Below, one piece after another: positions 1-64,000 of a stretch of DNA of 64,000 nucleotides (the stretch's first letter is position 1; each line of letters begins with the position of its first letter). The DNA is from Micromonospora foliorum (GTDB taxonomy: Bacteria; Actinomycetota; Actinomycetes; Mycobacteriales; Micromonosporaceae): NCBI RefSeq assembly GCF_022229015.1, contig NZ_JAKKFF010000045.1, positions 1 to 64,000 on the forward strand, given 5' to 3'. The notes under the pieces are model-generated. The model was not told the DNA's origin. It made no database searches and saw nothing but the letters and a program-made list of their open reading frames with translations. Made by a program: the position numbers and the translations under genes.

Positions 1-1526
1 GCCCGGCGCAGGTCACCGCCACCGAGGCGGCCGGCGTGCACGGCGGCACCCACCGCCGAGAGGTACGTCATCCGCGCCGCACGGAGATCGAGTTTTTCGA
101 GGCGGCGAGCAGCCGCGAGCAGTGGCGGCCCGGCGGCCCTGCCGGGGTTGAGCGCGAAGGCGGCTTGCGCCCGCAGACGCTCCACCCCGGCCTGCTGCAA
201 CGGTTCGAGTGGACCCGACTCAGCCGCCGCCAGCAGATCCGGCACCTGATTCAGCTCCCCGGCCTCGAGTCGGGCCCGCGCGGCGCCCAACGCGCGTGCG
301 GCGCGCGACTTCGGGTCCGGGGTCAGCTCGGCGGCGCGCTCAAGGAAGGACGCGGCGGCGGACCGGCCGCCCCTGGCGAGCGCCCGTCCGGCCGAACGCT
401 CCAGTTCACCGGCGACCTCCTCGTCCGGGCCGAGGGCGGCGTGCGCCCGGTGCCAGGCGCGGCGGTCGGGATCGTGCTCCGGGTCGGTCGCCTCGGCGAG
501 TGCGCGGTGCACCTCACGCAGCTCCGCGGCCTCGGCCGACCGCCAGGCGGCCGAACGCACCAGCGGGTGACGAAACCGTACCCGGGCCCCGAACTCGACG
601 AGCCCGGCAGCCTCGGCCGGCGCGGCGGCGTCGGGCCCGACCCGCAACCGATCGAGGGCGCGCCACAGCAAGGTCACGTCACCCACCGGTTCGACCGCTG
701 CGGCGAGCAGGAGCCGGCGCGTGTTCGCCGGAAGCGCGGCGATGCGCCGTTGAAAGCCCTCTTCCATCCGGTTCACCAAGGGCGTCGTGGCCTGTCCGCC
801 GAAGCCGAACGCCAGCTGCGCTGGCGTCAGGCCGCGCGGCAGTTCGAGCAGTGCGAGCGGGTTGCCGCGCGTCTCGGCGACGATCCGTTCGCGGACCCGG
901 TTGTCGACCGGCCCGGACAACACCGAGTCCAACAGCGCCCGCGCCTCCGCGGCCGGCAACCCGTCGACGCGCAGTTCCGGCAGGCTGCCGAGGATCTGTT
1001 CGTCCCCCGGGCTGCGGGAGGCGAAGACCAGCGCGATCGACTCCTCGTCCAGCCGGCGGGCGACGAAGGTGAGAATGACCTCCGACATCCGGTCCATCCA
1101 CTGCACGTCGTCCACGATGCAGACCAGCGGCCGTTCCGACGCGGCCTCCGCGAGCAGACCGAGCACAGCGAGGCCGATGAGCAGCCCTTCCGGCGGGTCG
1201 CCGGGGCTCAGCCCGAAGGCGGTGGCGAGGGCGACTCGTTGCGGCTGCGGCAACGCGTCGAGGTGACCGAGCAGCGGTGCGCAGAGTTGCTGCAGTGCCG
1301 AGTACGCGATTTCGGACTCTGGCTCCACCCCGGCGGCCCGGGTGACCTGACCGGCCGAAGCGTTCTCGCTCAGGTAGTCCAGTAGTGCGCTCTTACCGGC
1401 ACCCGCCTCGCCGCGGAGCACCAGCACCCGGCTGTGTCCGGCACGGACGTCGCGCAGCAGCCGGTCGAGCGTCTCCCGCTCGCGCCGCCGCCCCCGCAAT
1501 ACGAAACTGTCGGTGTTACCCGGCAC
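1..1526 (-). CDS. LuxR-type large ATP-binding regulator, N-terminal part (cut by window edge)
   Basis: AAA/STAND-type regulator of the LAL (MalT-like) group: an ATPase sensor normally followed by a C-terminal LuxR DNA-binding helix-turn-helix. The visible 508 residues contain a Walker A motif GEAGAGKS at about 39-46, a Walker B region VCIVDDVQWMD near 133-142, and downstream helical repeats rich in Ala, Leu and Arg (TPR-like). The GTG start follows a GGGGAGGGG ribosome site at a good distance. The HTH and stop lie beyond the left edge, so the DNA-binding half is assumed, not seen. The ligand and target genes cannot be read from the sequence. Confidence 0.85.
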   Translation of the reverse strand, partial: MPGNTDSFVLRGRRRERETLDRLLRDVRAGHSRVLVLRGEAGAGKSALLDYLSENASAGQVTRAAGVEPESEIAYSALQQLCAPLLGHLDALPQPQRVALATAFGLSPGDPPEGLLIGLAVLGLLAEAASERPLVCIVDDVQWMDRMSEVILTFVARRLDEESIALVFASRSPGDEQILGSLPELRVDGLPAAEARALLDSVLSGPVDNRVRERIVAETRGNPLALLELPRGLTPAQLAFGFGGQATTPLVNRMEEGFQRRIAALPANTRRLLLAAAVEPVGDVTLLWRALDRLRVGPDAAAPAEAAGLVEFGARVRFRHPLVRSAAWRSAEAAELREVHRALAEATDPEHDPDRRAWHRAHAALGPDEEVAGELERSAGRALARGGRSAAASFLERAAELTPDPKSRAARALGAARARLEAGELNQVPDLLAAAESGPLEPLQQAGVERLRAQAAFALNPGRAAGPPLLAAARRLEKLDLRAARMTYLSAVGAAVHAGRLGGGDLRR

Positions 1527-1636
1527 GTCACCCCTCCCCGACGGACAGTACACCGACTGAGATCACCAACCCCGCGTACGGCCTGCTCAGGGCTGCGGTC
1601 CCTCACGCGCCGACAGCGCGAGGGACCGTGCCGGAG

Positions 1637-2239
1637 TCACGAGCCGAGGCCGGCGGCCCGCGCCATGTAGTCGGCGTACCAGCTCGCCCAGTCCGGGTCC
1701 TCGTGACCGAGTTCCGCCTCGTGTCGGCCGTGCGCCACAGCGGCGTCGCGCAGAGCCTGTTCCACCTCGGGCACCGAGCCGTAGACAACGTGGGTGATAC
1801 GTCCCGGATGCCGTGCGGTGACCTCCTGGAGCACGAAGCCGTTGCCGTCCGGGTCGCTGAACGACGCGAACGAGCTGTACGACCGCCGATCAGGCTGTGG
1901 GCCGGTCACCCGGTCGCGGGTGCCGGCGTGGTGGAACACGCCACCGGCGTCGTGGAAGACCTCGCTCACCTCGATCCCACGGGCGACCAGCTCCGCCCGG
2001 GCGGCGACGACATCGTCCACCACGAGGTGTACGCCCTGCACCGATCCCGGCGCGGCGTCGGACACCCCCTCCCCGATGATCAGGGAGGAAGCCGAGCCGG
2101 GCGGGGTGAAGTGCACGACGCGGAATCCGTCCGGGGCGACAAAGTCCACGTCCTGCCGGAAGCCGATCTTCTGGTAAAAATCCCTGGCCCGGTCCACGTC
2201 CGAAACCGGCAGGACGATGACCTCGAGCTTGAAATCCAC
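1637..2239 (-). CDS. VOC (glyoxalase/bleomycin-resistance fold) family protein
   Basis: About 200 residues starting VDFKLEVIVLPVSDVDRA, the typical first strand and helix of a VOC module. A second half contains SFSDPDGNGFVLQEV, the usual C-terminal metal-site segment. Such proteins are metal-dependent lyases, dioxygenases or antibiotic-binding proteins; the substrate is not predictable here. The GTG start was chosen because GCGGAGGAG lies just upstream, although the frame stays open further 5'. The C-terminal 45 residues, rich in charged and aromatic residues, extend past the VOC fold. It lies downstream of, and in the same direction as, the tannase-like gene but is separated from it by a remnant and a hairpin, so it is probably transcribed alone. 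Confidence 0.75.
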   Translation of the reverse strand: MDFKLEVIVLPVSDVDRARDFYQKIGFRQDVDFVAPDGFRVVHFTPPGSASSLIIGEGVSDAAPGSVQGVHLVVDDVVAARAELVARGIEVSEVFHDAGGVFHHAGTRDRVTGPQPDRRSYSSFASFSDPDGNGFVLQEVTARHPGRITHVVYGSVPEVEQALRDAAVAHGRHEAELGHEDPDWASWYADYMARAAGLGS

Positions 2240-2348
2240 GACCTTTACTCCTCCGCAGCGCAGGACGCCGTTCGACGTCCGGTCCTCACCGTCGCGCACC
2301 GGACTCGGGTGTCGCCCCAGGGAGAACCCCTGGCCGGTGCCCTGGGCC

Positions 2349-2621
2349 TCACCGGCCCAGCGCGTTGAACAGGTGCAGCCAGATGTCGCTCCGGGTGGGG
2401 AACGCGGGAATCGCGTGGCGCAACCGCCGGAGCGGAACCTCCCCGACGATCGCGATCGTGGCCGCGTGGAGGAATTCGACGACGGCGGTACCGGTGATGG
2501 TCAGACCGACCAGCACGTCACGGTCCTCATCGACGAGGAATCTGCTGGTGCCAGCCGTCAGCAGAGGCACGACGTCGAGGAAGCTGTGACTGTCATCGGG
2601 CCGGCCGTGCAGGGGCAGCAC
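2349..2621 (-). pseudogene. Remnant of an NAD(P)/FAD-dependent oxidoreductase (C-terminal dimerisation domain)
   Basis: The last 70 residues match the dimerisation domain of the pyridine nucleotide-disulfide oxidoreductase family, for example the segments LHAATIAIVGEVPL and HAIPAFPTRSDIWL. The FAD- and NAD-binding parts (about 350 residues) are absent and the upstream open frame shows no Rossmann motif. It is therefore a 3' fragment, not a working enzyme. The GTG given as its first codon is only an open-frame boundary. It sits between the VOC gene and a strong hairpin. Confidence 0.6.
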
Positions 2622-2672
2622 GACACCCGCGATGCTGAACGTAACTCTCGCGCCTCGATAGTGAAGCTCGTG

Positions 2673-2704
2673 CGGCGGCCCCGGATGTCAATCCGGGGCC
2701 GCCG
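2673..2704. terminator. 13-bp perfect hairpin, probable terminator of the tannase-like gene
   Basis: The arms cggcggccccgga and tccggggccgccg pair perfectly around a 6-base loop (tgtcaa). It lies about 80 bases after the stop of the leftward esterase gene. There is no clear T-run, as is common in high-GC actinobacteria. Confidence 0.6.
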
Positions 2705-2780
2705 TGTTGATCCGGTTCAGTTCAGGCCGCGACGCGGCGACACTTCGCCGCCTTGGTGTTGTTGCGGCCGCTGTGGCGGG

Positions 2781-4331
2781 TCACCGAGGGTAGTGGTGGA
2801 TGTTGCTGGTGGTTGTGCCGTCTACGGACGTGGCGGGGAGGGTCTCCGGGGCTTGGCCGTTTTCCACCCAGTTGACCAGGGCGTCGAGGTCGGCGCCCGG
2901 GTTGACCAGCGGGCCGGTGCTGAAGAGCGGCGTTCCGCAGTGGTCGACGCCGGGCAGCAGGAAGAGGCGGTAGAAGTTGTCGACGCGCTGGCTACCGCCG
3001 AGGGCGGCGTTGACGTGCTTGCGGTAGTCGACCGTGCCCTGGGTCGGGATCAGCTGGTCTGATTGGCCGTGCCAGGTGAGCAGCTTGCCGCCAGCCTTGC
3101 CGAAGGTCGACAGGTTCGGGTTGTTGTTGGCGATGATGTCGTCGTACTGCTTGGTCGCCGAGGTGAAGAGCTGCGTGAATGTGGTGTAGGTGAGCTTGGT
3201 GCTGTCGAACGACGGGTTCTTCGTCACGAAGTACTTGGCCCACTGGTCGGGAACTGGGAAGGGCGCGCCGGGGTTGGCGATGAAGTTGAACGCGGAGCCC
3301 TTGTTCTGGCCGTACCAGAGCTGCTGGCCGGACGGTGAGACCGGGCCGGCCCAGATCTTGTTGACCGCGTCGGCGACCGCCTTGGTGATGGTGATTTCCT
3401 CGCCTTCACAGACGACCTTCTTGCCGACCAGGCGACGGGCGTCCCACTTACAGTCCTGTGGGTTGTGGATGACGCCGTCCTTGACACCGTCGAGGGGGTC
3501 GCAGGCCGTGACTGCGGCGGTGTTGAAGGCGGCCAGTTCGCACTGCGACGGGGCGACCTTCTCTTCGTTGTAGACGGCCTGCGACCACAGCGTGGCGATC
3601 TCGAACCGGTTCCACTCGATCGCCGGCGCGTTCGCGAGGATGCCCTGGAAGTCCGTCGGGTAGTTCTGTGCCTCGGCGTAGCCTTGGCGGCCACCGGTCG
3701 AGCAGCCGGTGAAGTACGAGTACTTCACCGTGCGCTGGTAGAACTTGTTGGCCACGTCCTTGCCGATGACCGCCATGTCGTGCACAGAGCGGGAGGCGAA
3801 GTTGGTGAGCAGTCCGGTGTTGATCTTGCCGTCGGTCAGCCCCCAGCTGGCGTCGAGGCCGCCCTTGACGCCGGCGTCGGTGGCCGCGCCGACGTATCCG
3901 CCCTTGACCGCGCTGATCAGCGGGACGCTCAGATCGCTGAGGTCGCCGGCGGAGTAGGCGCTGCCGCCGGTGGCCTGGAAGCGTCCGTTCCAGTTCTTCG
4001 CATCCTGGGGGAGCGAGACCTTGATGGTGACGGTGTCATTCGCGCCCGGGTGGGTCACGACCACAGTGATGTCGCACCAGGCAGGCACGGCGTTGATCGG
4101 CGGATTCTGCGGGAGCCCCGGGGTGGACGGGAACGTGAAGTCGCCGCCGGCCTTGGAGACAGCCTTGACCGACACCACTGACGTGCCAGACGGCGCGGAA
4201 ACGGGAACGGCGGCGCAGGTGGTAGCGGCGGTCGTGCCGCCGTCGCGGGTAGCGGCGTTGACAGCTACGGGCGTGAGGGAGGCCGCTAGTGGTACTGCCG
4301 CGGCCATCAGAATCATCAAGCGTCGCTTCAT
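2781..4331 (-). CDS. Secreted tannase/feruloyl-esterase family protein
   Basis: A 516-residue exported alpha/beta-hydrolase of the tannase family, which cleaves ester bonds of gallate or ferulate-type plant phenolics. The N-terminus MKRRLMILMAAAVPLAAS plus an Ala-rich stretch is a signal peptide. The family nucleophile motif GCSTGGRQG is at about 209-217 (Ser 211). The acidic residue is in the segment WHGQSDQLI and the histidine in GVDHC. The two cysteines flanking the catalytic Ser and His are conserved in this family and link the triad. DPLDGVKDGV resembles its calcium loop. ATG was preferred over an upstream TTG because GAGGG sits 8 bases before it. The short palindrome ctcaccccagggtgag lies 30-45 bases upstream. 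The exact substrate is not determinable. Confidence 0.88.
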   Translation of the reverse strand: MKRRLMILMAAAVPLAASLTPVAVNAATRDGGTTAATTCAAVPVSAPSGTSVVSVKAVSKAGGDFTFPSTPGLPQNPPINAVPAWCDITVVVTHPGANDTVTIKVSLPQDAKNWNGRFQATGGSAYSAGDLSDLSVPLISAVKGGYVGAATDAGVKGGLDASWGLTDGKINTGLLTNFASRSVHDMAVIGKDVANKFYQRTVKYSYFTGCSTGGRQGYAEAQNYPTDFQGILANAPAIEWNRFEIATLWSQAVYNEEKVAPSQCELAAFNTAAVTACDPLDGVKDGVIHNPQDCKWDARRLVGKKVVCEGEEITITKAVADAVNKIWAGPVSPSGQQLWYGQNKGSAFNFIANPGAPFPVPDQWAKYFVTKNPSFDSTKLTYTTFTQLFTSATKQYDDIIANNNPNLSTFGKAGGKLLTWHGQSDQLIPTQGTVDYRKHVNAALGGSQRVDNFYRLFLLPGVDHCGTPLFSTGPLVNPGADLDALVNWVENGQAPETLPATSVDGTTTSNIHHYPR

Positions 4332-4360
4332 ACCCAAAACCCTCGCCTAACCGGGACGAC

Positions 4361-4376
4361 CTCACCCCAGGGTGAG
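4361..4376. promoter_or_regulatory. Short palindrome upstream of the tannase-like gene, possible operator
   Basis: CTCACC and GGTGAG arms separated by four bases lie 30 bases 5' of the start codon. The size and position fit a repressor half-site pair, but no cognate regulator can be named. Confidence 0.25.
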
Positions 4377-4832
4377 GCACTGGTGTGCACCCTGGCCGAG
4401 GACCCGAGGCACTCGCGCGCTCCGTGACGGCCCGCGGGATGGTTCCGTTCCCGTGGCCGGGCTGCTTCCCGACCCGGTTTACCGAGGCGATGGTGAGTGG
4501 CTGAGCATGGTGTCTGCGGGGTAGAACCGGCGAAGAATCCGGGCCGCGCAAACCGTAAGCGGCACCCAGCGCACGAAATGGGCTACCGACGTTCAGGTGG
4601 TCCGCGTCGGCGGCGTCGATTCAGAGACGGAACCGGAGTTGCCGCAGTCCTAGTCCGGCAGGGGAGAGACCCTGCGGGTGCCAGGTCAGTTGGCGCCCGA
4701 TGCCGGGGTGGTCCAGCAACCGGGGGAAGGGCAGATCCTTCGTGGTGTCAGCCGACGCCTGACCGATCAGGCGTGCACCGTCGGCTGGCCAGAGGGTGCG
4801 GCCGTGCCACGCCCGCACCTCGGAACGTCCGG
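4377..4832. other. Stretch without a confident gene
   Basis: A 71-codon leftward open frame beginning with TTG overlaps the stop of the SRPBCC gene (TTGA overlap) and contains RAWHGRTLWPADGARL, but no family is recognised and it has no ribosome site. Nothing else is seen. Confidence 0.3.
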
Positions 4833-5288
4833 TCAACCACCGATGGCCATGCTGCGGGCTTCGATGGCTTCGACCGTGTTCTTCAACGCCTTACCCAGCA
4901 CGCCCTTGCCGACCGAGCCCAGCACGACGCCTGTCAATCGGCCCTTGAAGTTTTTGCCCTCGCGGACCACCACGACGTCCAGGACCGTCGTCCCGTCCCG
5001 CTCCGGCCGCAACGTATAGGTGTGACCTGACCTGCCGCCCCAGATGTTGGAATCGGTCGTCGTCATGGTGATGCGGCGGGGGTTCGACCAGTCATAGCGC
5101 AGACGCTCCCAGATACCGCCCGAGCCTTCTGTGACGTCAGCCCAGCCAGGGCCCTGGCTGTGCACCGTCAGATACTCGTCGGCGCTGTTGCCGAACACCT
5201 CCGAGCGGCCCGGTCCGAAGTCGGTGAGTGCGGCAAGAACCTGCTCCGGCGTCGCGGTGGTTCTCTGAACGAAGTGAATCACGGACAT
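4833..5288 (-). CDS. SRPBCC (START/Bet v1-like) family protein
   Basis: A 151-residue single-domain protein of the SRPBCC helix-grip fold, which forms a hydrophobic ligand pocket and includes polyketide cyclases and lipid-binding proteins. Recognisable are the opening MSVIHFVQRTTATPEQVLAAL, the central strand segment YTLRPERDGTTVLDVVVV, and a long amphipathic C-terminal helix GKGVLGKALKNTVEAIEA. The ATG follows CAGGAG at about 6 bases. No partner gene is adjacent, so the role is open. Confidence 0.75.
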   Translation of the reverse strand: MSVIHFVQRTTATPEQVLAALTDFGPGRSEVFGNSADEYLTVHSQGPGWADVTEGSGGIWERLRYDWSNPRRITMTTTDSNIWGGRSGHTYTLRPERDGTTVLDVVVVREGKNFKGRLTGVVLGSVGKGVLGKALKNTVEAIEARSMAIGG

Positions 5289-5621
5289 GGCGTTCTCCTG
5301 GATCTCCCGCGGACTGACGTCCTCTCAGAGTTCCCGACCGCGGAGCCTGGCGAGCCCGTGTCCTACCCTGGTTCTCCGTTCCAACTCACTGGTCGACGCC
5401 AGTGGCCCGGCCATGGGTGGTTGTCGAGGAGCGGGTCGCTTGCTCGCCCTGTGGTGGCCTCCTGCGTGCCGGCTTTCGCCTGGTGCCGACAGGGTGGCCG
5501 GCCTCAATCGACGTGCCCCGCTGACCATCGTGGCGTTGGCACCGCAATCCGGCCTTTCGGCTGCCGGTGCCCGGTGAGGGGCAGTGGCTGACGTGGCCGC
5601 GCCCGGAATGGGCCGCGCAGC
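5289..5621. other. Intergenic stretch, nothing recognised
   Basis: Open frames here are short and Arg/Pro-biased, as expected of antisense high-GC DNA. No repeat, RNA gene or known motif was found. Confidence 0.4.
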
Positions 5622-6389
5622 TCAGCCAGGCCAGCACTGATTGAGGCGGTATCCGATCCCGTGGGCCATTAGCGCTCCGCCCATGTACCCGGCAAACAGT
5701 GGCTGCACCTGGGACGGGACGATCGCGTGGGTGTTCAGCAGTGCCTTGATCTTGTCGGCGGCGCCCTGCGCGGCAACCCCGGAGTCGATCTGCGCCTCCT
5801 GCCAGGTCACCGGCGTACCGTCGCGAAGTCGCCGCGGCACTCCGATGTTCACGCCCACCACGATTTCTGTCGGCGGAGCGAAGGCCGAGCCGCCGTGGTG
5901 GAAGACCACCGCTCTCACGCAGCCGGTCTCCTGCCAGTTCTCCCCCGTGGCCCGAAAGAGGAAAACACTGGGATCGACGACATCGGTGGTTGGCGTCTCC
6001 TCGCCCGACTCCTGCGGTTGCGCGACCGGCTCGGGGTGGTGTTTGGGAGCCTCGGCCTGCTGCGGGATGGGTAGGTCCGCGGGAACGGTGGCTGGTACGA
6101 ACGGAACGATGTCCGGATGGGAGGTCCGGTAGACCGTCATCGTCTCCCTGGTGTCGGTCTCCAGGACGCCTGTCTCGGGGTTGTGGTGCGCGGTCCCCAC
6201 CACACGGCCGGACGAGTCGACCAGGAACACCGTGTCGTGGGCTGTCGGCCCGGCAGAACCGGTACCCGCGCCTGAACCGGCATGGGCATGCCGGAGCCAG
6301 CGCAGATCGTCGAAGATGGAGCCGCCGGACTCCCGAGATTCTGCAGTTTTCATCACGGGATCGTTTCCGTACTCGCCATCGGCCATGCT
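5622..6389 (-). CDS. Hypothetical protein
   Basis: Family not recognised. The likely product has 255 residues starting MADGEYGND. There is an N-terminal section with HDTVFLVDSSGRVVG, a Pro/Glu/Gln-rich linker in the middle (about 105-135), and a C-terminal globular half containing GCVRAVVFHHGG and ending GIGYRLNQCWPG. There is no signal peptide or membrane segment. The start is uncertain: ATG codons at this position and 36 bases downstream both have weak ribosome sites, and the frame is open further 5'. Confidence 0.55.
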   Translation of the reverse strand, partial: SMADGEYGNDPVMKTAESRESGGSIFDDLRWLRHAHAGSGAGTGSAGPTAHDTVFLVDSSGRVVGTAHHNPETGVLETDTRETMTVYRTSHPDIVPFVPATVPADLPIPQQAEAPKHHPEPVAQPQESGEETPTTDVVDPSVFLFRATGENWQETGCVRAVVFHHGGSAFAPPTEIVVGVNIGVPRRLRDGTPVTWQEAQIDSGVAAQGAADKIKALLNTHAIVPSQVQPLFAGYMGGALMAHGIGYRLNQCWPG

Positions 6390-6941
6390 CCACACAGTAG
6401 AAAGGTGGCGGAACGGGAGTCCATCGACGGACAGCAAGGCGACACGGCCGGCCCATTCCGACCCGAGGAGGAACGACGATGGCGTCTCGGCAGGACGTCT
6501 GGCGACCACGGTGGCGGCGGCCATCGGCCCCTACGAATCACCGCTGGGCAGGTTCTGGTTATCCCCGAGCAGTGGCTTCGACGTCCGACGCCTCCGAGGT
6601 GTACGCGCCGGTGTTATCCACCCCGTAGCCGATGAGGTAGTGGCGGCGGCCGCCGTGCACGAACTCCTGAAGGGTTGTACGTCCCGCAGGGCGCCACGAA
6701 TGGCCGCTCGCGGTCCTAGGAAAACCGGTTCATCCACCCGGACATCGCTTATTACCCGCCGGTACACAATGCGGTCCACCACGCGGTCCGATCCTTTCAC
6801 ATCCGCCACGAGTGGCAGGTGGGTGACCAGCGGTTGCTCCGAGGTGGGGCGGAGGTTGGCGGGCGGGTTGGTCGGGTTCACGGCAGTGTCCGGGAGCGCT
6901 GCACCCGATGCTCAGCGCCAACCAATTCGTGGAGGTATCTG
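6390..6941. other. Long 5' region without a confident gene
   Basis: A leftward 116-codon frame (6531-6881) has skewed composition and no recognisable domain. No promoter or repeat stands out apart from the ribosome site of the BNR gene at the right end. Confidence 0.35.
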
Positions 6942-8672
6942 ATGCGTGTCGCTCCCGTCCGTCGACGATCCGTGGCGGCCGTACTCGCGGCTGTCCTTGC
7001 CTGTCTGAGCGCCCTGTCCGCCGCAACGCCAGCGGGGGCCGAACCCTTCTGTGACAGGCCGAACCCGCCACCGATCTGCTTCGAGGATCCGGAGCCAGCC
7101 CCTGATCAGGCCCCGACCGGAGCCTTCGACGCCCTCGAGGGTGGTTTCGGTGAGGTTCGGGTGTCCGGATGGACGACCGACCAGGACGCGGCCGGCGCCA
7201 CGACTAGCGTTCGGGTACGCCGAGACGGTGTGCAGGTCCTGTCGATCACCGCGAATCTGTGGCGCTCCGATGTCGGGGCACACGGGTTTGACCAGCCGCT
7301 GCCGGCTGCCACCCCCGGGCCGCACACGATCTGCGTGGCCGCGGTCAACGTCTACGGCGGCTTCCCCCACCGCCCATCGGAGGTCGGACTGGGCTGCCGC
7401 ACCTACACCGCCGGACGCCACCTGGTCGGCAGCGACCAGTACACCGGTCCGGATACGCAGCACGCGACGGCGGTGGAATCCGACTCGTACGCCTGGGGCA
7501 AGACCGTCGTCGCCGCGTACCAGGTTGGTCGATCGGCCACCACGATGGGCGCCACCAACATCGGCTTCACCGTTTCCTACGACGCCGGCCTCACCTGGAC
7601 CAGCGGCAACGTGCCCGGCATCACCCGCGCCGAGAGCGGTCCCCACCAGCGCGCGAGTGACCCGGTCGTCGGGTACAGCGCCAAACACGGCGCCTGGCTG
7701 ATCGCGACCCTGCCCATCAACGCGGCGGGCGACGGGGCACTCATCAGCCGTTCCACCGACGGCCGCACGTGGGGCGCTCCGGTCTGGGCGATCGGCAACG
7801 ACGGGCAACCGTGGGACAAGGAATGGGTGGTGTGCGACAACTGGACCAGCAGCCCGCACTACGGCACCTGCTACCTCACCATCACCAACCTGAGCCTCAA
7901 CGGGCGGATCGAACTGGCCCGTTCCGTCGATGGGGGGCAGACGTGGGTGACTGTTCCCAACCCGTCCGGCCCCAGCGTCAGCCCGTCGGGTAACGGCACC
8001 GCCCCGGTCGTCCGCCCGGACGGCCGCCTGGTGATCCCCTACGGTGTCAACGGTTGGTACAGCGTCTTCACCATCGACGGTGCCGGCACCACCTGGAGCA
8101 CCCCAAGATCCCTGCACCACGGTCTCTCCCGCAACGTAGACATGCTGCGCGACGTCGCGGTCATCTCCGCCGACGTCGACAGCACCGGCCGCGTCTACGC
8201 CACCTGGCACGGATGCCTCGCCAGCAGTCCACCCTGCCAGTACAACGACGTACTCTTCAGCAGCTCCACCGACGGGCTGACCTGGGGCCCGCCGACCGTG
8301 GTACCGATCAACTGCCCGGACCAGGGACTGTGTTCCACCAGCGACAGGTTCGCCCCCTCGATCGCCGTCGACCCACGCCAGCCCGGACGCATCGCGATGA
8401 TCTACAACGACTACTTCGGCGGCTCCGTCACCGTCCAATACAAGAGCTCCACGGACGGCGGCCACAACTGGCGGGAGTACCGCGACGCCCTGGCCGGACC
8501 GATGCCCATCACACACATGGCCAACAGCACCCAGGGACGGATGTTGGGCGAGTACCTCGGCCTGTCCATCGCCAACTCGAGCGCGATCGCGGTCTTCCCC
8601 GTCGCCCTGACACCACCCAGCGGAGGCGGCTACAACCAGGCGATGTATACCCACACCCCGCTCGGGTTCTGA
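6942..8672 (+). CDS. Secreted BNR/Asp-box repeat (sialidase-like beta-propeller) protein
   Basis: A 576-residue exported protein. The first 35 residues (MRVAPVRRRS then a hydrophobic Ala-rich stretch ending in PAGAEP) form a signal peptide. Next comes an Ig-like module (GGFGEVRVSGWTTDQ) often found in actinobacterial secreted proteins, then a propeller with Asp-box copies SYDAGLTW, STDGRTWG, SVDGGQTW, STDGLTWG and STDGGHNW. Asp-boxes mark sialidases and other glycoside-binding propellers. The catalytic Arg triad and Tyr/Glu of true sialidases cannot be assigned, so the enzymatic role is uncertain. The ATG follows GGAGG at 6 bases. It is convergent with the subtilisin gene. Confidence 0.82.
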   Translation: MRVAPVRRRSVAAVLAAVLACLSALSAATPAGAEPFCDRPNPPPICFEDPEPAPDQAPTGAFDALEGGFGEVRVSGWTTDQDAAGATTSVRVRRDGVQVLSITANLWRSDVGAHGFDQPLPAATPGPHTICVAAVNVYGGFPHRPSEVGLGCRTYTAGRHLVGSDQYTGPDTQHATAVESDSYAWGKTVVAAYQVGRSATTMGATNIGFTVSYDAGLTWTSGNVPGITRAESGPHQRASDPVVGYSAKHGAWLIATLPINAAGDGALISRSTDGRTWGAPVWAIGNDGQPWDKEWVVCDNWTSSPHYGTCYLTITNLSLNGRIELARSVDGGQTWVTVPNPSGPSVSPSGNGTAPVVRPDGRLVIPYGVNGWYSVFTIDGAGTTWSTPRSLHHGLSRNVDMLRDVAVISADVDSTGRVYATWHGCLASSPPCQYNDVLFSSSTDGLTWGPPTVVPINCPDQGLCSTSDRFAPSIAVDPRQPGRIAMIYNDYFGGSVTVQYKSSTDGGHNWREYRDALAGPMPITHMANSTQGRMLGEYLGLSIANSSAIAVFPVALTPPSGGGYNQAMYTHTPLGF

Positions 8673-8838
8673 CCACACCCTCCGGGGCAGTGAGCAGGCC
8701 GGCCGTCAGCCCCAGGGCCGCGGCGCCGCCGCGGACGCGCGGTACGGACCATGTGAATCGGAAGATCAACACTGCGGCGACGGCGGCGATAGGTGTCGGC
8801 TGTGCCGCCGTCAGATCGGGCGTGCACGGCATGAGCCA

Positions 8839-8879
8839 AGCACCGGCCGCTTGCTGGGGAGCAAGGAGCGGCCGGTGCT
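8839..8879. terminator. 13-bp hairpin between convergent genes
   Basis: The arms agcaccggccgct and agcggccggtgct are perfectly complementary around a 15-base loop. Its position between two genes that face each other suggests a terminator for one or both. Confidence 0.55.
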
Positions 8880-8944
8880 CGGTTCGTGGCTCCCGCAGCA
8901 CGGGACGCGCGGCGAGGAGTCGGGGTGGGAAGGGTCGAGGATGT

Positions 8945-8971
8945 CGGCACCGTCGCCGGTGCCGGCCTTTC

Positions 8972-8973
<2 letters not shown>
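8945..8973. terminator. Hairpin just after the subtilisin stop codon
   Basis: An 8-bp stem (cggcaccg / cggtgccg) with a 4-base loop. The rightward strand continues into gcctttctt, so it could stop read-through from the BNR gene as well as end the leftward protease message. Confidence 0.5.
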
Positions 8974-10186
<1,213 letters not shown>

Positions 10187-10261
10187 GGGGTTCCTCTCCA
10201 CGTGTGGCAGGGGGCTGTTGGCCCACCGGCAGCCTGCACGGGGATGCGCGGCCCCGACCAG

Positions 10262-10315
10262 AAGGAAACACCATTCGTTACTATAAATATATAAATAGCA
10301 GCAAATCGCGCATAA
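10262..10315 (-). promoter_or_regulatory. AT-rich leader/promoter region of the subtilisin gene
   Basis: A very AT-rich patch (ttcgttactataaatatataaa) in otherwise high-GC DNA, 80-130 bases 5' of the protease start. On the leftward strand it offers TATAGT as a -10 candidate with TTGCTG upstream, though the spacing is shorter than the usual 17. Confidence 0.4.
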
Positions 10316-10564
10316 TGACGGCCCCGACGTCGTGGACATCGGGTCGCGGACGCTCCTTCCGGGATAGCGGCGGCTGACCCGTCCGCGTTTCACCACGGGC
10401 TCCTGGCGTCGAGCAGGCAGGCGGAGGCCGTCGAGTCAGTGGGAGCGAGAGGGGTCCGTGAGTGGACGGAGACACCCGAGTCCCGCGCTCGTACGTCAGG
10501 CCGCTGAGGAGGATCCCGCGGCGACAACGCGGGTCATGACCCCGATCAGGCCGATCGCGGTGGG
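10316..10564. other. Spacer, nothing recognised
   Basis: No gene, hairpin or repeat could be supported between the protease promoter region and the PadR remnant. Confidence 0.35.
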
Positions 10565-10750
10565 CTACAGCCTGGCGCGGGTGGGCCATGTCGGAATCGC
10601 CAGGCGCGTTCCGGCAGACGTTTCGCGCAGCCGATCGGTCTCCTCGCTGAGCGTGGTGTCGCCGGCGCGGGACAGGCGGTAGTGGCGGCGCGGCCGGCCG
10701 TCCATTTCGTCCTCATCGCGGTACGCAGCAACACGAAATCGTCGTCTCAA
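10565..10750 (-). pseudogene. Remnant of a PadR-family transcriptional regulator
   Basis: The segment GRPRRHYRLSRAGDTTLSEE closely follows the PadR winged-helix wing and the start of its C-terminal helix (usual form GRPRRYYRLTPAG). The recognition helix and most of the N-terminal winged helix are missing. It is therefore a fragment of about 45 recognisable residues. Confidence 0.5.
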
Positions 10751-11046
10751 GCGCCCATCGCCAGTCCAAGCCCTCTACGTGCCGGCCGTAGGTGTGTCGG
10801 GCAGTCGCGCTGTCATGTCGTCATGACACGGCCTACCCAAGCCCTTGAGCACCTCGCTTGTTCGTTTATCCCTGCTACCTCGCCCACACGGTCGAGTCCA
10901 AGCCGGATGCCCCGCCCGGAATCACGCCGAGCCCCGGACTCCCGCCAATGACCCGCGCACGGCGAGCGGTGCCGCTCGTTCCTGCCCCTGTCGTCAGCCA
11001 CCAGCCACGGGTGGTCATCGAGCGCAGCCGGCACCCGGGCGAGTGA

Positions 11047-11445
11047 AGCAACACCACAGTCATCAGCGACAACGTCGCCGGACTGATCACCAGGCTGAAG
11101 GCGGAGGTAAACGGCGACATCCTGATCTACGGCAACCTCGCACTGGTCAGATGGTTGCTGCGCAACGAACTCGTCGACGAACTGCGGCTGGTCACCTACC
11201 CCGTCGTGATGGGCGGTGGCGTGCGTCTCTTCGAGGATTCGGACGAGCCAGCGGTCCTCCGACTGGTCGGCACGCAGGCGTTCGATTCGGGAGTGGCCTT
11301 GCTGAACTACGCTCCGGCCGGGGAGAAGCTCGTCGGGTGGGGTCAGGAGCCCGGGGTCCCCAACGATGAAGGGCGAGAGCGCAGGCGCAGTCCACCCTCG
11401 TCCACTACACGCACGATAGGCACCTGCCTTTTACGGACACCATGA
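11047..11445 (+). pseudogene. 5'-truncated dihydrofolate reductase/RibD C-terminal family protein
   Basis: The frame opens directly after a stop with no start codon. It encodes the second half of the RibD-C fold: ILIYGNLALVRWLLRNEL, then DELRLVTYPVVMGGGVRLF, then a final strand ending ALLNYAPAG. These are the conserved cofactor and dimer segments of this family. The first 80-90 residues, including the folate/NADPH entry part, are absent. The C-terminal tail overlaps the next gene by a few bases. It is likely non-functional. Confidence 0.7.
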
Positions 11446-11456
11446 AGGGGAAGACC

Positions 11457-11801
11457 GTGAACGACGACGTCACCCAGTACATCAACAAGACGCAGCCGTG
11501 GCAGATCGACGTATGCGAAAAGCTGCGTGCGATGATCGACGAAACTATTCCAGGTGTCGAGGAGCGGCTTCAGTACGGCAAGCCGCACTACTTCAAGAAC
11601 GGCCATCACGCGGCCGTCATCGCGGTGGCCAAGTCCAAGGTCTCGTTCATGGTCTTCAACGCAGCGGACATCCCCGAGGTCAAGGGATTCCTGCGGGCGA
11701 TGGGAAACGGTGAACGCAAGACCGTCGACATCACGGAGGGACAAGACGTCGACTACGGCACGCTCGCCGGTTTCCTGGGCAAGACCACGGCGGCCTTGTA
11801 G
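11457..11801 (+). CDS. DUF1801 family protein
   Basis: A 114-residue small cytosolic protein of the DUF1801 (YdhG-like) fold. Recognisable are the N-terminal helix, VCEKLRAMIDETIPGVEERLQYGKPHY, and the following strand with FMVFNAAD. The molecular role of the family is not settled. The GTG was chosen because AAGGGG lies 6 bases before it; an ATG 15 bases upstream has no ribosome site. It stands alone downstream of a reductase remnant. Confidence 0.75.
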   Translation: MNDDVTQYINKTQPWQIDVCEKLRAMIDETIPGVEERLQYGKPHYFKNGHHAAVIAVAKSKVSFMVFNAADIPEVKGFLRAMGNGERKTVDITEGQDVDYGTLAGFLGKTTAAL

Positions 11802-12114
11802 GCGCAGCGTGTCCGCCGTGACGGGGAACTTGCCCACCTGATCCGGCCGATCAGCGTGAGTGCACCTCCGTTTGCGCTAATGGAGGCGGGGCCACCCGGC
11901 CACCACCTCACACTGCCCCACACGAGTTCACGCCGGTCGCGCCCGAGTCCACTACCAAGGCTGCGGCCGGCGATCCGTCCACTTTCGCGGCGCGCTGAGC
12001 CGGCCTGGTTGACGCGGCTGGTGTCCGGGTCGGTTCGGCGCCCGCTCGCGGTGGGGCCTTTCGCGCACACCCCACCGCGGTCCCTGCTTGGGTGCCCTCC
12101 TGGTCATCGGTCGG
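11802..12114. other. Intergenic stretch, nothing recognised
   Basis: No coding frame with plausible composition and start, and no notable repeat. Confidence 0.4.
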
Positions 12115-12483
12115 TCAGCTACGCGCCGCGGGCACTTGGATGGTTTCCGTGGTGGGAATGTAGTGCTGGCCAGGGTCCAGGCTGTCGTCGGTCAGGAGCC
12201 AGCTCCCCGCCGGTGAGGGTCCATTCGTAACCGCAGTAGCCGGGACCGATGTAGTAGCGGCGGCGTTCGCCCAGAACTCGCTCGTACGGTGGCCTGCGGC
12301 GAGGACGGTGTCGTAGTTTCCGCGCGTGTAGTTGCCGTCCCGAACGTGGATGACCCCCACGCCGATTTTGCTGCCGTTGAGGATGTCGTTGGACGCCGCG
12401 CTGGCCGGGGCAGCCACGGCAAGTGTGGCTGCGGTCATGCCCACAGCGGCGCCCACAGCGACGGCCTTTTTCGGCAGAGACAA
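12115..12483 (-). CDS. Small secreted protein of unknown function
   Basis: A 122-residue product starting at a TTG that has GGGAGGA 7 bases upstream. Signal peptide LPKKAVAVGAAVGMTAATLA with an Ala-x-Ala site at APASAAS, then a mature domain of about 85 residues with HVRDGNYTRGNYDTVL and DPGQHYIPTTETIQV. The mature part contains no cysteine and is not recognised. The frame extends upstream, but there the protein would lack a signal peptide at its N-terminus, which supports the TTG start. Confidence 0.7.
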   Translation of the reverse strand: MSLPKKAVAVGAAVGMTAATLAVAAPASAASNDILNGSKIGVGVIHVRDGNYTRGNYDTVLAAGHRTSEFWANAAATTSVPATAVTNGPSPAGSWLLTDDSLDPGQHYIPTTETIQVPAARS

Positions 12484-13099
12484 GGCTCGGTCCTCCCTTC
12501 TCGCGGCACCGTCTCGACGCCGACGACTCCGTGCCGGCCCGGGGTGGGCGGCATCTGTGAGGGACGATCGTGCCCAATCGATGTCGGATTCTTGTTGGCT
12601 TGTTTCGATCGAGCTCGTTGAGCCCATCGAGCGGCACCACGGCTAGCATCTCGCCAGTCAGCTCGGCGACGCTGCTCGCTGACGTGGCCATGCGGGCGAG
12701 TGTGCGGCACAGCAGGCTCGGCCGCATCGCCATTACCGCAGCGATCCCGTCGCGTCGCCGTCGGGATCCCGCTCGTTGTTGGATTGCTACAGCATGATCG
12801 GCGTACAGGACCAGGCGTGGTCGATGATTTCCTCGGCAAACCGCCCCGCCGTCGCTGAATGCGCAGCGCCGCCAGGTCGTTCTCGACCGTGGGCGGTGGT
12901 TGGCTGAAGGCACGGTCGATCCACCGGCCCGAGTTTTTGCGAGGGGCGCCGCTCACGTCAGTGACGGAGTGGTGTTCCGAGCTTGGTACGCGGCAGTATG
13001 CCGGACCCGCACCGATCTTGGGCAGCGTCTGGGCACCCGAATTTGGGAGCCATAGGCGAGCGACTCGGACACGTCCTGCTACCCCGTCGAGTCGAAGGG
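12484..13099. other. Stretch without a confident gene
   Basis: Several overlapping frames exist on both strands, but none has a recognisable domain or a good ribosome site. The long palindrome described separately lies at the right end. Confidence 0.35.
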
Positions 13100-13147
13100 G
13101 TTTGGGTACAGTTATTGCTGCCCCAACCGCAATAACTGTACCCAAAC
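13100..13147. repeat. 19-bp perfect palindrome (possible terminator or mobile-element remnant)
   Basis: The arms gtttgggtacagttattgc and its exact reverse complement are separated by 10 bases. It is AT-richer than its surroundings. It lies about 120 bases downstream of the lipoprotein gene, so it may end that transcript, but the arm length and composition also suit a MITE-like remnant. Confidence 0.75.
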
Positions 13148-13266
13148 ACACCTGCCCCAAGTAAACAATCTCAAGGTGGGGTCGTCCGGGTCAGGTCGAT
13201 GATTCGCGCCCGTGTCGGGCCGGGTGCCTCGGCCGGCGCTCAGCCGCAGGTGCTGGAACGGTAACG

Positions 13267-13821
13267 TCACGGAGTCCAAGTGATTGGTTCGGGAGCCCCT
13301 GCTGGCGTATATTCCACCGCAGTCGGCTTTCCGTCCTTAGGTACCTTGAACTCAAGCCAACCACGAACGCAGGTCCCGACCTTGATTTCCTTCCGGTCGG
13401 GATACTCGGGCTTCATGCCGTTGCTGCCAGCGTGGCCAGTGCTCTTGATTGAAGCGTCCCCGAATTTCAATACCCAGTTTGAGGTGCCAATCGAGACAGC
13501 GGAGTATCCCTTGGGTAGTTTTTTGAGGCAGTATTTGAGGTCGATCGCGCCATAGACATAGGCACTGTCTGATGGATTTCCGAATTGCGTGGCGTTGTGC
13601 TTGTAACCGTAGAACGTGATGGTCGAGGTGTTTTCGTCAAAGGGAATCGCATCGCCAAGCTTGTTCCCTGCGGGTGCCGAGGACGGCGGGGTCGATGGGA
13701 CCGCGCTGGCGCTTTGGCTCGGAGCGCTCGCCGCGGTGGACTCGGTGGCTCCTCCGCATCCCGCCACTGTCATGGCCACCGCGACCGCGATGGAGGGGAT
13801 CATGGTCTGCCTCAAGTGCAC
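13267..13821 (-). CDS. Secreted lipoprotein with DUF4352-like domain
   Basis: A 184-residue predicted lipoprotein. Signal peptide with lipobox VAGC, so the Cys would be lipidated and the protein anchored outside the membrane, followed by a Ser/Ala/Pro-rich linker. The globular part (AIPFDENTSTITFYGYKHN, CLKKLPKGYSAVS, VGTCVRGWLEFKVPKDGKP) follows the layout of DUF4352 immunoglobulin-like domains. The GTG start has AGGAG 7 bases upstream. Codon use here is less GC-rich than in the neighbours, a possible sign of transfer. Confidence 0.75.
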   Translation of the reverse strand: MHLRQTMIPSIAVAVAMTVAGCGGATESTAASAPSQSASAVPSTPPSSAPAGNKLGDAIPFDENTSTITFYGYKHNATQFGNPSDSAYVYGAIDLKYCLKKLPKGYSAVSIGTSNWVLKFGDASIKSTGHAGSNGMKPEYPDRKEIKVGTCVRGWLEFKVPKDGKPTAVEYTPAGAPEPITWTP

Positions 13822-13948
13822 CCTTTTGCTCCTATGCTCAGCTTGACGATCTATGTACTGCCGGTCGGCCGCTCCTCGACGCCCAGCCAAGGACGACCTT
13901 CGGGGACATCTACCGACGGGAGGGAGGGCCGGCGGATCGCGGCTAGCT

Positions 13949-13978
13949 AGGGAAGATAGCCCATCGACTATCTTCCCT
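13949..13978. repeat. 11-bp hairpin upstream of the lipoprotein gene
   Basis: agggaagatag and ctatcttccct pair perfectly around 8 bases, about 130 bases 5' of the lipoprotein start. It could be an operator, an attenuator or the terminator of something now lost. Confidence 0.45.
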
Positions 13979-14667
13979 GGGGGTCGAGGCAGGTCGTCAG
14001 GGTCTTGCGAGGCGGACCAGGAAGACCGTGGCGGCGATGAGGATTAACAGGGTCGGCCCCGTATGCCACATGTACAACCTCGCCCATGCTGGTCGAAGGC
14101 GGAGGGCCCGGAAGTAAACAGTCCGCTATAGGTTTGATCATGTCACTGCCGGTATCGACGAACCATCCGCTCATCGGCAGATGCGGAAGCCGAGCGCCGC
14201 GCCGTGTTGGGTGGTCGCTCGTTACGCAACGTCACTGACTGGGCCTGTCGGTCAGTCCCGCAGCCGTCGAGGCAGTCGACCATCGGCAAGGGGCCCGCTC
14301 CCGATGCAACTTTGTCGTCAAGCCGTACCTGTCTCTGCACCGGAGCCGGTACGCCGACACCAAATGACGTTGGAGTACTAGGCGGCCACACCCATTCCGA
14401 CATCGATGCCGAGGGTCAGCCGAGCAGTGGACCGCACGATTCCGCCGATACGGCTATGACGCACATCACGCGATCGGCACGTTTAACTGACATCGGTTAC
14501 GTGGCGTAGTGAATCAAGCTCAGGGAGGCATTGTCATAGATAACGTGCGATGACAGCGAGGTCCGATGTGGAGCCGGTCAGCCTGTGCGCGGCCCAAGGA
14601 GACCAAGCGAAGGGATCGCTAGCCCTATCGTCTCTGCCACTGCTCCTTGATCGATTGGACGTGTGGC
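13979..14667. other. Stretch without a confident gene
   Basis: Frames on both strands are short and unrecognised. No repeat or RNA gene was seen. Confidence 0.35.
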
Positions 14668-15139
14668 ATGGGTCGTCGGTGCCGTCGTGGGCTGGCAGCC
14701 TGGGTAGCCGCTGCTGTCACCGGCAGTTCGCTCGTCGTTCCTGCCTCCGTGCCCGCCGCTGGGGCGGCTCCAGCGTGTACGGGTGTCGCCCCGGTCGGAG
14801 GCCGAGGCATCGGCGCCGGCCGCGGCCTGTGCCGAGCCGGTATCCGTGGACGGCTCCCGCACAGAACTCGCCCAGGTGGTGGCGCAGCCCGAACGGGGTG
14901 TCGACAGCAACCTCGTCCTCACCCAGGCAGGTTTCCCCCTGTGGGACACCGAAACCCGGGGCAATCCCGGCGCCCATGTCATCCTGCAGACCGACGGCAA
15001 CTTGGTTGTCTACAGCCGGGATGGCACGCCGGTGTGGCACACCAACACCCGTGGCTCGAACGCGAGCCAACTAGTGCTGCGAGACAACGGCGACTTGGTG
15101 CTCCTCGACCCCGGCGGAACCGTCATATGGCACCGGTGA
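14668..15139 (+). pseudogene. Bulb-type (mannose-binding) lectin domain protein, probably frameshifted
   Basis: A clear signal peptide is read from the ATG (MGRRCRRGLAAWVAAAV, then PAAGAAPA). A B-lectin domain is read in the neighbouring frame from about base 14780 to the stop, with SNLVLTQAGFPLWDTETRG, ILQTDGNLVVYSRDGTPVW and LRDNGDLVLLDPGGTVIW. The sugar-binding QxDxNxVxY motif is intact as QTDGNLVVY. Export signal and lectin are joined only if one base shift occurs between about 14770 and 14830. This could be a real mutation or a sequencing slip. There is no good ribosome site. Confidence 0.6.
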
Positions 15140-15160
15140 CCCGGCCGTAAACCATCTCCC

Positions 15161-15187
15161 GCTCGGCCTGGCCCCGCCAGGCCGAGC
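15161..15187 (+). terminator. 11-bp hairpin after the lectin gene
   Basis: gctcggcctgg and ccaggccgagc pair perfectly around a 5-base loop, 22 bases after the lectin stop and before the RHS gene. Confidence 0.6.
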
Positions 15188-15280
15188 AGGAGAGGTCGAG
15201 GTCCGCCGGTCTGGCAACAGCCGGTCGCTCCTGTCGAATTCCCCCAAAGCTTTGTAGTGGTCGTCGGAGAGGAACAGTTC

Positions 15281-18200
15281 ATGTCGGCACGGTCTGTGCG
15301 CGGCCCACGGCGGGTCCGCCGGCGTCTTCACGGTACGAACGGCCGGCGCTGGCCGTTGGTCGGGTCGGTGATCGCTACTTTGGTGCTGTCCCTGGTGCCG
15401 TACGTGCCGGCGCAGGCGGCGGCACCGCGCCAGCCGTCGAAGCCGCCCGCGGAGAAGCTCGACCGCGACGGCGGCCCGGTAACCGGTGGCAAAGCCTGGC
15501 AGCAGAACAGGGTGACCTCCGCCCCCTCACCGGCAGCGAAATGGCCCGCTGCGGCGGCCGCGCGGGTCGACCTCGCCGCGACCTCAGCCCGTGCGGCCAG
15601 AGCCCGTGCGGCCAGCAGCCGCGGCGTGCGGGCCGGCTCGCTGCCGGTCTGGGTCGAGCGGGGCGCCGGCAAGGCCGGCGAGCCGCTGGTCCAACTCGAC
15701 GTGAAGATCGTGGACCGGGCAACCCTCCCGCAGGCGTGGCGCGACGGCCTCATGCTGCAGGTGACCGCCCCGCAGGGCGCACCGACCGGTGTGGCGAAGG
15801 TGTCGGTCAACTACGACTCCTTCCGGTACGCGGCCGGTGGGTCCTGGGCGTCGCGTCTGCGTCTGTGGCAGGTGCCGCAGTGCGCGATGAGCAACCCCAC
15901 CAGCCCTAGCTGCCGGTCGTTGCCGCTGCACACCGTGAACGACGCCAACGCCGGAATCGCCACCGCGGACGTGAGCGTCGCGTCGGCCACTGCGCCATCC
16001 GGCTCCTTTCTCATGCTGGCCGCTGCGTCTGCCGGGGCCGACGGTGACTTCGGCGCGACCAGCCTCGCCCCCTCGTCCACCTGGTCCAGCGGCGGTAGCG
16101 CTGGTGACTTCTCGTGGAACTACCCGCTGCGCATGCCGCCGGCGACCGGCCCGGCCCCGTCGGTCGCCCTGAGCTACTCGTCATCCACTGTCGACGGCCG
16201 GTCGGAGGTGACGAACAATCAGCCGTCGTGGATCGGCGAGGGCTTCGACTATTCGTCCGGTTTCATCGAGCGGCGGTACGTGCCCTGTGCCGAGGACATG
16301 AAGAACGGGGCGACCAACACTACGAGGACCGGCGACCAGTGCTGGCGCTCCGACAACGCCACGATGAGCCTCAACGGCAGCGGTGGCGAGCTCATCTACC
16401 AGGCTGGTAAGGGCTGGCACTCCCGCGTTGAGGACGGCTCGAAGATCGAGAAGCTGACCGGTGCGACCAACGGCGACAGCGGCGACCCGGCTTACGGTGA
16501 CGTGGGTGAGTACTGGAAGGTGACCACCACCGATGGCACCCAGTACTTCTTCGGCCGGCACAACCTGCCCGGCCAGACGACCGTAACGAACTCCACCCTC
16601 ACGGTGCCGGTGTTCGGCAACCACACCGATGAGCCGTGCGCGAAGGGCACGTTCGCCGGATCGGACTGCGTGCAGGCGTGGCGGTGGAACCTGGACTACG
16701 TCGTCGACGTGCGCGGTAACACCATGTCGCTCTGGTACGGCAAGGAGACCAACAAGTACGCCCGCAACGTCACCGACTCCGACGACGTGACCTATGACCG
16801 GGCCGGCTACCTCACCCGCATCGACTACGGCACCTACGACCGAACCTCTGCGACGCACGGCGTCACCGAACGCAGCACCACCCCGTACGCGCAGGTCCTG
16901 TTCACCACGGACATGCGCTGCTTCACCACCTGTGGCACCGAGGCCGCCCCGGTGACCGCGAGTTGGAAGGACACCCCCTGGGACCAGGACTGCAAGGCAT
17001 CGGCCACGTCCTGCCCGCAGCAGTACACGCCGACGTTCTGGACCACCAAGCGGCTGAAGACGGTCACCACCCAGGTGTGGGACACCACCAAATCAACCCC
17101 GGACTGGCAGCCCGTCGAGTCCTGGACCCTGGGGCACACCTTCTCGGCGACGGCCGACTCCACCCACGAGGGCCTGTGGCTGGACCGCATCGACCACGCG
17201 GGCCTGGTCGGCACCACCGCCATCAACCTCCCGCAGGTGACTTTCGGTGCGGAGTCAAAACCGAACCGGGTGTACACCGAGCACAGTCCCACCGACAACT
17301 GGCTCCGCCTGTCGAGCATCGTCACGGAGACCGGCGCCCGCATCAAGGTCGACTACTCGCCGGCCGAGTGCACCGCCGCCATCGTCGCCGCGCTGGCGCC
17401 GCACAGCAACACCCGGCGCTGCTACCCCGTGAAGGTGCCCGACCCGCAGGACCCGACGGGCAACACGCTGGTCACCGAGTGGTGGCACAAGTACCGCGTC
17501 GAGCACGTGGCCCAGGACGACGTGCAGCTTCCCAAGGGGAAGTCGCCGACCACGCACACCTGGTATGACTATCCCGGTTCCCCGGCGTGGCACTTCGACG
17601 ATGATGACGGCCTGACCAGGCCGGAGCGCAAGACGTGGGGACAGTGGCGCGGCTACGACAAGGTCAACACCCGGGTCGGGGACAGCGGCAACCCGCAGAC
17701 GTTGACCGAAACGACGTTCCTGCGCGGCATGCACGGTGACAAGCTCAGCCCATCGGGCGGTACCCGCAGCGTGCCCGTGCCAGCGTCGCTAGGCTCGGAG
17801 ACCGTCTACGACGAGGACCAGTTCGCCGGGCAGATCCGCGAGCAGGTCGTCTTTAACGGCGTCGACACCAAGCCGGTGTCGAAGACGGTGAACGTGCCTT
17901 GGCGGTCGAACCCTACCGCGAGCCGCACCATCAACGGCGATCTTGTTGAAGCGCGGTTCGTCAAGACCCAGGCGACCTACGCCGGCACCGCGCTGGGCGT
18001 CGATGGTTCCCGAGGGTGGCGCACCTCGCGCCGGACGAGCGATTACGACCACACGTACGGCACAGTCAAGTGGTCGCAGGACGACGGCGAATACTTGAAG
18101 GCCGGCGACGAGAAGTGCACCACGTACACCTACAACCAGAATCTGGGCAAGAACCTCACACAGCTGGTCAAGCAGACCACGACCACCGCCTTGGCCTGCG

Positions 18201-21200
18201 GTACCGCCCCCACCAGTGTCGATGACGTCATCTCCGACGCCCGCGTCTACTACGACGGCGCGACCAGCGCCGACACCGCACCCACGTTCGGCTCCGGGAC
18301 CAAGACCGAGCAGCTCAAGGACTGGACGTCCGGCACCGGGACGACGTGGCAGACGACCTCCCAGGCCACCTACGACGTCGCCGGCAAGCAACTGACCTCG
18401 ACCGACATCAAGGGCAACATCACCACCACCGCATACACCCCCGCCGTCGGCGGACCCATCACCCGGGTCACCAGCACCAACCAGCTGAACTGGTCGTCGA
18501 CGGTGCAGACGAACCCCTACTGGGGCTCGACCACACAGACCACCGACCCCAACGCGAACGTCACCTCAACAGTCCAGTACGACGCGCTCGGCCGCGTGGC
18601 CAAGGTATGGACCCTGGGGTGGACCAGCGCCGCGAACCCGAACACACCCTCGGCGCAGTACACCTACACGTTCGCTGCGGGACGCGACAGCTACCCCTAC
18701 GTCACGTCGAAGACCCTGAACGCCGACGGCGTCTACGTCACCTCGCAGCAGATCCTCGACGGACTGCTGCGTCCGCGGCAAACCCAGTCGCCGTCGCTGG
18801 GCGGCGGCAGCGACCGGGTCGTCACCGACACCCTCTACGACGCGTACGGGCGCGAGGCGGCAAGCTACGCCGCCCACGCCGAGCCCGGCGCCCCGTCAGG
18901 CGTCCTCTGGTCGGAACCGGACTGGTCCGTACCCGCGGTGTCCCGGACCGTCTACGACCAGGCGTCCCGCCCCACGAACAGCATCTTCCTGGCCGGCGAC
19001 AACGTCACGAATCTGCTGGAGAAGTGGCGCACCGTCAGCAGCTACGAGGGTGACCTGACCAAGGTCACCCCGCCGGAGGGTGGCACTCCCACCACCACCG
19101 TCACCGACGTCGAGGGCCGCACCGTCGGACTTCGGCAACACACCACGCCCTCCGGCGTCAACGGCCCTTACCTGGAAAGCACCTACGCCTTCAACCGCAA
19201 GGGCCAGGCGACGAAGAACACCGACTCCGCCGGAAACGAGTGGATCAACGAGTACGACGCCAAGGGCCGCCTCTGGCGCACTACCGACCCGGACAAGGGC
19301 ACCACGACCAGCGCCTTCTACGACGACAACGCGTTGAAGCAGACAGTCGACGCCCGCGGCGAGGCACTCTGGTACGTCTACGACCAACTGGGCCGCAAGA
19401 CACAACTCCGCGACGACTCCGCCTCCGGACGCCTGCGCTCCGAGTGGAAATACGACACCCTCTACGGCGAGCCGAACCCCAGATTCAAAGGGCAGCTCAC
19501 CCAGAAGATCCGCTACGACTACGATTCCGCCGGCACCGCCAGCAAGTACGAGTGGCACGTCGGCAACTTCAACGAGCGCTACCAACCGACCGGCGTCGAC
19601 TACGTGATGCCGTGGAACTCCGACCTCGGCGACACCTACGGCTTCGGGTACAGCTACTCCCAGTTCACCGGCGCCCCCACGAAAATCGCCTACCCGGCTG
19701 GCGGCGGCCTCGTCAACGAGCAGCTGACCACCGACTACGACTCCACGACCGGCATGCCCGTGCGCCTCGACACCAGCCTCACCGGCTTCGTGGGCACCAT
19801 TGCGACCGCCAGTTACACCGCGTACGGCGAACGTAGCGGTTCGATCTACAAAATCCCCGGGAGCGGCAACTTCACCCAGGACACCGTCTACCGCGATGGG
19901 GCAACCCGCCGCGTCGACCGGACCATCATCGAGCGCTCGACGGTTGCCGGCACGGTCTCGGACCGCCGCTACTCCTACCAGGACGCCGGCAACCTCGAGT
20001 CGATCACCGACAGCCCACAGGTCGGTGAGGCGGACGCTCAATGCTTCCGCGACGACGCCCTGGGGCGCTTGACGACCGCCTGGACCCCGAAGGCCGGCGT
20101 TTCCTGCGACGTCGATCCCGTCCTCGCCAACCTCGGCGGGCCGGCACCGTACTGGCTGGACTGGACCTTCACCGACACCGGCAGCCGGCGCACCGAAACC
20201 AGCAACGACAGCAGCGGAAAAACCACCCGCAGCTATACCGTGCCCGACGGTGGCCCGGGAGTCGTACGACCCCACGCCGTCACCAACGTGAAGACCGTAA
20301 ACCCTGATCGGACGACCACCAGCAACAAGTACGAATACGACAAGTCAGGCAACACTACCTGCCGGCCCAGCTTCAACCGCGCCAGCAACAACTGCTTCAC
20401 CAGCGCCAACAACCACATCCTCGGCTGGGATGCCGAAGGCAAGCTCGCCACCGTCAGCGTCGCCGGGAACCCCATCGAGACCAACATCTATGACACCGAC
20501 GGTGTAAGGCTCATCCGCAAAGACACCACCGGCACCACCCTGTACCTCCCCGGCCAGGAGATTCGCTTCCAGGGCGGCGTAGCGACCGGCACCCGCTACT
20601 ACGACTTCGCCGGCACGACCATTGCCAGCCGCACTGCGGGGTCGGCGGTCACCGATCTGACCTGGCTCTACAGTGACCACCAAGGTACCCAACAGGTCGC
20701 CGTCAACGCCGGCACCCAAACAGTGGACATCCGTAGGCAAACCCCCTACGGCACCCCACGCGGAACGAACCCCACCTGGCCCAACAGCAAGGGCTTCGTC
20801 GGCGGCGACAACGACCCCACCGGCCTGATCAACATCGGCGCCCGACAGTACGACCGAACACTGGGCCGCTTCATCTCAGTCGACCCGCTCATGGACCTGA
20901 CCGACCCACAGCACTGGAACGGCTACTCCTACGCCAACAACAGCCCCATCACCCTCTCCGACCCCAGCGGCCTCGACCCGGGCGGCGGCCAGCGAATCGA
21001 CCAAGAAAGAGAAGAAGAAGAGGCGGCAAACCCCTCACCCCCTGGCGGCGGCAACGAAAAGGCGGCACGTCTTGCAGCCAAGGGTGTCTTCCTCGCGACC
21101 TACACCGACGACAACATCAACTGCAAGGCTCACAAAGGCGACTGCCTTACGTATCGCATGGCAGTGATTGAGCAAGACTACGACCCAATCAAAGCCGAGA

Positions 21201-22201
21201 TTCAGATCCTCTGCGCCGGCAAGTTCTCGGACTACACCAGCTGCCTCAACCAGTACGGCTGGGAGTGGGACTGCGGCGTCGCAAAGTGCCCCGAATCAAT
21301 GATGCACGCCGGTGAGATTGCGCTTGGCATGGTCATATCTGAAATATTGGTGGCCGCCGGCCGTGCCCTCGTCACCGTCGTCGCCGCCAGAATTGCCGGC
21401 AGCGTGAGCACCAACGCGTCCCGCAGCGCCGGCATGTCGAGCGGCAAACCCGTGCCCGGAAGCGGCTGTCACAGCTTCGCCCCACAGACACTAGTCCTCC
21501 TCGCCGATGGCACGACCCGCCCGATCGGCGACGTCAAAATCGGCGACGAAGTACTCGCGTACGATCCAGAAACCGGTGAGACCGACACCGAGCAGGTCGA
21601 ACAGCTCCACCTGAACCAAGACACCGACCTCGCCAACGTCACTGTTCAACCGGCGAGCCAGCCCGTAGAAGTTCTGGAGACGACCCAAAACCATCCGTTC
21701 TGGAGCATCGACCGCAGCGACTGGATAGAAGCGAAGGACCTGCGTCCGGGCGAAGGACTCCTTTCCAACGGTGGTGCAGTCGTTCGGGTGACAGGCGTTG
21801 ACAACTACGCCGGCTCGCGCGCCATGCGTGACCTAACCGTTGCCGACATCCACACGTACTATGTGATGGCCGGCAACACGCCCGTCCTCGTGCACAACAC
21901 AGGGTGCGGAACACGCGCGGCGAGCGAGTTGGGTGATCTAAAGCCGATCCACGGGATCGATCCCAACAAGGCGGCTAGCCTTCGGCAGCTTAGCGACGAA
22001 GATCTCCTGAGGTCATTCAATAATCCGGCGGATGGCGGTGCCGTGCTAGTCACGAGAGATGGAACGATTATGAACGGTCACCACAGAATTGCAGAGCTTC
22101 AGCGGCGTATGAATGACCCAAACAGTACTATTACTCCGGGGATGCGGGTGCGCATCGATGAATACCAGCGACAGATGCCGAGCGATGGGTTCTGGGACTG
22201 A
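15281..22201 (+). CDS. Secreted RHS/YD-repeat polymorphic toxin with Hint domain and ParB-like toxin tip
   Basis: A 2306-residue giant protein. Arg-rich signal peptide with hydrophobic core at about 23-45, then a long N-terminal and YD-repeat region (repeats such as YDALGRVAKV, YDQLGRKTQL) that builds the RHS shell. The RHS core (QYDRTLGRFISVDP, YANNSPITLSDPSG) is near residues 1855-1905. A hydrophobic stretch is at about 2010-2040. The Hint autoprotease (2062-2207) has first Cys in GCHSFAPQT, block B TTQNHPF and end VLVHNT. The last 99 residues form a separate domain with TRDGTIMNGHHRIAEL, matching the NGHHR motif of ParB/sulfiredoxin-like toxin domains. In such systems Hint frees the tip, which attacks rival cells. 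The ATG has GGAGAGG upstream. The low-GC tip suggests toxin swapping. Confidence 0.92.
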   Translation: MSARSVRGPRRVRRRLHGTNGRRWPLVGSVIATLVLSLVPYVPAQAAAPRQPSKPPAEKLDRDGGPVTGGKAWQQNRVTSAPSPAAKWPAAAAARVDLAATSARAARARAASSRGVRAGSLPVWVERGAGKAGEPLVQLDVKIVDRATLPQAWRDGLMLQVTAPQGAPTGVAKVSVNYDSFRYAAGGSWASRLRLWQVPQCAMSNPTSPSCRSLPLHTVNDANAGIATADVSVASATAPSGSFLMLAAASAGADGDFGATSLAPSSTWSSGGSAGDFSWNYPLRMPPATGPAPSVALSYSSSTVDGRSEVTNNQPSWIGEGFDYSSGFIERRYVPCAEDMKNGATNTTRTGDQCWRSDNATMSLNGSGGELIYQAGKGWHSRVEDGSKIEKLTGATNGDSGDPAYGDVGEYWKVTTTDGTQYFFGRHNLPGQTTVTNSTLTVPVFGNHTDEPCAKGTFAGSDCVQAWRWNLDYVVDVRGNTMSLWYGKETNKYARNVTDSDDVTYDRAGYLTRIDYGTYDRTSATHGVTERSTTPYAQVLFTTDMRCFTTCGTEAAPVTASWKDTPWDQDCKASATSCPQQYTPTFWTTKRLKTVTTQVWDTTKSTPDWQPVESWTLGHTFSATADSTHEGLWLDRIDHAGLVGTTAINLPQVTFGAESKPNRVYTEHSPTDNWLRLSSIVTETGARIKVDYSPAECTAAIVAALAPHSNTRRCYPVKVPDPQDPTGNTLVTEWWHKYRVEHVAQDDVQLPKGKSPTTHTWYDYPGSPAWHFDDDDGLTRPERKTWGQWRGYDKVNTRVGDSGNPQTLTETTFLRGMHGDKLSPSGGTRSVPVPASLGSETVYDEDQFAGQIREQVVFNGVDTKPVSKTVNVPWRSNPTASRTINGDLVEARFVKTQATYAGTALGVDGSRGWRTSRRTSDYDHTYGTVKWSQDDGEYLKAGDEKCTTYTYNQNLGKNLTQLVKQTTTTALACGTAPTSVDDVISDARVYYDGATSADTAPTFGSGTKTEQLKDWTSGTGTTWQTTSQATYDVAGKQLTSTDIKGNITTTAYTPAVGGPITRVTSTNQLNWSSTVQTNPYWGSTTQTTDPNANVTSTVQYDALGRVAKVWTLGWTSAANPNTPSAQYTYTFAAGRDSYPYVTSKTLNADGVYVTSQQILDGLLRPRQTQSPSLGGGSDRVVTDTLYDAYGREAASYAAHAEPGAPSGVLWSEPDWSVPAVSRTVYDQASRPTNSIFLAGDNVTNLLEKWRTVSSYEGDLTKVTPPEGGTPTTTVTDVEGRTVGLRQHTTPSGVNGPYLESTYAFNRKGQATKNTDSAGNEWINEYDAKGRLWRTTDPDKGTTTSAFYDDNALKQTVDARGEALWYVYDQLGRKTQLRDDSASGRLRSEWKYDTLYGEPNPRFKGQLTQKIRYDYDSAGTASKYEWHVGNFNERYQPTGVDYVMPWNSDLGDTYGFGYSYSQFTGAPTKIAYPAGGGLVNEQLTTDYDSTTGMPVRLDTSLTGFVGTIATASYTAYGERSGSIYKIPGSGNFTQDTVYRDGATRRVDRTIIERSTVAGTVSDRRYSYQDAGNLESITDSPQVGEADAQCFRDDALGRLTTAWTPKAGVSCDVDPVLANLGGPAPYWLDWTFTDTGSRRTETSNDSSGKTTRSYTVPDGGPGVVRPHAVTNVKTVNPDRTTTSNKYEYDKSGNTTCRPSFNRASNNCFTSANNHILGWDAEGKLATVSVAGNPIETNIYDTDGVRLIRKDTTGTTLYLPGQEIRFQGGVATGTRYYDFAGTTIASRTAGSAVTDLTWLYSDHQGTQQVAVNAGTQTVDIRRQTPYGTPRGTNPTWPNSKGFVGGDNDPTGLINIGARQYDRTLGRFISVDPLMDLTDPQHWNGYSYANNSPITLSDPSGLDPGGGQRIDQEREEEEAANPSPPGGGNEKAARLAAKGVFLATYTDDNINCKAHKGDCLTYRMAVIEQDYDPIKAEIQILCAGKFSDYTSCLNQYGWEWDCGVAKCPESMMHAGEIALGMVISEILVAAGRALVTVVAARIAGSVSTNASRSAGMSSGKPVPGSGCHSFAPQTLVLLADGTTRPIGDVKIGDEVLAYDPETGETDTEQVEQLHLNQDTDLANVTVQPASQPVEVLETTQNHPFWSIDRSDWIEAKDLRPGEGLLSNGGAVVRVTGVDNYAGSRAMRDLTVADIHTYYVMAGNTPVLVHNTGCGTRAASELGDLKPIHGIDPNKAASLRQLSDEDLLRSFNNPADGGAVLVTRDGTIMNGHHRIAELQRRMNDPNSTITPGMRVRIDEYQRQMPSDGFWD

Positions 22202-22202
22202 C

Positions 22203-22616
22203 ATGGATCCGGTTGTGAGCTCATCGGAAATTCGTCAGCAGTTAACGATAGCAGTTGATGACCCCTCCTTCAGTGTCAGGCTAGCCCCCGTATCTGTGCT
22301 GGTCAGGTTGCATGCTGAGGCTAAGGTGGACGGATCGTCGGCCACATGGAGCTCCGAAGCGGCTCTCATCTCCCAGGTGGGTGAGAGTACAAACGCAATC
22401 GTGATTCCAACTATTAAAAATGGCGGCTCAGTCGCTCTTCCTGAGACATGGCGATGTCATCTCTGGTTTGTGGAACGAGACGGAGAAGCCACGGTGTCGC
22501 TGCTGGACATCCGGCGCGACTCGTTCCTAGCGCTTCGGGAGTTGGATGATCGGCTTCAACTTATGAAGGCGGTTCGCCTACTTGTCGACGGTTATCGGTT
22601 GAGTGCTTTGAGGTAG
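22203..22616 (+). CDS. Presumed immunity protein for the RHS toxin
   Basis: A 137-residue protein whose ATG lies one base after the toxin stop codon (TGAC-ATG), implying translational coupling. This is the standard position of the cognate immunity gene. No domain is recognised. There is a predicted alpha/beta fold with segments SVRLAPVSVLVRLHAEA and CHLWFVERDGEATVSLLDI, and no signal peptide, so it would stay in the cytosol to neutralise the ParB-like domain. GC content and codon use are lower than in the RHS body and match the toxin tip, as expected for a toxin-immunity cassette that moves as a unit. Confidence 0.7.
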   Translation: MDPVVSSSEIRQQLTIAVDDPSFSVRLAPVSVLVRLHAEAKVDGSSATWSSEAALISQVGESTNAIVIPTIKNGGSVALPETWRCHLWFVERDGEATVSLLDIRRDSFLALRELDDRLQLMKAVRLLVDGYRLSALR

Positions 22617-22832
22617 TGCGTTGAGCCGCAGAGATCGGATGGCGGTATTTCAGGATCAAGGCGGATTATGAGAGGTTGAGGCCAACGAGATCGCATTTTC
22701 GATGGTGCGACGGAGTGGCTACGAAGCCGGAGGGTGACGGGTGGTCGTACAGGTTGCTCGTGGTCGGCCCGCGTTGCCGTCACGGTTGCCGTCATCGATG
22801 CACCACCCATACGCGTACCTCGATGCGTGTCT
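22617..22832. other. Spacer between immunity gene and IS256 element
   Basis: Mixed-composition DNA without a supportable gene. It may hold degraded toxin-immunity cassettes, but no motif proves it. Confidence 0.3.
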
Positions 22833-22840
22833 TCGCTCGC
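22833..22840. repeat. Left 8-bp target duplication of the IS256 element
   Basis: tcgctcgc, identical to the 8 bases at 24235-24242 just outside the right inverted repeat. Confidence 0.85.
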
Positions 22841-24234
22841 GGGTCTGTGGATCTAAGGGTGTTTCCGGCCTGACCTGCCGGGCGTTGTGCCTGGTGAGGA
22901 GGGTGCCGTGATGACCGCGACACTGAACAACCAGACCGGACGCAAGAAGCGGCCCGAGCCGTCGGCCGAGGCGAAAGCCGCAGCCGAGCTGGTCCGGGCG
23001 GCGAAGGAACAGGGCCTGTCGCTGACCGGCCCGGATGGGCTGTTGAAGCAGTTGACCAAGACGGTCCTGGAGACCGCGTTGAACGAGGAGATGACCGATC
23101 ACCTCGGCTACGAGAAACACGATCCGGCCGGCGCCGGTGCGGGCAACATCCGCAACGGAACCAGGCCGAAAACGGTGCTGACCGACGCGTCCGGGCCGGT
23201 TCCCATCGATGTGCCGCGGGATCGGGCGGGCACGTTCGAGCCGCAGATCGTCCGTAAGCGGCAGCGCCGCCTGTCCGGGGTCGACGAGGTCGTGTTGTCG
23301 CTGTATGCCAAAGGGCTGACCACGGGCGAGATCTCGGCCCACTTCGCCGAGATCTATGGGGCTTCAGTCAGTAAGGAGACGATCTCGCGGATCACCGACA
23401 AGGTGATCGAGGAAATGACCGACTGGTCGCACCGGCCGTTGGACGAGATTTACGCGGCGGTGTTCATCGACGCGATCGTGGTCAAAGTTCGGGATGGGCA
23501 GGTCGCGAACCGGCCGTTCTACGCAGCGATCGGGGTCACCCTCGACGGGGAGAAAGACATCCTCGGGCTGTGGGCCGGCACCGGTGGTGAGGGCGCGAAG
23601 TTCTGGATGAGTGTGCTGACCGACCTGCGCAACCGAGGCGTGAAGGACGTGTTCTTCCTCGTCTGCGACGGGCTCAAAGGCCTGCCAGAGGTCGTGACGA
23701 ACGTGTGGCCCCGCACGGTGGTGCAGACCTGCATCATCCATCTGATCCGCAACACCTTCCGGCTCACCTCACGCAAGTACTGGGACGCGCTGAAGCACGA
23801 CATCAAACCGATCTACACCGCCGTCAACGCCCAAGCGGCCAGGGCCGCGTTCGACGACCTAGCCGAGAAGTGGGGCGGGCGGTATCCGGCGGTGATCCGG
23901 CTGTGGGACAACGCCTGGGCGGAGTTCATCCCGTTCCTCGACTACGACGTGGAGATCCGCACCGTCATCTGCTCCACGAACGCGATCGAGTCGCTCAACG
24001 CCCGCTACCGCCGGGCGGTGAAGGCCCGCGGCCACTTCCCCAACGAGCAGGCCGCGTTGAAGTGTCTGTACCTGGTGACCCGATCCCTGGACCCCACCGG
24101 AGCAGGAAGAACCCGATGGACGACGCGCTGGAAACCCGCCCTGAACGCCTTCGCCATCACCTTCAGCGACCGCTTCCCAGCCGCTGAAACCTACTAACCA
24201 AGATCGCCGGAAACACCGTTAGCGAGACAGGCCC
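22841..24234. mobile_element. IS256-family insertion sequence, complete (1394 bp)
   Basis: One intact transposase gene flanked by imperfect inverted repeats of about 29 bp. The inner 17 bases are nearly identical (ctaagggtgtttccggc on the left; ctaacggtgtttccggc as the complement on the right) and the outer part shares GGG-CTGT. Perfect 8-bp direct repeats outside both ends prove an insertion event and fix the boundaries; 8-9 bp duplications are typical of this family. Confidence 0.93.
22911..24197 (+). CDS. IS256-family transposase
   Basis: A 428-residue mutator-type DDE transposase that cuts and rejoins the element's ends. Asp187 lies in VFIDAIVVKVRDG, Asp253 in LVCDGLKGLPE, and the Glu in STNAIESLNARYRR. 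C/H residues between the second Asp and the Glu (TCIIHLIRNTFR) are characteristic. The N-terminus LTKTVLETALNEEMTDHLGY is the DNA-binding part. ATG after GAGGAGGG was preferred to the adjacent GTG. It is full length and probably active. Confidence 0.95.
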   Translation: MTATLNNQTGRKKRPEPSAEAKAAAELVRAAKEQGLSLTGPDGLLKQLTKTVLETALNEEMTDHLGYEKHDPAGAGAGNIRNGTRPKTVLTDASGPVPIDVPRDRAGTFEPQIVRKRQRRLSGVDEVVLSLYAKGLTTGEISAHFAEIYGASVSKETISRITDKVIEEMTDWSHRPLDEIYAAVFIDAIVVKVRDGQVANRPFYAAIGVTLDGEKDILGLWAGTGGEGAKFWMSVLTDLRNRGVKDVFFLVCDGLKGLPEVVTNVWPRTVVQTCIIHLIRNTFRLTSRKYWDALKHDIKPIYTAVNAQAARAAFDDLAEKWGGRYPAVIRLWDNAWAEFIPFLDYDVEIRTVICSTNAIESLNARYRRAVKARGHFPNEQAALKCLYLVTRSLDPTGAGRTRWTTRWKPALNAFAITFSDRFPAAETY

Positions 24235-24242
24235 TCGCTCGC
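24235..24242. repeat. Right 8-bp target duplication of the IS256 element
   Basis: tcgctcgc, a perfect copy of the 8 bases flanking the left end. Confidence 0.85.
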
Positions 24243-24516
24243 TGCCACAACTTGTGATTATGGTCGGGGATTGCGCGGTGGCGCGCCGCGTCAGCGGTGC
24301 GGCGTCGATCGCCGGTAGCGCGTGGAGAGCTGGGGGCGTGAAGCGATCGTTGCGGCCCTCAACCGCGAAGGCTCTTGATCGCTGGAGGTTCATGGTTTTG
24401 TTGTGTGGGCGTGTGCGCGCGGGGCCGGAACGGCTGTAGCGCGTGCGCGCCGTCTTGATCCTGTAGAGCAGTTTTGAGCCAATCGGATCTCGGTCGAGGG
24501 CCTTGGTCCGGCTGGC

Positions 24517-25050
24517 TCATTGCTTAGGTGCGCGGTTGCGGCTGCTGCGGGGACGCTTGGCGGGCGGCGAGGGCTGGTCGCCGTCGCTGGCCCGTTGGAG
24601 GTGCTCGGGCTGCTGGGCGAGGTTGCCTCGGTCGGCCTGGTATTTGATCACGTCGTCGATGAGGTCGTTGGTGGTGTCGGCGTGGCGCAGCAGGTCGTGC
24701 AGGGCTGCGTTCTTGTCGTCGGCGGTGCGGGCGTGGTGGTAGCGGATGGTGATGGCCTGCTCGTCGGCGAGGTAGGCGGCGACTCTGCGGCGGAGGTCGG
24801 GGTCGTCGATGGGTTCGCGGAGGGTGCCGCCGCGTAGGAGGTCGAAGGCGTCGGGGTGCACGAAGGTGCCTTTGCCGGCGACGCTGTAGGTGATGCGCCG
24901 GTGTTGGAGTTCGCGTAGTGCGCGTTGGGCGGTCATGGAGGCCACGCCGTAGAGATCGGCCATTTTGCGGGCGGACGGTAGTGGGTCGTTGGGGTTGAGG
25001 CGTCCGTCGCGGATCTGGTCGAGGATGTCGTCGACGACCTGCTGGAGCAG
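24517..25050 (-). CDS. GntR-family regulator, 5' end possibly lost at the island repeat
   Basis: Winged-helix GntR DNA-binding domain: DDILDQIRDGRLNPNDPLPS, KMADLYGVASMTAQRALREL, then GKGTFVHPDAF. The tail of about 100 residues is Arg/Glu-rich and not a known ligand domain. The frame runs upstream to the direct repeat without ATG or GTG; the first in-frame ATG (at 24963) lies inside the HTH. The 5' boundary given is therefore only where homology begins (a CTG). GntR repressors of this size regulate transfer genes in actinobacterial integrative elements (for example KorSA of pSAM2), which fits its position at the island edge. Probably defective. Confidence 0.6.
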   Translation of the reverse strand: MLQQVVDDILDQIRDGRLNPNDPLPSARKMADLYGVASMTAQRALRELQHRRITYSVAGKGTFVHPDAFDLLRGGTLREPIDDPDLRRRVAAYLADEQAITIRYHHARTADDKNAALHDLLRHADTTNDLIDDVIKYQADRGNLAQQPEHLQRASDGDQPSPPAKRPRSSRNRAPKQ

Positions 25051-25119
25051 GGCTGTGAGATGCGCAGGCCTCCGGCGGCAGAGGAAGCGGGTGCGTTCAG
25101 ACCTTGCGCGTTCTGGGTA

Positions 25120-25269
25120 GGCCCCCGTTTACCCCCCGAAAACCCCCGGCTGAGGTTGACAACCAGTGACAAGAAGTGACCACTGCTTGTTCGTGGTCTG
25201 TGCAGTTCAGCGCCTAGTTCTGAGAGTTAATGACAAAGTCGGGATGGTTGCGGATGGTAACAAGGGGTT
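25120..25269. repeat. Left copy of a ~150-bp imperfect direct repeat flanking the defence island
   Basis: Begins gcccccgtttaccccccg and contains tgacaa motifs spaced through it. It ends in TGGTAACAAGGGGT, a 14-base stretch identical to the right copy. Overall similarity to 34230-34377 is roughly three quarters by eye. A degenerate tRNA-end-like segment (gggttcgaatct) follows 50 bases later, at 25319. Confidence 0.75.
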
Positions 25270-25704
25270 TTGACAAGCAATGACAAGCCCTGAACGAGGC
25301 TCGACAAGAGGTACTCCTGGGTTCGAATCTCCTCGTTCCCACGAGGACTACCTGGCAGTCACGGTAGCCGCAGCCTAGTAGGAGGAGCGAGACAGGGAGT
25401 CTGGAGCCTGGGAACTTTACCGTGGAGCGCGGCTTGGCGCGAAGCCTCCGAGTCGCCGGGGAACCTCAGATCTGCAATCCGGCTGGTCGCCTGTTGTTCT
25501 GCGGCGAGACTCGGCCGGGCTCGATGCACGACTCACCCAGGCGCGGACCGCCAATCTTGTCGATCTCCTGCTCCACGCGCACCTCAGATGCAGGTCCTCG
25601 CCGACGCCGGTGAGGCAGTCGTGATCAACGATTATCGATGTCGCCACCACCGGCGCGACGTCCCTTTGGCATGACGCCTGAGAAGGGGCCGACCGGTGGA
25701 GCTG
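25270..25704. other. Island left margin without a confident gene
   Basis: Contains a T-arm-like gggttcgaatct near 25320 but no complete tRNA cloverleaf. The open frames on both strands are unrecognised. Confidence 0.35.
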
Positions 25705-26418
25705 CTAAGGCTCGATGTCGCAGCCGAGTCGCCGGGGGCCGCTCCCGCTGGACCACCACCAGTACTGGGGTCCATCGGGTTCAAGGAGCAGCCAGAGGCC
25801 ATGCTTGTAGGGACACATGCTGGCGGGAAGGCTGACGTGGCCCCGGAAGTTCTGGTCACTCGGGACTGGGTTGCTCGGCAGCAAGCGCAGGCACTTGTCG
25901 TAGGCCATCGCCTCGGCGGCGTGCCCGGTGAGAACCGAGAGCTTGGCGAAGTCGTGGAGCCTCCCGTCCTCGCGGTTGTGGGTCTTGACTTCAATCGCGA
26001 GCAGGTTGCCTGCGGGGCCCAGCTCGTGTCGTCGGTGGACAATCATGTCCGGGATGATCTTGCGACTGAGTCCTGCACCGATCAGCCTCTTTGTCACTTG
26101 GCCGGCGCGCTCGTAGTCCTGGTCGAGTACTAAGCCGTTCAGTGACAGGCCGGTCAGGTGCCTGTTGAGGTAGATCATCAAGCGCCCGACCACTACCCGC
26201 TCAGTGGTTCCCAGTAGGTCTAAGTCATGGGTGTATAGGTCATGAACCGAAGCGCATATGGCACCGCGGAGCTGGTCAAACGACGGATCCGCATCGGGTG
26301 GGCTACCCTCGGCGGCGGCCTCGGCCGGGACCAGTCGTCCCTTGGAAGGTCCGCCAAGTGGCCACCCTTCTACTGTCGCCACACCCCCAGTCTGGCCGTT
26401 GGCATCCACGTCTGACAT
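25705..26418 (-). CDS. PD-(D/E)XK nuclease-fold protein of unknown specificity
   Basis: A 237-residue protein whose centre reads KIIPDMIVHRR and then LLAIEVKTH, giving Asp124 and the E143-V-K145 motif of the PD-(D/E)XK metal-dependent nuclease fold; a Glu in the preceding helix (TERVVVGRL) could complete the site. The C-terminal third, with Trp/Tyr-rich GLWLLLEPDG and QYWWW, may bind substrate. It is divergent from the Mrr-like gene with about 235 bases between, a typical arrangement in defence islands. The start lacks a strong ribosome site and the first 45 residues look disordered. Confidence 0.6.
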   Translation of the reverse strand: MSDVDANGQTGGVATVEGWPLGGPSKGRLVPAEAAAEGSPPDADPSFDQLRGAICASVHDLYTHDLDLLGTTERVVVGRLMIYLNRHLTGLSLNGLVLDQDYERAGQVTKRLIGAGLSRKIIPDMIVHRRHELGPAGNLLAIEVKTHNREDGRLHDFAKLSVLTGHAAEAMAYDKCLRLLPSNPVPSDQNFRGHVSLPASMCPYKHGLWLLLEPDGPQYWWWSSGSGPRRLGCDIEP

Positions 26419-26653
26419 CAGCCGTTGTGGCCAAGGCCGGACGTCGGTGTCACGGTCCGCAGGCCCAGCGCGGACCTCGTGGCCGTCGGCGGAGGTTGCG
26501 ACTCCGGCCGGGAGCGCGCCCTACAGCGAGGGCTCAGGCGAAGCCAGGTCGCTCTTCACGCCGTGCTGGGCGACCTCGCCCCGCCGTCCCGGCGAACGTC
26601 GCTTTTGCGGCAGGCGGTCGACGTGCGACAACCGAGGTAGGAGGATGCACCGC

Positions 26654-27724
26654 ATGGCGAATGCGTGGGTGATTCGGTCCGGGCGGCATGGTGAGCGTGA
26701 CCAGTGGGCTCTGGTCAACGGGTTCTCAGGCGGCGGATGGCGCGAGGTCCCCGACCTGAGCCACTGCGCGAGCCGTGAGGACGTTGCGAAGGTCGTTGAG
26801 GCAACGTGGCCGGGCGCGTCGGTGGGCAAGCGGCACAACTTTACCGGGCAGCTGTGGGCCCTGCGGTCCCGCATCCGTCCCAAGGATCTACTGGTCATGC
26901 CGCTGAAGACGACGAAGCAGATCGCCCTCGGACGCGTGACCGGCGGCTACCACTATCGCGCCGACGAGGGGGAGGCCGACCGCCGGCATGTCGTCACCGT
27001 CGACTGGCAACGCATCGACTTGCCACGCGCTGCGGTCAAGCAGGATCTGCTGTTCACCCTCGGCAGTGCCATGTCCATCTTCGCGCCGAGCAAGAACAAC
27101 GCCACCGCTCGGCTGGAGCACTTGCTTACGTACGGCACCGATCCCGGCAACGCCGCGTTGAGTGGCACCACGCCGAAGACCGCCGCGACTAGCCAGGCCA
27201 GCGATACCGCCGCGCAGACGGACGTCGACGAGCCGGAGCTGGCGGCCGACATCGAGCAGGTCGCCCTCGATCAGATCACCGCCCGCATCGCAGAGGAGTT
27301 TGCTGGCCACGATCTGGCGACGCTCGTCACCGCGATCCTCACCGCAGAAGGCTTCCACTGCACACTGGCACCCCCCGGTCCGGACGGCGGCATCGACATC
27401 ACTGCCGGACGCGGCCCGCTTGGTCTCGACAGCCCCCGCCTGCTCGCCCAGGTCAAGTCCGGCTCGCAGATCGGGTCACCCATCGTCGCGCAGCTCCACG
27501 GAGTTATGACGACGCACGGCGCCGAGCAGGGCCTGCTCGTCGCCTGGGGCGGCCTGACGAAGCCAGCCCGCGACACCCTGAAGAACCAGCACCTGCGGGT
27601 GAGGGTGTGGGAGGCAGCTGACGTGGTCGATGCCGTGCTGCGTACGTATGACCGGCTGCCGGAAGAGATCCGCGCCCAGGTACCGCTGCGCAGGGTATGG
27701 ATGCTTTCGGACGCTGGCTTCTGA
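26654..27724 (+). CDS. Mrr-like restriction endonuclease with N-terminal reader-type domain
   Basis: A 356-residue predicted nuclease against foreign or modified DNA. The N-terminal domain (about 1-150: NAWVIRSGRHGERDQWAL, LKTTKQIALGRVTGGYHY, QDLLFTLGSAMSIF) matches the module that precedes Mrr catalytic domains and resembles EVE/PUA-type DNA readers. An Ala/Thr-rich linker follows, then the Mrr_cat domain (205-356) with GGIDIT (Asp248) and Q266-V-K268, the Gln variant of the PD-(D/E)XK signature. The ATG lies 9 bases after AGGAGG; an ATG touching the ribosome site was rejected. Probably acts alone as a type IV-like restriction enzyme. Confidence 0.82.
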   Translation: MANAWVIRSGRHGERDQWALVNGFSGGGWREVPDLSHCASREDVAKVVEATWPGASVGKRHNFTGQLWALRSRIRPKDLLVMPLKTTKQIALGRVTGGYHYRADEGEADRRHVVTVDWQRIDLPRAAVKQDLLFTLGSAMSIFAPSKNNATARLEHLLTYGTDPGNAALSGTTPKTAATSQASDTAAQTDVDEPELAADIEQVALDQITARIAEEFAGHDLATLVTAILTAEGFHCTLAPPGPDGGIDITAGRGPLGLDSPRLLAQVKSGSQIGSPIVAQLHGVMTTHGAEQGLLVAWGGLTKPARDTLKNQHLRVRVWEAADVVDAVLRTYDRLPEEIRAQVPLRRVWMLSDAGF

Positions 27725-27778
27725 CCTGGACCGCCTGATCGCAAGAGCAGACGCTGCCGCCCGATCTCGGTCGTCGCG

Positions 27779-28231
27779 ATGGCAGACAGAACCGCTGACG
27801 GCGATCGTGTCCTGCTCGGTCTTCGACAGGGGACGGGGTATGCCGACGGTCGACGGGTGCTGCCGAGCGGCAAACTCGAAGCCGGTGAGGGCGTGGTCAC
27901 CGCAGTCGTGCGCGAGACGTCGGAGGAGATCGGCGCGTGGCTGGACCGCGGCATGGTGCGACTCGCCGCCATGGATCATCACCGCGGCTGGGCTGGCCAG
28001 GGTCGCGTGGGGCTGGTCTTCGCCGCTGTGTACGAGCCCGCACGCTACGGCCAGCCGGTCAACGCCGAACCGCACAAGTGCGCGGAGATCGAATGCTATC
28101 GGCCTCCCGCTTGCCAACGAATACGTACGCATCACCGGAGCTGCCGTCGCGGCGTGGTGAGATGGGGCTGCTCCTCAGTGGCTGGCTGTAGTGGCGACGC
28201 CCGAGCGCGTAGAGGGCGTCGTCGGGGTTAG
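27779..28231 (+). CDS. NUDIX hydrolase, C-terminus probably frameshifted
   Basis: The NUDIX box is intact: GKLEAGEGVVTAVVRETSEEIG contains G-x5-E-x7-RE-x2-EE-x-G, which binds metal and hydrolyses nucleoside-diphosphate-linked substrates. The preceding LLGLRQGTGYADGRRVLPS is family-typical. After AEIECY the frame turns Arg/Cys-rich, while the +1 frame gives LPTNTYASPEL, close to the normal NUDIX ending. A one-base slip near 28095 is therefore likely and the real product may be altered or dead. The start has no ribosome site and cuts off the first strand. A relation to nucleotide signalling by the following operon is speculative. Confidence 0.55.
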   Translation: MADRTADGDRVLLGLRQGTGYADGRRVLPSGKLEAGEGVVTAVVRETSEEIGAWLDRGMVRLAAMDHHRGWAGQGRVGLVFAAVYEPARYGQPVNAEPHKCAEIECYRPPACQRIRTHHRSCRRGVVRWGCSSVAGCSGDARARRGRRRG

Positions 28232-28240
28232 GGGCAGTGG

Positions 28241-28432
28241 GTGGCCTCGCCGGGTGAGGTGCACCGAGCCCGGATCTCCGCCGATGGAAGCGTGATCCCG
28301 GACTGGATGTCGTACCCCGGCGATACGGTCAGCATCTTCGACGCGAAGTCGGGAATGGACGGCCCGCCAGCGAGGTTGGTGACCGTGGGTTACGTGCGAG
28401 TCCGGCGGTCGCCCACCGATGCGATGGTTTGA
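28241..28432 (+). CDS. Small ORF directly upstream of the CBASS operon
   Basis: 63 codons beginning GTG with AGGGG 6 bases before it, ending 15 bases before the CD-NTase start. The product (WMSYPGDTVSIFDAK in the middle) has balanced composition, no membrane segment and no recognised domain. Its spacing suggests it is the first gene of the operon, but it could be chance. It does not end in a di-glycine, so it is not an obvious ubiquitin-like protein. Confidence 0.4.
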   Translation: MASPGEVHRARISADGSVIPDWMSYPGDTVSIFDAKSGMDGPPARLVTVGYVRVRRSPTDAMV

Positions 28433-28447
28433 CCGTATAGGAGAGAG

Positions 28448-29419
28448 ATGGGCGTAGACGAGGCGTTTGGCGAGTTCCAGAAGACCGTGGACGCCGAGCG
28501 GATGCAGGTGGTGTTGGCCCGCGCTCGGCGTGACACCTTCAAGGAGGCGTTCGAGGCCGAGAGTGACGTCGCGGAGGTGTTCGGGTCGGGTTCGCTGCGA
28601 CGCAGCACGCAGCTCAAGCCGATCCACGACGTGGACCTGGTGGTCGTGTACGTGGAGGACGACCACCCGGATTGGGGCCAGCCCGGCGACTCGGCCGAGG
28701 AGGCCCTGGACTATACGCGGGGGCGGGTCAACGCGTTGCTGGGGGCGACCAACGGCACCATCGACAAGTTGGTTCGGCTGGCCCGCTGGCGCAACCACGC
28801 GGTGAAGTGCTTCATCGACGACCCGGACGACCCGGAGGCATTCACCGTCGACACGATGCCGGCGCTTCGACAGGTCGACGGCACGCTGCTGATCCCGGAG
28901 GCGCTGTCGCAGACGTGGGTGACCGCGGACCCGGAGGACCTCATCCGGCGCGTGGCCAGCCATCAGGCGGATTGGGCGTACTTCCGGCCGATCGTGCGCG
29001 TCCTCAAGGACTGGCGACGATCCGTGAAGGTCGAGGGCAAGATCAAGTCACTGCTGATCGAGGTCCTAGCTCTCGAATGCCTGCCCCGCTCTGGGAGCCG
29101 GGCTGAGGCGTTGCGGGCCTTCTTCACGTCCGCCGCGGTGCGGGTGAACACGTCGATCGAGGACCCGGCGGGCCACTGCGGCCTGATCCAGCCCGACCTG
29201 GACAAGATCGGCCTGCGGACCGCGCTGGAGGAGGCGTCGGAGATCGCCACGCGCGCGTGCGAACATGCGGCGGCTGGCGACACGGACGACGCGCTCCGGG
29301 CCTGGCAGGAGATCTTCGGCGATGGCTTCCCGGCACCGTCGAAAAAAGAGGTCAGCCCGGTCGTGACCGGACCCGCGTTGATCGTTCCTCGGCCGATCAA
29401 GGACGCCCCGCAGGGCTGA
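28448..29419 (+). CDS. CD-NTase (cGAS/DncV-like nucleotidyltransferase) of a type II CBASS system
   Basis: A 323-residue enzyme expected to make a cyclic di- or trinucleotide alarm signal on phage infection. Active site: GSGSLRRST at 46-54, then Asp61 and Asp63 in HDVDLVVVY and a third Asp135 in FTVDTMPAL, the metal-binding triad of the DNA-polymerase-beta-like fold. The C-terminal helical part (RPIVRVLKDWRR, KSLLIEVLALECL) is typical of the OAS/CD-NTase core. The protein ends PIKDAPQG; a C-terminal Gly is what Cap2-type E1/E2 enzymes conjugate. AGGAG precedes the ATG by 4 bases and the next gene starts 3 bases after the stop. The product nucleotide cannot be read from sequence. Confidence 0.88.
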   Translation: MGVDEAFGEFQKTVDAERMQVVLARARRDTFKEAFEAESDVAEVFGSGSLRRSTQLKPIHDVDLVVVYVEDDHPDWGQPGDSAEEALDYTRGRVNALLGATNGTIDKLVRLARWRNHAVKCFIDDPDDPEAFTVDTMPALRQVDGTLLIPEALSQTWVTADPEDLIRRVASHQADWAYFRPIVRVLKDWRRSVKVEGKIKSLLIEVLALECLPRSGSRAEALRAFFTSAAVRVNTSIEDPAGHCGLIQPDLDKIGLRTALEEASEIATRACEHAAAGDTDDALRAWQEIFGDGFPAPSKKEVSPVVTGPALIVPRPIKDAPQG

Positions 29420-29422
29420 CCG

Positions 29423-29992
29423 ATGACATCTGACGATGGCGACGCGGTGACGTGGTGGCAGTGCGAGCCGCGTCGACTTGCCCGTGACAAGGCCGAGATC
29501 GGCGAATTGTTCCCCGGATTGCAGTGGGTTGACGGGGGCGCGGGCGGATGGGTTGGGCGGCTGCCTCGGTGGCCGTTCGACCGGCCGGAGCCCGCCGGCC
29601 TGCCGGTGCTGGTTGGCGAGGAGGGTCTGGAGGCCCTTCTCGTGTACGGGCACGCCTACCCGATGGTCGCGCCGTTGATCTATCCAGGAGATCCGAGACC
29701 GGGGATCGCCCAGCGCACGGACCACAAGTGGCACGTCAACGGCAACGGCAGCCTGTGTCTGCTGCAGGACGATGCCACCTGGAACGGCCACGGGTCCGTG
29801 CTGGACCTGCTGCTGAAAGCGGCTGGCTGGCGGGTGGAGTACGCGCTGATGAAGGCTGGTGTGATCGAGGCAATGACCTTGCACGGCATCGTCGACGACG
29901 CGCAGTCCGATCACCTGGTCGCGGTCGCGGCCAAGGCCATCAAGGCTTTCGGTGATCAACAGGCAGAGCGTGAACTGGATGTCGCCACGTGA
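29423..29992 (+). CDS. E2-like ubiquitin-conjugating fold protein (CBASS, separate from E1)
   Basis: A 189-residue prokaryotic E2. The segment GHAYPMVAPLIYPGDP (77-92) is the YP-P flap before the active site; HVNGNGSLCLL places the catalytic Cys at 112 with His104 nearby, followed by W-NG and a hydrophobic helix SVLDLLLKAAGW. It would accept the CD-NTase C-terminus from the E1 as a thioester and pass it to a target amine. In described type II CBASS this domain is usually fused in front of E1 as Cap2; here it stands alone. The start is 3 bases after the CD-NTase stop and its stop overlaps the E1 start (GTGA). Confidence 0.82.
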   Translation: MTSDDGDAVTWWQCEPRRLARDKAEIGELFPGLQWVDGGAGGWVGRLPRWPFDRPEPAGLPVLVGEEGLEALLVYGHAYPMVAPLIYPGDPRPGIAQRTDHKWHVNGNGSLCLLQDDATWNGHGSVLDLLLKAAGWRVEYALMKAGVIEAMTLHGIVDDAQSDHLVAVAAKAIKAFGDQQAERELDVAT

Positions 29993-31272
29993 ACCGGCTA
30001 CTGGTCATGGTCCCGCGCGAGGGCGTTGACCGACTGCGTGCCGCAGGCAGCCACGGAAGTGCGACCTTCAGGGTCTCCGACGCCGAGAACGTCGGCTTCC
30101 TGTGCGCGATCTCCGTGAAGGAGGGGCTGACCCTCCCCGTAGGAATGACGCCGCGAACGCATTTCCTGAACTCCGGCGAAGCTCGCCAAGGGGGCTTCTG
30201 GTACCGAGCCACAGCGGACCTCCACGTCCATGGGGTGGCCGCGGGACACCGCCAGAGCGCGCTGACCGTCGCGTACTTCGCCGAGCAAATACGCTCCGGG
30301 TTCAAGAACCCGGGCCGCAGCGACTACATCGCGTTGACGTATGCGCCCGACGTGGAAGCCGACTATCCCGGTGCTGGGATCATCGAGTTCGCGGCCTGGC
30401 GCGTTGCCGCCGACGGCGTTGAGCCCTTGGACGTGGCCTGCGAACCGCAGGTCGTCGGCCACGCGCAACTCGCCCCGCAGTGGCCGGTCGACAGCCTGGC
30501 TGCGGCAACGGTAACCGTGGTCGGGGCCGGCAGCATCGGCGGCGCTACGGTGCACGCCCTCGCTGATTACGGTGTAGGCCGGCTGGTGCTCGTCGACCCT
30601 GACCGCCTGCTCTGGCACAACCTCGTGCGTCACGTCAGCGGCCCGGCACAGGTCGGCAAGATGAAGGTCTTCGCCCTCCGTGACGACCTCGAACGAATGC
30701 GGCCCGGCACGAGCGTCGAGCCGCACGCCCTCGACGTCATCCGTGACGCCGACAAGGTCCGGCCGCTCCTGGCCCGCAGCGACCTCGTCGTGTGCACCGC
30801 CGATGGCGTTGCCCCGCGCCGGGTCGTCAGCCACTTAGGCCGCCGCGCCGGGCTGGACGCCGTACTCGCCTGCGTGCTGGAGGACGGCGGCATCGGCGAG
30901 ATCCTGCGACTACGGCCGTGGCCGGACCGGGGATGCCTGGTCTGCCAACGGCAGGCACTCTCCGACGCCGGAGCCATCGACCCCGAACCCGCCCTGGACG
31001 CCGGCTACGGCACCGGCACCCGCCACCGACCCATGACCGCAGTCGGGTCCGACCTTCACCTGGTCGGCCAACTCGCCGCCAAGGCCACCGTCGCTACGCT
31101 GCTGGAACGTGCGGGCCACCCGGACCAGCGGCTGCCCGGTGACCACGGGCTGCTCGCGCTCCGCCCGAAACCCGGCTGGCCGCCGCCGTTCGACCTGGCA
31201 CGCGCCGGAGAACTGCGCTGGCTGGACGCTCGCCCGCCTGTACCCGGTTGCCCGACCTGCGAGGAACCGTGA
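29989..31272 (+). CDS. E1-like (ThiF-fold) activating enzyme of the CBASS operon
   Basis: A 427-residue protein in two parts. Residues 1-165 form a non-ThiF domain (VGFLCAISVKEGLTLPVGM, FKNPGRSDYIALTYAPD) of unrecognised type. From 173 comes an adenylating ThiF/MoeB domain: glycine loop VVGAGSIGG (178-185), Asp203 in VLVDPDRLLWHNLVRH, and Lys in the usual place (VGKMK). GCLVC (315-319) and GCPTC near the end form a probable zinc site; Cys295 is one candidate thioester residue, not proven. It would adenylate the CD-NTase C-terminal Gly and hand it to the E2. The start overlaps the E2 stop by 4 bases and its own stop overlaps the JAB start the same way. Confidence 0.82.
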   Translation: MNRLLVMVPREGVDRLRAAGSHGSATFRVSDAENVGFLCAISVKEGLTLPVGMTPRTHFLNSGEARQGGFWYRATADLHVHGVAAGHRQSALTVAYFAEQIRSGFKNPGRSDYIALTYAPDVEADYPGAGIIEFAAWRVAADGVEPLDVACEPQVVGHAQLAPQWPVDSLAAATVTVVGAGSIGGATVHALADYGVGRLVLVDPDRLLWHNLVRHVSGPAQVGKMKVFALRDDLERMRPGTSVEPHALDVIRDADKVRPLLARSDLVVCTADGVAPRRVVSHLGRRAGLDAVLACVLEDGGIGEILRLRPWPDRGCLVCQRQALSDAGAIDPEPALDAGYGTGTRHRPMTAVGSDLHLVGQLAAKATVATLLERAGHPDQRLPGDHGLLALRPKPGWPPPFDLARAGELRWLDARPPVPGCPTCEEP

Positions 31273-31781
31273 CCGTCGAGTCGCCGGTCCAGCGCGTCCA
31301 TCTCACGCCTGCCGCCCACACCGTCTTCAGCCGAGAATGCGGTCGCTCCCTGGACGGCAACGAGACCGGAGGCATCCTGCTCGGCCACCTCCACGAGGGC
31401 GTGGCGGAAGTCCGGGTCGCCGGCGATCCCGGGCCGACGGCAGTACGGCAGCCCGACTTCTTCCTCCGCGATCTAGGACACGCTCGGCAGCTCGCTCACG
31501 ACGCCTTCACCCGGGACGGCAGCATCTGGATCGGCGAATGGCACACCCACCTCGCCGCAGCCCCAGTCCCCAGCGAACGCGATCTCGCCACGTACGCACG
31601 GCTGCTCGCCGACCCCGATCTCGGCTTCGAGGCCATCGTTTCGATCATCGCCGTCGCGAACCCAGGGTGGGATCGGCCGGCGGCGTACGCCTGGACCTGC
31701 TTCGGCGACCAAGCGGTCGCCGTCCCCCTGATCCTTTCCACCGACGAATACTGCCCAACCGCAACGGAGGAACACCGATGA
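31269..31781 (+). CDS. JAB/JAMM isopeptidase (Cap3-like) of the CBASS operon
   Basis: A 170-residue zinc metalloprotease fold. The JAMM motif is complete: Glu32 in GNETGGILLG, then His92-x-His94 in EWHTHL, eight bases' worth of residues later Ser102 and Asp105 in PSERDLATY. Homologous Cap3 enzymes cleave CD-NTase conjugates and limit signalling. The GTG start overlaps the E1 stop (GTGA) and has GAGGAAC just upstream. Its stop overlaps the next start (ATGA), showing tight translational coupling. The protein consists of the JAB domain only, with no extra domain. Confidence 0.88.
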   Translation: MTVESPVQRVHLTPAAHTVFSRECGRSLDGNETGGILLGHLHEGVAEVRVAGDPGPTAVRQPDFFLRDLGHARQLAHDAFTRDGSIWIGEWHTHLAAAPVPSERDLATYARLLADPDLGFEAIVSIIAVANPGWDRPAAYAWTCFGDQAVAVPLILSTDEYCPTATEEHR

Positions 31782-33256
31782 ACGGGCCACGTCCTGCCGC
31801 TGGCTCGCGGTCCCGGGTCGGAAACTTGCGATCCGGGTTCCACTACCAGGACCTCATCGCGTGGTCGGCGGCGATGCGCGTCATCCAGCCCCGCAGCCCG
31901 TACAGCCAACTGGAGATCGAATCCAATGGTGCCGGCAACGTGGACGACGTCATCCTCCGCGCCAACGCCGACCGGCACCGGTACGCGCAGGTGAAGTGGG
32001 CAGCCCAGACTGCCGACCTCATCAACGACGCCTACCTGACCGTCCCGCCGAGCAAGACGGGCAAGGCGCTGCTGACCAAGTTCCACGCGAGTTGGAAACT
32101 GTTGCGCCACCGTGACGACGCCCCGCCGATCATGGAACTGACCACCAACCGGGCGCTCGACCCTGCTGACCCGCTGCTGAGCCTCGTCGACGGGCGCACC
32201 GACTGCCTCAACCCGTTAGCCCGCCTCGCAGATCCCGCCTCCGACGCGGGCCGCCGCATCGACGACTGGGCGAAACTTCTGAAGTGCGACCGCGACGAGG
32301 TTCTCGCCATGCTCGACGCTCTCTTCTTCAAGGTTGGCCTGACCGTGAGCAGCGAGGAAGACCGGGCACGGACCCTCATGCTCGCCAACGGTCTGCTCTC
32401 CGACAAGGACGCCCTTGACCGCGGAGTCGGCCTCGTCGCCGAATGGGTACGCGAAGGCAGGAGAGTCCTCAGCCCCGAGGACATCCGCACGGAGATGGAG
32501 CGAGTGAGTCTGCACGCCGACGATCCCCGCGCCGTACTCCTCGTGCAGGCGATCAAACACGACCCGCATCCGGATGACGCCACCGTCGTCCTCGACTGGG
32601 TCGATCTGTACGAGGGCGACACAGCACCCCTGCGACGCCGACCCCGTGATCCGGCGGACTGGGCGACCATGAGCGACGAGATCGACCAAGCCGTCGAGAC
32701 CATCGCTCTGCAGGGCCCCAAGGACATCGTGCTGCGCGGCTACATGCGTCAGGCGACCTTTTTCACCGTCGGGGCCCGCTTCGCCCAAGTCACCGGCACC
32801 ACCATCACCTACCTACAGAACGGTGCCGCCTGGGCCTCGAACGCCAAGCACGTTCCGGTCCTCGCGCCCAGCAACATCACCACCACCATCGGCGCGGGCA
32901 AGGACCTTGCCGTGGCCATCGGCATGAGCGCCGACCCGACCACCGCGGTGACCCGCTACATCACCGACGCGAACCTCCCGATCGGCAGAATCCTCACGCT
33001 CCTGCCCGCCGACGGTGCCCACGACCAATCCGTCGCCGGCCCCGGCGAGGCCGTCTCCTATGCCCAAGCCCTGCGTAGCGCCATCCGGCAAGAACTCGAA
33101 CGCGACCCTGCCACCCGCGTTCACCTCTTCCTCGCCGGACCAGGCGGCCTCGCATTGCTGCTCGGGCACCGCTGGAACAGGGTTGCCCCGACAGCCGTCT
33201 ATGAAGATCTGGGCGCCGGCCACGGCTACGTTCCTGCGTTCGAGGTTGATGCTTAA
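31778..33256 (+). CDS. Cap4-like CBASS effector: nuclease domain plus SAVED sensor
   Basis: A 492-residue effector. The N-terminal part (about 15-230) begins GFHYQDLIAWSAAMRV and contains NVDDVIL (Asp56/57) and YAQVKWA (Q71-V-K73), the PD-(D/E)XK-type signature of DUF4297-like dsDNA endonucleases. The C-terminal part (about 300-490) has the SAVED layout: ATFFTVGARFAQVTGTTI, LAVAIGMSADPTTAV, VHLFLAGPGGLALLLGHRW and VYEDLGAGHGYVPAFEV. Cap4 proteins bind cyclic oligonucleotides through SAVED, oligomerise and cut DNA indiscriminately. The ATG overlaps the JAB stop and has GGAGG upstream. Last gene of the operon. Confidence 0.86.
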   Translation: MNGPRPAAGSRSRVGNLRSGFHYQDLIAWSAAMRVIQPRSPYSQLEIESNGAGNVDDVILRANADRHRYAQVKWAAQTADLINDAYLTVPPSKTGKALLTKFHASWKLLRHRDDAPPIMELTTNRALDPADPLLSLVDGRTDCLNPLARLADPASDAGRRIDDWAKLLKCDRDEVLAMLDALFFKVGLTVSSEEDRARTLMLANGLLSDKDALDRGVGLVAEWVREGRRVLSPEDIRTEMERVSLHADDPRAVLLVQAIKHDPHPDDATVVLDWVDLYEGDTAPLRRRPRDPADWATMSDEIDQAVETIALQGPKDIVLRGYMRQATFFTVGARFAQVTGTTITYLQNGAAWASNAKHVPVLAPSNITTTIGAGKDLAVAIGMSADPTTAVTRYITDANLPIGRILTLLPADGAHDQSVAGPGEAVSYAQALRSAIRQELERDPATRVHLFLAGPGGLALLLGHRWNRVAPTAVYEDLGAGHGYVPAFEVDA

Positions 33257-33301
33257 CTGGCGGTCGGCGGTGTCGGCTTCGCCCTGTCCTTCGCAGGCAG
33301 C

Positions 33302-33400
33302 AACACCTACGACGCCGACAGCAACCGGCTCCTACGCCGCGACGCCACCGGCCGCACCCTCTACCTGCCCGGCGTGGAGGTCCGCTGGAACGGCGCAGCC
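33302..33400 (+). pseudogene. Short RHS-repeat remnant after the CBASS operon
   Basis: Reads NTYDADSNRLLRRDATGRTL and then YLPGVEVRWNG. It aligns with the RHS toxin of this window (NIYDTDGVRLIRKDTTG, then YLPGQEIRF) near base 20,500. About 33 codons remain; the frame continues unrelated to 33562. It is not a gene but a scar of a second RHS locus. Confidence 0.7.
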
Positions 33401-34229
33401 CCTACCGCAACTCGCCGCGTACGCCGGGCTGCAGAACTTACGACCGACCCCCGACACCAGCGAGCGTGCCGTGCGGCGGGGCTCGACCCGGGTGAACCGA
33501 CCCGCGACACGGCTCATCAGGCCCTCGAACATCGCTGCCATCGTTCCGCATCTACGCTGTGACCTGCGGCCGCCGTTTGGTCATTCGTTGTCTTCACAGA
33601 CCCGATGATCTTCGGTGGCCACGCTCGTGCCTAAATCGGCAAGATCACGTTCACAGCCGGAGCGTGTGGGCTCCGCCCGAAGGGGAGAGTTCTGATGAGC
33701 CGCTATTCCATGGACGAGCGCGAGTGAGCAACTGGCCTACCCGATCACCAACGGATCGGCCGGTCTCAACTTTCCTGAAGTGCACGTGTGGCCCTCGCCC
33801 AATGTGATCGCAGCCCTGCGCGGTGCTCGAGACGCTCTTGAGCTGTGCCGGGCCGGGTTGCCCGCTACGCCGTGAGTCGGGATAGCGGATGTCGGCCATG
33901 GGAAATTCGCGGCAACACACTCTTTTCGGCTATGCGCGCGCACCGCGTCGAGTCGTGGAGGCGCGTCTGGCTGAGAGGGCTCGTGATAAAGACGGGTCCC
34001 GAACGCCTGCCTCGGGACCCGTCAAGGTGGGCTGATCTTCAGCTGAGCGGATGGCGCCGATAAGGCGTATCCCACGTCGGGCATCGGTCCGTGGCGGTCC
34101 ACCGACACGAACTCCTTGCCCGGGGTAGGCGAGTCGCGACGGGCGGGCGCACGCTGTTTCCTGGTGACGGCACGTCCCCGATGGTGGGGGAGCGGGGCGC
34201 GGTGGGACCCAGCACTGTCATGTATGCCG
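33401..34229. other. Island right margin without a confident gene
   Basis: Only short, compositionally biased frames. No domain, RNA gene or terminator was recognised after the RHS scar. Confidence 0.35.
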
Positions 34230-34377
34230 GCCCCCCGTTTACCCCCCGAAAACCCCCGTCTGCCGTTGACAATCAGTGACAAGAAGCGGCCAGCGTTTGA
34301 TCGTGTCTGTGCAGCTCAACGCCTATTTTTGACAATCAATGACAAGCTCGATTTCGTTACGGGTGGTAACAAGGGGT
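34230..34377. repeat. Right copy of the ~150-bp direct repeat, running into a tRNA 3' end
   Basis: Same order of motifs as the left copy: ccccccgtttaccccccgaa, ttgacaatcagtgacaagaag, tctgtgcagctcaacgcct, then TGGTAACAAGGGGT. The last 8 bases (CAAGGGGT) are also part of the tRNA remnant that follows, as expected of an attachment site. Confidence 0.75.
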
Positions 34378-34403
34378 CGTCGGTTCGAATCCGGCCGTCC
34401 CGA
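34370..34403 (+). tRNA. 3' remnant of a proline tRNA (attachment-site half)
   Basis: Contains a T-arm (GTCGG-TTCGAAT-CCGGC, all five pairs allowed with one G-U) followed by the acceptor strand CGTCCCG and discriminator A, and preceded by the 3' strand of an anticodon stem (CAAG). The complementary 5' acceptor CGGGACG is absent nearby, so this is not a full gene. The sequence matches what I recall of actinobacterial tRNA-Pro 3' halves; that identity needs tRNAscan. Confidence 0.6.
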
Positions 34404-34411
34404 CACGCAAG

Positions 34412-34443
34412 AGCCCTGACCAGCGGAAACGCTGGTCAGGGCT
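34412..34443 (+). terminator. 14-bp hairpin with GAAA loop after the tRNA remnant
   Basis: agccctgaccagcg and cgctggtcagggct pair perfectly around gaaa. Its position 9 bases after the tRNA 3' end fits the original tRNA terminator. Confidence 0.8.
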
Positions 34444-34705
34444 TGGAGTTTGTCTATGGGGTTTTGAACCGCCCCGAAACCTCATTTACGGGGGTCGGCA
34501 ACCACGTTTGTCATCCATGCGCTGCAGTTCATGGCTTGTCACGCTCACGCCCGTACCGTGCAGGTCCGTGCCGGGAACCCTGTCCCCTGTGCACCACTGA
34601 GCGGCCCTGCCGCAGCTCTACGCCGCAGCTGCAGGTGAGAATCCGACGATCGTTCAGCCCTCAACTTCATCGCCGCATTCGGGCAATTGAGCGATGCTGC
34701 CAGCG

Positions 34706-34840
34706 TCAGCGCCCGGTGGGCACGATGTTTGAGGAACGGCCGCTCTGCTCGTCGCGCTTCAGGCGCTTCGCAGTCTGCTTCTCCTTGATCGTCTTACCCT
34801 TCTTCTTGACGTTCGCCTTGGTCGTCGAGTCCTTGGACAT
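34706..34840 (-). CDS. 44-residue lysine-rich miniprotein
   Basis: ATG with AGGAGG 8 bases upstream. The product is MSKDSTTKANVKKKGKTIKE followed by a further Lys/Arg helix (KQTAKRLKRDEQSG) and an SSNIVPTGR end. It is highly basic with no hydrophobic core, and looks like a nucleic-acid- or ribosome-associated peptide. The strong ribosome site and non-random composition support a real gene, although it is very short. Confidence 0.6.
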   Translation of the reverse strand: MSKDSTTKANVKKKGKTIKEKQTAKRLKRDEQSGRSSNIVPTGR

Positions 34841-35073
34841 GATCGAACCTCCTGGAGCAGGTCGGTGAACGTGCAGCGTGTTACTCGCCTGATCGCGGCC
34901 TGCAGGTGACGGATGACCCGCGCGGCGTGCGCGGGATCTTCACTGCACGCCAACTCTACGCTGTTCCAGCTCTTGCCGATGTTTGGAAGTGCATCGCCGG
35001 CGGTGGGGCAATGGTTCGTGTCGCTCACCGACTCGTACCCCCCATGCCGGCGGTACGGTCCGCGCAGGGATCG

Positions 35074-35196
35074 AGCACACCCCTGTCCAGGGTGAAATGC
35101 TTCAAGATCATGCGCGACGACCGCAGCGCCGCCCGGACATTGGCCAACGCCGCTTCCGGAATCGCCAACCTCCACAGCGTCATCCTCGCCGACTGA
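35074..35196 (+). pseudogene. C-terminal remnant of an IS5-like (DDE_Tnp_4-type) transposase
   Basis: The end FKIMRDDRSAARTLANAASG plus IANLHSVILAD resembles the common ending WRILRDYRRAAHTLADTASG-IAHLHNL of these transposases. Only about 40 residues remain, and the catalytic core is gone. Confidence 0.5.
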
Positions 35197-35280
35197 CCGC
35201 CGAGCCGGAATCGGGGACGTTGGGGACGGCGTATCGTCAGGGCTCGCGGGTGTCGAGGTGTGCCGAGGTGGCGGTGGGAC

Positions 35281-35574
35281 GTGACGACGCAATTGCGGAT
35301 CTACACCGTCCGGCCGGGGCGGCTCGACGCGTGGGTGGCGGCTTGGCGGACGCTCGTCGTGCCACTGCGCCGGCGCTTCGGCTTCGAGATCTCGGGGTCC
35401 TGGGTCGATGTCGAGCGTCAGCAGCACATCTGGCTCGTGTCGCACCCCGGTCCGCAGTCGTTCGAGGAGGCCAACGTCGATTACTGGCGCTCGCCGGAGC
35501 GTGTCGCGATGGGCCTGGACCCCCAGGATTACCTGCTGAGCGAGGAGATCCGCACGGTCGACCCGGTGCTGTGA
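35281..35574 (+). CDS. NIPSNAP family protein
   Basis: A 97-residue single NIPSNAP/ferredoxin-like alpha+beta barrel domain: QLRIYTVRPGRLDAWVAAW, FGFEISGSWVDVERQQHIWL, then VDYWRSPERVAMG. Members are small dimeric proteins of unclear, possibly monooxygenase-like, role. The GTG start follows a G-rich stretch. It converges with the class IV aminotransferase gene, which ends 14 bases away. Confidence 0.8.
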   Translation: MTTQLRIYTVRPGRLDAWVAAWRTLVVPLRRRFGFEISGSWVDVERQQHIWLVSHPGPQSFEEANVDYWRSPERVAMGLDPQDYLLSEEIRTVDPVL

Positions 35575-35588
35575 CGGCGGGCGGCCCG

Positions 35589-36431
35589 TCAGATCTCGGG
35601 ATAGCCGATCAACCGTCTGGCCTCGCCCAGGAGCGGGGATCGCGTCAGCGGACGCCCGTCGATTTCGGTGGCGGCCAGGATCCCGCTCAGTGACCCGGTC
35701 AGCCACACGCCGTCCGCGTGCACCAACTCGTCGGGGGTCACCAGGGCCTCGTCGGTGCCCAAGCCGAGTGCGGCCGCCTGCCCGATGAGCGCGCCCGATG
35801 TGGTGCCGGCGATGATGCCCGACCAGTCCGGCACGGTGAACATGGTCGAGGACCGGATCCAGACCAGGTTGAAGCTGGGGCACTCCAGCGCGTAGCCATC
35901 GGAACTGAGCCAGAGCATTTCCTGAGCGCCCCGGCTGGCGGCCCACCGCTGGCTGGCGGTGTGCACGGCGTACGACAGGGACTTCACGCCGCCCAACAGC
36001 CACGGGGCCTTCGCGCGTTCGCGGACCGGGAACCCGACGGTGCCCGTGACGAGACGAAGGCCGCGCTTCCGGTTGACCGACGTCCAGGGCGGCACGGGCT
36101 CCACGGTGGTGAAGATGGTGGGCCGGCCAGTGCCGGCTCGCCCCCGGGTGCACACCAGGCGTTGGACCGCCTCGACATCGCGGGGCCAGGCCGCCGCGAC
36201 GTCGAGGACGAAGGTGCGCAGCGCGTCCAGCTCCGGTAGCGGCAGCGCCAGGCTGAGCGCCGATCGGGACATCCGGTTCAGGTGGGCGGGTAGCAGTACG
36301 GGCTCGCCAGCAGCCAGGAGCCACGCCTCGAACGCCCCGTCGCCACGCAGCAGCCCCGGGTCGTCGGCATGGACGATCGGCGCGGCCGGCTCGACCAGGC
36401 CGATGCCGAAAACTGCCACAAGCCGGTCCAT
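35589..36431 (-). CDS. Class IV PLP enzyme (aminodeoxychorismate lyase / branched-chain or D-amino acid aminotransferase family)
   Basis: A 280-residue fold-type IV PLP enzyme. The segment GGVKSLSYAVH carries the Schiff-base Lys (about 150). GAFEAWLLAAG near the N-terminus and RLVCTRGRAG correspond to the substrate-loop strands; ALECPSFNLVWI and GIIAGTTSGALI bind the PLP phosphate. Sequence alone cannot choose between 4-amino-4-deoxychorismate lyase and an aminotransferase. ATG was preferred because AAGGAG lies 10 bases before it; a GTG 21 bases upstream lacks one. It is divergent from the DUF1611 gene. Confidence 0.82.
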   Translation of the reverse strand: MDRLVAVFGIGLVEPAAPIVHADDPGLLRGDGAFEAWLLAAGEPVLLPAHLNRMSRSALSLALPLPELDALRTFVLDVAAAWPRDVEAVQRLVCTRGRAGTGRPTIFTTVEPVPPWTSVNRKRGLRLVTGTVGFPVRERAKAPWLLGGVKSLSYAVHTASQRWAASRGAQEMLWLSSDGYALECPSFNLVWIRSSTMFTVPDWSGIIAGTTSGALIGQAAALGLGTDEALVTPDELVHADGVWLTGSLSGILAATEIDGRPLTRSPLLGEARRLIGYPEI

Positions 36432-36589
36432 TGCCGACCACTCCTTCGCCACTGCCAGGAGTGTGCGTACAGCCCTGACATGCCCTCGATCGGAGCGCCG
36501 CCGCCGCCGAGTGCGCCGCTCGGCCGCATTGCCGCTGGCCTATGCTATGACAGGCCCCAGCCACTTCGCGCTCAGCAAATTGGTGACTG

Positions 36590-37678
36590 ATGGAAGCACC
36601 CACTGGGAACATGGAAGCGACTTCCTCCGCTCTGGATCCCGTTGCCGTCTGGACCGATGGTCGGCTGGGTCTGCCTGGCACCAAGACGGCGTCCGGCCTG
36701 ATCCTGACCGGCACGCGGTGGACGGTCGCCTGCGTGGTGGACGCACGCCACGCCGGCGCCGATGCCGGCGTGGTCCTCGGCGTCGGGCCGCTTGGCGTGC
36801 CCGTGGTGCCGGATCTCGCCGCCGCTTCGCGAGCCGGTGCCCGTAGCGTGGTGATCGGCGTCAACTCGATGGACGCGCACACGGTCGTCCCCGCCCGGCT
36901 GAAGGCCGTGGCCGTCGACGTGGTCCGGCACGGGCTCAACGTCATCTGCAGCACACACGCCCGGCTGAACGACGATCCGGACCTGGTCGCCTTGGCCACT
37001 GCGGCCGGTGTCGAATTGGTCGACGTGCGGGGCGACGGCCCCCGGGAAACGCTCTCGGCCGACCTGTCGGTTGACGCGACGGTGCTGCTGACGACCGGCA
37101 CCGACTGCGCCGTCGGAAAGATGACGACGGCCCTCGCGGTACACCGCGAGGCGCTCTCCCGGGGCATGCGTAGCGCCGTTTTGGCGACCGGGCAGATCGC
37201 GGCCATGTGTGGCGCGGACGCGGTGGTGCAGGTCGACCGCATCTTCGCGGACTTCATCACCGGCTCCGTGCAGCGTGCCGTCCACCGCCTGGCCGACGCG
37301 GGGCACGAACTGGTTGTCGTCGAGGGGCAGGCGGCGACGCTGCACCGCGTCTACGGTGGCAACTCGGTCAACCTCCTCTATGGAGCGGCGCCAGACGCGA
37401 TCATCATGTGCCACGACACCGATCGTCAGGTCCGGGCGATGTTCCCCGGGCTGCCGGTCCCGCCGGTGACCGACGAACTCCAGACGATCGCGGACCTTTG
37501 TCGCCGAGTCGGCATTGCCGCCACGCTGGCCGGGTTCTCGGTCTTCGGTGGCAGCCCGTTCCACGAGGGGGATCGCTATCCCGTGCCGGTGGTCGACACC
37601 CGGGCCTCCGGTGCCGCCGCCATCCTGCTGGACTCCGTCCTGCGGCTGACTCGGCACACCGAGCGCGACCGACGATGA
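36590..37678 (+). CDS. DUF1611 (DgcN-type) P-loop protein
   Basis: A 362-residue protein with a Rossmann-like N-terminal half (VVIGVNSMDAHTVVPARL) and a P-loop half: TTGTDCAVGKMTTAL at 168-182, then VVEGQAATLHRVYGG and DAIIMCHDTDRQVRAMFPG, all DUF1611 landmarks. Characterised relatives (DgcN) act with an epimerase in D-glutamate breakdown. Here no epimerase is present; the divergent neighbour is a class IV PLP enzyme, a family that includes D-amino acid aminotransferases, so an amino-acid role is plausible but inferred. A second ATG 21 bases downstream is an alternative start. Confidence 0.8.
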   Translation: MEAPTGNMEATSSALDPVAVWTDGRLGLPGTKTASGLILTGTRWTVACVVDARHAGADAGVVLGVGPLGVPVVPDLAAASRAGARSVVIGVNSMDAHTVVPARLKAVAVDVVRHGLNVICSTHARLNDDPDLVALATAAGVELVDVRGDGPRETLSADLSVDATVLLTTGTDCAVGKMTTALAVHREALSRGMRSAVLATGQIAAMCGADAVVQVDRIFADFITGSVQRAVHRLADAGHELVVVEGQAATLHRVYGGNSVNLLYGAAPDAIIMCHDTDRQVRAMFPGLPVPPVTDELQTIADLCRRVGIAATLAGFSVFGGSPFHEGDRYPVPVVDTRASGAAAILLDSVLRLTRHTERDRR

Positions 37679-37682
37679 GGGG

Positions 37683-40600
37683 TCACTGCTGCCCGGGCGA
37701 TTCGTCCGGCAGAGAGAGCATGTGCGACTGACGTTCGCCCGCGGACAGATTTCGGAACACCCGGTGCCGGGCTCGGCTCCGAAGGTCGTCAATGTCGGGC
37801 TGAACCGGCCAGAGTCGGGCCGACTTGTCCAGCGAGGCGGTGAGCAGCGTCTGCCCGTCGGCCGACCAGGCGACCGACGTCACCCGATCCACGTGTACGC
37901 CGACCACCCGCGGCTCCGCGTCGTCCAGCGCGCTCCAGACCCGGACGGTGCGGTCGTAGGAGCCGGTGGCGATCTGGTCGCCGGACGGCGACCAGGCGAC
38001 CGTTCGTACCCGCCCTTCGTGGCCTTCCAGGGTCCGGATGTGCCGGCCGGTGCGGGGTGCCCAAATCCGGGAGGTCCAGTCCGCGGAGCAGGTGACGACG
38101 AACTGTTCGTCCGGCGACCAGGCCACGCCGTCCACCCAGTTGTGGTGGCCGCGAAGGACGGCGAGTTCCTCGCCGGTGGAGCTGTCCCAGACCCGGGCGG
38201 TACGGTCGTCCGAGGTCGTGGCGATCATCCGCCCACTCGGCGACCAGGCGACGCGGACCACCCAGTCGCTGTGGCCGCGCAGTTGCAGCAGTCGACGGCC
38301 GGTCGTGGCGTTCCAGATCGAGGCCGTGCCGTCCCGGCAGGCCGTGGCGATCCGCGTGTTGTCCGGAGCCCACATGAGGCCCTCGCAGATCGTCTCTTCG
38401 TCCAGCCGGCGGTATGGCTGGAGGCTGTCCGGGCGCCACAGTTGCACCGAGCCGTCGTTCGAGCACGAGCCGAGGCGCTGCCCGTCGGGTGCCCACGCCA
38501 CCCCCCAGACGGTGCCGGCGTGCCCGGTGAAGGTGCTGCCGACCCCGGACGCCACGTTCCAGACCCGGACCGACCCGTCGTCCGAGGCGGTCGCGACCCG
38601 GGACCCGTCCGCGGCCCACGCCGCCGCGCGGACCCCGCCGGTGTGCCCGGTGAACGCCTGTCGTTCGGCGCCGCGGGGCAGTATCGACCAGACCCGCGCG
38701 GTGTGATCGCTGGAGGCCGAGGCGAGCGCGGTGCCGTCGGGTGACCAGGCCACGCCCCACACGGCGTCCTCGTGACCGCGCAGCGCGGCGACCTCCCGGG
38801 CGTCGCTGACGTCCCAGATCCGTACGGTGCGGTCGCTGGAGGCGGAGGCCAGCGACCGTCCGTCGGGTGACCAGGACACGTCCCAGACGAAATCGGTGTG
38901 CCCACGGATCAGCAGCAGTTGACGGCCGTCGGTGACATCCCAGATCCGGATCGTCTGGTCGCCCGAGGCCGTGGCGAGCCGTCGCCCGTCCGGGCACCAC
39001 GACAGGCCCTCGATGAAGTCGGTGTGCCCCCGCAGCACGGTCTGCTGCTCACCGGTGGCGAAGTCCCACACGACGGCGGTGCGGTCGTGCGACGTTGAGG
39101 CGAGCAGCGTGCCGTCCGGTGACCAGGCGAGACCGTAGACGTCGCCGGTGTGCCCGCGCAGGGTCGCCGTGTGGTCGCCGGTGTCCGTCCGCCACACGTG
39201 GATGTGGTGGTCCTGTGCGCCTGCGGCGACGTGCTCGCCGTCCGGCGACCAGGCCATGCCACGGATCAGGTCGTCGGCGCCGTAGAGGGTCGGCGGCGGG
39301 TCGTCCGCGCCCACCCGCCACAACTTGACCGTACGGTCCCGGGAACCGCTCGCGACGCGGCGCGAGTCGGGTGCCCAGGCGATGGCCTCCACCATGGCGT
39401 CGTGACCGGTGAACTCGGCGATCGTCCGGCCGGAGTCGGGGTCCCACACGCGGATGGAGTTGTCCCGGGAGCCGGTGGCGATCAGGCGGCCGTCCGGGGA
39501 CCAGGCGATCGACCGTACGGTGTCGGTGTGCCCGGAGAGCACCCGTCGCAGGTGGCTGAAGGCGAGCGCGGACATGAGGGCGCGTTCGATCAGCGGCGTG
39601 ATGGGCGCCTCGGCGATCGCCGCGATGGAAAGCAGGATCGACAGCTCCGGGAACCGTTCGGCATTGGCGAGGACGTACCGGCCGATGTTCTCCGACACGC
39701 GACGCAGGAAGGCCAGGTCCCGGCGCTTCGACTGCTCGATCAGGGCCCGGACCACCTCGCTCGCCTGGCCGAGTGCCTCCAGGCCGGTGAGCCACTGCTC
39801 GGCCAGCACCAGCCGCTGCCCGGTCAGGAGGTAGTCGTCGCTGCGCCCGGAGTGCTGCCAGTCGGCGGCCCACCGCTCCAACTCGGAGCGCCGACGGAGG
39901 TGCTCGGCGCGCGTCTCGACCTCCTGCCGCAGCGGCGCCCAGAGTCGGAACAGCGACTCGTGCGCCACCTCCACGACCGGTTCGCCGTCCTGGACCTTGC
40001 TGACCAGCAGCCTCGCGTCGACGAAAGCGGCGACGATACGGCGCTGCTCGGAGCTCAGCTCCCGAAGAGCTACCGGTCGTTTGGTCGCCTCGCTCGAGTC
40101 GAGCGAGACGAACCGCAGCAGGGTCGTCAGGATCGGGGCGATGCCGCCTTCCCCGCGTAGCTCGGTGACGACCTGGTCGGCCTGCCGGGTGAGTGCGCCA
40201 CCGACCCCGCCGGTGGCGAGGTAGGCCTTCAGGCTCACCGCGGCTCCGGGCCGGACCTCGAAGAAGAGCTCCTGCAACAGGTACGCCAACAGCGGCAGCG
40301 CGTCGGTCGTGCCGACGTCGGCGATGATCCGGTTGACGACCAACGGCTCGAACGTCATGCCGGCGATCCGGGCCGGCTCCTCGATGATGGCAGTGAGGTA
40401 CTCCGTCTTGATGGCACCGATCGCGACGGGGTTCTGAAACAGCGCCGCCATGTCGCTGTCGAGGAACTGCGCGAGGTATTCGATGCGCATGCTGGCGATC
40501 ACCGACAACCGGGAGTCGGCGGCCAACAGGCGCTCGACGATCTCGAGGAACAGGTGCCGATCGCTCTCGCCGGAGAGCGTGAACAGCTCCTCCAACTGGT

Positions 40601-41252
40601 CGATCACCAAGAGCACGTGGCCGAACCGGCGTCCCATTCCTCGGCGGATCTCGGCGACGTAGTTCGCCGCGCTGACCGGGTTTTCGCGTATCGCCCGGAC
40701 AATGACCGGTATGGCGACCGGCTCCGGGAGCGCCTCGGTGATGGCCTTGGCCAGATTCGTCACCGGTGCGCTGCCCGGATTGATCGTGGGCAGGTTGATC
40801 CACCGCCGGGTCTTGAGCGTCGGAACGACACCTGCCTGCACGAGCGAGGACTTCCCGCCGCCGGACGCGCCAACCACCACCAGCAGCCGCTCCCGAGGGT
40901 CCGCCGAAGCGGCGAGCATCCGCCGGACGATGTCCGAGATCTGCTGGTCCCGACCGAAGAAGACGGCCGAGTCCTCCTCCCGGAAGGGCTCCAACCCCGG
41001 GTACGGCGGCCGGCGCGGGTCCCAGTCGGAGCGTTTCGCCTTGGGATTCGCCGCCACGTGGAGAACGACCTGCCCGACGACGAGGAGAACCACGATCACG
41101 ACGAACGCCGGAATCGCCACAGACTGCAGGACCCGCAAATAGGTGGGCGGTTCGCTCAGGTTCGTCAGATAGTTGCCGATCAGACCGAGCAGGCTCGTGG
41201 CCAGAATCAGCGCGACATTGAGATACAGCGCGAGTGCACGTTGTCTCTTCAC
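37683..41252 (-). CDS. Membrane-anchored STAND-type NTPase with 14 WD40 repeats
   Basis: A 1189-residue signalling scaffold. Two membrane helices at about 9-28 and 42-66. Then PYPGLEPFREEDSAVFFGRD, the hallmark opening of novel STAND NTPases, Walker A VVGASGGGKSS at 127-137 and Walker B LLVIDQLEELF near 215. A helical region follows to about 570. WD40 repeats then run to the end; I count 14 (each with H-x5-V-x3-W-S-x-DG), enough for two seven-bladed propellers. Such proteins sense a ligand with the propeller and oligomerise by NTP binding. The GTG has CGGAG 6 bases upstream. No separate effector domain is seen. Confidence 0.9.
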   Translation of the reverse strand: MKRQRALALYLNVALILATSLLGLIGNYLTNLSEPPTYLRVLQSVAIPAFVVIVVLLVVGQVVLHVAANPKAKRSDWDPRRPPYPGLEPFREEDSAVFFGRDQQISDIVRRMLAASADPRERLLVVVGASGGGKSSLVQAGVVPTLKTRRWINLPTINPGSAPVTNLAKAITEALPEPVAIPVIVRAIRENPVSAANYVAEIRRGMGRRFGHVLLVIDQLEELFTLSGESDRHLFLEIVERLLAADSRLSVIASMRIEYLAQFLDSDMAALFQNPVAIGAIKTEYLTAIIEEPARIAGMTFEPLVVNRIIADVGTTDALPLLAYLLQELFFEVRPGAAVSLKAYLATGGVGGALTRQADQVVTELRGEGGIAPILTTLLRFVSLDSSEATKRPVALRELSSEQRRIVAAFVDARLLVSKVQDGEPVVEVAHESLFRLWAPLRQEVETRAEHLRRRSELERWAADWQHSGRSDDYLLTGQRLVLAEQWLTGLEALGQASEVVRALIEQSKRRDLAFLRRVSENIGRYVLANAERFPELSILLSIAAIAEAPITPLIERALMSALAFSHLRRVLSGHTDTVRSIAWSPDGRLIATGSRDNSIRVWDPDSGRTIAEFTGHDAMVEAIAWAPDSRRVASGSRDRTVKLWRVGADDPPPTLYGADDLIRGMAWSPDGEHVAAGAQDHHIHVWRTDTGDHTATLRGHTGDVYGLAWSPDGTLLASTSHDRTAVVWDFATGEQQTVLRGHTDFIEGLSWCPDGRRLATASGDQTIRIWDVTDGRQLLLIRGHTDFVWDVSWSPDGRSLASASSDRTVRIWDVSDAREVAALRGHEDAVWGVAWSPDGTALASASSDHTARVWSILPRGAERQAFTGHTGGVRAAAWAADGSRVATASDDGSVRVWNVASGVGSTFTGHAGTVWGVAWAPDGQRLGSCSNDGSVQLWRPDSLQPYRRLDEETICEGLMWAPDNTRIATACRDGTASIWNATTGRRLLQLRGHSDWVVRVAWSPSGRMIATTSDDRTARVWDSSTGEELAVLRGHHNWVDGVAWSPDEQFVVTCSADWTSRIWAPRTGRHIRTLEGHEGRVRTVAWSPSGDQIATGSYDRTVRVWSALDDAEPRVVGVHVDRVTSVAWSADGQTLLTASLDKSARLWPVQPDIDDLRSRARHRVFRNLSAGERQSHMLSLPDESPGQQ

Positions 41253-41445
41253 GCCGACTCCGAGTCCAACAGGACGTGCCCCAGAGGCGAACCCCGTGCC
41301 GCCGTCGTCAGTGCACCGGGAGCCGAGAATGCGTACGCCTCGCTCATGGTATCGCTTCGATGTGCCAGCGGCGCAAGGCGACATGTGTCGCCAAGCCGTC
41401 CTGGGCGCCCTGGCCGACACGGCACCCGGTGGGCGGCAGACCGTG

Positions 41446-42219
41446 TCAGCGAGCGGTCCCGCCGTTGTGTCGGATCCGGCAGCGCCGGCCAAACTCGGCC
41501 AGGAGAGCCAGGTCCAGCGGGCTGCGGGCGGTGTGCTGTTCGAAGTGCCATTGAACGCCGAGCACGAACCGGTGTGGCCGGTCGACGGCGATGGCTTCGA
41601 TCACGCCGTCGGGCGCGACCGCTTCGATGCCGACGCTGGTCGGCAGCCGGTCGACGATCTGCGAGTGTTGGGAGTTGACCATGAACTCCGCGTCGGGCGG
41701 CTGGCCGAGCAGATTGGCGAGGTGGCCGTCGGGGATGAGGGTGACCGGGTGGGCCGGGCCCCACCGGTCGTCGTTCTCATCGGGTAGCCGACGGTGGCTA
41801 CCGGTGGGATCGGTCTCGCGCAGCAGCCCGCCGCTGTGCACGGCGATCTCCTGCATCCCCCGGCAGCTGCCCAGCACCGGTAGGTCGGGCAGGTGGGCCG
41901 CGGCGGCGAGCAGCGCGCCGGCGACGGCATCGCGCGCAGGGTCGTAGGCGCGGTCCGGCTGGATCGGTGTGGTGGTGTCGAAACTGGCCGGGTGCAGGAA
42001 GGACGGACCACCGGGCAGTACGAGGCCGTCGAGGACCGACAGGATGGCGCCGGCATTGTCCGGCTCGGTGGCCGGGATCAGAACGGCGGCAACGTCGGCA
42101 TGCCGAGCGAGTTGACGTACGACCGTCCTGTTGACGTGTGAGTAGGTGGTGCCGGTGGCGCTCTGACTGCTACAGGCAAGCACGCCGACGACGGGTGCGC
42201 TACCTGTTGGTGATCTCAC
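41446..42219 (-). CDS. Class I glutamine amidotransferase-like / gamma-glutamyl-gamma-aminobutyrate hydrolase family (PuuD-like)
   Basis: A 257-residue single-domain hydrolase. Nucleophile Cys119 in VLGSCRGMQEIAVHSGG; the partner His is in FMVNSQHSQIV and the C-terminal VLGVQWHFE. The opening VVGVLACSS is family-typical. Members cleave gamma-glutamyl amide bonds (for example gamma-Glu-GABA). The GTG start was chosen because homology begins right after it and GAGAGG lies upstream; the open frame extends another 57 codons without family similarity. It is divergent from the ATP-grasp gene 104 bases away, suggesting shared control. Confidence 0.82.
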   Translation of the reverse strand: MRSPTGSAPVVGVLACSSQSATGTTYSHVNRTVVRQLARHADVAAVLIPATEPDNAGAILSVLDGLVLPGGPSFLHPASFDTTTPIQPDRAYDPARDAVAGALLAAAAHLPDLPVLGSCRGMQEIAVHSGGLLRETDPTGSHRRLPDENDDRWGPAHPVTLIPDGHLANLLGQPPDAEFMVNSQHSQIVDRLPTSVGIEAVAPDGVIEAIAVDRPHRFVLGVQWHFEQHTARSPLDLALLAEFGRRCRIRHNGGTAR

Positions 42220-42322
42220 GTGGTCAGCCTCTCGCCCTGACGCGACAAACGGCGGTGACCACGCGGCGGCGGGCGGTTCACTGCCATCGATGACCCCTCT
42301 ATCCTCGAGGCGACGGGAGCAG

Positions 42323-43798
42323 ATGGGAATACAGATGCGATCATCGCAATCCCGGAAAGGACCAGGTCCGCAGCGGCTGGCGGCGGACATTCTCCACGGC
42401 GACTCGGAACTACACGCGCAGAAGGAAGCGACGAAGGATCACGGGGCGTGGACCATCGCTCGGCGGGCTGTCCTGTTCGACGACTACAGCGCAATCCGAC
42501 TCATGAATCAGATCCCGTATCCGGACGGGTTTCAACTCAGAGCCCGGCTGCGCGCCGGAGGCGACGACATCATCGTCTGTCGGCCACGGCCACCAGCGGG
42601 ATTCGACGAGTACTACTCAGGGCGCCTCGGGCTGGGTGATCCGGTCTGGTTGCATCCCGACTCCGCGACCGACCTGTGTTCGGCGGCGTGGAGCGACAGC
42701 CGTATATCGGCGGCCCTGGTCGAGGCCGCTCGCGGCGGCGCTTATCTGCATCCTTACCACGCGTCCGAGGCGGCGTGGCAGCTCGCTGATCGCCTGTCCC
42801 GTGCCGCCCATGTGTCGGTGCCAGTGCTCGGGCCGCCGGCCCGCTTGTGTCAGTTGGCGAATGACAAGTCCTGGTTCCTCAGTACGGTCGCGGACCTGCT
42901 CGGCGCCGAGGCCATCCCCCGGCTGCGGGTGACGCGCCGCCTCGCCGACGTCCCGGCCGCAATCGAGGAGATCTCCCGACACTCGCCCAAACTCGCCGTA
43001 CGGATACCGGATTCCGCCGGCGGTCTGGGCATGCGCGTCTTCGCCACTGACGTCCTGCGTCGACTCGATTGGCAGGCCCTCATTGCCTGGGCCGCTGACG
43101 TCTACCGCGATCTCGGTCTCCAAGATGACTCGGCCGTGCTGGTGACCAGCTGGGAGGAGACAATCGCCGCACCGAGCATCGAGGTGACGATAGCGCCGGG
43201 GGAGGGGGCGGCACCGATCTGCGGCCGGGTCATCGATCAGATCTTCACCGACGCCGACCGGTCCCAGTTCGGCGGCGGCGTCGCCGGCGCGCTTCCGCCC
43301 GAGATCGTGCGCCGCCTGCGCTCCCACGCTTCGACGATCGCGGTGCTCCTGCAAGCACTGGGATATCTCGGACGTCTGTCGTTCGACTTCATCGTCACCG
43401 GCCGGTCCTTCGCGGACGCGGACGTTCGGGTCGTCGACTGCAATGCCAGGTGGAGCGGCGGCTCGGTGCTGGGAGCCATGTTGGACCGCCTCTTTCCCAA
43501 CAGATCACGGCCGTACGCCTTCGGCGCCCTGCGGCATCCGCAGCTGCGTTCGATTCCGTTCGACGTCCTGATCGATCGTCTGGAAGGCAGGCTCTGGAAT
43601 CCGTCCACCGGGCGTGGTGATCTGCTCGTGCACAACGTCGGTCATCTCGCGGCGTCCGGGCGCGCCGACATCGTGGTGCTCGCGGACAGCGCCGAAACGG
43701 CCCGGCACCGCCTGGCAGACCTGTCCCGCTCGGTGGCGGACGGCACCGCCGCGCTGTTGCTCGCAGAAGACGCTGAAGCTGGCCCGGCTACCTCTTGA
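42323..43798 (+). CDS. ATP-grasp ligase-like protein
   Basis: About 491 residues. The N-terminal pre-ATP-grasp half contains LANDKSWFLSTVADLLGAEA, with the NDK motif seen in the PGM1-type peptide-ligase group. The ATP-grasp core shows KLAVRIPDSAGGLGMRVF (nucleotide-binding loop with Lys), SWEE, IEVTI and the metal-binding VVDCNARWSGGS. The family joins a carboxylate to an amine through an acyl phosphate. With a divergent gamma-glutamyl-amide hydrolase beside it, a make/break pair for an amino-acid conjugate is possible. ATG with GGGAG just upstream was preferred; one 33 bases upstream and one 12 bases downstream are alternatives. Confidence 0.72.
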   Translation: MGIQMRSSQSRKGPGPQRLAADILHGDSELHAQKEATKDHGAWTIARRAVLFDDYSAIRLMNQIPYPDGFQLRARLRAGGDDIIVCRPRPPAGFDEYYSGRLGLGDPVWLHPDSATDLCSAAWSDSRISAALVEAARGGAYLHPYHASEAAWQLADRLSRAAHVSVPVLGPPARLCQLANDKSWFLSTVADLLGAEAIPRLRVTRRLADVPAAIEEISRHSPKLAVRIPDSAGGLGMRVFATDVLRRLDWQALIAWAADVYRDLGLQDDSAVLVTSWEETIAAPSIEVTIAPGEGAAPICGRVIDQIFTDADRSQFGGGVAGALPPEIVRRLRSHASTIAVLLQALGYLGRLSFDFIVTGRSFADADVRVVDCNARWSGGSVLGAMLDRLFPNRSRPYAFGALRHPQLRSIPFDVLIDRLEGRLWNPSTGRGDLLVHNVGHLAASGRADIVVLADSAETARHRLADLSRSVADGTAALLLAEDAEAGPATS

Positions 43799-43888
43799 GC
43801 AGTTCGATGAGCACGTTGTCGGCCTGCGCCAGGATCGGCGGGCCGTACACCGGGGTGGCCAGGGCCCGCCGGCAGTGGTCGAGCTAGG
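43788..43888 (-). pseudogene. 3' remnant of an unidentified gene cut by the IS481 insertion
   Basis: A leftward open frame encodes RALATPVYGPPILAQADN and then VLIELLKR before its stop, which overlaps the end of the ATP-grasp gene by about 10 bases. It has protein-like composition but the family is not recognised. Its upstream part is missing because the IS481 target site lies here and ISL3 debris follows on the other side. Confidence 0.4.
43883..43888. repeat. Left 6-bp target duplication of the IS481 element
   Basis: gctagg, identical to 46324-46329 on the far side of the element. Confidence 0.8.
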
Positions 43889-44069
43889 TGTGCTGTCCAG
43901 GGACGTTGGTCAACCTGGTGATGGGTGGTAGGCCGCCGGTGGCGGTGTGGGGTCGGTGGTGATTGTAGTGATGTAGGAAGGCCGGCAAGGCTTTCCTTCG
44001 GGCTTGTTCGCAGCTGTAGAACCGGGCGATGGCCCAGCCGTCGGTCAGGGTCCGGTGGAACCGTTCGAT
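43884..44069 (-). pseudogene. IS481 transposase, C-terminal part
   Basis: Encodes IERFHRTLTDGWAIARFYS and then the HHYNHHRPHTATGGLPP ending of the rve integrase core, including the region of the third catalytic acidic residue (the Glu of IERFHR). It is the downstream half of the split gene; its TAG stop is formed by the target duplication outside the IS end. Confidence 0.88.
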
Positions 44070-44082
44070 GCTCCTATGTTCG

Positions 44083-45153
44083 TCAAGTCGTTGTGCGGGT
44101 CAGTGCGGCATAAATCTCGCGGGCTAAGTAGCGCTTCAAGCATCGGATGATCTCTCGCTTGCTGAGTCCTTCGCTGGTGCGACGTGCAAGATATGCCTTG
44201 GTCGGAGCGTGCCGGCGAAGTCGCGTGATGATGATCATGTAGAGAGCTCGGTTCGCTTCGCGGTCGCCTCCTCGGCTGAGACGGTGCCGTCCGGTGGTCC
44301 GGCCGCTGCTGGCTGGCTGCGGCGCGACACCGCAAAGGCGGGCGAAGGCAGCTTCGTGCTTGAGTCGCTCGGGGTTGTCTCCTGCGGTTACTAGCATCTG
44401 TCCGGCGCTGTCGGGACCCACTCCAGGCAGGGCCAGCAGCTGAGGCGCTGCCTGCTCGACCAGGGCGACGAGTTGCTTGTCCAGGGCCTTGATCTGCTGG
44501 TCCAGAGCAGTCCATCGTTGAGCCAGTTCACGTAAGGCTGTCTTTGCTCCCGCCAGGAGCAGGTGCTGTGGTGCCGCGACGAGTTGGACCAAGTCACTGG
44601 CCTCCGGACGTAGGCTGGCGCAGCGTTTGATCAGGTTCCGGCCGCTGAGGGTGCGTAGCTGTTCGCGGAGGGGGTCCGGAGCGGTGACAATGATCGCCTG
44701 AAGGGCGTTCATGGATTGAGTGCGAGCTTTGATCGCGGTGCTTCGCGTGATCCGCAGCATGCGGATCACCTCAACGGCTCCATCCTGAGTTTTCGGCTGT
44801 GCAGTGGCGACTTCGGATAGCACGCTGCGAGCGGCTTGCTCGGCATCGAGTTCGTCGTTCTTGCCCGCGAGGTGTCGTGCCTGCCGGTTGGGCCGGTTGA
44901 CGTCGATCACCTTGATGCCTCGGCGGCGCAGAAGACGCGCCAGGCCGGCCCCGTAACTGCCTGGGCCCTCGACACCTGCAACGCGGACCTGCCCTTGTCC
45001 GACAGCCCAGTCTAAAAGCTCGAGTTGGCCCTGTTCGGTGGCGACGAACTCGCGATGGTCGAGCAGGCGTCCGTGCGCGTCAATCGTCGCTGCGTGATGT
45101 GTGTGCTTGTGCGTGTCGACGCCGAGGATGACATCGACTGAACTGGTCGTCAT
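44083..45153 (-). CDS. IS110-family transposase (DEDD/RuvC-like recombinase)
   Basis: A 356-residue protein. The N-terminal DEDD domain has ILGVDTHKHTHHAATIDAHG (first Asp), VAGVEGPGSYGAGLARLL (Glu) and KNDELDAEQAARS (Asp pair). The C-terminal Transposase_20 domain has LLALPGVGPDSAGQML and AFARLCGVAPQPASSGRTTG with the Ser characteristic of IS110 recombinases. The ATG was chosen over an upstream frame opening because homology begins at VDVILGVDTHK and GGGAGC lies nearby. It is full length and apparently intact. Confidence 0.93.
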   Translation of the reverse strand: MTTSSVDVILGVDTHKHTHHAATIDAHGRLLDHREFVATEQGQLELLDWAVGQGQVRVAGVEGPGSYGAGLARLLRRRGIKVIDVNRPNRQARHLAGKNDELDAEQAARSVLSEVATAQPKTQDGAVEVIRMLRITRSTAIKARTQSMNALQAIIVTAPDPLREQLRTLSGRNLIKRCASLRPEASDLVQLVAAPQHLLLAGAKTALRELAQRWTALDQQIKALDKQLVALVEQAAPQLLALPGVGPDSAGQMLVTAGDNPERLKHEAAFARLCGVAPQPASSGRTTGRHRLSRGGDREANRALYMIIITRLRRHAPTKAYLARRTSEGLSKREIIRCLKRYLAREIYAALTRTTT

Positions 45154-45220
45154 GCTGGTCGTGCTCCCGTCGTCGACCGGTGGCGGAGAGACGACATCCC
45201 GGCCGGGTGGGCGGACAAGC

Positions 45221-45340
45221 CTGTGACGGGGCTCTGCCAAGCTCCTATCAGGTCACGCGCCACCCGGTCGGTATGCCAGCGGGGCCGCGTCCCAGCCGGT
45301 CGACAAATCGAACGAAAGACACCGAGGGTCAGACTTTGCC
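45221..45340 (-). ncRNA. Candidate bridge RNA of the IS110 element
   Basis: Non-coding end upstream of the recombinase gene, where IS110 elements encode a bridge RNA. Read leftward it carries GGCAAAG and 19 bases later CGTTCGAT: the first nearly repeats the left target flank (GGCAAG), the second is the exact complement of the right flank (ATCGAACG). Further on, ATAGGAGC is identical to the element's own end and TCACAG is complementary to the other end (CTGTGA). The order (target loop, then donor loop) matches the known layout. The exact RNA ends are not determinable. Confidence 0.65.
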
Positions 45341-45386
45341 TGGGTCAGACCGGCAGGACGCGGCACCGGCGTCGATACTCACAGAC

Positions 45387-46199
45387 CTTGCCGTTGGTCT
45401 GTGGCCGGTAGGGGCGGGTCTTCTTCGGCCTGATCCCCAGCTCGGCGCAGGCGTCACGCCAGGCATGCGACTTGTAGGCCGAGCCGTTGTCGGACAGGAC
45501 GCGTTCGACTGTGACGCCGCGGGCGGCGAACCAGCCAACCGCGTTGCGTAACACCTCGATAGCCGTCGTGGCTTTCTCGTCGTCACGGATCTCGGCGTAG
45601 GCGACCCGGGAGTGATCATCGATGACGGTGTGCACGAACGCGGTACCTATCTGAGGTTCGTAGACGCTGTTGCGTGCCCCGGTGCGCCCAGCGGTGGCCT
45701 GGCGGTTGCGCTTGCCTTGCTGGCGGCCGACGAAACGCCAGCCGCCGCCGTCGGGAATGTTGCCGTACTTGGTGACATCCACGTGCAGCATCGCGCCCGG
45801 ATGCGGGTGCTCATAGCGGCGGACCGGTTCCCCGGTGATCCGGTCGATGTGTGACAGCCGATGCAACCGGCAGCGGGTCAGCACCGCGTGCACGGTTGAG
45901 GCCGGCATGCCCAGCAGCCCGCCGATCTGCACGGGTCCGAGGCGTTGTTTCCACCGCAAGTGCACGATCTTGCGCACCAGCGGACGCGGAGTCCGCGCCG
46001 GACTCCGGTGCGGCCGCGACGCACGGTCCTGCATGCCCTCGACGCCCTGCTGCCGATATCGCTGAGCCCACCGGTCCGCAGTGCGCCAGGACACCTCGAA
46101 AGGACGCGCCGCCGCAGCGACCGACCAACGCTCATCCACGATCAGACGCGCCAGGCGCAGACGCGCGCGAGGAGTCAAAGCAGCGTTAGCGTGGGACAT
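45387..46199 (-). pseudogene. IS481 transposase, N-terminal part
   Basis: Starts ATG with AGGAGG 6 bases before. Contains the N-terminal HTH pair (RLRLARLIVDERWSVAAAA, FEVSWRTADRWAQRY) and the first part of the rve integrase core: MLHVDVTKYGNIPDGGGW (Asp), VIDDHSRVAYAEI (Asp) and VLSDNGSAYKS. It ends at QTNGK, where the IS110 element enters; in the present sequence the frame then runs into about 10 foreign codons. Confidence 0.9.
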
Positions 46200-46323
46200 G
46201 AAGGCCTCCTGGTTGGCGGAGCGGTTCCTCGACAGCTCCACTCCACAACCGGAGGCCTTCACCTACCTACGACATCAAACCGTGTCGTCACACAACCTCA
46301 ACCAACCTCCCTGGACAGCACAG

Positions 46324-46329
46324 CTAGGC
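46324..46329. repeat. Right 6-bp target duplication of the IS481 element
   Basis: gctagg, a perfect copy of the six bases at the left end. Confidence 0.8.
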
Positions 46330-46343
46330 CATGTGTCATAAGG

Positions 46344-46386
46344 GCTCTTCGAAGTTAAGCGGGGTTGAGGTGCCCGCGGTGGCGGC
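46344..46386. repeat. ISL3-type inverted repeat, left copy
   Basis: Begins ggctcttcgaagttaagcgg and continues through gttgaggtg. It is the reverse complement of 47641-47683 with one mismatch over 43 bases. Confidence 0.8.
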
Positions 46387-46591
46387 GGAGAGTCGTCGGG
46401 CAGTACCAGCGTCGTTTACACCACCGCAGCCTCACCGGCCGACCCGCGACCGGCAGATCCCGTGGCCGGGTCGTGGCCCACTGCGTCACCCGCACCGCCC
46501 ACTGACCGCACTCAGGACAGCATCGTGTCTGCTCACAACCGGTGGACAGATTCACCACTGGGACGCCCACGGCGTCCAGTTCGAACTTCAC
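46355..46591 (-). pseudogene. ISL3-family transposase remnant (zinc-finger N-terminus fused to the C-terminal end)
   Basis: Contains CCPECGQWAVRVTQWATTRP and RLRWCKRRWYCP, the N-terminal zinc finger of ISL3 transposases, then jumps to RRHRGHLNPA and stop, which is the normal C-terminal ending. The catalytic middle (about 300 residues) is deleted. The stop runs into the inverted repeat. Confidence 0.7.
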
Positions 46592-46836
46592 GGCGACCAG
46601 GCCCCGCCAGGCCCAGCAGCCGAGTCGTATCGTCGACCATGCCCGCAGCTGTTTGCCTGGGACTATCCGACCTAGACACTCAAATGATCACGATGGGCCA
46701 CAGAGCTTTTCACACTCGGGTCGGCTTAGGCCACGAATCCTGCTCTACTTCGACGAGCTGACAATTGACCCCATCGCCGATAGTGGAATTCACGATATTC
46801 TGGCGACGACCGTTGAGATGGTATGGGGGATATGGG

Positions 46837-47553
46837 GTGAACGAGGAAGAGGCCCAGGAGAGTACTCCACCTGGCAGCTCAGATGGTGTCTTCGACAAAG
46901 ACGCGTCGCCCCCGGCCATAGGAGGTAGCGAAGGGCGGCAGCCCCGCTCTCCGTCGCGGCTGTGGGAAGCCGTGGCCGGAGTCTCTACCGCTGCCGGGGT
47001 GATCGTGGCGCTCGCCGTCGGCCTGCCGAGTCTTTTGTCGGACAAGTCTGCCGAGTCCGACCGCCTCCCGGCGTCCGCGCCCCCGGCGTCGCCCTCGGCG
47101 CCTGCGCCGTCGCCCAGCCCTCCACCGCCTGTCATGATCCTCACGCCAACGTCAACAGATGGCGCAACCGTGAAGTGTGTGAAAGACGCCTGCGCCGTCG
47201 AGGTGCGCGGCAAGACGCGCGCTGCGACTGGGCTGCATTCGTATGTGCTGATCGCGCGCGAATGCTGCCCCGGAGACACGCCGCAGTACTACGTCCAGTG
47301 GGATTCCACGAAAGAGGTCCCCGGTGGAGACTGGGTCGCTCTGGCCTACGTCCAAAAGCCGCCCGTCAACGCTACGTTCCAGATCAAGGCGATTCTCACG
47401 ACCTCCGCCGTCCGGCCGACGCCCGGCGCCGATGACCTCATCGTCTGGTCCGACGACATGGCGAAAGCCGTCGGACTCGTCGCGGAGACGCCGACGGTCA
47501 CCGTGAAAGTCGCGGGCATCGTCCAGGCGACCGCGTTCTGCGACTGCTCGTAG
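46837..47553 (+). CDS. Single-pass membrane protein with extracellular domain, unknown function
   Basis: A 238-residue protein. Acidic/Ser/Pro-rich cytosolic N-terminus (about 1-45), one membrane helix (LWEAVAGVSTAAGVIVALAV), a Pro/Ala/Ser-rich extracytoplasmic linker, then a domain of about 120 residues with two close Cys pairs (CVKDACAVEVRG; RECCPGDT) and CDC at the end. This is a type II anchor arrangement. The domain is not recognised. The GTG has GGGGGA 6 bases upstream. It is bracketed by inverted ISL3 ends, so it may be cargo that moved with them. Confidence 0.6.
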   Translation: MNEEEAQESTPPGSSDGVFDKDASPPAIGGSEGRQPRSPSRLWEAVAGVSTAAGVIVALAVGLPSLLSDKSAESDRLPASAPPASPSAPAPSPSPPPPVMILTPTSTDGATVKCVKDACAVEVRGKTRAATGLHSYVLIARECCPGDTPQYYVQWDSTKEVPGGDWVALAYVQKPPVNATFQIKAILTTSAVRPTPGADDLIVWSDDMAKAVGLVAETPTVTVKVAGIVQATAFCDCS

Positions 47554-47563
47554 CGAAAGTTAC

Positions 47564-47671
47564 GTGCTCGATCCGGCCGACGCCCACGGCTTCCGCAACC
47601 CGGAGAATCAGCGCCTACACACCCGCACCGAGATCAACCACCGCCACCGCGGACACCTCAACCCCGCTTAA
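47564..47671 (+). pseudogene. ISL3-family transposase C-terminal remnant, inverted relative to the other copy
   Basis: Encodes DPADAHGFRNPENQRLHTRT and then HRHRGHLNPA-stop. HGFRN-EN-RLR is the usual C-terminal signature of ISL3 transposases. Only 35 codons remain, pointing the opposite way to the left copy. Confidence 0.7.
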
Positions 47672-47683
47672 CTTCGAAGAGCC
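47641..47683. repeat. ISL3-type inverted repeat, right copy
   Basis: Ends cccgcttaacttcgaagagcc, the complement of the left copy. It abuts the IS5-like remnant two bases later. Confidence 0.8.
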
Positions 47684-47684
47684 G

Positions 47685-47812
47685 TCACAAGTGCCGCTCG
47701 AGGCGTCGGAGCCAGACGTCGACCATGCTGATGCTGGCAGCAACCTCGTATCGCACCGCGAGCTTGTCGTAGCGGGTTGCCAGGGCGCGGTGTTGCTCGA
47801 GTGTCTTGGTCG
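47685..47812 (-). pseudogene. C-terminal remnant of an IS5-family transposase
   Basis: Reads TLEQHRALATRYDKLAVRYE then a final helix ending VDVWLRRLERHL and stop. R-ALATRYDK-A-RYE is the standard C-terminus of one IS5 subgroup. The rest of the element is missing; the ISL3 end lies against it. Confidence 0.7.
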
Positions 47813-48587
47813 ATAACCCATCTACCGGAGACCTCGCCGCGTATCGATCACCGACACGTGAGGCTGCTGCTCAACCCCGCGACCCGTCACTCCCGCCAAC
47901 TTTGGAAACACGGCCTAGCTGGGGGCCAGAGACGCCCGGCTGCCCGCTGCAGCGCATCTACGCCCGCCTCTACCCGGCCTACTTCGGCCAGCAGACGCTG
48001 TGCGAACTCGGTGAACGGCTCGACTGGCGGTGGCGCGACCTCTGGCGGGACACCGACGCGATCGGGGCACCTGTCTTCGGCCGCCACCGCGAGGCGCCGT
48101 TTCCCTGCGCGACCGAGGCGGTCGAGGCGGTCGAGGCGGTCGATGTCCGGCTGCGCGATCCCCGCGCCATGACCATCGATCCGGCGGACACCGTGCCACC
48201 ACCGGTCGAACGTCACTTGCCGTACCACACCCAACCAACCTCAATACCCGGCCGCCGTGCGGGAGCTCCTCAACCGCCAAGTAGCCGACGACGGCAACCA
48301 CGACGATCCGTCAGAAGGGGTGGCCGATGCCCGCCGTGACGTCTCGTCCGCCACCGCCTGGCGAGCGTCGTCGGTGCCTCGGGCGGGCTGCGACGTGGAT
48401 GGTTCCACCGCCAGGACTCCTGCGAGCGTCGTTCGTCCGGCCGTGCCGTCCGAGTGTGTCCGCAAAACCGAGAAAGAAAACAAGACACAAGGTGTCAGGT
48501 TTTGGGTCGAGCATGGGTTTGCTGGCCGGCGTCGATGGTGCGACGTGCGCCGAGAATTCGGATAGATACAAACAGATAAGGACCTTC
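47813..48587. other. Degraded stretch without a confident gene
   Basis: A rightward frame from about 47884 to 48339 reads protein-like for a while (ARLYPAYFGQQTLCELGERL) but has no start and no recognised family, so it may be a fragment. It includes three tandem 9-base units (gaggcggtc) at 48115-48141. No RNA gene was seen. Confidence 0.35.
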
Positions 48588-49118
48588 GTGCGAGAAACTT
48601 CGGAAGACCTCACAGAGCTTCAGGCTCTCCTCGATGCCTCCCTGTCGCGTTCCACCTCGCACCTCCGCTCGATCATCAGCACCGAGCGCACCCTGACCGC
48701 GCAGCAGCTCACCCACGTCCTCGGCGGCATGTGCACCCTCGCCCTGTCCACCGTGACGGCGAAGGGAGAGCCACGGATCAGCGGTGTGGACGGGCATTTC
48801 CTGCACGGCAGGTGGCTCTTCGGCACGGCGCGCGGCTCGGCCAAGGCGCGCCATCTCTCGGCGCGGCCCGCCGTGAGCGCCGCGCACATGCGCGGTGAGG
48901 ATCTGGGCGTGTTCACGCACGGCAGGGCCGAGATCCTCAACCCACAGGACGGCGAGCCAGCCGAGGACTGGCCGGACCTGCTGGCGTACCTCAAGGACTT
49001 CTACGGCGAAGACCCCTTCGACTGGGACAACGACGTTGTCTACTACCGACTGCAACCGCACTGGATGGCCGCCTACGCGCCGGACATCGCGAAGCTTCCT
49101 GGGCTGTCCCAGTCCTGA
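48588..49118 (+). CDS. Pyridoxamine 5'-phosphate oxidase-like (PPOX/FMN-binding split barrel) protein
   Basis: A 176-residue split-barrel protein: LGGMCTLALSTVTAKGEPRI and GHFLHGRWLFGTARGSAKARHL form the flavin- or F420-binding strands, SAAHMRGEDLGVFTHGRAEI the next pair, and YYRLQPHWMAAYAPD the last strand. Members reduce or bind small cofactors; the specific role is open. The GTG was chosen for the AAGGA ribosome site 5-6 bases upstream; the open frame continues 5' without family similarity. Upstream tagataca may serve as a -10 element. Confidence 0.78.
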   Translation: MRETSEDLTELQALLDASLSRSTSHLRSIISTERTLTAQQLTHVLGGMCTLALSTVTAKGEPRISGVDGHFLHGRWLFGTARGSAKARHLSARPAVSAAHMRGEDLGVFTHGRAEILNPQDGEPAEDWPDLLAYLKDFYGEDPFDWDNDVVYYRLQPHWMAAYAPDIAKLPGLSQS

Positions 49119-49315
49119 TCCGGCGGCAGCGGCCGGATCAGGACCAGCCACGTCCTGAGAGATCGGTGAGGCATCCGCGCAGGTCCCTAAACGGTGACCT
49201 GCGGTGAAGCGCGTGTTCGGTTCGTTCGGCAGGGCAGGGGCTGCACGCCCGTGCCCTGCCTCGTGTGCGAGAGGGTGGACGAAGGTTGACTGAAATCGGA
49301 TCGGGTGTCGCCAGG

Positions 49316-51865
49316 ATGGGACGCGACACCATCGACGTGGTGGGAGCTCGTACCAACAATTTGCGGGACGTGTCCGTGAGCATTCCCAAAGGGCAGCTCG
49401 TCGCCTTCACCGGAGTGAGCGGCAGCGGCAAGACCTCGCTGGCCATCGACACCCTGCACAACGAAGCCCAGTTGCGGTATCTGGAAGGGCTTTCGCCGTT
49501 CGTACGGCAGTACATTACGCAGCGCAATCGGCCGAAGGTCGACCGTATCCTGGGCCTGGGCGCGACGCTCGCGGTCGACCAGCGCCGCCTGAACCGTAAC
49601 CCCCGTTCCACCGTCGCGACGATCACCGCCATTGACGGGCACCTGGGGCTGCTGTACTCGCGCCTTCCAGGGATCGGCGCAGATCCGGCGGGGGAGAGTG
49701 GGAACGAGTATCTGACGACCGCTCACTTCGACCGCAATACGCCCGAAGGGAGCTGTGCGGACTGCCACGGGGTGGGCGGGCGCTGGCAGGCGCAGGAGGA
49801 CCTGGTCATCACCCATCCGGAGCTTCCGCTCTTCGAGGGGGCCTCACCCTGGTATGCCAAGTGGCGCTCCGGCGAACACGCGTTCGTGCCGGCGCTTGCC
49901 GAGAAGCGGGGCGTGGACCTCGGCCGGTCGTGGCAGTCGCTGCCTGAGGAGTTTCGTCACTGCGTGCTCCATGGCACTGGTGACGAGAAGATCGAGGCGA
50001 CCGTCGACATGTCGAACAGGAATGAGCGGGCCCTGGTGACATACACCTCGAGCCAGCCGCTGCGCGGCGCGCTCGCCGAGGTGGAGCGGGTGTTCGTGAA
50101 CGCCCAGACGTCCAGCGCCAAGCAGCGCTACCTGCCGTACATGCGCAAGCAGCCCTGCGGCACCTGCGGCGGCAGCGGATACGACCAGGTGGCCCGGTCC
50201 GTGCAGCTCGGCGGGCTGACCTACCCCGACCTGCTCGAGGTGGAGGTGCGGGAGGTACGCGACTGGGCCAAACGCGTGGCGGACGAGCTGGACGCCCGAC
50301 AGCGTGAGGTGGGCGACCCGCTGCTGCAGGACCTCGGCCGAAGGCTCGGAATCCTTGACCGGCTCGGCCTGGCTCATCTCCAACTGTCCCGGAGCGCAGC
50401 GACGCTGTCCGGGGGTGAGTTGCAGCGCACCCGACTCGCCGCGCAGCTCAGCACCGAACTGAGCGGCATCATCTTCGTCCTGGACGAGCCCGGCACCGGG
50501 CTGCATCCGGCGGACAAGGCACACCTGCTCGACATCGCCCTGGAGCTGCGCGAGGCCGGCAACACCGTGCTCCTCGTCGAGCACGACCCTGAGCTGATCG
50601 CCCGAGCCGATTGGGTGATCGACATGGGGCCCGGCGCGGGCCGATTCGGCGGCGAGATCCTCGTGTCCGGGCCTCCCGCCGACGTGGCCGCTCATCCCAC
50701 GTCGCTGACCGGGCGCTATCTGGCCGGCGAGGGGCCGCGGCTGCACCGGACCCGCCGCCCGGTAGGGAATGACACCGGCTGGGTGGAGCTGCACGGCCTG
50801 CGTGCGCACAACGTGACCGCGAACCGGGTGCGGTTCCCCGCCGGTCGGCTCACCTGCCTGACCGGCGTGAGCGGCAGCGGCAAGAGCAGCCTCCTCGCCG
50901 CGCTCGGGGCGAGCGTGGGGGCCGCCCTGGACGGAACGGCGACCGACGCGGTGCGGGAGGTGACCGGCATCGAGGGGTTCAGCTGGGTCGCCGTCGTCGA
51001 TCAAGAACCGCTCGGACGGACGCCGCGATCCAACCCGGCTACGTACAGCAAGGCGTTCGACATCGTCCGCAAGCTGTTCGCCGAGACCGACGTGGCGCGC
51101 GGACGGGGGGTCGACGCCTCCTGGTTCAGCTTCAACACCGCAGGCGGTGGCCGCTGCGCGACCTGCACCGGTTATGGCCGCAAGCTGGTCGACATGCACT
51201 TCCTGCCGGACGTGTGGGTGGTGTGCGACGGGTGCGAGGGCCGGCGCTACAAGCCGGATGCGTTGGAGGTTACGTACCGGGGACTGGCCATCGATCAGGT
51301 GCTGGAGCTCACCGTCGCCGAGGCCGTGGAGCAGTTCTCCGAGCCTCGGCAGCTCGCAGAGACGCTGGGAGCTCTGAACCAGGTCGGGCTCGGCTATCTC
51401 CAACTCGGGCAGAGCGCCACAGAGTTGTCCGGCGGCGAGGCGCAGCGGCTGAAGCTGGCGTCCGCGATCCAGCGAGGTGCTGCGAGCCGCAAGGCTGGTC
51501 TCGTCGTTCTCGACGAGCCCGTCTCGGGCCTGCACCCGTCTGACATCCAGCGTGTGGTGGACGCGCTCGACGTGCTGCTGGACTCGGGAAACACCGTCGT
51601 CGTGGCCGAACATGACATCCCCGTCGCCGCGTCCGCGGACTGGGTGATCGACCTGGGGTCGGGAGCCGGGCCGGATGGGGGCGCGGTGGTCGCGGCGGGC
51701 ACCCCGGAGGCCGTCGCGGCAGCCGACACCCCGACCGCCAGCTTCTTCCGGCGGTACGCGGCCGGCCTACCGCTCCTGGAGATACGAGAAGACCTGCGCC
51801 CAGAGGCCCAGGCGGACCCTGCCCCCCTGTCCAGGTACCAGTCGAAGAGGAGCGTCCACACCTGA
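49316..51865 (+). CDS. UvrA2-like ABC ATPase (excinuclease subunit A paralogue)
   Basis: An 849-residue tandem ABC protein of the UvrA class II type. First NBD: FTGVSGSGKTSLAI, zinc modules CADCHGVGG and CGTCGGSGYD, signature TLSGGELQRTRLAAQL, Walker B FVLDEPGTGLH. Second NBD: LTGVSGSGKSSLLA, zinc module CATCTGYGRK...CDGCEGRRY, signature ELSGGEAQRLKLAS, Walker B VVLDEPVSGLH. Shorter than UvrA1 because the UvrB-binding insertion is reduced. Such paralogues often give tolerance to DNA-binding drugs. The ATG is where homology begins (DTIDVVGARTNNL); TTG and GTG codons 30 and 51 bases upstream are alternatives. Confidence 0.9.
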   Translation: MGRDTIDVVGARTNNLRDVSVSIPKGQLVAFTGVSGSGKTSLAIDTLHNEAQLRYLEGLSPFVRQYITQRNRPKVDRILGLGATLAVDQRRLNRNPRSTVATITAIDGHLGLLYSRLPGIGADPAGESGNEYLTTAHFDRNTPEGSCADCHGVGGRWQAQEDLVITHPELPLFEGASPWYAKWRSGEHAFVPALAEKRGVDLGRSWQSLPEEFRHCVLHGTGDEKIEATVDMSNRNERALVTYTSSQPLRGALAEVERVFVNAQTSSAKQRYLPYMRKQPCGTCGGSGYDQVARSVQLGGLTYPDLLEVEVREVRDWAKRVADELDARQREVGDPLLQDLGRRLGILDRLGLAHLQLSRSAATLSGGELQRTRLAAQLSTELSGIIFVLDEPGTGLHPADKAHLLDIALELREAGNTVLLVEHDPELIARADWVIDMGPGAGRFGGEILVSGPPADVAAHPTSLTGRYLAGEGPRLHRTRRPVGNDTGWVELHGLRAHNVTANRVRFPAGRLTCLTGVSGSGKSSLLAALGASVGAALDGTATDAVREVTGIEGFSWVAVVDQEPLGRTPRSNPATYSKAFDIVRKLFAETDVARGRGVDASWFSFNTAGGGRCATCTGYGRKLVDMHFLPDVWVVCDGCEGRRYKPDALEVTYRGLAIDQVLELTVAEAVEQFSEPRQLAETLGALNQVGLGYLQLGQSATELSGGEAQRLKLASAIQRGAASRKAGLVVLDEPVSGLHPSDIQRVVDALDVLLDSGNTVVVAEHDIPVAASADWVIDLGSGAGPDGGAVVAAGTPEAVAAADTPTASFFRRYAAGLPLLEIREDLRPEAQADPAPLSRYQSKRSVHT

Positions 51866-52193
51866 GGTCAGTGCGGAAGCGTGCGCCCTTCGGCCGCCGC
51901 CGCACAGCAGGGCCAAGGGTTCGCCGCCGTATCGCCGCTGGCCCCGCCGCTGACCGAAGTCGGCCGCGTGGTCTACGGCCCAGTGCGCGACGCTACGCGG
52001 CGGCCGGCCTTTCACCCCCTCATAGGTGCTTCTTGGCAACAGCACCCTGGTCGTCGACCGCATCGGCGAGCACGCTGGACCTATGGGACGCCGGCCCGAG
52101 CCGCGAATCGAGCCGGAACGCCCCGGCGGTCGCCGAACGTCCGACACCGGACAGGTCGGCAGGCCCGAGCGGACGTTCCCTCCGAGCGGACCG
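51866..52193. other. Intergenic stretch between convergent genes
   Basis: No gene or clear terminator hairpin was recognised. Confidence 0.35.
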
Positions 52194-52832
52194 TCACTCC
52201 GGCCAGTCGTTGCGCAGGATGATCTCCACGAAGTCGTCCCGGACGAAGTTCGGGTCGAAGTGGGCGAGCACGTCCGCGTTGACGTTGCCGAACGTCGTCT
52301 GCGGGCGGTGCCTGTTGCCCTGGTTGAAGGCGGCCAGGATCTGCCGCTTGAAGTCGGGGCGCGGATGGGCGGCGGTGACCTCGGCGACCCGTTCCGGATC
52401 GAGGTCGCGGTAGCCGATGCCCAGCACGTCGGTCTCCACTCCCGCGGTGACCAGTGCGATCTCCGGGTCGAGGAACTCCGGCACCCCCGGCGTGGTGTGC
52501 AACGCGATGGCCAGCCAGACCTTGCGGGCCTGCGTAGCAGGTCGGCCATGGTCGAGCAGGAACCGCTCGGCGGCATGTGCTCCATCGACCTCGAACCGCA
52601 GGTCGGTGCTGCCGTACCGCTCGGTCAGGCCGAGATCGTGGAACATGGCACCGACGTACAGCAGTTCGAGGTCGGGGCTCAGACCACGCCGCTCACCCTG
52701 GAGCGCGCCGAACAGGAACACCCGGCGGCTGTGCCGGAACAACAGGTCGTTGGTGGCTGCCCGGACGAGGTCGGTCGCGGCAGCCACGAGCGGGGTGTCC
52801 GGGATGGTGATCCCGGCGATGGTTTCGGCCAT
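52194..52832 (-). CDS. HD-domain phosphohydrolase-like protein (cyanamide hydratase-like group)
   Basis: A 212-residue HD-fold metalloprotein. His in FRHSRRVFLFG, His-Asp in VGAMFHDLGL, His in GAHAAERFLL and His in AIALHTTPGVPEF make a complete metal site. This arrangement and length resemble the cyanamide-hydratase/Ddi2 group, although nucleotide phosphohydrolase activity is also possible. The ATG has AGGA about 10 bases upstream. It is divergent from the GlxA/AraC regulator gene, 146 bases apart, so that regulator probably controls it. Confidence 0.8.
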   Translation of the reverse strand: MAETIAGITIPDTPLVAAATDLVRAATNDLLFRHSRRVFLFGALQGERRGLSPDLELLYVGAMFHDLGLTERYGSTDLRFEVDGAHAAERFLLDHGRPATQARKVWLAIALHTTPGVPEFLDPEIALVTAGVETDVLGIGYRDLDPERVAEVTAAHPRPDFKRQILAAFNQGNRHRPQTTFGNVNADVLAHFDPNFVRDDFVEIILRNDWPE

Positions 52833-52978
52833 GGTGTGCTCATCCTGTTCCGACGGAGGTTCCTACTGGTGCTGAGGTTCGCCACCGATGCTGCCGGGCT
52901 AGACTCGGCCGGACCATGTCCAGAAGGACAGCCATCCCACAGATGCGGACATCGGATCGGCTGGAGGGAGCGGGTCGG

Positions 52979-53953
52979 ATGAGCCGAGGGCGGTCACACC
53001 GGGTCGGCGTCCTCGTCTTCGACGGGGTGCAGCTACTCGACGTCTCCGGACCGGTGGACGTCTTCACCGGAGCTACCCGGCGCGGCGCCGACTATGCGGT
53101 GGCCCTGCTCGGCTGGCGGTCGGATTCGGTGCGTACCGCGTCCGGGGTCCGCTTGTCCGCCGACACCACCGTGGCCGAGTCCACGCCGCTGGACACGCTC
53201 GTGCTGACCGGAGCCGAAGACCTGACCGCGCTGCCCGATGCCGAGGACCTACGTGCCCGACTGGGTCCACTGATCGGGCCGCCGACCCGGCTCGCCGCGG
53301 TCTGTACCGGCGCGTTCGTGCTGGCCCGGACCGGTTGGCTCGCCGGCCACCCGGCCACTACCCACTGGCGGCACGCCGGCCGCCTACAGGCCGAATTCCC
53401 GGAGATCGAGGTCCGGTCGGACGCCATCCACGTCCGCTCCGGCCGGTTCGCCACCAGCGCCGGGGTCACCGCCGGGATCGACCTCGCCCTCGCACTGGTC
53501 GAGGAGGACCACGGTGCCGACCTGGCCCGCGAGGTCGCCCGGGAACTCGTGGTGTTCATGCAGCGGCCGGGTGGGCAGTCCCAGTTCTCCGTCCGCCAGG
53601 ACCTGCCGCCGACCCTCGACCAGCGGCTACGCCGGGTCGCCGACCGGGTCGCCACCGACCCGGCCCGGGCGTACCCGATCGAGGCGATGGCGCACGACGC
53701 GACGATGACCCCCCGCCACCTGCGCCGGCTCTTCCAACAGGAGTTCGGGCTCACCCCGGCGCGCTACCTGGAACTTGCCCGGGTCGAGGCGGCCCGCGCG
53801 CTGCTGGAGCGGGGCGGCACAGTCACCGAGGCGGCCCGGCGCAGTGGGTTCGGCAGCGACGAAACGCTGCGGCGGGCCTTCACCGCGTCGTACGGCATCC
53901 CGCCGTCGGTCTACCAGCGCCGGTTCCGGACCACAACCACCACCGCCTGGTGA
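52979..53953 (+). CDS. GlxA-type AraC-family transcriptional regulator
   Basis: A 324-residue regulator. The N-terminal DJ-1/PfpI-like amidotransferase fold (HRVGVLVFDGVQLLDVSGPV, LAAVCTGAFVLARTGWL with the elbow Cys, ATTHWRHAGRL) senses a ligand. The C-terminal double HTH has PIEAMAHDATMTPRHLRRLF and VTEAARRSGFGSDETLRRAF. The ATG follows GGAGGGAG at 8 bases; a more upstream ATG is less likely. The divergent HD-domain gene is the probable target. Confidence 0.9.
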   Translation: MSRGRSHRVGVLVFDGVQLLDVSGPVDVFTGATRRGADYAVALLGWRSDSVRTASGVRLSADTTVAESTPLDTLVLTGAEDLTALPDAEDLRARLGPLIGPPTRLAAVCTGAFVLARTGWLAGHPATTHWRHAGRLQAEFPEIEVRSDAIHVRSGRFATSAGVTAGIDLALALVEEDHGADLAREVARELVVFMQRPGGQSQFSVRQDLPPTLDQRLRRVADRVATDPARAYPIEAMAHDATMTPRHLRRLFQQEFGLTPARYLELARVEAARALLERGGTVTEAARRSGFGSDETLRRAFTASYGIPPSVYQRRFRTTTTTAW

Positions 53954-54210
53954 TTCCGCAGACCCGGGTCCCGCTGGGTCGGGCCCGGTCGGATCGACCC
54001 ACCGACGACCAGGCGCTCGGCAGCCGGTCAACCCCGGCGGAACCGGTACGTGCCGGAGCCGACCGTGAAGACCGCCGAGGCGTCGTCGGCACGGCGGCTG
54101 CCGCGTACGTCGTCGGTGCCGGAGGCGGCCACCCCGCGCACGTCGAGCCCCGGGCGGTGGGCGGAAGGGAGCTGGTGGAGTTGGTGGAATTGATACCGCG
54201 TCTAGCGATG

Positions 54211-55140
54211 TCAATTGAGGTTCGGACGGAATCCTGCTGGCCACTTGGGTGGGCTGCCGGAGTTCCATCGGGCATTACGGCGACCTGAACTTATGAGACG
54301 ATCGCCGGCGAAGTCGCATTCGTCAAGCTGCGCTTTTGTGAAGTCGACACCGCTGATCTCCGCGCCCGCGAACTGGCAACCAGACAACCGGGTGCCGGGG
54401 AACGTGGCATCGCTAAGCTTTGCGTCGATCAGGTTGAGTCCGCTGAGGAAGCAGCCCCCGAACCATGCCCGGGTCAAGTTCGCTGTCCCCGCGTTGCAAG
54501 AGCCGAAGTTTGAGTGGACGATCACAGCTCCCGTCAGGTTCGCGCCGTAGAGGGTGACGCCACGCGAGAAATCAAGATCTTTTACATCGATGCCCGACAA
54601 GTCGGCGTCACGGAGATCAGCCTCCAGGTAGGTGTTGCCAGACTTGCCAAGCAGCGTGAAGGCCAGGCTGACCTCAGCGGGCGCTTTGTGGCCACGCGTA
54701 GCGGCGTCACGGGGACGCTTTTCGACGCCGTCCTGATTTCGGAGGAACGATGTCAGCACGTTGACCGCAGCCTCTCGGTCCGTGTGCCCAATCCGCGCCT
54801 TGGCGCCAATGGCTTGCAAGACCGCCAAGCGCTGCTCACTGCTGTTGGCCTCTTCAAGCTGCCCGGCGAGGTCCCGTATGGAATCTCCGGACGACGAATC
54901 CCCGAACGGCCAGTAGTTCTTGGTCGCGGCGACGCCGAGGTAGCCGGTGCCGATCGCGACGGCCAAACCGGCAACGCTAAGTAGAGCCTGCCGCCGGGAG
55001 AGGCCCAGGGCCTCTTCAGCGATGCTTGTGGCATGAACTGTGGCGTTCCGGGCATCTTGCTCGCTCGCAGGGAGACGTGGGGGCCAATCACCGATGTGAC
55101 GTTGAGACCGCACGCAGTCACTATACGAACCCAGCACCAC
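54211..55140 (-). CDS. Membrane-anchored pentapeptide-repeat protein
   Basis: About 300 residues. A membrane helix (ALLSVAGLAVAIGTGYLG) is at about 55-72. A helical coiled region (IRDLAGQLEEANSSEQRLAV) follows, then pentapeptide repeats of the A(D/N)LxX form from about 170 (YLEADLRDADLSGIDVKDL, ANLTGAVIVHSNFG, ANLTRAWFGG, CQFAGAEISGVDF) forming a right-handed beta-helix. Function unknown; it lacks gyrase-protection features that could be assigned by eye. The start is uncertain: the first 30 residues may be non-coding, and a GTG 27 bases downstream is an alternative. Confidence 0.75.
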   Translation of the reverse strand: MVLGSYSDCVRSQRHIGDWPPRLPASEQDARNATVHATSIAEEALGLSRRQALLSVAGLAVAIGTGYLGVAATKNYWPFGDSSSGDSIRDLAGQLEEANSSEQRLAVLQAIGAKARIGHTDREAAVNVLTSFLRNQDGVEKRPRDAATRGHKAPAEVSLAFTLLGKSGNTYLEADLRDADLSGIDVKDLDFSRGVTLYGANLTGAVIVHSNFGSCNAGTANLTRAWFGGCFLSGLNLIDAKLSDATFPGTRLSGCQFAGAEISGVDFTKAQLDECDFAGDRLISSGRRNARWNSGSPPKWPAGFRPNLN

Positions 55141-55876
55141 GCAATTCGAACCATGGCGGCGGCGACGTGGAGGAGGTTTGACATGAGGTTGTCGTGGGTT
55201 CTAATCCCTCTAATTCACGAGCGGTTGGCGGTGCCGGTGCTGGCTCGGACACTTCTAGCGGCAGCGGACCGGCAAGCCGAGCATTCATCAGCTCCCGGAC
55301 AGCGGCGAACTGGCGATCGGCAAGTCCGCGTGCGGTCGGGGGAGGCCCCGAGCCTTCCGACGGGCCATCGCCGTACCGACGGGCCAGGTGGGAGGCCAGG
55401 CACCCGGTCAGATGATCGAGGAAGGTACGGGCACTCGGCGTCCATTCCCTGATCAAGCTGTCCAGCGCCAGCACCAACTGTCCGACGAGTGGGTCGACCA
55501 GACCGTATTCCTCGGTGAGCCGGAACTCCGTCGCCTCGACACCGCGCAGGGCCTCGTCGGCCAGGTAGACGTGGACGCTGTTCAGCTCGCCACCCAGCTC
55601 GACCGTGAGGTTCTGACCCGCCGGATGCAGGAACAGGCCTCCGGCGGGGACCTGTCGGCGGAGATACGACCCGCCGACCCGCCGACCCACGGTGACCGGA
55701 CCGTCGAGGTGCAGGACCAGCAGGTGGGAGTCCGTGCCGTCGAAACTCTCCGCGAACGGCGACTCGACCTGAGTGGAGACGAGGAGATCGGGCCAGCCCA
55801 ACCCGGCGCTCGACCGTTGGGTCCGCACGCCGGGCAGGCCGAGCATCCCGTGGGTTTGCGTGAGCGCCACTTCCAC
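55121..55876 (-). pseudogene. AraC-family regulator truncated inside the HTH
   Basis: The GTG with GGAGGTG upstream starts a 250-codon frame. The sensor half is typical (cupin-like AraC binding domain: SHLLVLHLDGPVTVGRR, GGLFLHPAGQNLTVELGGEL). It reaches only the first HTH helix (LADRQFAAVRELMNARLAGP) and then turns into unrelated Pro/Glu/Thr-rich sequence, so the DNA-binding domain of about 75 residues is gone. The break is close to a tRNA-end-like sequence near 55190-55210. Confidence 0.65.
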
Positions 55877-56082
55877 CGTCACCTCCAAACGACGTCTCAC
55901 GAGCCTTCAACAGGTTAGGTCGGCACGGGGAAGGGGTGTCAGCTGCCGAAGCATCACCAGCGACACCGAAGCCCGTGTGGGTTTCCCGCCAGCGCCAGAA
56001 ACCGGCCGCGCGGTCGACTCGCCGATGTGCGGCTGACCAGAGGCGGAGCGAAACGGTGGTGCGGTCCTCGTAAGGGCTGTGG

Positions 56083-57078
56083 ATGATGGTTGGTGTGACA
56101 GAGGAGGGCAACGGGTCCGCGGAGCAACGCCTGTACGACGCTGTGGCGCATTGGAACACCGACACCGGGTACGGCTTGGCCGACCTGATCCATGCCGCTT
56201 GTCAGGCGCTGATCGACGGGCTGGACTCGCCGACGTTGCGTGAGCTCGCCGGTGCTTCGGTACATGACTCGTCCTGGGATATCGGCGAACTCGTGGGCAA
56301 GTCACTTGGGGAACTAGGGGTTCCCCATCCGGGTACTGTTCCTTCAGGCTTCGCCCTTGCAGCAGGTGGAGGAGTCGCCCGCCGGCCAGGAGCCGACTCT
56401 CTCCGTCTGGAGGTCTCGCCGCTGCCCGGCGACGCAGGTGGCGGATTCCAGGTGCAGGTCTACGTCAACGGTACGGAGATGACCTCTGCCGGAGCGGGTC
56501 TCGGGATGGACCCGTACGACATCCTTGTTCCGACCAATCGTCTCGTGGCCGCCTCCCAGCCGTGCACCGTTGCGATCGCCCGATGCGAGTGCGGTGTGTA
56601 CGGCTGTGGATCCACAGACGTCACCATCGCGCGGGATGGCGATCTGGTGCACTGGGACTGGTCGCTCGAGGTGCCCATGACGCGGGGCGTGTCGTTCGTA
56701 GCTGCGGAGTACGACGTGGAAGTCGCACGGATGGCCGCGGATCATTCGTGGGAGACGTCCGAGCGTGCGGCCGGACGACGTGTCCTGACGGACGTGGACC
56801 GCGAACGGTTGCTCTCCTACGGCCTCAGGCCCAGTTGGGCCGCCAACGACTACCGCGATCAGGAGTTGTTCCGGGTTGCCCTTCAGCTCGACGGTGACTA
56901 CCAGATCTTCGTCGACACCCCGTGGCGTGGCCGCAGCCCCGAGGAATTGGCGGGCGAGGTGTGTTCCACCTTGGCACTTCCTCCCAGCGCCTGGCGCGCC
57001 AGCTGGCACGCCATCATCCCCACGCTCACCAAACCGCCGAAGATCGCGGGGCCGTCCTGGCGACCCGCACGGTTCTAG
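56083..57078 (+). CDS. Hypothetical protein
   Basis: A 331-residue soluble protein with balanced composition and strong strand/helix alternation. The N-terminal helix pair (LADLIHAACQALIDGLDSPT) and central segment with CTVAIARCECGVYGCGSTDV could bind metal through the four close cysteines. The C-terminal half contains SWETSERAAGRRVLTDVDRE. No family is recognised. The start may be the ATG or the GTG four codons later. The preceding DNA holds no partner gene, and a SUKH-like or immunity role cannot be judged. Confidence 0.6.
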   Translation: MMVGVTEEGNGSAEQRLYDAVAHWNTDTGYGLADLIHAACQALIDGLDSPTLRELAGASVHDSSWDIGELVGKSLGELGVPHPGTVPSGFALAAGGGVARRPGADSLRLEVSPLPGDAGGGFQVQVYVNGTEMTSAGAGLGMDPYDILVPTNRLVAASQPCTVAIARCECGVYGCGSTDVTIARDGDLVHWDWSLEVPMTRGVSFVAAEYDVEVARMAADHSWETSERAAGRRVLTDVDRERLLSYGLRPSWAANDYRDQELFRVALQLDGDYQIFVDTPWRGRSPEELAGEVCSTLALPPSAWRASWHAIIPTLTKPPKIAGPSWRPARF

Positions 57079-57319
57079 CAGCAGCAGGCCGGCGCTGGCC
57101 TCATGCCGACCTGTGACCACTGCCGAGACCGATGACGGCCAGGCCCAGCTGAGGCGGATCGCTCTGGCCGGCGAGCTCGATGCCTTGACCGACCTCCCGC
57201 GCCAACCCGACGATCATCGCAGGCGCGCTTACGCCAACCACCCACACTCAGGACACAACGCACTTCATGCCGCTGACCGAGGGTCCGGCCTGAAGAGCTG
57301 TTCCTGGGATGATGTTGGT

Positions 57320-58051
57320 GTGGTTGACGAACGCGCCAGTCTCGAGTTGCTTGGCAGCGACGCCTTGGAGCGGTCCGCGGTGGTGGCGAACTGCGCCATG
57401 AACCGTGAGCGGCAGCTGTCCGGGGTCAACAGCTACACCCGGGAGTTGGGGTTCAGCCCTCTTGACGTTCTCACCGCCATCCCTGTTGGCGCCGGCCGGG
57501 CCGAGTCTGTGGCAGCCGCTGGCTGGTTGGATCTGTGCTGCGGCACTGGTCGAGCGCTGATCCAAGCTGCCGAGGAGCTGCGGCTGGCAGGGTTGTCCGA
57601 GCGGACGGTCCTCGTCGGCGTGGACCTGGTTGACGCCTTTGATCCCGTGCCGGCACCACCGCTGAACCTGGAGTTGATCTGCGCCTCCGTGGCCAACTGG
57701 GCACCAACGCGGACGTTCAACTTGATCACCTGTCTGCACGGACTGCACTACGTCGGAGACAAACTCGCCGTCCTGACACGGGCGGCCGGCTGGCTGACTC
57801 CCACCGGCCGGCTCGTGGCCGACCTGGATCTGTCCAGCATTCGGCTTCCTGATGGGCGACCCGCTGGGCAGCGCCTCACCGCCCAACTCCGCGCTGCCGG
57901 GTTCTCCTACGACTCCCGTCGCCGCCGGATCAGCTGCACCGGCCGCCGCGACGCCCGCCTCCCGTACAGCTACCTCGGTGCCGACGATCGCGCTGGTGCC
58001 AACTACACCGGACAACCCGCCGTGCATTCCTACTACGCCGACAACCGCTGA
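57320..58051 (+). CDS. SAM-dependent methyltransferase-like protein
   Basis: A 243-residue class I methyltransferase fold: motif I WLDLCCGTGRALIQA (usual D-x-GCGTG, here with CCGTG), acidic strand end VGVDLVDAF, then NLITCLHGLHYVGDKLAVL and LTPTGRLVADLDLSSI. The C-terminus SYLGADDRAGANYTGQPAVH is not a known substrate domain. The substrate is unknown. The GTG start has only a weak ribosome site; homology begins about 40 residues in. Confidence 0.75.
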   Translation: MVDERASLELLGSDALERSAVVANCAMNRERQLSGVNSYTRELGFSPLDVLTAIPVGAGRAESVAAAGWLDLCCGTGRALIQAAEELRLAGLSERTVLVGVDLVDAFDPVPAPPLNLELICASVANWAPTRTFNLITCLHGLHYVGDKLAVLTRAAGWLTPTGRLVADLDLSSIRLPDGRPAGQRLTAQLRAAGFSYDSRRRRISCTGRRDARLPYSYLGADDRAGANYTGQPAVHSYYADNR

Positions 58052-58201
58052 CCGCACTGACAGCGTCCGCACATGCCGCGATCCGGTTGATACGGGTAGC
58101 TGTTGTCTCGGCAGGGGTAGGCGTAGCGCCGAGTACCGCCAGCGCTGCCGGCCACCCGCCAACCAAGTGATGGGGGATGTCGGCGGTCGCTCGGCCTTCT
58201 G

Positions 58202-58468
58202 GTGCGACGGCACGGCCTGCTGTCCACGCGCCAACTGATTGATTTGTTCGGCATCGACGTCGGCGAGCGTGAGCGCCTCCTGAGTGCACCTCGGAAGCGG
58301 TCCTGCGTTCTGCGCGCGTCTGGCCTGCCGCCGGCCGAGATCCGCGATCAGAAGCCAGTGAAATTCGTCGCGGAAAAGATCGACCCGGACTCCTCGCCGG
58401 CCGAGTACCTCGCCGCCATCAACTCTCGGGTCTTCTGGGCCAGCGCCGAGCGCGAAGGCCTCTGGTAG
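58202..58468 (+). pseudogene. DUF7002-like protein fragment
   Basis: RRHGLLSTRQLIDLFGIDVG and later IRDQKPVKF with INSRVFWAS follow the DUF7002 pattern (HGLLS..LLD.., IRDQ.P, LN.RVFFW). The frame is open upstream without a good start and ends early, losing the C-terminal half. It is likely a broken gene. Confidence 0.5.
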
Positions 58469-58853
58469 TCACTGCGCTGATCAAGCTTGCCGCCAGCGAC
58501 GACTACCAGGACCGAGCCGACGCGGGTCGCTCCTTGGCGAGCTTCGCTGAGGCGACGGAATCGATGGAGTCGTTGGTGCAACTCGTCCTTGATGTCAACG
58601 ACACGTTCGTTACCGTGACGACCGCGGAGGTGCTTCTCCGGACGGGCCGTGTGGGCCAACCAATGAGACATATTCAGTGACGATTTCTTGAGTTTTTCGG
58701 GAAGCAGCTTGCGGGAATTGTGAAAGCGATGGAGTTGCGCCGCGAATCCGGTATAAGGAACTGACGCATCATTCCGGTTCGTTGCAGGTGCGCCGGATTT
58801 TCGGACCACCGCGTGTAGGTCGCGCCTCAGGGTCGCCACCTCGAGAGGGACGC
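58469..58853. other. Stretch without a confident gene
   Basis: Includes a lower-GC section around 58,670-58,780. A leftward 173-codon frame crosses it but has no recognisable domain. Confidence 0.3.
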
Positions 58854-59060
58854 ATGTCGCGAGTAGCATCTATTTCCAGGGTCGCCGGGCAGGATGACAG
58901 CTACCTGTCAGAACTCCTGCTCGACATGGGCAACACGGTGCACGGGCTCAAAAGAAGATCGTCCAGCTTCGACACCGGACGTCTCGATCGGACCAACGTC
59001 CATCCACGACAGTCTGGCGCCAACCTCAACGACATCGACCTGAAGCTCGTCGTGGGGCCC
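58854..59060 (+). pseudogene. GDP-mannose 4,6-dehydratase N-terminal remnant
   Basis: Begins at an ATG and reads [20 protein letters not shown] then [17 protein letters not shown]. This matches the Gmd start ([31 protein letters not shown]). Only about 65 of roughly 340 residues remain, and the dinucleotide glycine motif is already damaged (VAGQDD for TGQDG). A relic of a sugar-nucleotide locus. Confidence 0.7.
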
Positions 59061-59116
59061 GTCCGGGTCACGGCGGCGGCGATCGGTACGCGGTCCGTGC
59101 GCCCTGGATCGCACAC

Positions 59117-60259
59117 ATGACGTTGGCTGCGAGGCCAGTGCGAGAGCAGCACCGCCTATACGAGGTGGATCTACTCCGGTTCGCCGCCGCCCTGATGATC
59201 GTCCTTCTCCACTACACCTACAGCCAGGGCCAGATCGAATATGACTTCGCGCCGTCGCTCGGCGCGGTCACTCAGTACGGCTACCTTGGCGTCGAACTGT
59301 TCTTCCTCATCAGCGGCATGGTCGTGCTCATGAGCGTGTGGGGACGCACCACGCGCGAGTTCGTAGCGTCGCGGATCTCACGGCTGTATCCCGCCTTCTG
59401 GGTGGCCGTCACTCTCACGGCGGCGATGGTCGCCATTGCGGGACCTCGGGGCCGGAACGACGTCACCGCAGCGCAGTACGTGGCGAACTTGTCAATGTTT
59501 CCCCAGCTCGCCAACATTGAGTACGTCGAAAGCGTGTACTGGACATTGTGGTCCGAGTGGCGGTTCTACCTCATCCTGTTCGTCTTCTCGCTGTTGGGGA
59601 TCACCGAGCGTCGTACCCACTGGCTGCTGTGGGGCTGGCTCACCACCAGCGTGGCCCTGGAGGCTTCTCCTGTTCCGCCGGCCGCCCATGCCGCGTTGGC
59701 GCTAATTATCCAGCCCCAGTTCAGCCACTACTTCATCGCTGGCATGGCTCTATACATGGTGCACCGCTTCGGCTTCACTGCGCGACTGGGCCTCCTGCTT
59801 ACGGCCTGCTACGCGAACGCCGTAAAAGAGGCGGACAGTCGGATCGCCGAGCTGGTTGCCGACGGGCTGGCGCCGACCCTTGTCGTGACTGCCCTGGTCA
59901 TCCTGGCGATCTTCGTCGTTATGATCCTCGCAGCGACGGGTGGGTTGCGCTGGATGCGGTGGCCAGGTCTGTCCGAACTCGGCGCGATGACATACCCGCT
60001 CTATCTGATCCACTTCACTCTCGGTGTTGCTGCCATCAACGCCTTGGTCCCGGCAGTCCATCCCTGGCTGGCGCTGCCGCTAGTGACCGCCGCGATGTGC
60101 GGCGCTTCCTGGCTGATCAGCGCGAAGGTGGAGGACAGGGTCCGTCCAGCACTTCACCTGGCGATTCGCCGGCTCTTACGCGTACCGCCGCATAAAATGC
60201 TGGAGCAGACGGCCAGCACCGCTCGTGCCAAGGATTACGCGACTTCCGGCCGTTTTTGA
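59117..60259 (+). CDS. Acyltransferase-3 family membrane protein
   Basis: A 380-residue integral membrane O-acyltransferase with about ten hydrophobic helices. It opens [19 protein letters not shown] with the conserved Arg and His, then [28 protein letters not shown] and [17 protein letters not shown] (the usual W-L-E). It ends [16 protein letters not shown] and a basic cytosolic tail. Members acylate cell-surface or exported glycans or secondary metabolites. The adjacent gmd relic suggests a former polysaccharide locus. The ATG has a poor ribosome site. Confidence 0.88.
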
Positions 60260-60622
60260 CCGATCGGGTGTTCCGGTTTTTTCAGGAGAGCACCGTACCC
60301 ACGCCGCTGTCCTCACCGCGGCGGTCCGTCACTTCGCACCTGCGGTGGAATCGTCGACGCGGGCTGAGGGTTCGTCGCCAAGCCCGCGGAGGCATTCGTG
60401 CGGGCGTTGGTGGATAGCCGACGATCCGAGGGTGCTCCGGTGCAGACCCAGGACCGGGGGAGCAGGCTGGGAGCAATAGGGTGTACTGAACAAACGCAGC
60501 GACCCACGACGCCGACGTCTCGCGGCAAGGCCGCCGAGGCCGCCAAGAACCGCGACCGGCTGGTCCCCGGTTTGTGCCGCAGCCTGTTGGCCGGTGATCC
60601 GGCCTGGCCGAGCGACGCCCCG
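60260..60622. other. Intergenic stretch between convergent genes
   Basis: No coding frame, terminator or repeat could be supported. Confidence 0.35.
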
Positions 60623-61192
60623 TTACTCGGTCGGGGGCCGGTTGGCTGTGGCCGATCCAGGTGGCGTCGATGGCGTGTCCGGTACGACGACGAGGCTGAC
60701 GACGCGGCGGGTCCGGCCGTCGCGGGTGTTGCCGGTCCGACTGACGACGGCGTGTTCGATCTCGGCGACCATCGTGGCGAACTCTTCGTCGGTGAGCCAG
60801 ACGGCGGCCTGTCGGTAGACCACGCCGTCGCGGTGGGGGTCGGCGTGTTCGTGGGCAAGGTAGCGGTCGAAGTCGCCCAGCAGTGACGCCGCGAACGTGG
60901 TGTAGGCGCGTCGGTGATCGTCGCGCGTCATGGCGGCCCGGGCGGCGGGGCTGATCGTGCCCTGGTCCTGGCGTACCCGGTAGCTGCGCTCCACAGTGCC
61001 GCGTACTCGCCGCTCGTCGACCACCTCCAGCACGCCCGCCTCGGCCAATACGGCGATGTGCCGGTACATCGTCGCTGGGGGGATGTCGGGTAGGCGATCG
61101 CGGAGCTGTGTGGTGGTCAGCGGGTCGGTGTCGAACAGCGTTTGCAGGATGCGCATCCGGACGGGGTGCAGGAGAAGGTCTGCGGTTGCCAT
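60623..61192 (-). CDS. ArsR-like winged-helix transcriptional regulator
   Basis: A 189-residue regulator. The N-terminal winged helix (LLLHPVRMRILQTLFDTDPL, TTTQLRDRLPDIPPATMYRH, AEAGVLEVVDERRVRGTVER) is of the type seen in helix-turn-helix domain proteins with a C-terminal effector region. The second half (YTTFAASLLGDFDRYLAHEH) is helical, with a Thr/Pro-rich disordered end. It is divergent from the hydrolase gene across a short region with a repeated GATAATGTTC box, pointing to control of itself and that gene. Confidence 0.82.
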   Translation of the reverse strand: MATADLLLHPVRMRILQTLFDTDPLTTTQLRDRLPDIPPATMYRHIAVLAEAGVLEVVDERRVRGTVERSYRVRQDQGTISPAARAAMTRDDHRRAYTTFAASLLGDFDRYLAHEHADPHRDGVVYRQAAVWLTDEEFATMVAEIEHAVVSRTGNTRDGRTRRVVSLVVVPDTPSTPPGSATANRPPTE

Positions 61193-61212
61193 GGACCCAT
61201 CTTCCCACATAC

Positions 61213-61240
61213 GATAATGTTCCCAGTTCTGATAATGTTC
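61213..61240. promoter_or_regulatory. Two direct GATAATGTTC boxes in the divergent promoter region
   Basis: GATAATGTTC occurs at 61213 and again at 61231, 18 bases apart (about 1.7 helical turns), between the start codons of the regulator and the hydrolase. A third, weaker form (agaataatc) lies at 61251. Possible operator and/or -10 elements. Confidence 0.5.
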
Positions 61241-61271
61241 GCGGGCACTGAGAATAATCGGAGGTGGCGCA

Positions 61272-62201
61272 GTGCGGGATGTCGATGTGACGGCTATGGC
61301 AGATGACGGACTTCCCCTGGTCGGCACGCTGACCCTGCCCAACGGCCCTGGACCGCACCCGGCCGTCCTGCTACTGCACGGCTCCGGGCGACTGGATCGC
61401 GACTCCAACACCGCGCGCCTCCGGATGGACCTTGGACCAGCGCTGGCCGAGAAGCTGGCAAACGCCGGGATCGCCACGTTGCGTTACGACCGGCGCGGTG
61501 TCGGCGCCACGGGCGGCGACTGGTACGCGACCGGATTCGCCGCCGGTCGGCACGACGCCGCCGCCGCGCTACGCGCCCTCGCTGGGCGACCCGATATCCG
61601 GGCGGACGCCGTTGGCGTGCTCGGGCACAGCGAGGGTGCCGTTCACGCCATGTCCCTTGGTGCGCGCCCGGAGGTGGCGGCGGTGGTGCTGCTGGCCGGG
61701 TTCGCCCGCCCCGGGGAGGACGCCCTGCGCTGGCAGGCCGCAATGATCGCCCGCGACCTCCCCGCTCCCGTACGACCGCTGCTACCGATCCTGCGGTCCC
61801 TGGCCAACCGGCACCTCGCCCGAATCAAGACGACCAGCACGGACGTGGTGCGCATCCTCGGGAGGCCAACCAACGCCCGGTGGCTGCGGGAGCTGCTCGA
61901 CCACGACCCGCGCTCCGACCTGGCGAACATCAAGGCTCCCGTCCTGGCCATCACTGGCGGCAAGGACATCCAGGTCGACCCGGCGGACCTGGAGGAGATC
62001 CGCCGGCTGGTGTCCGGCGACATCACGGTCCACCGGATTCCCGACCTCACCCATGTGCTGCGTCGTGACTTCGGCCGTCCGTCGGTGCGCTCCTACCGGC
62101 GGCTGCTTCGCCAGCCGGTCGACCCCGACCTGCTCGCGCAGGTGGCCGGCTGGCTCGCCCACCGACTACACGAGACGCCCGACACGGTTCGTGCCGGGTA
62201 A
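61272..62201 (+). CDS. Alpha/beta-hydrolase family protein
   Basis: A 309-residue cytosolic serine hydrolase: HPAVLLLHGSGRLDRD (oxyanion loop), TLRYDRRGVGATGG, GVLGHSEGAVHAM with Ser120, PVLAITGGKDIQV (Asp) and DLTHVLR (His) complete the triad. A helical lid occupies about 150-215. It is similar to the dienelactone-hydrolase/acyl-esterase group; the substrate is unknown. The GTG start has GGAGG 8 bases upstream. It is probably controlled by the divergent HTH protein and co-transcribed with the CPBP gene. Confidence 0.88.
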   Translation: MRDVDVTAMADDGLPLVGTLTLPNGPGPHPAVLLLHGSGRLDRDSNTARLRMDLGPALAEKLANAGIATLRYDRRGVGATGGDWYATGFAAGRHDAAAALRALAGRPDIRADAVGVLGHSEGAVHAMSLGARPEVAAVVLLAGFARPGEDALRWQAAMIARDLPAPVRPLLPILRSLANRHLARIKTTSTDVVRILGRPTNARWLRELLDHDPRSDLANIKAPVLAITGGKDIQVDPADLEEIRRLVSGDITVHRIPDLTHVLRRDFGRPSVRSYRRLLRQPVDPDLLAQVAGWLAHRLHETPDTVRAG

Positions 62202-62270
62202 CCGATGGCTCACCCCCACACAGAGCCACCCCCCACAACCCCTGTTCCTAACCCCGCGAAGGGAAATGGC

Positions 62271-63122
62271 GTGACCACCGCAACCTCTGCTCGCCAACAC
62301 GACGGCCTCACCACCTTCTGGATCGTCACCTTTGCATGGGCCTTCGCCTTCTGGCTCTTCGCGATCACACTCGATGAACCGGCGATGACGTCCCCCACCC
62401 TCGTCCCGTACCTTCTCGGTGGATTCGGCCCGGCGATCGGCGCGATCGCCGTCCGGATACGGCGTCATCGCCGTCGTCAACCCATCCCCGCCCATACGGT
62501 GCGACTTCGGCTGCGCCCACGGCTGTTCTGGGCGCTGCCCATGCTGGCCCTGGCATCGGGGACCGTGCTGGCAGCCGTACTGCTCGCGGAGTTCCTGGGC
62601 GGCCCCGCACTGAGCCTGACCGAAGGGCGCGAGTTGATCGCGACGGCGGGCGGAACCGTACCGTTCCTGATCAGCATGCTGATCGGCGGTCCGTTGGCCG
62701 AGGAGCCCGGTTGGCGTGGCACGGCCTACCCACGCCTGCGCGCGTCGATGAGCCGCCTGCACGCCGGTCTGCTGCTGGGCGCCGCCTGGGCGGTGTGGCA
62801 CCTGCCGCTGTTCTTCATCAACGGGACGCTTCAGTCCGAATTCGGCCTGGTCAGCTGGAGTGGCCTGTTGTTCACGCTCAGCGTCTTCCCGATGGCACTG
62901 CTCACCGGCTACGCCTACGAACTCGCCGGGGTCGCGGCATCGGTCGCGGTCCACTTCGGCGTGAACACCACCATCGCGCTGCTCACCGTCAAGGCACCCG
63001 CCGCCCAGGCGCTCGTCCTGGCGGTACAGATCATCGTGGCGGCCGCGCTGCTCGCCTCACAACGCAACAGGGGGCAGGACCGACCGGCGCTGGACCACCG
63101 CGAAATGGCTGATCTGCGGTGA
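62271..63122 (+). CDS. CPBP-family intramembrane metalloprotease
   Basis: A 283-residue multi-helix membrane protein. The CPBP (Abi/CAAX-protease and bacteriocin-processing) motifs are present: PLAEEPGWRG (Glu144, Glu145, Arg), WAVWHLPLFF (His) and VHFGVNTT (His). Members cleave prenylated or other membrane peptides, or confer self-immunity to bacteriocins. The GTG has AAGGGA 7 bases upstream; an ATG 66 bases earlier, 3 bases after the hydrolase stop, is an alternative that would make the two genes directly coupled. Confidence 0.85.
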   Translation: MTTATSARQHDGLTTFWIVTFAWAFAFWLFAITLDEPAMTSPTLVPYLLGGFGPAIGAIAVRIRRHRRRQPIPAHTVRLRLRPRLFWALPMLALASGTVLAAVLLAEFLGGPALSLTEGRELIATAGGTVPFLISMLIGGPLAEEPGWRGTAYPRLRASMSRLHAGLLLGAAWAVWHLPLFFINGTLQSEFGLVSWSGLLFTLSVFPMALLTGYAYELAGVAASVAVHFGVNTTIALLTVKAPAAQALVLAVQIIVAAALLASQRNRGQDRPALDHREMADLR

Positions 63123-63369
63123 ACGGATTGCTGATCGCGGGTGACGCCCAGCGGTATGACGGGCCGTGAATGGTGACGGTGCTGGCACAGCACAACAACC
63201 GGGGACTGCTGTGGCCCCCGGTCCTCGCGGCCGGAGCCGTCATTACCAGGTTCAGTACGAAGCTTTCGCTGCCCCCCAACAAGCGCAGCGCGGCATGTTG
63301 GGCTGAAGCCGTGCCTGTGGTGGGCGCGCTTGCCGCAGATCGGGCGTGCGGAATGAGCGGCAACCCTGC

Positions 63370-63756
63370 TCAGGGGTGGCACCTCTCGTCGGATACCGCG
63401 CGGACGTCTCCTTGTCTCTCCTGGCCGGTATCGAAGTACGCCGTCAGGTACGCCTGCCGGGTTAGCTCGCTATCCCTGATTAGTGAGAAGATTTCCGCTC
63501 CATGTTCCGGGGCGTCGAACATCCGGTACGCCTGAGCGAGTCCCGCGAAGGTGGTATCCGTCTGTTCAGCCGCGTACCCGAGTGCCTCGGCCTCTGCCAG
63601 CGTTATCGCCTGGTCGAAACTTTCCGCTCGCCACAGCGTCAGCCTTTCCTCATACGACTGATCCCTCGGATCGGGTCCGACGCGGAAGACACACCGCACG
63701 GAGAACCAACCCACGCCACTCGACTGCGCCTCACCGCTTGGCCTGTCCACCCGCAC
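63370..63756 (-). CDS. DUF4288-like small protein
   Basis: About 128 residues: VGWFSVRCVFRVGPD, YEERLTLWRAESFDQAITLA and GAEIFSLIRDSELTRQAYL follow the DUF4288 layout (WY.VR.., YEERI.LW.A.s...A...A, ..EvfSLIR.S.L.p..Y). Function unknown. The start is uncertain among several GTG codons and none has a strong ribosome site; upstream sequence in this frame overlaps the neighbour and is not similar. It lies just downstream of the edge gene, in the same direction. Confidence 0.65.
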   Translation of the reverse strand: MRVDRPSGEAQSSGVGWFSVRCVFRVGPDPRDQSYEERLTLWRAESFDQAITLAEAEALGYAAEQTDTTFAGLAQAYRMFDAPEHGAEIFSLIRDSELTRQAYLTAYFDTGQERQGDVRAVSDERCHP

Positions 63757-63778
63757 ATCATCCGGCAGCAACTGTCCA

Positions 63779-64000
63779 TCAGCGAGCCTGATATGCCTGC
63801 ACAGTCGGTGCCTCTGCCGTCGACCAGGCCAGCTGGGAGGCAGCCAGCGCGGGAGCGGAAGCGGCGCAGGCACGTACCGCCGGGTGAGGATCTTGCAGAT
63901 GGCGGCGAGGCGCGTCGCCGCGGTCGGCGACGGCCAGGACCATCGCGGCCCGCTCGTCCGGCCCGGCCGCCCGGGTCAACTCTTTCAGGGGAGCGGCGTC
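63779..64000 (-). CDS. C-terminal part of a HEAT-repeat-like protein (cut by window edge)
   Basis: The visible 73 codons include ELTRAAGPDERAAMVLAVAD and HPAVRACAASAPALA, helical repeats of the HEAT type, then a tail ending VQAYQAR. The start and most of the gene lie beyond the right edge. It could be a scaffold or a phycobilisome-lyase-like repeat protein. Confidence 0.45.
   Translation of the reverse strand, partial: DAAPLKELTRAAGPDERAAMVLAVADRGDAPRRHLQDPHPAVRACAASAPALAASQLAWSTAEAPTVQAYQAR

What the first reader, a model, noticed from the sequence alone, without database searches (positions are those of the whole stretch)
44070..45386. IS110 element with a readable bridge-RNA logic matching its own insertion site
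In the non-coding end, read leftward, CGTTCGAT is the exact complement of the right target flank ATCGAACG, and GGCAAAG nearly repeats the left flank GGCAAG. ATAGGAGC equals the element's terminal 8 bases and TCACAG complements its other end. Target and donor segments occur in the order known for IS621 bridge RNAs. This would explain the precise entry into the IS481 transposase gene.
Basis: partly seen in the sequence, partly recalled or inferred. Interest (0 to 1): 0.8.

Follow-up and report, generated by a model that had tools for sequence, protein, structure and literature searches.

The report
RNA-guided jumping gene inside another
A small bacterial jumping gene of the IS110 family carries a stretch of RNA code whose guide segments spell out the spot where it sits, the active-site codon of another jumping gene; the mechanism is already known, but relatives point to other preferred addresses, including the stop codons of ordinary genes.

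Summary
The element is window 44068-45384 (minus strand, 1317 bp) and shares one core C with its target. It is IS110-group: an open 356-aa DEDD/Transposase_20 transposase, a 231-nt non-coding left end, a 15-bp right end. The left end encodes a predicted bridge RNA with four guides: LTG matches the left flank 8/9, RTG the right flank 6/8, LDG the right end 8/8, RDG complements the left end 6/6.

Across 34 distinct guide types (71 elements, this one included), guides match their own flanks better than permuted flanks (0 of 20,000 permutations); the result repeated on held-out relatives. Three of ten uninterrupted IS481 relatives read carry the predicted empty site.

The insertion falls directly before the catalytic glutamate codon (DD35E) of an IS481 transposase. 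The mechanism is the published bridge-RNA/seekRNA one, and ISEc21 is already reported at catalytic codons of IS3 transposases: a new member of a known kind.

Less expected are the relatives. One clade carries guides reading CTGAC and sits at natural stop codons (TGA in the coding frame in 33 of 43 scorable insertions); another sits at TTGTCCAC sites. No RNA or activity was measured.

The parts
44068..45384 (-). IS110-group element, 1317 bp, sharing a single core C with the target (C at 45384 left, C at 44067 right)
   Evidence: Junctions read; ends recur in relatives; empty site in three IS481 relatives
44083..45153 (-). Transposase/recombinase CDS, 356 aa; DEDD domain and Transposase_20 domain; D13, E62, D100, D103 and S283 align with IS621 residues
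45154..45384 (-). Non-coding left end (231 nt) encoding the predicted bridge RNA
45275..45370 (-). Target-binding hairpin: long stem (5' arm 45370-45344, 3' arm 45304-45275) closing the target loop
   Evidence: Fold z -4.43; arms fit their own partners across 34 guide types, 0 of 10000 permutations as stable
45332..45340 (-). Left target guide GGCAAAGTC (pairs with bottom strand of GGCAAGGTC, 8/9)
45309..45314 (-). Right target guide CGTTCG (complement of CGAACG)
45241..45248 (-). Left donor guide ATAGGAGC, identical to the element's right end
   Evidence: 8/8 in 71 of 72 parsed elements
45221..45226 (-). Right donor guide TCACAG, complement of the element's left end CTGTGA
   Evidence: 6/6 in 65 of 72 parsed elements
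44068..44086 (-). Right end TTGACGAACATAGGAGCAT: left-donor sequence, overlapping the CDS stop; TTGACG lies 17 bp from GAGTAT in the predicted circle junction (possible junction promoter, inferred)
43889..46322 (-). Host IS481 element with terminal inverted sequences, interrupted by the IS110 element directly before its catalytic Glu codon (D-35-E)
43883..43888 (.). 6-bp direct repeat GCTAGG at one IS481 end
46323..46328 (.). 6-bp direct repeat GCTAGG at the other IS481 end

Best explanation
This is an IS110-group insertion sequence that chose its site by a bridge RNA encoded in its left end. The target loop (LTG GGCAAAGUC, RTG CGUUCG) pairs with the two strands of GGCAAGGT[C]GAACG. The donor loop (LDG AUAGGAGC, RDG UCACAG) pairs with the joined element ends ATAGGAGCAT[C]TGTGA. 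The DEDD recombinase then exchanges strands at the shared core C, with no target duplication. The site it reads is the K-V-E codons of an IS481 transposase, so insertion separates the catalytic glutamate from the part before it. Sequence, boundaries, complementarity and covariation are shown; RNA production, circle formation and catalysis are inferred from IS621 and ISEc21.
For: Family and catalytic residues. Order and position of the four guides. Guide-flank concordance in 34 guide types: LT 8.06/9 against 4.74 permuted, RT 4.45/8 against 2.87, 0 of 20,000 permutations each. Held-out set of 15 guide types, 12 of them new: LT 8.02 against 4.67, RT 5.08 against 3.27, 0 of 20,000. Donor guides vary together with the ends (pairs 1-6/236-241). 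Target stem arms fit their own partners. Empty site in three of ten IS481 relatives. Sisters at least 90% identical in the gene, L120/L121 versus L122-L125, change guide and target together.
Against: One copy in its genome, so its own specificity cannot be tested on a second insertion. One LTG mismatch; RTG pairing in relatives is modest (mean 4.45 of 8, down to 1 of 8 in L244). The own genome shows no exact GGCAARGTCGAACG but 253 sites within 2 mismatches (reversed-pattern control 120), so the guides alone do not explain why this site was taken. No Rfam match above threshold. The whole left end folds moderately (z -1.85, 6 of 200 shuffles as stable) and the donor half weakly (z -1.32, 21 of 200). 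The donor-guide counts are best-match scans without a permutation control, many elements share the same letters, and the covariation of left end with RDG would also fit an RNA stem. Parsing rules were tuned on the first set and dropped 9 of 81 elements there and 13 of 36 held out.
Confidence: 0.93

Rival explanations
1. The guide-like strings are chance matches in GC-rich sequence, or copies of flanking DNA picked up by the left end.
Against: Fixed register and order shared with parsed relatives; permutation and held-out tests; Markov null; donor guides vary with the ends.
Confidence: 0.03
2. Target choice is by the protein or by DNA structure, and the left-end RNA acts only as a regulator or scaffold; guide similarity reflects past insertion sites.
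For: No RNA binding or activity was measured here.
Against: Both strands of the target are matched by separated segments of one hairpin, and changes in guides accompany changes in sites among sisters. Published IS621 and ISEc21 experiments show that the RNA guides insertion (PMC11208160, PMC11187229; passages).
Confidence: 0.03
3. The nested arrangement arose by recombination between two separate insertion-sequence copies, or by misassembly, rather than by direct targeted insertion.
For: The genome is a draft of 586 contigs; a related genome holds a rearranged IS481-IS110 remnant (L012); flanks of two copies in another genome look exchanged (L086, L087).
Against: Both IS481 ends with matching GCTAGG repeats, and the frame continues from V to E across the junction with the D-35-E spacing kept.
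Confidence: 0.03

Closest known systems
IS621 and its bridge RNA (PMC11208160; PDB chain 8wt6_A)
   Same: DEDD plus Transposase_20 recombinase, long left end, two-loop RNA with LTG/RTG then LDG/RDG, order as found here
   Different: Here the letter shared at both junctions is a single C rather than the CT dinucleotide core; the target is an IS481 transposase codon rather than REP elements; transposase similarity is remote (E 3e-10)
ISEc21 with its seekRNA (PMC11187229)
   Same: IS110-type, upstream non-coding RNA, transposase of about the same size (358 vs 356 aa), target inside a transposase gene at codons around a catalytic residue
   Different: ISEc21 targets the second D of certain IS3-family transposases; this element targets the E codon of an IS481-family transposase with other guides
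IS1111-group elements such as IS4321/IS5075
   Same: DEDD elements with a target-specifying RNA; IS4321 and IS5075 target Tn21-family inverted repeats (seen as a reference title)
   Different: RNA downstream of the gene and subterminal inverted repeats; not the layout here
ISCro4 (PDB 9t56)
   Same: Solved relative by sequence (E 7e-10)
   Different: Only remote similarity; target not examined here

Membership tests
IS110 family, IS110 group | DEDD (RuvC-like) and Transposase_20 domains | tested here: met
   Both Pfam models above cut-off
IS110 family, IS110 group | Catalytic D/E/D/D and serine | tested here: met
   Aligned to IS621: D13, E62, D100, D103, S283; the N-terminal part of that alignment is weak (10 bits); residue roles recalled
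IS110 family, IS110 group | Long non-coding left end upstream of the gene, short right end | tested here: met
   231 nt against 15 nt
IS110 family, IS110 group | No target-site duplication, short shared core | tested here: met
   One shared C
IS110 family, IS110 group | Structured RNA with target and donor guides matching flanks and ends | tested here: met
   By computation only:
IS110 family, IS110 group | RNA expressed and bound by the recombinase | not testable with these tools
   Needs RNA-seq or pull-down
IS110 family, IS110 group | Circular intermediate with junction promoter | tested here: inconclusive
   TTGACG-17 bp-GAGTAT across the predicted junction; circle not observed
IS1111 group | Non-coding RNA region downstream of the gene | tested here: not met
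   Only 15 nt follow the CDS before the core

The most novel reading that the evidence does not exclude
The IS110 lineage around this element has diversified by rewriting its bridge-RNA guides onto functionally constrained, recurring codon-level addresses. One clade (with this element) includes readers of conserved codons of other mobile-element genes: IS481, IS3, IS5-like and TnpB. Another clade reads the natural TGA stop codon plus its neighbours (guide NNCTGAC), so that it inserts beside genes without breaking them. A third reads TTGTCCAC sites resembling DnaA boxes. RNA-guided stop-codon targeting would be a new 'safe-harbour' strategy for a transposon.
Probability: 0.65. Interest if true: 0.7.

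Novelty: new member of a known kind. Interest (0 to 1): 0.5.

Why it matters
The element is a clean natural example that bridge-RNA guides can be read from sequence alone and agree with the site. It and its relatives supply 46 distinct natural guide types with their flanks (34 in the first set, 12 more held out), and they suggest that guides settle on addresses that cannot easily mutate: catalytic codons of other transposases, or stop codons. If stop-codon targeting is confirmed, it would explain how such elements spread without harming the host, and would offer guides useful for tagging genes at their 3' ends.

Tried and rejected
Rfam scan of the locus: one irrelevant sub-threshold hit. Relatives in viral contigs: none confirmed. 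The genome-contig scan gave 8 loci of 39-58% identity, not analysed because the family genomes gave better sets. The plasmid search gave 1965 records, best 62% identity, not pursued.

A junction pattern (ACSGGSAARGTCTGTGAG, 1 mismatch) in 298 order genomes, to find other insertions at the same IS481 codon: 14 hits including the window; none of the other 13 has a related transposase in the about 1.5 kb on each side, so no second insertion was found. L176, which looked promising, lies in a subtilase-like coding sequence by eye.

The first boundary model (TGACAG as element sequence) was rejected: guides and sites of L092 and L093 differ at those bases, and an uninterrupted relative carries the TGA. 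The first concordance score with a sliding register let scaffold CTGAC give false matches (three foreign flanks scored 7-8 with the window's guide), so it was replaced by a fixed register.

Full report
Observation. On the minus strand the left junction reads ...ACGGCAAGGT[C]TGTGAGTATCG and the right junction ...TTGACGAACATAGGAGCAT[C]GAACGGTTCC. The CDS 45153-44083 encodes 356 aa with DEDD_Tnp_IS110 and Transposase_20 above cut-off. By phmmer the solved relatives are IS621 and ISCro4 transposases, and the DEDD residues and serine align (residue roles recalled; the N-terminal alignment is weak). 231 nt precede the gene and 15 nt follow it, the IS110-group layout.

Host site. The element lies in an IS481 element at 43889-46322 with inverted terminal sequences and 6-bp repeats GCTAGG. 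The left IS481 piece ends ...SDNG-(...)-TNGKV and the right piece begins ERFHRT; 35 residues separate the D of SDNG from that E, the DD35E spacing (motif recalled). The right piece matches rve_3. The insertion is thus directly before the codon of the catalytic glutamate. Of ten IS481 relatives read across this point, three (L152, L153, L157; 79-80% nucleotide identity) have GGCAAGGTCGAACG; seven differ by one to three bases, for example GGAAAAGTCGAGCG in L151.

Guides. In order: LTG GGCAAAGTC, RTG CGTTCG, LDG ATAGGAGC, RDG TCACAG (coordinates in parts). The target half folds strongly (z -4.43, 0 of 200 shuffles as stable); the donor half weakly (z -1.32, 21 of 200); the whole left end z -1.85, 6 of 200.

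Relatives. A protein search at E<=1e-90 of 354 family genomes listed 117 places in 67 genomes, own copy included. I fetched 80 places and later the other 36 as a held-out set. With the window, 72 of 81 could be parsed (9 failed) and 71 were scored (L098 dropped: flank cut and N). The parsing rules were adjusted while looking at this first set. They form 34 distinct guide types, the window's among them. Mean match of LTG to own left flank is 8.06 of 9 against 4.74 for permuted pairs; RTG 4.45 of 8 against 2.87; 0 of 20,000 permutations reach either. 53 of the 71 elements match at 8 or 9 of 9 on the left. For the 16 types without the shared TGAC ending the contrast remains (7.53 against 4.19; 5.35 against 3.23). 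In the held-out set, with unchanged rules, 23 of 36 parsed, 15 types (12 not seen before): 8.02 against 4.67 and 5.08 against 3.27, again 0 of 20,000. Weak cases exist: a number of relatives pair only 2-3 of 8 RTG positions, L244 only 1, and L088 matches 3 of 9 on the left.

Donor side. LDG equals the element's right end (8/8) in 71 of 72, with three variants (ATAGGAGC, ACAGGAGC, ATAGGGGC). RDG complements the left end (6/6) in 65 of 72, again in matching variants (TCACAG, TCACTG, TCTCTG, TCACCG, TCAACG). These are best-match scans without a permutation control. The consensus fold of 20 representatives pairs the same columns, 1-6 with 236-241, with double changes at three of them; this alone would also fit an RNA stem. 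The arms of the target stem fit their own partners better than others (-46.7 against -31.1 kcal/mol, 0 of 10,000 permutations).

Natural retargeting. Sisters at least 90% identical in the gene differ in guide and site together: L120/L121 carry CCGACTGAC and GTGGAT with sites GACTGA[C]CA; L122-L125 carry CCGCCTGAC and GTGCGAT with sites GCCTGA[C]G. On a protein tree of 45 guide types, the window element is the basal branch of a group (support 0.96) of TGTGAG-ended elements (target labels set by hand). In that group: L089-L091, L100 and L113 lie in IS3-type transposase genes at GDSYD or GDSFD/NALMEN (by eye; Pfam rve and rve_2 flanks tested for L089); L126-L129 split an IS5-like gene (HTH_Tnp_4 and DDE_Tnp_4 flanks tested for L126), while L099 and L108 have such a gene on the right flank only; L240 lies in a TnpB gene (OrfB_IS605 and Cas12f1-like_TNB flanks). 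L089-L091, and likewise L126-L129, have the same flanks, so they are not independent insertions as far as I can tell. Others of the group (L217, L234, L239, L241-L243) have targets I did not identify; L234 gave no Pfam match. Targeting of catalytic codons of another transposase is not new in itself: ISEc21 is reported at the second D of certain IS3-family transposases (PMC11187229, passages).

Stop-codon clade. Elements ending in AGTGAG or AGAGATG mostly sit at NNCTGA[C], with a guide of similar letters. Of 34 scorable insertions in the first set, the TGA lies in the upstream coding frame (highest GC3) in 25 (binomial p 2e-6 against 1/3, insertions taken as independent), and in 8 of 9 in the held-out set (p 1e-3); 10 of 43 do not fit. 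For ten upstream gene ends that I chose from the 19 printed, 8 give a Pfam domain that ends within two positions of the end of the profile, 0 to 29 residues before the stop (SEC-C, CLP_protease, 3HCDH, HATPase_c, GGDEF, RNase_II_C_S1, Aldo_ket_red, Beta-lactamase2), and 2 give none: these look like natural C-termini. For L124, the 29 other loci of the genus that were returned and read (91 of 101 genomes had a match) all have TGA at the corresponding place, 15 of them by extrapolating 1-35 bases beyond the alignment; 16 have TGAC; the closest (L185, 95%) is uninterrupted. I found no mention of stop-codon targeting: 'stop codon' does not occur in the main texts of PMC11208160 and PMC11187229, the one 'termination codon' in the latter refers to the transposase gene's own, and the searches (9, 10 and 0 papers; titles and abstract starts seen, passages of PMC2516522 and PMC11187229) showed nothing on it. 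This says nothing about papers outside that library.

DnaA-like group. Elements ending in GGTGAGATG or GTTGAGATG sit at TTGTCCA[C]AG or close variants, in several with a second such box just downstream. The likeness to actinobacterial DnaA boxes is recalled, not tested; a paper search for IS110 with 'DnaA box' listed 8 papers, none on this by title.

Verdict. The window element is a new member of a known kind, with a confirmed and readable bridge-RNA logic. What could be new lies in the pattern of addresses chosen by its relatives. Papers: PMC11208160 (abstract, outline, passages, sections 12 and 21), PMC11187229 (passages, section 13), PMC12500396 and PMC2516522 (passages), PMC11208158 (search listing only).

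Noticed in passing
e.g. L104, L116, L118, L124 (left flank of each element): A clade of IS110 elements sits at natural TGA stop codons, with bridge-RNA guides that read NNCTGAC.
   Followed up: yes
L070-L077, L079, L083, L085, L149, L233: A sister clade sits at TTGTCCAC sites (or close variants) resembling DnaA boxes, in several with two boxes in tandem; guides carry TTGTCCAC or TTATCCAC.
   Followed up: partly
L240 (flanks 753-1160 and 2496-2975, minus): An IS110 element inserted in a TnpB gene just before the codons for TIVIEDL: one RNA-guided system inside another.
   Followed up: partly
L012 1233-1600: Another species of the genus holds a rearranged remnant: 5' part of an IS481 gene (62% aa) joined to 100 bp of IS110 DNA 98% identical to the window element.
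   Followed up: partly
L086 and L087 (same contig, opposite strands, about 38 kb apart): The left flank of one copy and the right flank of the other together read as one IS3-type transposase (GDALD/NALMES, by eye): the flanks look exchanged, as by inversion between the two IS110 copies.
   Followed up: partly
L092, L114, L119, L132, L136, L137, L219, L223, L225, L227, L232: A group with guide GGCAGAC sits repeatedly at GGTCGRCGGCAGA[C]GGGAT, with similar GC-rich, palindrome-like DNA upstream in several; possibly a repeated extragenic element.
   Followed up: no
window 37683-41492 (-): Large protein with a P-loop NTPase-like stretch followed by many WD40-like repeats (by eye), a possible STAND-type protein.
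   Followed up: no
window 42290-43798 (+): Protein with a marginal PreAtp-grasp match (27.4 against cut-off 27.5 bits) beside the nested insertion sequences.
   Followed up: no
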